Assembly: GCA_021161085.1 (NCBI GenBank)
Contig: JAGHBH010000025.1
Location: 1-11,766, forward strand
Reading direction: 5' to 3'
Length of the DNA stretch: 11,766 nucleotides
Source of the DNA: Thermoplasmata archaeon
Lineage (GTDB): Archaea > Thermoplasmatota > Thermoplasmata > JAGHBH01
Under the pieces are notes generated by a model. It saw only the letters and a list, made by a program, of their open reading frames with translations, searched no databases and was not told the origin of the DNA. Shown piece by piece: positions 1 to 11,766 of this stretch. The translations under genes were made by a program, and so were the position numbers. Numbering within the stretch: the first letter of the stretch is position 1; every line of letters begins with the position of its first letter.

Positions 1-537
1 CTCAAGCACCCCGGGGGCCATGACATTGCTCCCACCCAGGATGTAGGGGACGGCACCGCCGTCCACCACCACTACCCCCCTGGAAGGCCCGGGGACAGAG
101 GAGGCTATCCGCCTGCCGCCAGGTTCCCTCAAAACGAAGGTCCAGACACCCCGGAATATATCATACCTCAGGGCCCCCAACACCTCGCCGCCGGCGATGA
201 CCTCCTCCATCCTGTCCTCTGCCGGAGCACGGTTCATCAAAAACACCTCCCCGGGACGGAGGAGGGCCTTTCCCGCCCCGCCTCCGAAGAGATCATCGAC
301 AGTCTTCCACACCATCTCCCTGTCCCAATCGAAACCCGGCCGCACATCACCCGGGGGGGTGACAGAGACCTTCACCGCCTTCGAACCGCAGATATCGCAT
401 CCCCCACCTGCCAGGGGCACATCGCAAACGGGACACCAGCCCACAAAACGCCTGACACCACGTCTCGACACGGGAGAATGTCTCCGGAAGCTCCTGCGGG
501 CCCCTCTCTTCCGGCTGTGAGAATCATCCCTAGCCAT
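1..537 (-). CDS. Archaeal PAPS-reductase-family protein with zinc ribbon and PUA domain, N-terminal part (partial)
   Basis: Translating the minus strand from the ATG at 537 gives 179 codons with no stop up to the window edge, so the gene continues to the left. Residues 1-30 are very basic (many Arg/Lys). Residues 35-50 form a zinc ribbon, CPVCDVPLAGGGCDIC, with ligands C35, C38, C47 and C50. A conserved stretch follows (VTPPGDVRPGFDWD, about 59-72, and EDRMEEVIAGGEVLGALRYD). The start of a PUA RNA-binding fold is seen at about 154-179 (VVVVDGGAVPYILGGSNVMAPGV). From memory, this order is typical of archaeal proteins annotated as phosphoadenosine phosphosulfate reductase family, where a PP-loop ATPase domain follows the PUA domain; that catalytic part lies outside the window. 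The zinc ribbon and PUA domain make an RNA- or sulfur-transfer role as plausible as sulfate reduction (inference). An in-frame stop at 552-550 fixes the ATG. It starts 12 nt after the repeat-protein gene, so co-transcription is likely. Confidence 0.85.
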   Translation of the reverse strand, partial: MARDDSHSRKRGARRSFRRHSPVSRRGVRRFVGWCPVCDVPLAGGGCDICGSKAVKVSVTPPGDVRPGFDWDREMVWKTVDDLFGGGAGKALLRPGEVFLMNRAPAEDRMEEVIAGGEVLGALRYDIFRGVWTFVLREPGGRRIASSVPGPSRGVVVVDGGAVPYILGGSNVMAPGVLE

Positions 538-549
538 AACCCAAACATC

Positions 550-3500
550 CTATCCGAGTTTTATGGCCAGCTTCTTCTTCTGGCCCTTGGAGGCTCCCTG
601 CGAAGAGGCCGTCGGGGGAGTCCCTCCCTCGGGTTTGGCCCCCGCATCCTTACCACCAGCCCCTCCGCTCCCCTCATCCTCGGATATGGGCCTGCCGCAG
701 ACGGGACACACCTTCTTCCGGCCGGCACACGGCACGTGGAACGCCTTGCCGCACTCGCAGATCACGGCCTCCATCCCCACCTTCATCGTGCCGTTGCACA
801 CGCCGCACTTGTCCACGGCCTCCAGCTTCGTCTTCTTGAACATGGGGGCCCTCTTCTCCTTCACGTGGATCACGGTCTCCAGCTCGAAGGGATGCTGTTT
901 TCCATCGACCACGCTGATGTAGTCCCCGGAGATGACCACCTTCACGTCCCCCGGCCTGTCCGCCTTTATCTGTATAGGGATCTGCTCCACCCCTCCCACC
1001 TTCAACAGGGGCACCACATCCAGTCCCTGGACAGCAACACCGGTTATCTTCGGCATGACGTTCTTCCCCAACGCCCTACCGGTGTTCTTCAACACCAATT
1101 CTCCAGAGGCCCACTCTCCGGCAAAAACGTCACCCAGGATAAGCTCGGCCCCTATCCTGGGGGCGTATTCCTCTATCACCCGCTCCGCCTCCTCCTTGGC
1201 GGTCTCCGCCAGGCTCAGAGCCCGCTCCACATCCGAGCCCATCACCTCCCTAGCCTCGGCGATCATGGCCCTGGCCTTCTTGATGTCTATGCCGATCTTC
1301 CTCGCCTTGTCTATCAACGACTCGGCGGCCAGAAGGGCATCCTCCAGCTCCTTCCTCTCGGACTCCACGTTCGACAGTAGAGACGACGTCTCCTCGGCGA
1401 ACCGGGAAGCCTTCTCGAAATCGTTCTTATCCAGGGCTGCCAGGGCATCCCGCAGTTTCTCCCCCGCCTTGGAAACGTCCACACCCTTGGATTTCGCCTC
1501 CTCCAGGGCCACCTCCACGCTGGATATCTTCTTCCGGATGGTGCTCTTGATCTCGTAGTTCAGCACCACCCTTATCTTGTCTATCATGGCGAAGACCTTG
1601 GAATACTCCCTGGACTCCAGGGCCTTGAGGGTCTCCTGATGGAGATGCTCCGCACGGTCCGTGCTGCCTCCCCACCTCTCCACCTCCTTGAACTCCTCCC
1701 GGACCTCCTCCAGTTTCCCGGCAACGAACTCGTGATACTTCTTCTCCGCCTCGGCCAGGGCCTCCTCGGCGTATTTTCTGGCCTTGGAATACTCCTGGTT
1801 CTTGAACTCGGAGTGTGCGCTGGCCATGATGGACTCCGCACTCTTCACATCCGCTCCCTGGTCCTTGAGAGCCTTCAGCCTCTTCACGGCCTGGAGGATG
1901 AACTCCTTGGTCTCCTCATGGGTCTCTTCAACCAGATGGGCGATCTCTCCCGCCTCGACCGCAAGGCTGAGAGCCTGGACGTAGTCCTTTTCGTTGAACG
2001 CCTTCTCCGCCTTCTCCAAAATGGCCTTGGGCTTGGTAATGGGTATTCCCCTGCTCTCCATGTCCTTCAACTTGTCCTTCGCCCCGTGGATGCCCTCCTC
2101 GGCCATCTTCTGCTGTAGGCTCACCTTCTCCAGGGCCTCCTCGCTCTGCATGGCCAGGTTTAGAGCCTCCTTGTACTTCTTCTCCTCCAGCATCTTCCTG
2201 GCCTGGGAGAGAAGGTCCTCCGACCTGCTGGTGTCCATCTTGTTCTTCACTTTTTCTATGGCCTTCTCGAAGGAGGAAAGAACATCCCGGACCTTCTTCT
2301 CCTGGGCGTCCTCTATGAGGCGCTTGCCAACCTCCAGCTTCCTGAGGGCGTCCTTGTACTTGTTCTCCTTTATCTCGTCTATAGCCTTGTCCAGCATGGC
2401 CAGACCGGCCTTCACGTCGGCCCCCAGGTTCTGGGCGTTGCTTATGAGCGTCTTCAGCTCCTGGACCATGATGACCGCTTTCTGGGAGAGCTCCCGCAGC
2501 TCCTCTATCTGCTCCATCGCCTTCTTGGCGGAAGTGTACGCCTTCCGATACTCCCCCTCCTTGAGGGCCTGCTTGGCCTCCCCTATGAGGGGTTCCATGT
2601 CGTCGGTCTTTATGCCGACCTTCCTCCCCTCCTCCAGGGTCTCGTCAACCCTGTCTATGAGGCTCATTATATGCCCCTCTATGGCCTCCTCCAGGGTCTC
2701 CCTGCACACGGAGGCGAGTTCCGAACTCTCGTGGAACTTCTTCTCCTTCATCAGCTCCTTGGCCTTCTCCAGCGTATCCTTGTAGGATGAGACATCCACG
2801 TTTATCTCCGATGCGACGTTCAGCATCTTCTGCGAGGCCACGATGTTCTTGGCGGCCGCATACTGGGCCTTTATCTTGTTGAGGCTCTCCTTACACGCCT
2901 CGGAGATGGAGACCGCCTTGTCGAACTCCTGGTCCTCCAGGGCCTTCTTCGCCTTGACCAGTATCTTGGCCACCGGTTTTATATCCACCCCGTCCTTCTT
3001 CGCCTCGGAGATTAGGGCGGCGGCCTCCCGGATGGCATCATAGGCCTCCTGGTGCTTCTCCTTCATCGTATCGGCTATGTCCTTGGCCTCCAGGGCGTGG
3101 GAGATGGCCTCCCTGTACCTGCCCACGGCGAACAGGTCCCTGGCCTTCTCCAGCTCCTCCTTTATACGGGTGATATCCAGTCCCCTTCTCTTGGCCTCTA
3201 TTGCAGACAGCTTGGCGTTGGAGAACGACTCCTCGAAGGCCTCCTTCTCCATCTCCATGGTCCGGGCCAGACAATCTTTGGCCGCTTCGGCGGCGTTCTC
3301 GTAATCTCCCTCCTTCAGCAGCGAGGCGGCCCGGTTGAACGCCGGAAGTATCCTGGCCACCTCCGCCCCTAACTCCTCCAGAGCGGTGATGCCCTCCTCC
3401 ACCTCCTTCAGCACCCTCTCCACCCTCTCCCTCTGGAGCCTGTCCACGGCCTTCTCCGCCTTCTCCATGGTCTTGTAGGCTTCCTCCACCTCCCCCTTGG

Positions 3501-4551
3501 TGAGGGACTCCTCCACATATTCCAATAGCGAGGCGACCTCCCCCTCGTCCGCCACCCCTATGTTGTGGGCCCTGGTCCTTATGAACTCCACATGCTCCAG
3601 AATCTTCGTCCTGAGCATGTCCTCCGCCTTGACTTTGACCTCGTTAGCCGTGGAGAATGCATCCTTGAACTCCTTGTCCTTTGCCGCCTTGATGGCCTTC
3701 TCCAGCATACCGCTGAGATCCCCGGTGTCAACCCCCATCTTCTCCCCCAGGGCCACCAGCACCTCCGCCGTCTCTATGACATCCATCACCTTCTCGTACT
3801 CGGCCTTCTCTATCTTCTCCCTGCTCTTGTTTATCAGCTGGAGAGCCTTCTGGAAATTCATGGCCTCGAGAGAGCTTCTGGCTTCCTCCACCAGCTTCTC
3901 CGAGAACGTGGTGTCTATACCCAGCTCCGATGCAACACCCAGATTCTCCTCCACCTGCTCCAGCCCCTTCTCCGCCTTCTGGAACTCCCCCACCAGGCGC
4001 TCTATCATCTCGTCCCCCTTCCTGGCGTACTCTATGGACTTCTTGTACTCTCCCCGGCGAAGGGCGTCCCTGGCCTGGTTCAACACCTTGAGGGGCTCGC
4101 TTATATCCGCCCCTATGGCCTTCGCCTTCAGGAAGTTGCCCCTGGACTCGGAGATTATCTTCAGGACGGTCTGGAAACAGGCGTTACCTATCTCCTCCTT
4201 CGCCGCATCCAGAAGTTCGAAAGCCCTGGAGAAATCCCTGTCCCTGGCGGCCTTCCTGGCGTCGGATAGGAGATTCCGGGTATCCTTCACCTCCGCCCCT
4301 ATCTCCTCCCCCTCCTTCACCTTCCCCTCGAGATCCTTCACCCTATCCAATATGACGTCGGAGATCTCGCTGTACGCCCCCTCTCTGGCCAGATCGGCCT
4401 CCTTGATGGCGTTCAGATAATCCGCCGCATCCACAAGGGCTTCGGCGTTGCGCATGTGATCCGTGGTCTTGGAGAGGTCGATCCCATGTTCGTCCGCCAG
4501 ATCAAGGATCTTCTTGACCTCCTCGGTCATGGCCCCGACCCTGTCGGCCAC
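550..4551 (-). CDS. Giant helical-repeat protein with Ig-like domain and C-terminal RING/PHD-like zinc module (3' part of a split gene)
   Basis: This is a frame of 1333 codons; residues are numbered from the GTG at 4551. Residues about 1-1128 are highly charged, Ala/Glu/Lys/Leu-rich helix with 18 tandem repeats. Their conserved turn (LG-V/I/A-D-V/I-S type) lies at 22, 84, 146, 210, 272, 331, 394, 456, 520, 583, 645, 709, 772, 834, 898, 960, 1022 and 1086. Residues about 1130-1232 look like an Ig-like or CARDB-type beta sandwich (GELVLKNTGRALGKNV, IQIKADRPGDVKVVISGDY). Residues 1249-1285 give C-x2-C-x12-C-x-C-x4-H-x2-C-x6-C-x2-C, a C4HC3 cross-brace-like zinc module. A Gly/Pro/Ser-rich linker and a basic tail (QKKKLAIKLG) end the protein. 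No signal peptide or membrane helix is seen, so it is probably cytoplasmic. The frame is open up to a TAA at 4569. GTG 4551 is the outermost start, but the ATG at 4530, which overlaps the upstream stop as ATGA, is the better independent start. Periodicity says it was once continuous with the gene at 4527-5183. The function is unknown; a scaffold or tether is an inference. Confidence 0.85.
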   Translation of the reverse strand: MADRVGAMTEEVKKILDLADEHGIDLSKTTDHMRNAEALVDAADYLNAIKEADLAREGAYSEISDVILDRVKDLEGKVKEGEEIGAEVKDTRNLLSDARKAARDRDFSRAFELLDAAKEEIGNACFQTVLKIISESRGNFLKAKAIGADISEPLKVLNQARDALRRGEYKKSIEYARKGDEMIERLVGEFQKAEKGLEQVEENLGVASELGIDTTFSEKLVEEARSSLEAMNFQKALQLINKSREKIEKAEYEKVMDVIETAEVLVALGEKMGVDTGDLSGMLEKAIKAAKDKEFKDAFSTANEVKVKAEDMLRTKILEHVEFIRTRAHNIGVADEGEVASLLEYVEESLTKGEVEEAYKTMEKAEKAVDRLQRERVERVLKEVEEGITALEELGAEVARILPAFNRAASLLKEGDYENAAEAAKDCLARTMEMEKEAFEESFSNAKLSAIEAKRRGLDITRIKEELEKARDLFAVGRYREAISHALEAKDIADTMKEKHQEAYDAIREAAALISEAKKDGVDIKPVAKILVKAKKALEDQEFDKAVSISEACKESLNKIKAQYAAAKNIVASQKMLNVASEINVDVSSYKDTLEKAKELMKEKKFHESSELASVCRETLEEAIEGHIMSLIDRVDETLEEGRKVGIKTDDMEPLIGEAKQALKEGEYRKAYTSAKKAMEQIEELRELSQKAVIMVQELKTLISNAQNLGADVKAGLAMLDKAIDEIKENKYKDALRKLEVGKRLIEDAQEKKVRDVLSSFEKAIEKVKNKMDTSRSEDLLSQARKMLEEKKYKEALNLAMQSEEALEKVSLQQKMAEEGIHGAKDKLKDMESRGIPITKPKAILEKAEKAFNEKDYVQALSLAVEAGEIAHLVEETHEETKEFILQAVKRLKALKDQGADVKSAESIMASAHSEFKNQEYSKARKYAEEALAEAEKKYHEFVAGKLEEVREEFKEVERWGGSTDRAEHLHQETLKALESREYSKVFAMIDKIRVVLNYEIKSTIRKKISSVEVALEEAKSKGVDVSKAGEKLRDALAALDKNDFEKASRFAEETSSLLSNVESERKELEDALLAAESLIDKARKIGIDIKKARAMIAEAREVMGSDVERALSLAETAKEEAERVIEEYAPRIGAELILGDVFAGEWASGELVLKNTGRALGKNVMPKITGVAVQGLDVVPLLKVGGVEQIPIQIKADRPGDVKVVISGDYISVVDGKQHPFELETVIHVKEKRAPMFKKTKLEAVDKCGVCNGTMKVGMEAVICECGKAFHVPCAGRKKVCPVCGRPISEDEGSGGAGGKDAGAKPEGGTPPTASSQGASKGQKKKLAIKLG

Positions 4552-5048
4552 CTTGGAAGCCAGCAGTTAACGCTCTCCCCCAGCTTGTCCAGGGCCTTCT
4601 TGTAATCCCCGGCGTCAGAGGCCTCCCTGGCCTCCTGGAAGAGCTCCTCCGCCGTGGAAACGTCCTCTCCCATCTCCTTGAGCTTCACCATCAGGCTCTG
4701 GGCCTCCGAGAACGCACCGGATATCCTCTCCTGGAGAACCCGCTCCGCCTCGGACCACGCACTCCTCACCTTCTTGACCAGATCTCCCAAGGGCGCCTCT
4801 TTCTCCAGGGCCTCCTTCGTCTCCTTCAGAAGACGCTCGGCCTTCTCCGTGTTTGCCCCCATGTTCCTTGAAAGCTCTATGACCTCCTCGGAGGCGGATA
4901 TCATGTCGTCCAGCTGGGCAACCTTGGCCTTTTCCAGCGCCTCCCGGAGTTTCTTCATCTCCCCCAGTGCGTCCCCGTATTCCTTGGCGGACATGAGCTC
5001 CTTGACCTTCTTGTGATACTCCCTGGCCTCGGAGATATCCAGATCCGC
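1164..5048 (-). repeat. About 21 tandem 62-residue helical repeats encoded across the two split frames
   Basis: Aligning the translation on the turn motif (G-V/I/A-D-V/I-S/K) gives 3 repeats in the upstream frame and 18 in the downstream frame. In the downstream frame the spacings are 62, 62, 64, 62, 59, 63, 62, 64, 63, 62, 64, 63, 62, 64, 62, 62 and 64 residues; in the upstream frame they are 62 and 63. A typical unit is: helix ending in AKxxG, a V-D-V-S turn, then AxxLLxKAxxAL, then a TPR-like EYxKALxxAxxA helix that runs on into the next unit. DNA identity between units is low, so these are old, diverged protein repeats rather than recent DNA duplications. The fold is probably a solenoid or spectrin-like chain (inference). 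Confidence 0.85.
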
Positions 5049-5183
5049 CTTCTCGTACTCTACCAGCAGCCCCTCTAGAGCCCCCAGTTCCTCCTCCGCC
5101 TTCTTACGGTTCTCGGCCTCTTTCTTGGCCTTCTCCTCCAACTTCTTCTGGAGCTGGAGGGCCTTGAGGTAGCTTGCGCCCAA
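4527..5183 (-). CDS. Giant helical-repeat protein, N-terminal part (5' part of a split gene)
   Basis: The frame encodes a highly charged helical protein of about 218 residues. It opens with a Lys/Glu-rich coiled coil (LQKKLEEKAKKEAENRKKAEEE), then has three of the roughly 62-residue repeats, with turn motifs ADLDIS, MGANTE and MGEDVS. The last 12 codons (CWLPRWPTGSGP) do not fit the repeat pattern and are read out of frame after a missing base, so the natural product probably continues into the frame at 550-4551. The frame could begin at GTG 5192, but that GTG lies inside a GAGGTGA ribosome-binding motif (5195-5189). TTG at 5183 sits 5 nt behind the motif and is preferred. The TGA stop overlaps an ATG of the downstream frame (ATGA at 4530-4527), so if the split is real the two would be translationally coupled. 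Low complexity makes homology-based naming unsafe. Confidence 0.75.
   Translation of the reverse strand: MGASYLKALQLQKKLEEKAKKEAENRKKAEEELGALEGLLVEYEKADLDISEAREYHKKVKELMSAKEYGDALGEMKKLREALEKAKVAQLDDMISASEEVIELSRNMGANTEKAERLLKETKEALEKEAPLGDLVKKVRSAWSEAERVLQERISGAFSEAQSLMVKLKEMGEDVSTAEELFQEAREASDAGDYKKALDKLGESVNCWLPRWPTGSGP
4566..4569 (-). other. Frameshift junction between the two halves of the repeat gene
   Basis: The upstream frame reads GAG AGC GTT AAC TGC and then an out-of-character Trp/Pro-rich tail (CWLPRWPTGSGP) to the TGA at 4529-4527. The downstream frame opens right after TAA 4569-4567 with CTG CTG GCT TCC AAG (LLASK), which continues the repeat helix. Adding one base after GTT-AA joins them as ESV-(N/K)-LLASK. 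The distance between flanking turn motifs then becomes 62 residues, exactly the repeat period. No slippery heptamer is present and a -1 slip at GTT would hit TAA, so an indel, biological or a sequencing error, is favoured over programmed frameshifting. Confidence 0.8.
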
Positions 5184-5188
5184 TCTCT

Positions 5189-5195
5189 TCACCTC
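5189..5195 (-). promoter_or_regulatory. Ribosome binding site of the repeat-protein gene
   Basis: Minus-strand GAGGTGA matches the archaeal anti-Shine-Dalgarno complement and stands 5 nt before TTG 5183. It contains GTG 5192, which would otherwise be taken as the start codon. It argues for a TTG start. Confidence 0.6.
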
Positions 5196-5231
5196 GGAAA
5201 CGGGCCCCGGAGAGTGGGTTGGGGGGGTGAG

Positions 5232-5248
5232 AAAACCCTCTACGAGGG
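5232..5248 (-). terminator. Short hairpin plus T-run in the leader (terminator-like)
   Basis: On the minus strand CCCTC-GTA-GAGGG forms a perfect 5-bp stem with a 3-nt loop, followed at once by TTTT. It lies between the candidate promoter at 5358-5369 and the repeat-protein start. It could end a short leader RNA or attenuate transcription. Archaeal termination relies mainly on T-runs, and four T is short, so this is a weak call. Confidence 0.35.
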
Positions 5249-5317
5249 AAATCCCACGGGACTAAGGCCCCGAGGGGCCGTGGGATACACGAGGGCGTAC
5301 GCTCGCCCAGCGCCCAT
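5240..5317 (-). other. Possible 25-codon upstream ORF in the leader
   Basis: ATG 5317 to TAG 5240 reads MGAGRAYALVYPTAPRGLSP followed by VGFPS. It lies wholly inside the presumed transcribed leader of the repeat-protein gene, and its stop codon falls in the terminator-like hairpin. No good ribosome binding site precedes it, and a frame of this length in GC-rich DNA can arise by chance. It is recorded only because of its position. Confidence 0.2.
5251..5308 (-). promoter_or_regulatory. Structured GC-rich 5' leader, possible small RNA
   Basis: Two strong inverted repeats lie in tandem. ATCCCACGG (5251-5259) pairs with CCGTGGGAT (5278-5286) over 9 bp. Inside it GGCCC (5266-5270) pairs with GGGCC (5275-5279) around a four-base loop; the two stems compete for the last two bases. 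GGGCG (5293-5297) pairs with CGCCC (5304-5308) around a 6-nt loop. With the hairpin at 5232-5248, most of the leader can fold. I do not recognise a known riboswitch, tRNA, 5S, SRP or box C/D pattern. The minus-strand orientation is inferred from the TATA box at 5358-5369. Confidence 0.4.
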
Positions 5318-5357
5318 ACGGTTTACTCTGTCAGTTGAAGGGTATGGAAACACACCA

Positions 5358-5369
5358 TTTATATAATTA
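5358..5369 (-). promoter_or_regulatory. Candidate TATA box for the repeat-protein and PAPS-reductase-family operon
   Basis: Minus-strand TAATTATATAAA is the only strongly AT-rich stretch in the spacer after the 5420-6175 gene. Transcription would start roughly 25 nt downstream, near 5338, giving a leader of about 150 nt before the start at 5183. The core is nearly symmetrical, but no plus-strand gene lies downstream, so the minus strand is preferred. Confidence 0.5.
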
Positions 5370-5386
5370 ACGGCATGGAGCGAATG

Positions 5387-5421
5387 GGCTCTTTTACTGG
5401 CAAATCACTGGCTCCTTTACT
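5387..5421. repeat. Pair of 12-nt direct repeats upstream of the leader promoter
   Basis: GGCTCTTTTACT (5387-5398) and GGCTCCTTTACT (5410-5421) are identical except for one base and start 23 nt apart, about two helical turns. The right copy includes the TAG stop of the zinc-ribbon gene. They lie about 20-60 nt upstream of the TATA box for the minus-strand operon, a place where an activator could bind (inference). Confidence 0.45.
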
Positions 5422-6175
5422 ATGAGAATATTCTGGCCACGGCCCCCCTCATACCCTTCAGCTTATCCAGGTCGCCGTCCCATTCCTCCAGGGCATCCCC
5501 GTATCTCTCCTCTATCTCCCTTACCCCCTCCCTGAGCCTCCGCCTTATCTCCTCCTTGTACATCCCTTCCCCACTGGCCACGGCCGCTATCATCAGGTAC
5601 TTTCCCCTCTCCAGCATCAACTTCTTCTCCCCGGCATCTATGGATTCCAGTTCCACCGAAGCCAGGGGCGAGAAAGCGGTCTTCACGAAATCTCTTATCG
5701 CTATGAGCATCCCGGCCAGCAGATCCTCGTCCAGATCCACGCTCTTCTTTTTGGTGCAGCTTGCCACCAGCAGCCCGCCCTTGTACATCACGAACACATC
5801 ATCCAAGAGGTCGTCCGACAGGCGACCCACCGGGTCCTTGGCCACCTCCACGCTCCTGCGGAAGTCCAACCACGCCTTGAACTCGTCCATCCCAGGATGG
5901 GACAGCTCCTCCAGCTCGCCCCGGTCCAGCCATACGCCTCCACACCCGGTGCAGTGGTCCACCTCCACACCCCTAAGTATGAGGATGGACATGGGAGACC
6001 CGCACAGGGGACAGGAGAGTATTCTCTTGTCGGAGGGAGAGATACCCGCCAGCGACTCCAGTTCCCCCCTGTCCAGCCATATCCCCCCGCAGGATACGCA
6101 CTGGTCCACCTCCACGCCCTCCCTAATATAGGTCTTCATCTCCCTGCCGCATATGGGACATTTGACCACTCTCAC
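5420..6175 (-). CDS. Double zinc-ribbon (zf-TFIIB-like) protein with C-terminal alpha/beta domain
   Basis: The protein has 251 residues. Two consecutive zf-TFIIB-type ribbons are clear. The first has C6, C9, C26 and C29 followed by GGIWLDRGELE; the second has C55, C58, C75 and C78 followed by GGVWLDRGELE. The shared GVEVD-x-C-x2-CGG-x-WLDRGEL signature is diagnostic of this ribbon family, which is usually of unknown function. A linker follows, then an alpha/beta domain at about 125-251 (MYKGGLLVASCTKKKSVDLDEDLLAGMLIAI, written here only as its start and end: MYKGGLLVAS and DEDLLAGMLIAI, then EERYGDALEEWDGDLD). That domain resembles one seen in archaeal signalling proteins, possibly roadblock/longin-like; this part is tentative. 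There is no signal peptide or membrane helix, so it is cytosolic. The start is GTG 6175, overlapping the stop of the beta-helix gene (GTGA) and preceded by a GGGAGGGTGG-rich ribosome binding region. Translational coupling suggests it works with the surface protein, perhaps as a regulator or adaptor (inference). Confidence 0.8.
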   Translation of the reverse strand: MRVVKCPICGREMKTYIREGVEVDQCVSCGGIWLDRGELESLAGISPSDKRILSCPLCGSPMSILILRGVEVDHCTGCGGVWLDRGELEELSHPGMDEFKAWLDFRRSVEVAKDPVGRLSDDLLDDVFVMYKGGLLVASCTKKKSVDLDEDLLAGMLIAIRDFVKTAFSPLASVELESIDAGEKKLMLERGKYLMIAAVASGEGMYKEEIRRRLREGVREIEERYGDALEEWDGDLDKLKGMRGAVARIFS

Positions 6176-9100
6176 GGTTCCACCCTCCCGGATATACCAC
6201 GACCACCGTAAAACCCTTCCGGAGCGTTAAATTTCCCTCCGACCCCACGATAGACCAGGACCACGGCGGCCAGGGAGACGACCCCGGGAGCCAGCAGCCA
6301 GACCGCCGGTATATAGGAGAGGGACCACAGGAGGAAGAGAGCGAGACCAGAGAGCATCACCCCCAGCCAGACCGCCGGGTTCCAGGACAGCATCCTCCTC
6401 CCCTCCAGCGGGTCCACTGGAAGGGAATCCACCACCATGAGCATGAGGGAGAGGGATATACCGAATCCTCCGGCCGTCCTCCAGAAGCCATCCGACATAT
6501 AGAGGGGGGCAAACATCAGCAGGAGGAGGGGGGCGGAGAGCACCTTGATCAGGGCGGAAGCACCCCTGGCCTCCACGCTGCCGGAGGTCTTGGTCTTGCC
6601 CGGAGATCCGAAGGGGGAGGAGAACAGGAGGGATGTCAGCAGAAGCATCAGCAGGCCGAAGGGCCAGAGGGAGAAGCCCCCGCCGCCGCCCAGCCTCCTC
6701 ACGGTACGGGCCTCCAGAGTTTCCATGACCAGCACTATCACCACCGTGGGAAGAAGGGCCGCCGCCACCAGGAGACCCAGGGCCCCGGAGGAATACCCGC
6801 CGCCGGAGAGGAGGCCCCCGGCGGATGCGGCGGAAAACAGGGACAGGGCCAACACGCCGATCGTCATTCCCATGTATCCGCCCAGACCCCGCCGCCGACG
6901 TTCCATGTCGAACATCCTCTCCTCGGCATATTCGCCCAGCCCGTCGGAGATACCTCCACCGCCGACGTAGGCACCCAGGCCGGCGCCAGCCAGTGCCACG
7001 ACACTTCCGAGAATCATGCTGCCCACCACGCTGGCGGGGGCGGATGCCGTGTTGGAGACGAAGACCGTTATCTCCCTTGTCACGTTGACACCAAGGGTGG
7101 TGTTGTATCCCGACGCCTCTATGGTGGCCTCGCCCCTTGTCCCGGAGGTATCCCATTCCGCATGAAAAACGCCTCCCGTGGGGCTGCCGGAGGCCACAAG
7201 CTCCCTCTTGCCGCCGTTATCCCAGGTGACGTATACCTCCACCCTGTCTATAACCGGTGAACATTTGACGGTGAACGAGAGGAGGCCGGTGACGGTCTCG
7301 CCGTCGCTGATGCCCAGGAAATCCAGCACCAGGGAGGATGGCTCCATGAGTCCGGGTCTCCTGTGGAGGACTATCCGGACGGTCATATCCTTTTCCACGT
7401 CCACGGTGATGTTCCCCTCCAGGTCGCCCAGGGATGCGGTGAAGTTGTGGGGAGAGAGCGGGGTCTCCCCCTGGGAGGAGAACTCCACGGTCAGGAGAGG
7501 CAGGGGGCCCACACGGCCGTTCTCGTCGGCCGTCCCCAAAAAGAGGGTTTCACCCAGAAGGTCCGTGGCGTTGACCGCCGCCCCCTCCGCGGCCGTGCCG
7601 TTCTCGTCCTCCACCTCCACGGCGACCCACCATCCCACCCAGACCCTGGAAGAGGTGTCGTTGAAATACATGCTGGCCCGGTCGAAGATGGTGCTTATGA
7701 AAACGGGTTCCGAGCCGTTGCCCGCCCAGATGTCGTATTCGCCGGAATCCGCTATGGAGGAGTTGTAGATGTGGGGCTGGCTGACATCCCTGACGTATAT
7801 GCCGTAGGAGCCGGAGGTGTTGACCGTGCAGCCGTCTATGAGGGGGGAGGCGCCGTCGGCTATGAAAACCCCCACGACCCCGGAGTCCCGGACGGTCACG
7901 TTGCGGAACACGGGTGTGGAGGGTAAGAAAGCCGCTATGCCGGAGACGTCGTTGCCCTCGACCATGCCGCCCGTGATCTCCACCGAACCCTGGGATAACA
8001 GCTGTGTCTTGATGCCGTTCTCCCCGTTCCCCAGGAACAAGCCTCCCGTGGACCTCACCGAGGCGTAGTTGAGGACGAAAAGGCCGTTTCCCGTGTTGCC
8101 GCCCGAAACGGAGTCCATCATATCCAGCTCCGCACCGTCCTGGACCTCGATGCCGTCCTGCGCGTTGCCCCAGACCGCCCCGTCCAGCATGTCCAGTTCC
8201 GAGTTGTCGTAGAGGATGACGCCGTAGTCGCCGTTGAAGGAGATGTTGTCCCCGGTGGACGTGGCCCGGGCGTAGTCCCTCATGGCCAGACCCTTATCAT
8301 CGTTGGACAGGATGACATTGTCCTCCATCACCGTCCTCGAGTGGTATGAGAGAAGGACGCCCACGTTCCCGCTGCCTTCCACCCTGGAGCCTTTTACGGA
8401 GCACTCCACGTAGTCCTGTACCTCTATGCCGTTTCTGGAGTTGGAGAGGATGCTGCAGTTCAGCACGGAAAACGTGGCGTTCAGGGAGGCTATTATTCCG
8501 TTGCGGCCGCTGCCCGTTATCGTCACGCTCTCCAGAAACGTCTGGCTGTCCTGCTGGCACAGGACCCCGTCGTTGGCGTTGCCGTCCAAGAGCACGGAGA
8601 CCGCCGTCATGTAAGCGGAGCCTACGGCGGACAGACCGTTGCGGCCGTTGAAGGATGAAGAGCCGTTGAACACCTCGGCCCGTGAATCGTACTTGACCGC
8701 CACGCCGTCCCGGGTGTTGGAGGACATGGTGCACGACTCCAGCCTCATGAAGCCCGAATCGCCCCCGTAGGCGCCGTTCCAGCCGTTGCCGTGGAAGGAG
8801 GAGGAGAGGGCGAACACACGAGATGAGCCCAGGGCCTCAAGGCCGTCGTAGGCGTTGTCGTGGATGTCCGTTGAGTTGACGAACATGGTGGTGTTGTCCC
8901 ATGCCACTATACCGTAGGTGTTGTTGTATATCTCGCAGTCCTCCAGGGTGACCAGGGAGTCGCCGGCCCCGCCCACCGCCGCCCCGTATAGGGTGTTTCC
9001 GTAGAGGGAGGATGAGACCAGGGTGAGGGTTCCCCCGGTGGCGTGTATGCCGTTGAGATGCAGTCCGGTTATCCGGCATTTCTCCAGTTCCACCTCGCCC

Positions 9101-9486
9101 CGGGTGTCGAATACGTAGAAGAAGTTGTCCCGGTACTGGGCGAAGGTGGAGTTGAAGCCCCTCAGAACGCCCCCTTCCACGAATATGCCGTGCTGTCCCG
9201 GGTATGCACAGTCTATGAAGAGGGAAGAGTTCAGTAGGGTCAGGGATCCGGCTTCTGTTATCCTGAGGTCGCCCCGGAGGATTATTGTCTGGTTCTCTAT
9301 GACCGTGGTGTCGGATATTATCCAGTCCCCCGCCAGCGGAGGAGGGGTTTGAGCGTAGGATATGGGGATGAAGAGTTGGAAAAGAAGGAAAAAGAGCAGC
9401 ATGAGGGCGGGTAGGGAGATATTGGAGAAGGGTGGTTTGAGAATATGAAACCGAGGTTTTGATATGTGCCATCTCACATATTTCAC
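6172..9486 (-). CDS. Secreted right-handed beta-helix protein with Ig-like domain and polytopic C-terminal membrane anchor
   Basis: The protein has 1104 residues. A signal peptide or N-terminal anchor is seen (hydrophobic at about 25-43, ISYA then QTPPP, possible cleavage after A45). Residues about 50-610 are parallel beta-helix repeats of the PbH1/NosD-pectate-lyase type, with turns such as NGIHATGG, YGIVAWDN, DGLEALGS and NGIEVQD. Many Asn-X-Ser/Thr sites fit an exported archaeal glycoprotein. A carboxypeptidase-regulatory-like segment follows at about 612-700 (EDENGTAAEGAAVNATD), then an Ig-like domain at about 720-808. Hydrophobic helices come next at roughly 819-841, 871-889, 901-921, 937-957, 976-994, 1005-1020, 1036-1056 and 1059-1078. 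The beta-helix should be outside the cell, perhaps binding or cleaving polysaccharide or forming surface structure; no catalytic residues could be assigned. Start: GTG 9486 follows AGGTGA (9496-9491) by 4 nt, and GTG 9477 is an alternative. It heads an operon with the zinc-ribbon gene. Confidence 0.85.
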   Translation of the reverse strand: MKYVRWHISKPRFHILKPPFSNISLPALMLLFFLLFQLFIPISYAQTPPPLAGDWIISDTTVIENQTIILRGDLRITEAGSLTLLNSSLFIDCAYPGQHGIFVEGGVLRGFNSTFAQYRDNFFYVFDTRGEVELEKCRITGLHLNGIHATGGTLTLVSSSLYGNTLYGAAVGGAGDSLVTLEDCEIYNNTYGIVAWDNTTMFVNSTDIHDNAYDGLEALGSSRVFALSSSFHGNGWNGAYGGDSGFMRLESCTMSSNTRDGVAVKYDSRAEVFNGSSSFNGRNGLSAVGSAYMTAVSVLLDGNANDGVLCQQDSQTFLESVTITGSGRNGIIASLNATFSVLNCSILSNSRNGIEVQDYVECSVKGSRVEGSGNVGVLLSYHSRTVMEDNVILSNDDKGLAMRDYARATSTGDNISFNGDYGVILYDNSELDMLDGAVWGNAQDGIEVQDGAELDMMDSVSGGNTGNGLFVLNYASVRSTGGLFLGNGENGIKTQLLSQGSVEITGGMVEGNDVSGIAAFLPSTPVFRNVTVRDSGVVGVFIADGASPLIDGCTVNTSGSYGIYVRDVSQPHIYNSSIADSGEYDIWAGNGSEPVFISTIFDRASMYFNDTSSRVWVGWWVAVEVEDENGTAAEGAAVNATDLLGETLFLGTADENGRVGPLPLLTVEFSSQGETPLSPHNFTASLGDLEGNITVDVEKDMTVRIVLHRRPGLMEPSSLVLDFLGISDGETVTGLLSFTVKCSPVIDRVEVYVTWDNGGKRELVASGSPTGGVFHAEWDTSGTRGEATIEASGYNTTLGVNVTREITVFVSNTASAPASVVGSMILGSVVALAGAGLGAYVGGGGISDGLGEYAEERMFDMERRRRGLGGYMGMTIGVLALSLFSAASAGGLLSGGGYSSGALGLLVAAALLPTVVIVLVMETLEARTVRRLGGGGGFSLWPFGLLMLLLTSLLFSSPFGSPGKTKTSGSVEARGASALIKVLSAPLLLLMFAPLYMSDGFWRTAGGFGISLSLMLMVVDSLPVDPLEGRRMLSWNPAVWLGVMLSGLALFLLWSLSYIPAVWLLAPGVVSLAAVVLVYRGVGGKFNAPEGFYGGRGISGRVEP

Positions 9487-9518
9487 CCTCTCACCTGGTG
9501 GATATGAGGTGTTGAAGG

Positions 9519-9527
9519 TTTATAAGG
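9519..9527 (-). promoter_or_regulatory. TATA box of the beta-helix gene
   Basis: Minus-strand CCTTATAAA is centred about 37 nt before GTG 9486. Initiation about 25 nt downstream would fall near 9497, leaving a leader of only about 10 nt that is mostly the AGGTGA ribosome binding site. The transcript would thus be nearly leaderless. Confidence 0.55.
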
Positions 9528-9555
9528 TTTGCCCACGACATCCTCGTCTTTTCTT

Positions 9556-9609
9556 TAACTATCGTTATACTTTCCTTGCTTTTTGTTAAAATAACCGTCA
9601 ATAACCGTC
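9556..9609. promoter_or_regulatory. Candidate operator region with repeated TAAC half-sites
   Basis: This AT-rich stretch between the divergent genes holds TAAC at 9556, 9592 and 9602 and its complement GTTA at 9564 and 9585. They form the inverted repeats TAAC-tatc-GTTA (9556-9567) and GTTA-aaa-TAAC (9585-9595), plus the tandem repeat described separately. The clustering suggests a binding region for a transcription factor that could serve thi4, the beta-helix operon or both. Archaeal thiamine genes are known to be controlled by ThiR-type regulators in some lineages, but I cannot match the motif from memory. Confidence 0.35.
9590..9609. repeat. Perfect 10-nt tandem repeat AATAACCGTC x2
   Basis: AATAACCGTC occurs at 9590-9599 and again at 9600-9609 with no spacer. 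The 10-nt phase is one DNA helical turn, as expected of a direct-repeat operator, but replication slippage is an equally simple origin. Confidence 0.7.
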
Positions 9610-9657
9610 TAGATGCTGATGCCGCCCATTGTACCCATTCACGTTGCACTCCACATT

Positions 9658-9677
9658 CCACCCATCAAATGGTGTGG
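9658..9677 (+). other. Small inverted repeat upstream of thi4
   Basis: CCACCCAT (9658-9665) pairs with ATGG and GTGG (9669-9672, 9674-9677) around a CAA loop with one bulged T. It lies upstream of the nearer TATA candidate and could be DNA-level only. It does not match the TPP riboswitch core, and no CTGAGA motif is nearby. Confidence 0.3.
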
Positions 9678-9690
9678 GGTAATCATAGAG

Positions 9691-9698
9691 AATAAATA
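9691..9698 (+). promoter_or_regulatory. Candidate TATA box of the thi4-htpX operon
   Basis: AATAAATA lies about 40 nt before the thi4 start. Initiation near 9720 would give a short leader containing the ribosome binding site. A second AT-rich candidate, TTAAAATA at 9586-9593, would give a leader of about 120 nt. Confidence 0.4.
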
Positions 9699-9709
9699 CC
9701 TCCTCCATC

Positions 9710-9731
9710 ATCCGGGAGCCATCCGGGAGCC
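9710..9731 (+). repeat. Tandem duplication of the thi4 ribosome binding site
   Basis: ATCCGGGAGCC occurs at 9710-9720 and again at 9721-9731, a perfect 11-nt tandem repeat. Each copy carries GGGAG. The second copy is 5 nt before ATG 9735, supporting that start over GTG 9732 (2 nt) or ATG 9741 (11 nt). Confidence 0.75.
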
Positions 9732-9734
9732 GTG

Positions 9735-10547
9735 ATGAGGATGAAGGAAAACGAGAAGAAAAGGCAGGGGTCCATAGACGACATAGAGGTGACGAGGAAG
9801 ATACTGGACAGGTTCTACAGGGAGTTCCGGGAGGCAACCGAGACGGATGTGGTCATAGGAGGAGCGGGACCCGCCGGTCTCGCGGCCGCCAGATACCTTG
9901 CCCGGGAGGGGTTAAAGGTGGTCATATTCGAGAGAAAACTGTCCCCCGGCGGGGGCATGTGGGGTGGGGGCATGACCTTCCCCGTCATAGTGGTCCAGGA
10001 GGGGGCCGTACCCCTGCTGGAGGAGGCTGGCATCCGGGTGGAGGATGCTGGTGGAGGATACTACACAGCCGACTCCATAGAGGCCACCGCCAAACTCCTC
10101 TCCTCCGCCCTGGACGCAGGAGCCAGGATGTTCAACGCCGTCTCCGTTGAGGATGTCATGATGCGAAACGACCGCATCACCGGGGTGGTGATCAACTGGT
10201 CCGCCGTGGAGGCCGCCGGTCTCCATGTGGACCCCCTGACGGTGCGGTGCAGGGCGGTGATAGACGCCACGGGTCATCCCGCCGAGATATGCCACATAGT
10301 GGAGAGAAAGACCGGGGCCCTGGCCACCCCCTCCGGCCGTGTGGAGGGAGAGAGGAGCATGTGGGCCGAGGTGGGGGAGCAGACCGTGGTGGAGAACACC
10401 GGGGAGGTCTATCCCGGCCTCTACGTGGCGGGTATGGCGGCCAACGCCGTGCACGGAGCCCCGAGGATGGGTCCCATCTTCGGAGGCATGCTCCTGAGTG
10501 GACGGAAAGCGGCGAAAGATATAATAAGGAGTTTGGGGGGAGAATAG
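9735..10547 (+). CDS. thi4: Thi4-type ADP-thiazole synthase (archaeal, histidine form)
   Basis: This enzyme makes the adenylated thiazole half of thiamine from NAD, glycine and a sulfur source in the cytosol. Numbering from GTG 9732, the family landmarks are: the Rossmann dinucleotide-binding motif GGAGPAGLAAARYL (43-56), IFERKLSPGGGMWGGGM (65-81), the catalytic region INWSAVEAAGLHVDPLTV, DATGHPAE, and the C-terminal MAANAVHGAPRMGPIFGGML. The yeast enzyme gives up its own cysteine sulfur at this catalytic position; here it is His165 (GLHVDP), as in methanogen Thi4, which uses free sulfide catalytically. Length (270 residues from ATG 9735) is normal. This start is chosen because GGGAG stands 5 nt before it. 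The same family is often annotated as ribose-1,5-bisphosphate isomerase; the motifs here fit Thi4. htpX follows after 5 nt in the same operon. No TPP riboswitch is seen upstream. Confidence 0.93.
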   Translation: MRMKENEKKRQGSIDDIEVTRKILDRFYREFREATETDVVIGGAGPAGLAAARYLAREGLKVVIFERKLSPGGGMWGGGMTFPVIVVQEGAVPLLEEAGIRVEDAGGGYYTADSIEATAKLLSSALDAGARMFNAVSVEDVMMRNDRITGVVINWSAVEAAGLHVDPLTVRCRAVIDATGHPAEICHIVERKTGALATPSGRVEGERSMWAEVGEQTVVENTGEVYPGLYVAGMAANAVHGAPRMGPIFGGMLLSGRKAAKDIIRSLGGE

Positions 10548-10552
10548 AGAAT

Positions 10553-11536
10553 ATGAACTCCCTGGTGAAATTGAAAGGCAGCATGGTCCTCACACTGGCC
10601 CTCATGTTCGGGCTGCTGTTCGGAATGGTGTCCATACTGGGCTTTTTCTATTCCTCTCCCCCCATATTCTTCTTCATCCTGGCCCTGGTCATCGTCCTCA
10701 TCCAGTGGGCGGTGGGGCCCAGCGTGGTCAGGCTCTCCACGAAACCGAGATATATCCAGAAGGGAGAGATGCCCTGGCTGGAGATGACGGTCGCCGAGCT
10801 CTCCCGCCAGGCCGGTGTCCCGGAGCCCAGAATAGCGGTGGTGGAAAACCCGGAGCCCAACGCCTTCGTCTTCGGAAGGACGACAAAGAGCGCCACCCTG
10901 GCCGTTCACACCGGACTGCTGGAACGCCTTACCCGGGAGGAGGTCAAGGCGGTAATAGGGCACGAGCTGGGACACCTCAAGCACAAGGATGTGGTGGTCA
11001 TCACCGCCATAAGCGTCATACCCCTCCTGGCCTTCCTGGCTTCCAGGTTCCTGCTCTGGGGCGGCGTCCTGGGCAGGAGGAGGGACAGCGGCGTCATGAT
11101 ACTCGCAGGTCTGTTCTTTCTGGTCATCTATTTCATCGGCCAGCTTATAATACTCCATCTATCCAGGCTGAGGGAGTACTACGCCGACGCCTTCTCCGCC
11201 GAGATAACCGGCAGACCCATGGACCTTGCCAGCGCCCTCTCCAAGATAACCTTCGGCCTCTCCATATCCAAGGAATCCCACAGCGTGGCAAGGTCGTTCT
11301 ACATAGGGGATCCGGAGACCGCAAAGAAGGAGGTCGCCGGCATACTACGCAACCCCCACGAATACGACCTGAACGGTGACGGTGTTCTGGACCAGAGGGA
11401 ACTGGAACTGGCCCTGGAGAAGGAGGCGGAAAAACACAGGAAATCCCGACTGCTGACCCTCTTCTCCACCCACCCCCCCACCTACGCCAGGATAAAAGCC
11501 CTGAAACAGCTGGAACAGGAGATGCGGGGATACTGA
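10553..11536 (+). CDS. htpX: HtpX-like M48 membrane metalloprotease with EF-hand loop
   Basis: The protein has 327 residues. Two N-terminal membrane helices (about 11-31 and 36-55) are followed by the zinc protease domain with HELGH at 137-141 (ligands H137 and H141, catalytic E138) and the third ligand E208 in LREYYADAFS. Two further hydrophobic segments lie at about 147-170 and 181-203, and STHPP near 305-309 is the typical HtpX C-terminal motif. HtpX enzymes degrade misfolded membrane proteins, with the active site facing the cytoplasm. Unusually, residues 272-283 (DLNGDGVLDQRE) are a canonical EF-hand calcium loop with ligands at positions 1, 3, 5, 7, 9 and 12, followed by a helix rich in Glu and Lys. 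The frame is open far upstream inside thi4, but ATG 10553, 5 nt after the thi4 stop with GGGGAG about 10 nt before it, is the natural start. Co-transcription with thi4 looks likely; a functional link is not evident. Confidence 0.92.
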   Translation: MNSLVKLKGSMVLTLALMFGLLFGMVSILGFFYSSPPIFFFILALVIVLIQWAVGPSVVRLSTKPRYIQKGEMPWLEMTVAELSRQAGVPEPRIAVVENPEPNAFVFGRTTKSATLAVHTGLLERLTREEVKAVIGHELGHLKHKDVVVITAISVIPLLAFLASRFLLWGGVLGRRRDSGVMILAGLFFLVIYFIGQLIILHLSRLREYYADAFSAEITGRPMDLASALSKITFGLSISKESHSVARSFYIGDPETAKKEVAGILRNPHEYDLNGDGVLDQRELELALEKEAEKHRKSRLLTLFSTHPPTYARIKALKQLEQEMRGY

Positions 11537-11552
11537 CCCTCCCTCTCATCCA

Positions 11553-11766
11553 TCACCCGAGCGCTTCCCTGGCCAGCATCTCTATATCCTTTTCCCCTAC
11601 AAATCCCTGTATCTCCCCATGGAGTTTCTTCATCCTCTCCACCGCCTCCACCAGACCCCCATCCAGCATTCTTGCCGCCGCCCACTCCAGACCGCCGAAC
11701 TCCGTACCCCTCACCATGTTGTCGGCATGACAAACCACCTTCTCCTCCAATGTCACGGGCATATAC
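11553..11766 (-). CDS. HD-domain (HDIG, TIGR00295-like) protein, C-terminal part (partial)
   Basis: A minus-strand frame enters from the right edge and ends at the TGA at 11553. It has an internal ATG at 11762, but the preceding codon (TAT) is open and the sequence Y-MPVTLEEKVVCHADNMV looks like the interior of an archaeal HD-domain protein, where P-x-TLEEKVV-x-HADN forms the late helix with the last metal-binding Asp (HADN). The rest is amphipathic helix (AVERMKKLHGEIQ). HD proteins are metal-dependent phosphohydrolases; archaeal members of this group have no firm substrate that I know. The N-terminal HD residues lie outside the window. The gene converges on htpX with 16 nt between the stops, a gap in which I see no T-run or hairpin. 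Confidence 0.65.
   Translation of the reverse strand, partial: YMPVTLEEKVVCHADNMVRGTEFGGLEWAAARMLDGGLVEAVERMKKLHGEIQGFVGEKDIEMLAREALG

Follow-up and report, generated by a model that had tools for sequence, protein, structure and literature searches.

A giant helical-repeat protein of Thermoplasmata archaea with a RING-like zinc module, possibly a scaffold of chromosome machinery

What might an archaeal cell do with a giant protein that joins a long array of helical repeats to a zinc finger? The gene that raises this question lies on the minus strand (~553–5192) of the window, that is, the whole 11,766-nucleotide stretch of Thermoplasmata DNA that was analysed, and encodes ~21 helical repeats, a probable Ig-like domain and a C4HC3 zinc module. 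Our tentative answer is a cytosolic scaffold of Thermoplasmata archaea, a long-reach adaptor of chromosome machinery. Sequence architecture, conservation and gene order were observed directly for the family. A frame change splits the gene in the window into two overlapping open frames, and its parts are arranged as follows.

550..4551, minus strand: main open frame, 1333 aa from GTG and 1338 aa as P0001, with repeats, Ig-like domain, zinc module and tail
553..579, minus strand: lysine-rich C-terminal tail KKKLAIKLG; a similar tail is present in 12/59 members, including the window's own
697..807, minus strand: C4HC3 RING-like zinc module, first to last ligand, P0001 residues 1254–1290
847..1158, minus strand: probable Ig-like (CARDB/HYDIN-type) domain, ~P0001 residues 1137–1240, placed by a weak match of its own, CARDB matches in relatives and alignment
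1177..4566, minus strand: predicted rod of ~18 helical repeats of 62–64 residues each, counted by eye
4527..5192, minus strand: N-terminal portion in another frame (P0002, 221 aa), with a conserved SYLKALQLxKxLEEKAKK start and ~3 repeats
5420..6175, minus strand: upstream neighbour, with two TFIIB-type zinc ribbons and one further domain

The overlap of the two open frames (550–4551 and 4527–5192) indicates that the gene is broken in this contig, which belongs to a genome 57.6% complete. Both frames are parts of the same gene, as P0002 covers positions 3–203 of the family profile and the main frame positions 208–1499. The split is absent from the initial annotation's description of the gene. 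A single frame of ~1450–1600 aa is found in 59 of 60 fetched relatives; L058 is also split, L083 is cut by the contig end, and L069 ends early.

The claim of ~21 helical repeats with a tight period is borne out. For the main frame, self-similarity is highest at lag 62 (z 7.3) and lag 64 (z 5.0), against a maximum of 4.3 over 300 shuffles, and the double period (lag 125–126) reaches only 3.6–4.0. By eye, turn motifs mark ~18 repeats in the main frame and 3 more in the N-terminal one; the latter, at 221 aa, is too short to pass by itself (3.4 at lag 63 versus a shuffled maximum of 4.2). The same period is stronger in the relatives L044 (9.8), L043 and L037 (12.2 each), and in the divergent relative L052 it stays at 3.5, under its shuffled maximum of 4.2. 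Named repeat families do not account for the array. The period of 62 differs from the 34-residue TPR repeat, and TPR_12 was matched in 1/59 C-termini and TPR_18 under its cut-off in P0002. Spectrin repeats span ~106 residues, and the window's own protein gave no Spectrin match. Neither HEAT nor kite domains were found in the rod of the window's own protein or in the 59 C-termini, and HEAT membership is rejected. The rod bears some likeness to the SoxAX-binding protein family (NCBIfam NF052674), scoring 79.8 bits over five stretches; this is under the curated cut-off of 95 for a model of 111 residues, and helical composition may explain the match.

The Ig-like domain claimed ahead of the zinc module is probable. 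In the window's own protein it is matched very weakly, by a HYDIN-type Ig model at E 0.079, below the cut-off; 13 of 59 relatives match CARDB at E<=1e-3. The zinc ligands follow the order C-x2-C-x12-C-x-C-x4-H-x2-C-x6-C-x2-C exactly as first described, and among 59 relatives C1–C4 and C6 are invariant, with the histidine and the last pair each kept in 58. The exception at the last pair, L069, has a stop codon directly before it, and two members of family-level group f9 end the module with C-x-C. Prok-RING_1 (PF14446) matches 44/59 members at E<=1e-3 (best 1.3e-15), with the eight zinc ligands present, and 18 of 56 homologues carry it as a precomputed annotation. Taken as a 58-aa piece, the module encoded in the window falls just short, at 28.4 bits for a cut-off of 29.1, and within the 345-aa C-terminus it scores 20.7. 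In a PDB profile search RING-H2 ligases were the top zinc-finger matches (E 4.9e-5), ahead of C1 and PHD. PHD fingers have a long C6–C7 spacing of 12 or more; here it is 6 (4 in L090), and the PHD profile was matched in 2/59; PHD membership is rejected. Judged by sequence, the module is a RING-like finger of Prok-RING_1 type, and a long helical rod tipped by a zinc finger is the predicted architecture. By sequence reading the same module also occurs on a DppF-like ATPase, on surface or transmembrane proteins and on zinc-ribbon proteins.

The architecture had been described as belonging to no named family, and this stands for the protein as a whole: no Pfam or NCBIfam model covers it, and its database relatives are mostly unnamed or hypothetical. 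It does not stand for the zinc and Ig portions, which are known domains; the rod and the giant size lie outside the Prok-RING_1 model. As a single query the window's C-terminal region recovered only the window's own protein, and the family was recovered by a class-wide genome search and profile search. Architecture and length are nearly constant in 20 of 30 family-level groups. A first scan of genome contigs for the family gave no match; a second, with six members of the smc clade described below, yielded 18 named loci, labelled Thermoplasmata, Thermoplasmatota, Methanomassiliicoccales or Euryarchaeota with one exception, an Actinobacteria label that is probably a binning error. Rod and Ig are also joined to different C-terminal domains in a related giant family; in one such protein, P0047, the domain fused behind the same kind of rod and Ig is the further domain of the upstream neighbour in the window. 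A literature search that did not extend to the 2011 Burroughs review of prokaryotic RING fingers (PMC5938088) or to the supplementary cluster figure of PMC5654768 found no paper on the family or on an E1-Ubl-E2-JAMM operon in Thermoplasmata; absence from print is claimed for neither. Passages of PMC1779556, PMC11354881, PMC10989744 and PMC10936438 mention neither the family nor such an operon.

Gene order gives the proposed scaffold role, itself plausible, a direction. In 20/60 fetched relative loci scpA and/or scpB lies directly upstream on the same strand, and smc is on the contig in 18 of these 20. The gap between scpB and the target gene is mostly 60–150 bases between stop-to-stop frames (659 in L057); a further case beyond the 20, L135, has a gap of 17 bases. 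SMC_N, SMC_hinge and SMC_ScpB were confirmed by Pfam in representatives. These members form one clade across six family-level groups (f14, f18, f21, f23, f24 and f27), and when six of them were aligned, five were only 38–43% identical to the first, so that the gene order has been kept over long divergence. In f13, the neighbour directly upstream on the same strand is ftsZ in three of four loci, and at the fourth the contig stops at the gene itself. We infer that the protein is cytosolic and rod-shaped, is co-transcribed with its neighbours in the smc clade, partners SMC and docks through its zinc knob. The ~21-repeat rod would span distance and bind partners along its length, and the Ig and RING-like tip would be where a partner protein docks; for one large clade at least, the partners probably include Smc-ScpA(-ScpB), with which the gene is apparently co-transcribed.

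A possibility to be taken seriously is that the protein works more generally, as a cytoplasmic scaffold or a cytoskeletal rod without any particular connection to chromosomes or ubiquitin, its zinc module serving as a general protein-docking knob. The association with smc is limited to a single clade, within which L041 shows neither scpA nor scpB over 1966 bases of upstream sequence, and gene context varies between groups. Other contexts recur within single family-level groups, a KaiC-like pair in f9 and f12 being the only shared one seen. The other proteins that carry the zinc module and the other C-terminal domains of the related giant family fit such a general role as well. Conservation in the smc clade extends to downstream genes (aromatic lyase, RNase Z-like, MAT-like), and general synteny may therefore explain part of the smc link. 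In the window's own genome scpA-scpB is on a different contig from the target gene, and G043, an smc-operon member outside the 59-member set, lacks the zinc module. ScpB is present in 187/200 genomes with or without the target protein, so that its co-occurrence is uninformative, and PF02616 (53/200) is too insensitive as a presence test for ScpA. Against the general reading stands the retention of the smc operon over long divergence in six family-level groups.

The initial annotation had called the protein reminiscent of ubiquitin ligases, and we regard it as unlikely that it is a RING-type E3 ligase or E3 scaffold whose zinc module would bind the Thermoplasmata E2 while the rod presents substrates. 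Part of that proposal does find support. E2 (UQ_con) is detected in 78/200 genomes (77 by a class-specific profile), with E1-like, Ubl and JAMM genes next to it at many of the loci examined, and compact E1-Ubl-E2-JAMM operons exist in the class; E2 was not detected in genomes G000 and G001, both incomplete. In six f7 loci a Ubl-E2 fusion is divergently adjacent to the target gene, with gaps of 59–198 bases, yet in three of the six the catalytic Cys of E2 reads Met by eye. The residue at C1+2, the E2-contact position of RING ligases, is hydrophobic in 47/59 members, and Pro follows C7 in 42/59; against the reading, that residue is hydrophobic less often in members of E2-positive families (27/38) than of E2-negative ones (20/21). 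RING hallmarks also argue against it: Trp between C6 and C7 is found in 0/59 members and the linchpin K/R after C8 in 1/59, and at the fourth RING ligand position (C-G-H) none of the 59 has His or Cys, an extra Cys before it taking its place in PHD-like order. The target gene was not seen within the E2 operons examined.

The proposed survey of co-occurrence with E2 shows no family-level association (9 families with both, 11 with the target only, 7 with E2 only, 3 with neither; p=0.26), and E2 goes undetected in 11 of the 20 families that bear the target. Counts of genomes, in the same order, are positive both overall (47/43/30/79, p=0.0004) and at >=90% completeness (17/18/26/67, p=0.036), same-family genomes not being independent in either. 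A small zinc-ribbon protein (A7) that also carries the zinc module (hhalign probability 98.5, E 1.5e-15), whose shared finger speaks for the E3 reading, tracks E2 across families (10/0/6/14, p=0.0003), with copies in G034, G060, G087 and G123 where E2 is undetected. Rows were coded by hand from printed profile matches. Target presence meant a printed A4 match from position <=45 to >=300, unprinted genomes (e.g. G071, G108, G154) counting as absent; G162 (match 111–302, 258-aa frame) and G170 (match 167–304, full-length 1446-aa frame) were exceptions coded as present, and G008, G043 and G138 were dropped as less than full-length, together with the ~720-aa short versions in G086, G093 and G136. 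The small protein counted as present when a printed A7 match ran from position <=5 to >=126; G144 and G148, with only a later piece printed, were coded absent, as were weaker unprinted rows (e.g. G009, G018). An E3 reading of the whole protein is thus not favoured, and a chromosome-linked scaffold is likelier than a dedicated ubiquitin ligase because the gene lies directly behind smc-scpA-scpB in many relatives.

A speculative and very improbable extension of the chromosome-scaffold reading would make the protein a third, rod-shaped partner of Smc-ScpA, its RING-like tip recruiting E2 where the lineage has one; it would be a counterpart in function, not descent, of the RING-bearing subunits of SMC5/6 and would fill the place of the non-binding archaeal kite. 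Least probable of all is a membrane-trafficking coat-like scaffold resembling alpha-COP or Vps11/18, suggested by the same final order of helical array and terminal RING-like finger (PMC4678705) and contradicted by a 62-residue repeat, by the lack of a detectable beta-propeller and by the absence of any coat protein among the matches listed.

For archaeal Smc-ScpA, function with no kite subunit bound is reported from tests of six ScpAs (PMC7055376), which leaves room for further partners; if the SMC link is true, the protein is a candidate extra subunit for these Smc-kleisin complexes. Independently of that link, a compact E1-Ubl-E2-JAMM operon is present in many Thermoplasmata, as is a zinc-module protein whose distribution follows it. 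This opens the origin of RING-type E3s to tests in a lineage other than Aigarchaeota and Asgard archaea, and it offers a clean way to find out whether a single kind of zinc module acts as a ligase in the one protein but as a docking knob in the other.

Among known systems, the coat subunits alpha-COP and Vps11/18 likewise combine an alpha-solenoid with a C-terminal RING-like treble clef (PMC4678705); the target differs in having no detectable beta-propeller, and no sequence relation was seen. The Caldiarchaeum srfp is a small, operon-encoded RING E3 for which impaired I30, W58 and R69 mutants are reported (PMC5654768). It shares with the target an archaeal zinc finger and a class with E1-like, E2, Ubl and JAMM genes; the target lacks the Trp and linchpin and was not seen in those E2 operons that were examined. 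E2 is tracked better by the small zinc-ribbon protein than by the target. From the SMC accessory subunits (kite ScpB, hawks and Nse1) the target differs in its lack of a HEAT or kite match, its similarity to Nse1 is weak (E 0.053), and its partnership with SMC is putative. Nse1 brings a RING-like finger into an SMC complex, and eukaryotic hawks are helical-repeat proteins; what the target has in common with this group is a gene placed, in one clade, next to smc-scpAB.

The gene for the giant protein is broken in the window by a frame change in the contig, which leaves two overlapping open frames.

Open frames of the giant gene in the window
550-4551, minus strand: large open frame, 1333 aa
4527-5192, minus strand: small open frame, 221 aa, overlapping the large frame

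In the profile of the giant family the small frame covers positions 3-203 and the large frame 208-1499; the two frames are thus the N- and C-terminal parts of one protein. The change is probably one of a single base, and may be natural or an error in the assembly, which is 57.6% complete and lies in 191 contigs. The gene is held in a single frame at 59 of the 60 relative loci fetched, the other (L058) being split too. Among the 59, the gene of L083 runs off its contig, and L069 (genome G080) stops just ahead of the last cysteine pair; there the profile match continues beyond one TGA.

The initial annotation described about 21 helical repeats in the rod, and a count by eye that includes degenerate turns agrees, giving roughly 18 for the large frame plus 3 for the small. 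Turns of the G-[VAIL]-D-[VIT] type recur in the main frame at spacings of 62-64 residues or about twice that. Self-similarity of this frame peaks at lags of 62 (z 7.3) and 64 (5.0), against a maximum of 4.3 in 300 shuffles; a double period of 125-126, at 3.6-4.0, does not rise above the shuffles. The 221-aa frame taken alone fails, reaching 3.4 at lag 63 where its shuffles go up to 4.2. The lag of 62 returns in relatives L044 (9.8), L043 (12.2) and L037 (12.2), and the divergent L052 reaches 3.5, under its own shuffled maximum of 4.2.

For the Ig-like part, 13 of 59 relatives give a CARDB match; the window's own protein gives only a very weak one, to a HYDIN-type Ig (E 0.079, under the cut-off). 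The zinc module that follows keeps the pattern C-x2-C-x12-C-x(1,2)-C-x4-H-x2-C-x6-C-x2-C with little variation across 59 members. Ligands C1 to C4 and C6 are present in 59/59, and the histidine and the last pair each in 58/59; two f9 members end C-x-C, and in L090 the x6 spacing is shortened to x4. The member from genome G043 (L135, in an smc operon) stops after the Ig-like domain, without a zinc module. The description of the zinc module as RING/PHD-like is supported by sequence as regards RING: the spacing is RING-like, and Prok-RING_1 matches 44/59 members, ahead of C1_1 (7/59) and zf-RING_2 (7/59). The ligand order is PHD-like, and a PHD profile matches only 2/59. Searched with the C-terminal profile, the PDB gives as its best zinc fingers the RING-H2 ligases RNF165 (4.9e-5) and Ark2C (1.4e-4), followed by the C1 domain of Vav (7.4e-4) and the PHD finger of Pygopus (0.021); designed TPR proteins outscore them all, against the rod part.

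The C-terminal tail is rich in lysine (window 553-579): 12/59 members, drawn from several families, have KKK[VL]A[LI]K[ILF] or a close variant, and the linkers ahead of it differ widely in length. The zinc module also seems, on reading of the sequences, to be carried by other proteins (L146, L140, L150): a DppF-like ABC ATPase, a surface protein that has a membrane segment, and a membrane protein whose C-terminal domain is soluble.

When zinc-only matches are counted, the 168-aa C-terminus finds 125 of the 200 genomes searched in this class, the window's own included; with a longer C-terminal profile, the full C-terminus is coded in 91 genomes (own included), which fall in 20 of the 30 groups at family level. 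Searching 5.8 billion proteins with a profile returned 56 matches, mostly unnamed or hypothetical, the exceptions being a few labelled TPR repeat protein or DUF5915 protein and one labelled VapI; all those named by organism are from Thermoplasmata or Methanomassiliicoccales. In a sample of the phylum 28/292 genomes matched, some in other classes, where frames of 3155 and 3198 aa (G203 and G214) end in the same Ig and zinc tip. A family fragment on a contig labelled Actinobacteria bacterium (L132) is probably a binning error.

Some of the 56 matches belong to another giant family, roughly 2,350-2,400 aa long (P0042-P0047, P0053), which has the rod and Ig in common and carries at its C-terminus DUF5915, a domain of the IleRS type. 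One member, P0047, also contains a domain equivalent to the C-terminal half of the giant gene's upstream neighbour, window ORF 5420-6175 (127 residues at 31% identity, E 1e-21), so that modules of two neighbouring genes in the window are fused in a related giant. Elsewhere in the window lie a NosD-like protein of 1104 aa, a right-handed beta-helix that has hydrophobic segments at its C-terminal end (6172-9486), and an HtpX-like M48 protease (10553-11536) that has, close to the C-terminus, an EF-hand-like DLNGDGVLDQREL loop, for which EF-hand models score below the cut-off.

The protein is a giant, class-wide one built from modules already described: helical repeats, a CARDB-like Ig and Prok-RING_1. 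As had been suspected, the whole could not be matched to a named family. Its architecture and family are well established by sequence; its function is not.

Our tentative preference, at somewhat less than an even chance, is for a chromosome-linked scaffold. Directly upstream of the giant gene, on the same strand, scpA and/or scpB lie at 20 of 60 loci, with smc on the contig in 18 of these 20; L135 (f21) is an additional scp-linked case, with a gap of 17 bases. Pfam confirms SMC and ScpB in representative loci. The ScpA of L036 has no Pfam match at the threshold asked, but in the equivalent operons of G133, G178, G082 and G096 ScpA is recognised by PF02616, and in G067 it is recognised below the cut-off. 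The smc-linked members form one clade on the tree but for L041, with no smc link within the 1966 bases available, and L152, whose contig starts inside the giant gene. In this clade a conserved aromatic-lyase gene lies directly downstream on the other strand, so that part of the gene order is ordinary synteny.

At three of four f13 loci ftsZ is directly upstream, and at the remaining one, L083, the contig stops at the giant gene. Two KaiC-like ATPases adjoin the giant gene in f9 and f12. Elsewhere gene contexts recur inside family-level groups, and none common to several groups was seen in the loci examined.

A more general scaffold is also quite possible.

That the protein is a ubiquitin-ligase-like E3 seems unlikely. 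Many Thermoplasmata do encode a ubiquitin-like system. An E2 (PF00179) is above the cut-off in 78/200 genomes (77/200 with a class-specific profile), and in an alignment of 12 E2s the HPN motif and catalytic Cys are retained. With neighbour genes grouped by single-linkage clustering, the surroundings of 20 fetched E2 genes contain an E1-like ThiF (17 loci), a JAMM protease (19 loci) and a small Ubl (10 loci). Six Ubl genes read singly encode 80-91 aa and end ...PDPEGG plus 0-2 residues. Such compact operons (L098-L116, for instance L103:4656-7820) are potentially a bigger finding than the giant protein. Pfam, run on the L103 operon, gives ThiF (1.2e-52), UQ_con (1.8e-13) and JAB (2e-15), and no match for its Ubl.

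The better candidate for an E3-like partner of these operons may be a small protein that joins the giant's zinc module (hhalign 98.5%, E 1.5e-15, 49 columns) to zinc ribbons (L136, L137, L141-L144, L147-L149; an N-terminal hydrophobic segment is visible by eye in L142 and L148). We infer this role because the small protein tracks E2: 52 genomes have both, 4 the small protein only, 25 E2 only and 118 neither, and by family the table is 10/0/6/14 (p=0.0003). In f6, a group without the giant protein, E2 is found in 12/22 genomes, and all 11 with the small protein are among them. The small protein was not seen beside E2 in the loci examined.

For the giant protein, co-occurrence with E2 did not emerge at family level: 9 families have both, 11 the giant alone, 7 E2 alone and 3 neither (p=0.26, Fisher test). 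By genome the table is 47/43/30/79 (p=0.0004), or 17/18/26/67 (p=0.036) for genomes at least 90% complete; these are weighted less, since genomes within a family do not count as independent. The window's own genome and G001 (72% complete), the only other member of its family searched, gave no E2. The residue that would contact E2 is hydrophobic in 20/21 members of E2-negative families vs 27/38 of E2-positive ones, the reverse of what is expected for an E2-bound module. The single positive sign comes from f7, where a Ubl-E2 fusion divergently adjoins the giant gene in 6 of 8 E2-positive genomes (L066, L071, L074, L078, L090, L097), with gaps of 59-198 bases in five measured and about 120 in L097. 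In the other two, the genes are on different contigs (G125) or the giant protein was not found (G085). By eye, the catalytic Cys position of the fusion holds Met in L071, L074 and L097 and Cys in the other three. In f7 genus g35 (L088, L089, L091) the divergent upstream neighbour appears to be a topoisomerase I-like gene instead. A coat-like role for the giant is very improbable.

Comparison with the RING finger protein srfp of Caldiarchaeum bears further on the E3 reading. The published account describes the srfp mutants I30Q, W58A and R69A, which correspond to the contact residue, the Trp and the linchpin of RING E3s, as impaired (PMC5654768). Two hallmarks of RING E3s are common in the giant family, the hydrophobic contact residue (47/59) and a Pro after C7 (42/59), whereas the counterparts of srfp W58 and R69 are missing, the Trp being present in 0/59 and the K/R linchpin after C8 in 1/59; this sets the family apart from srfp and argues against an E3.
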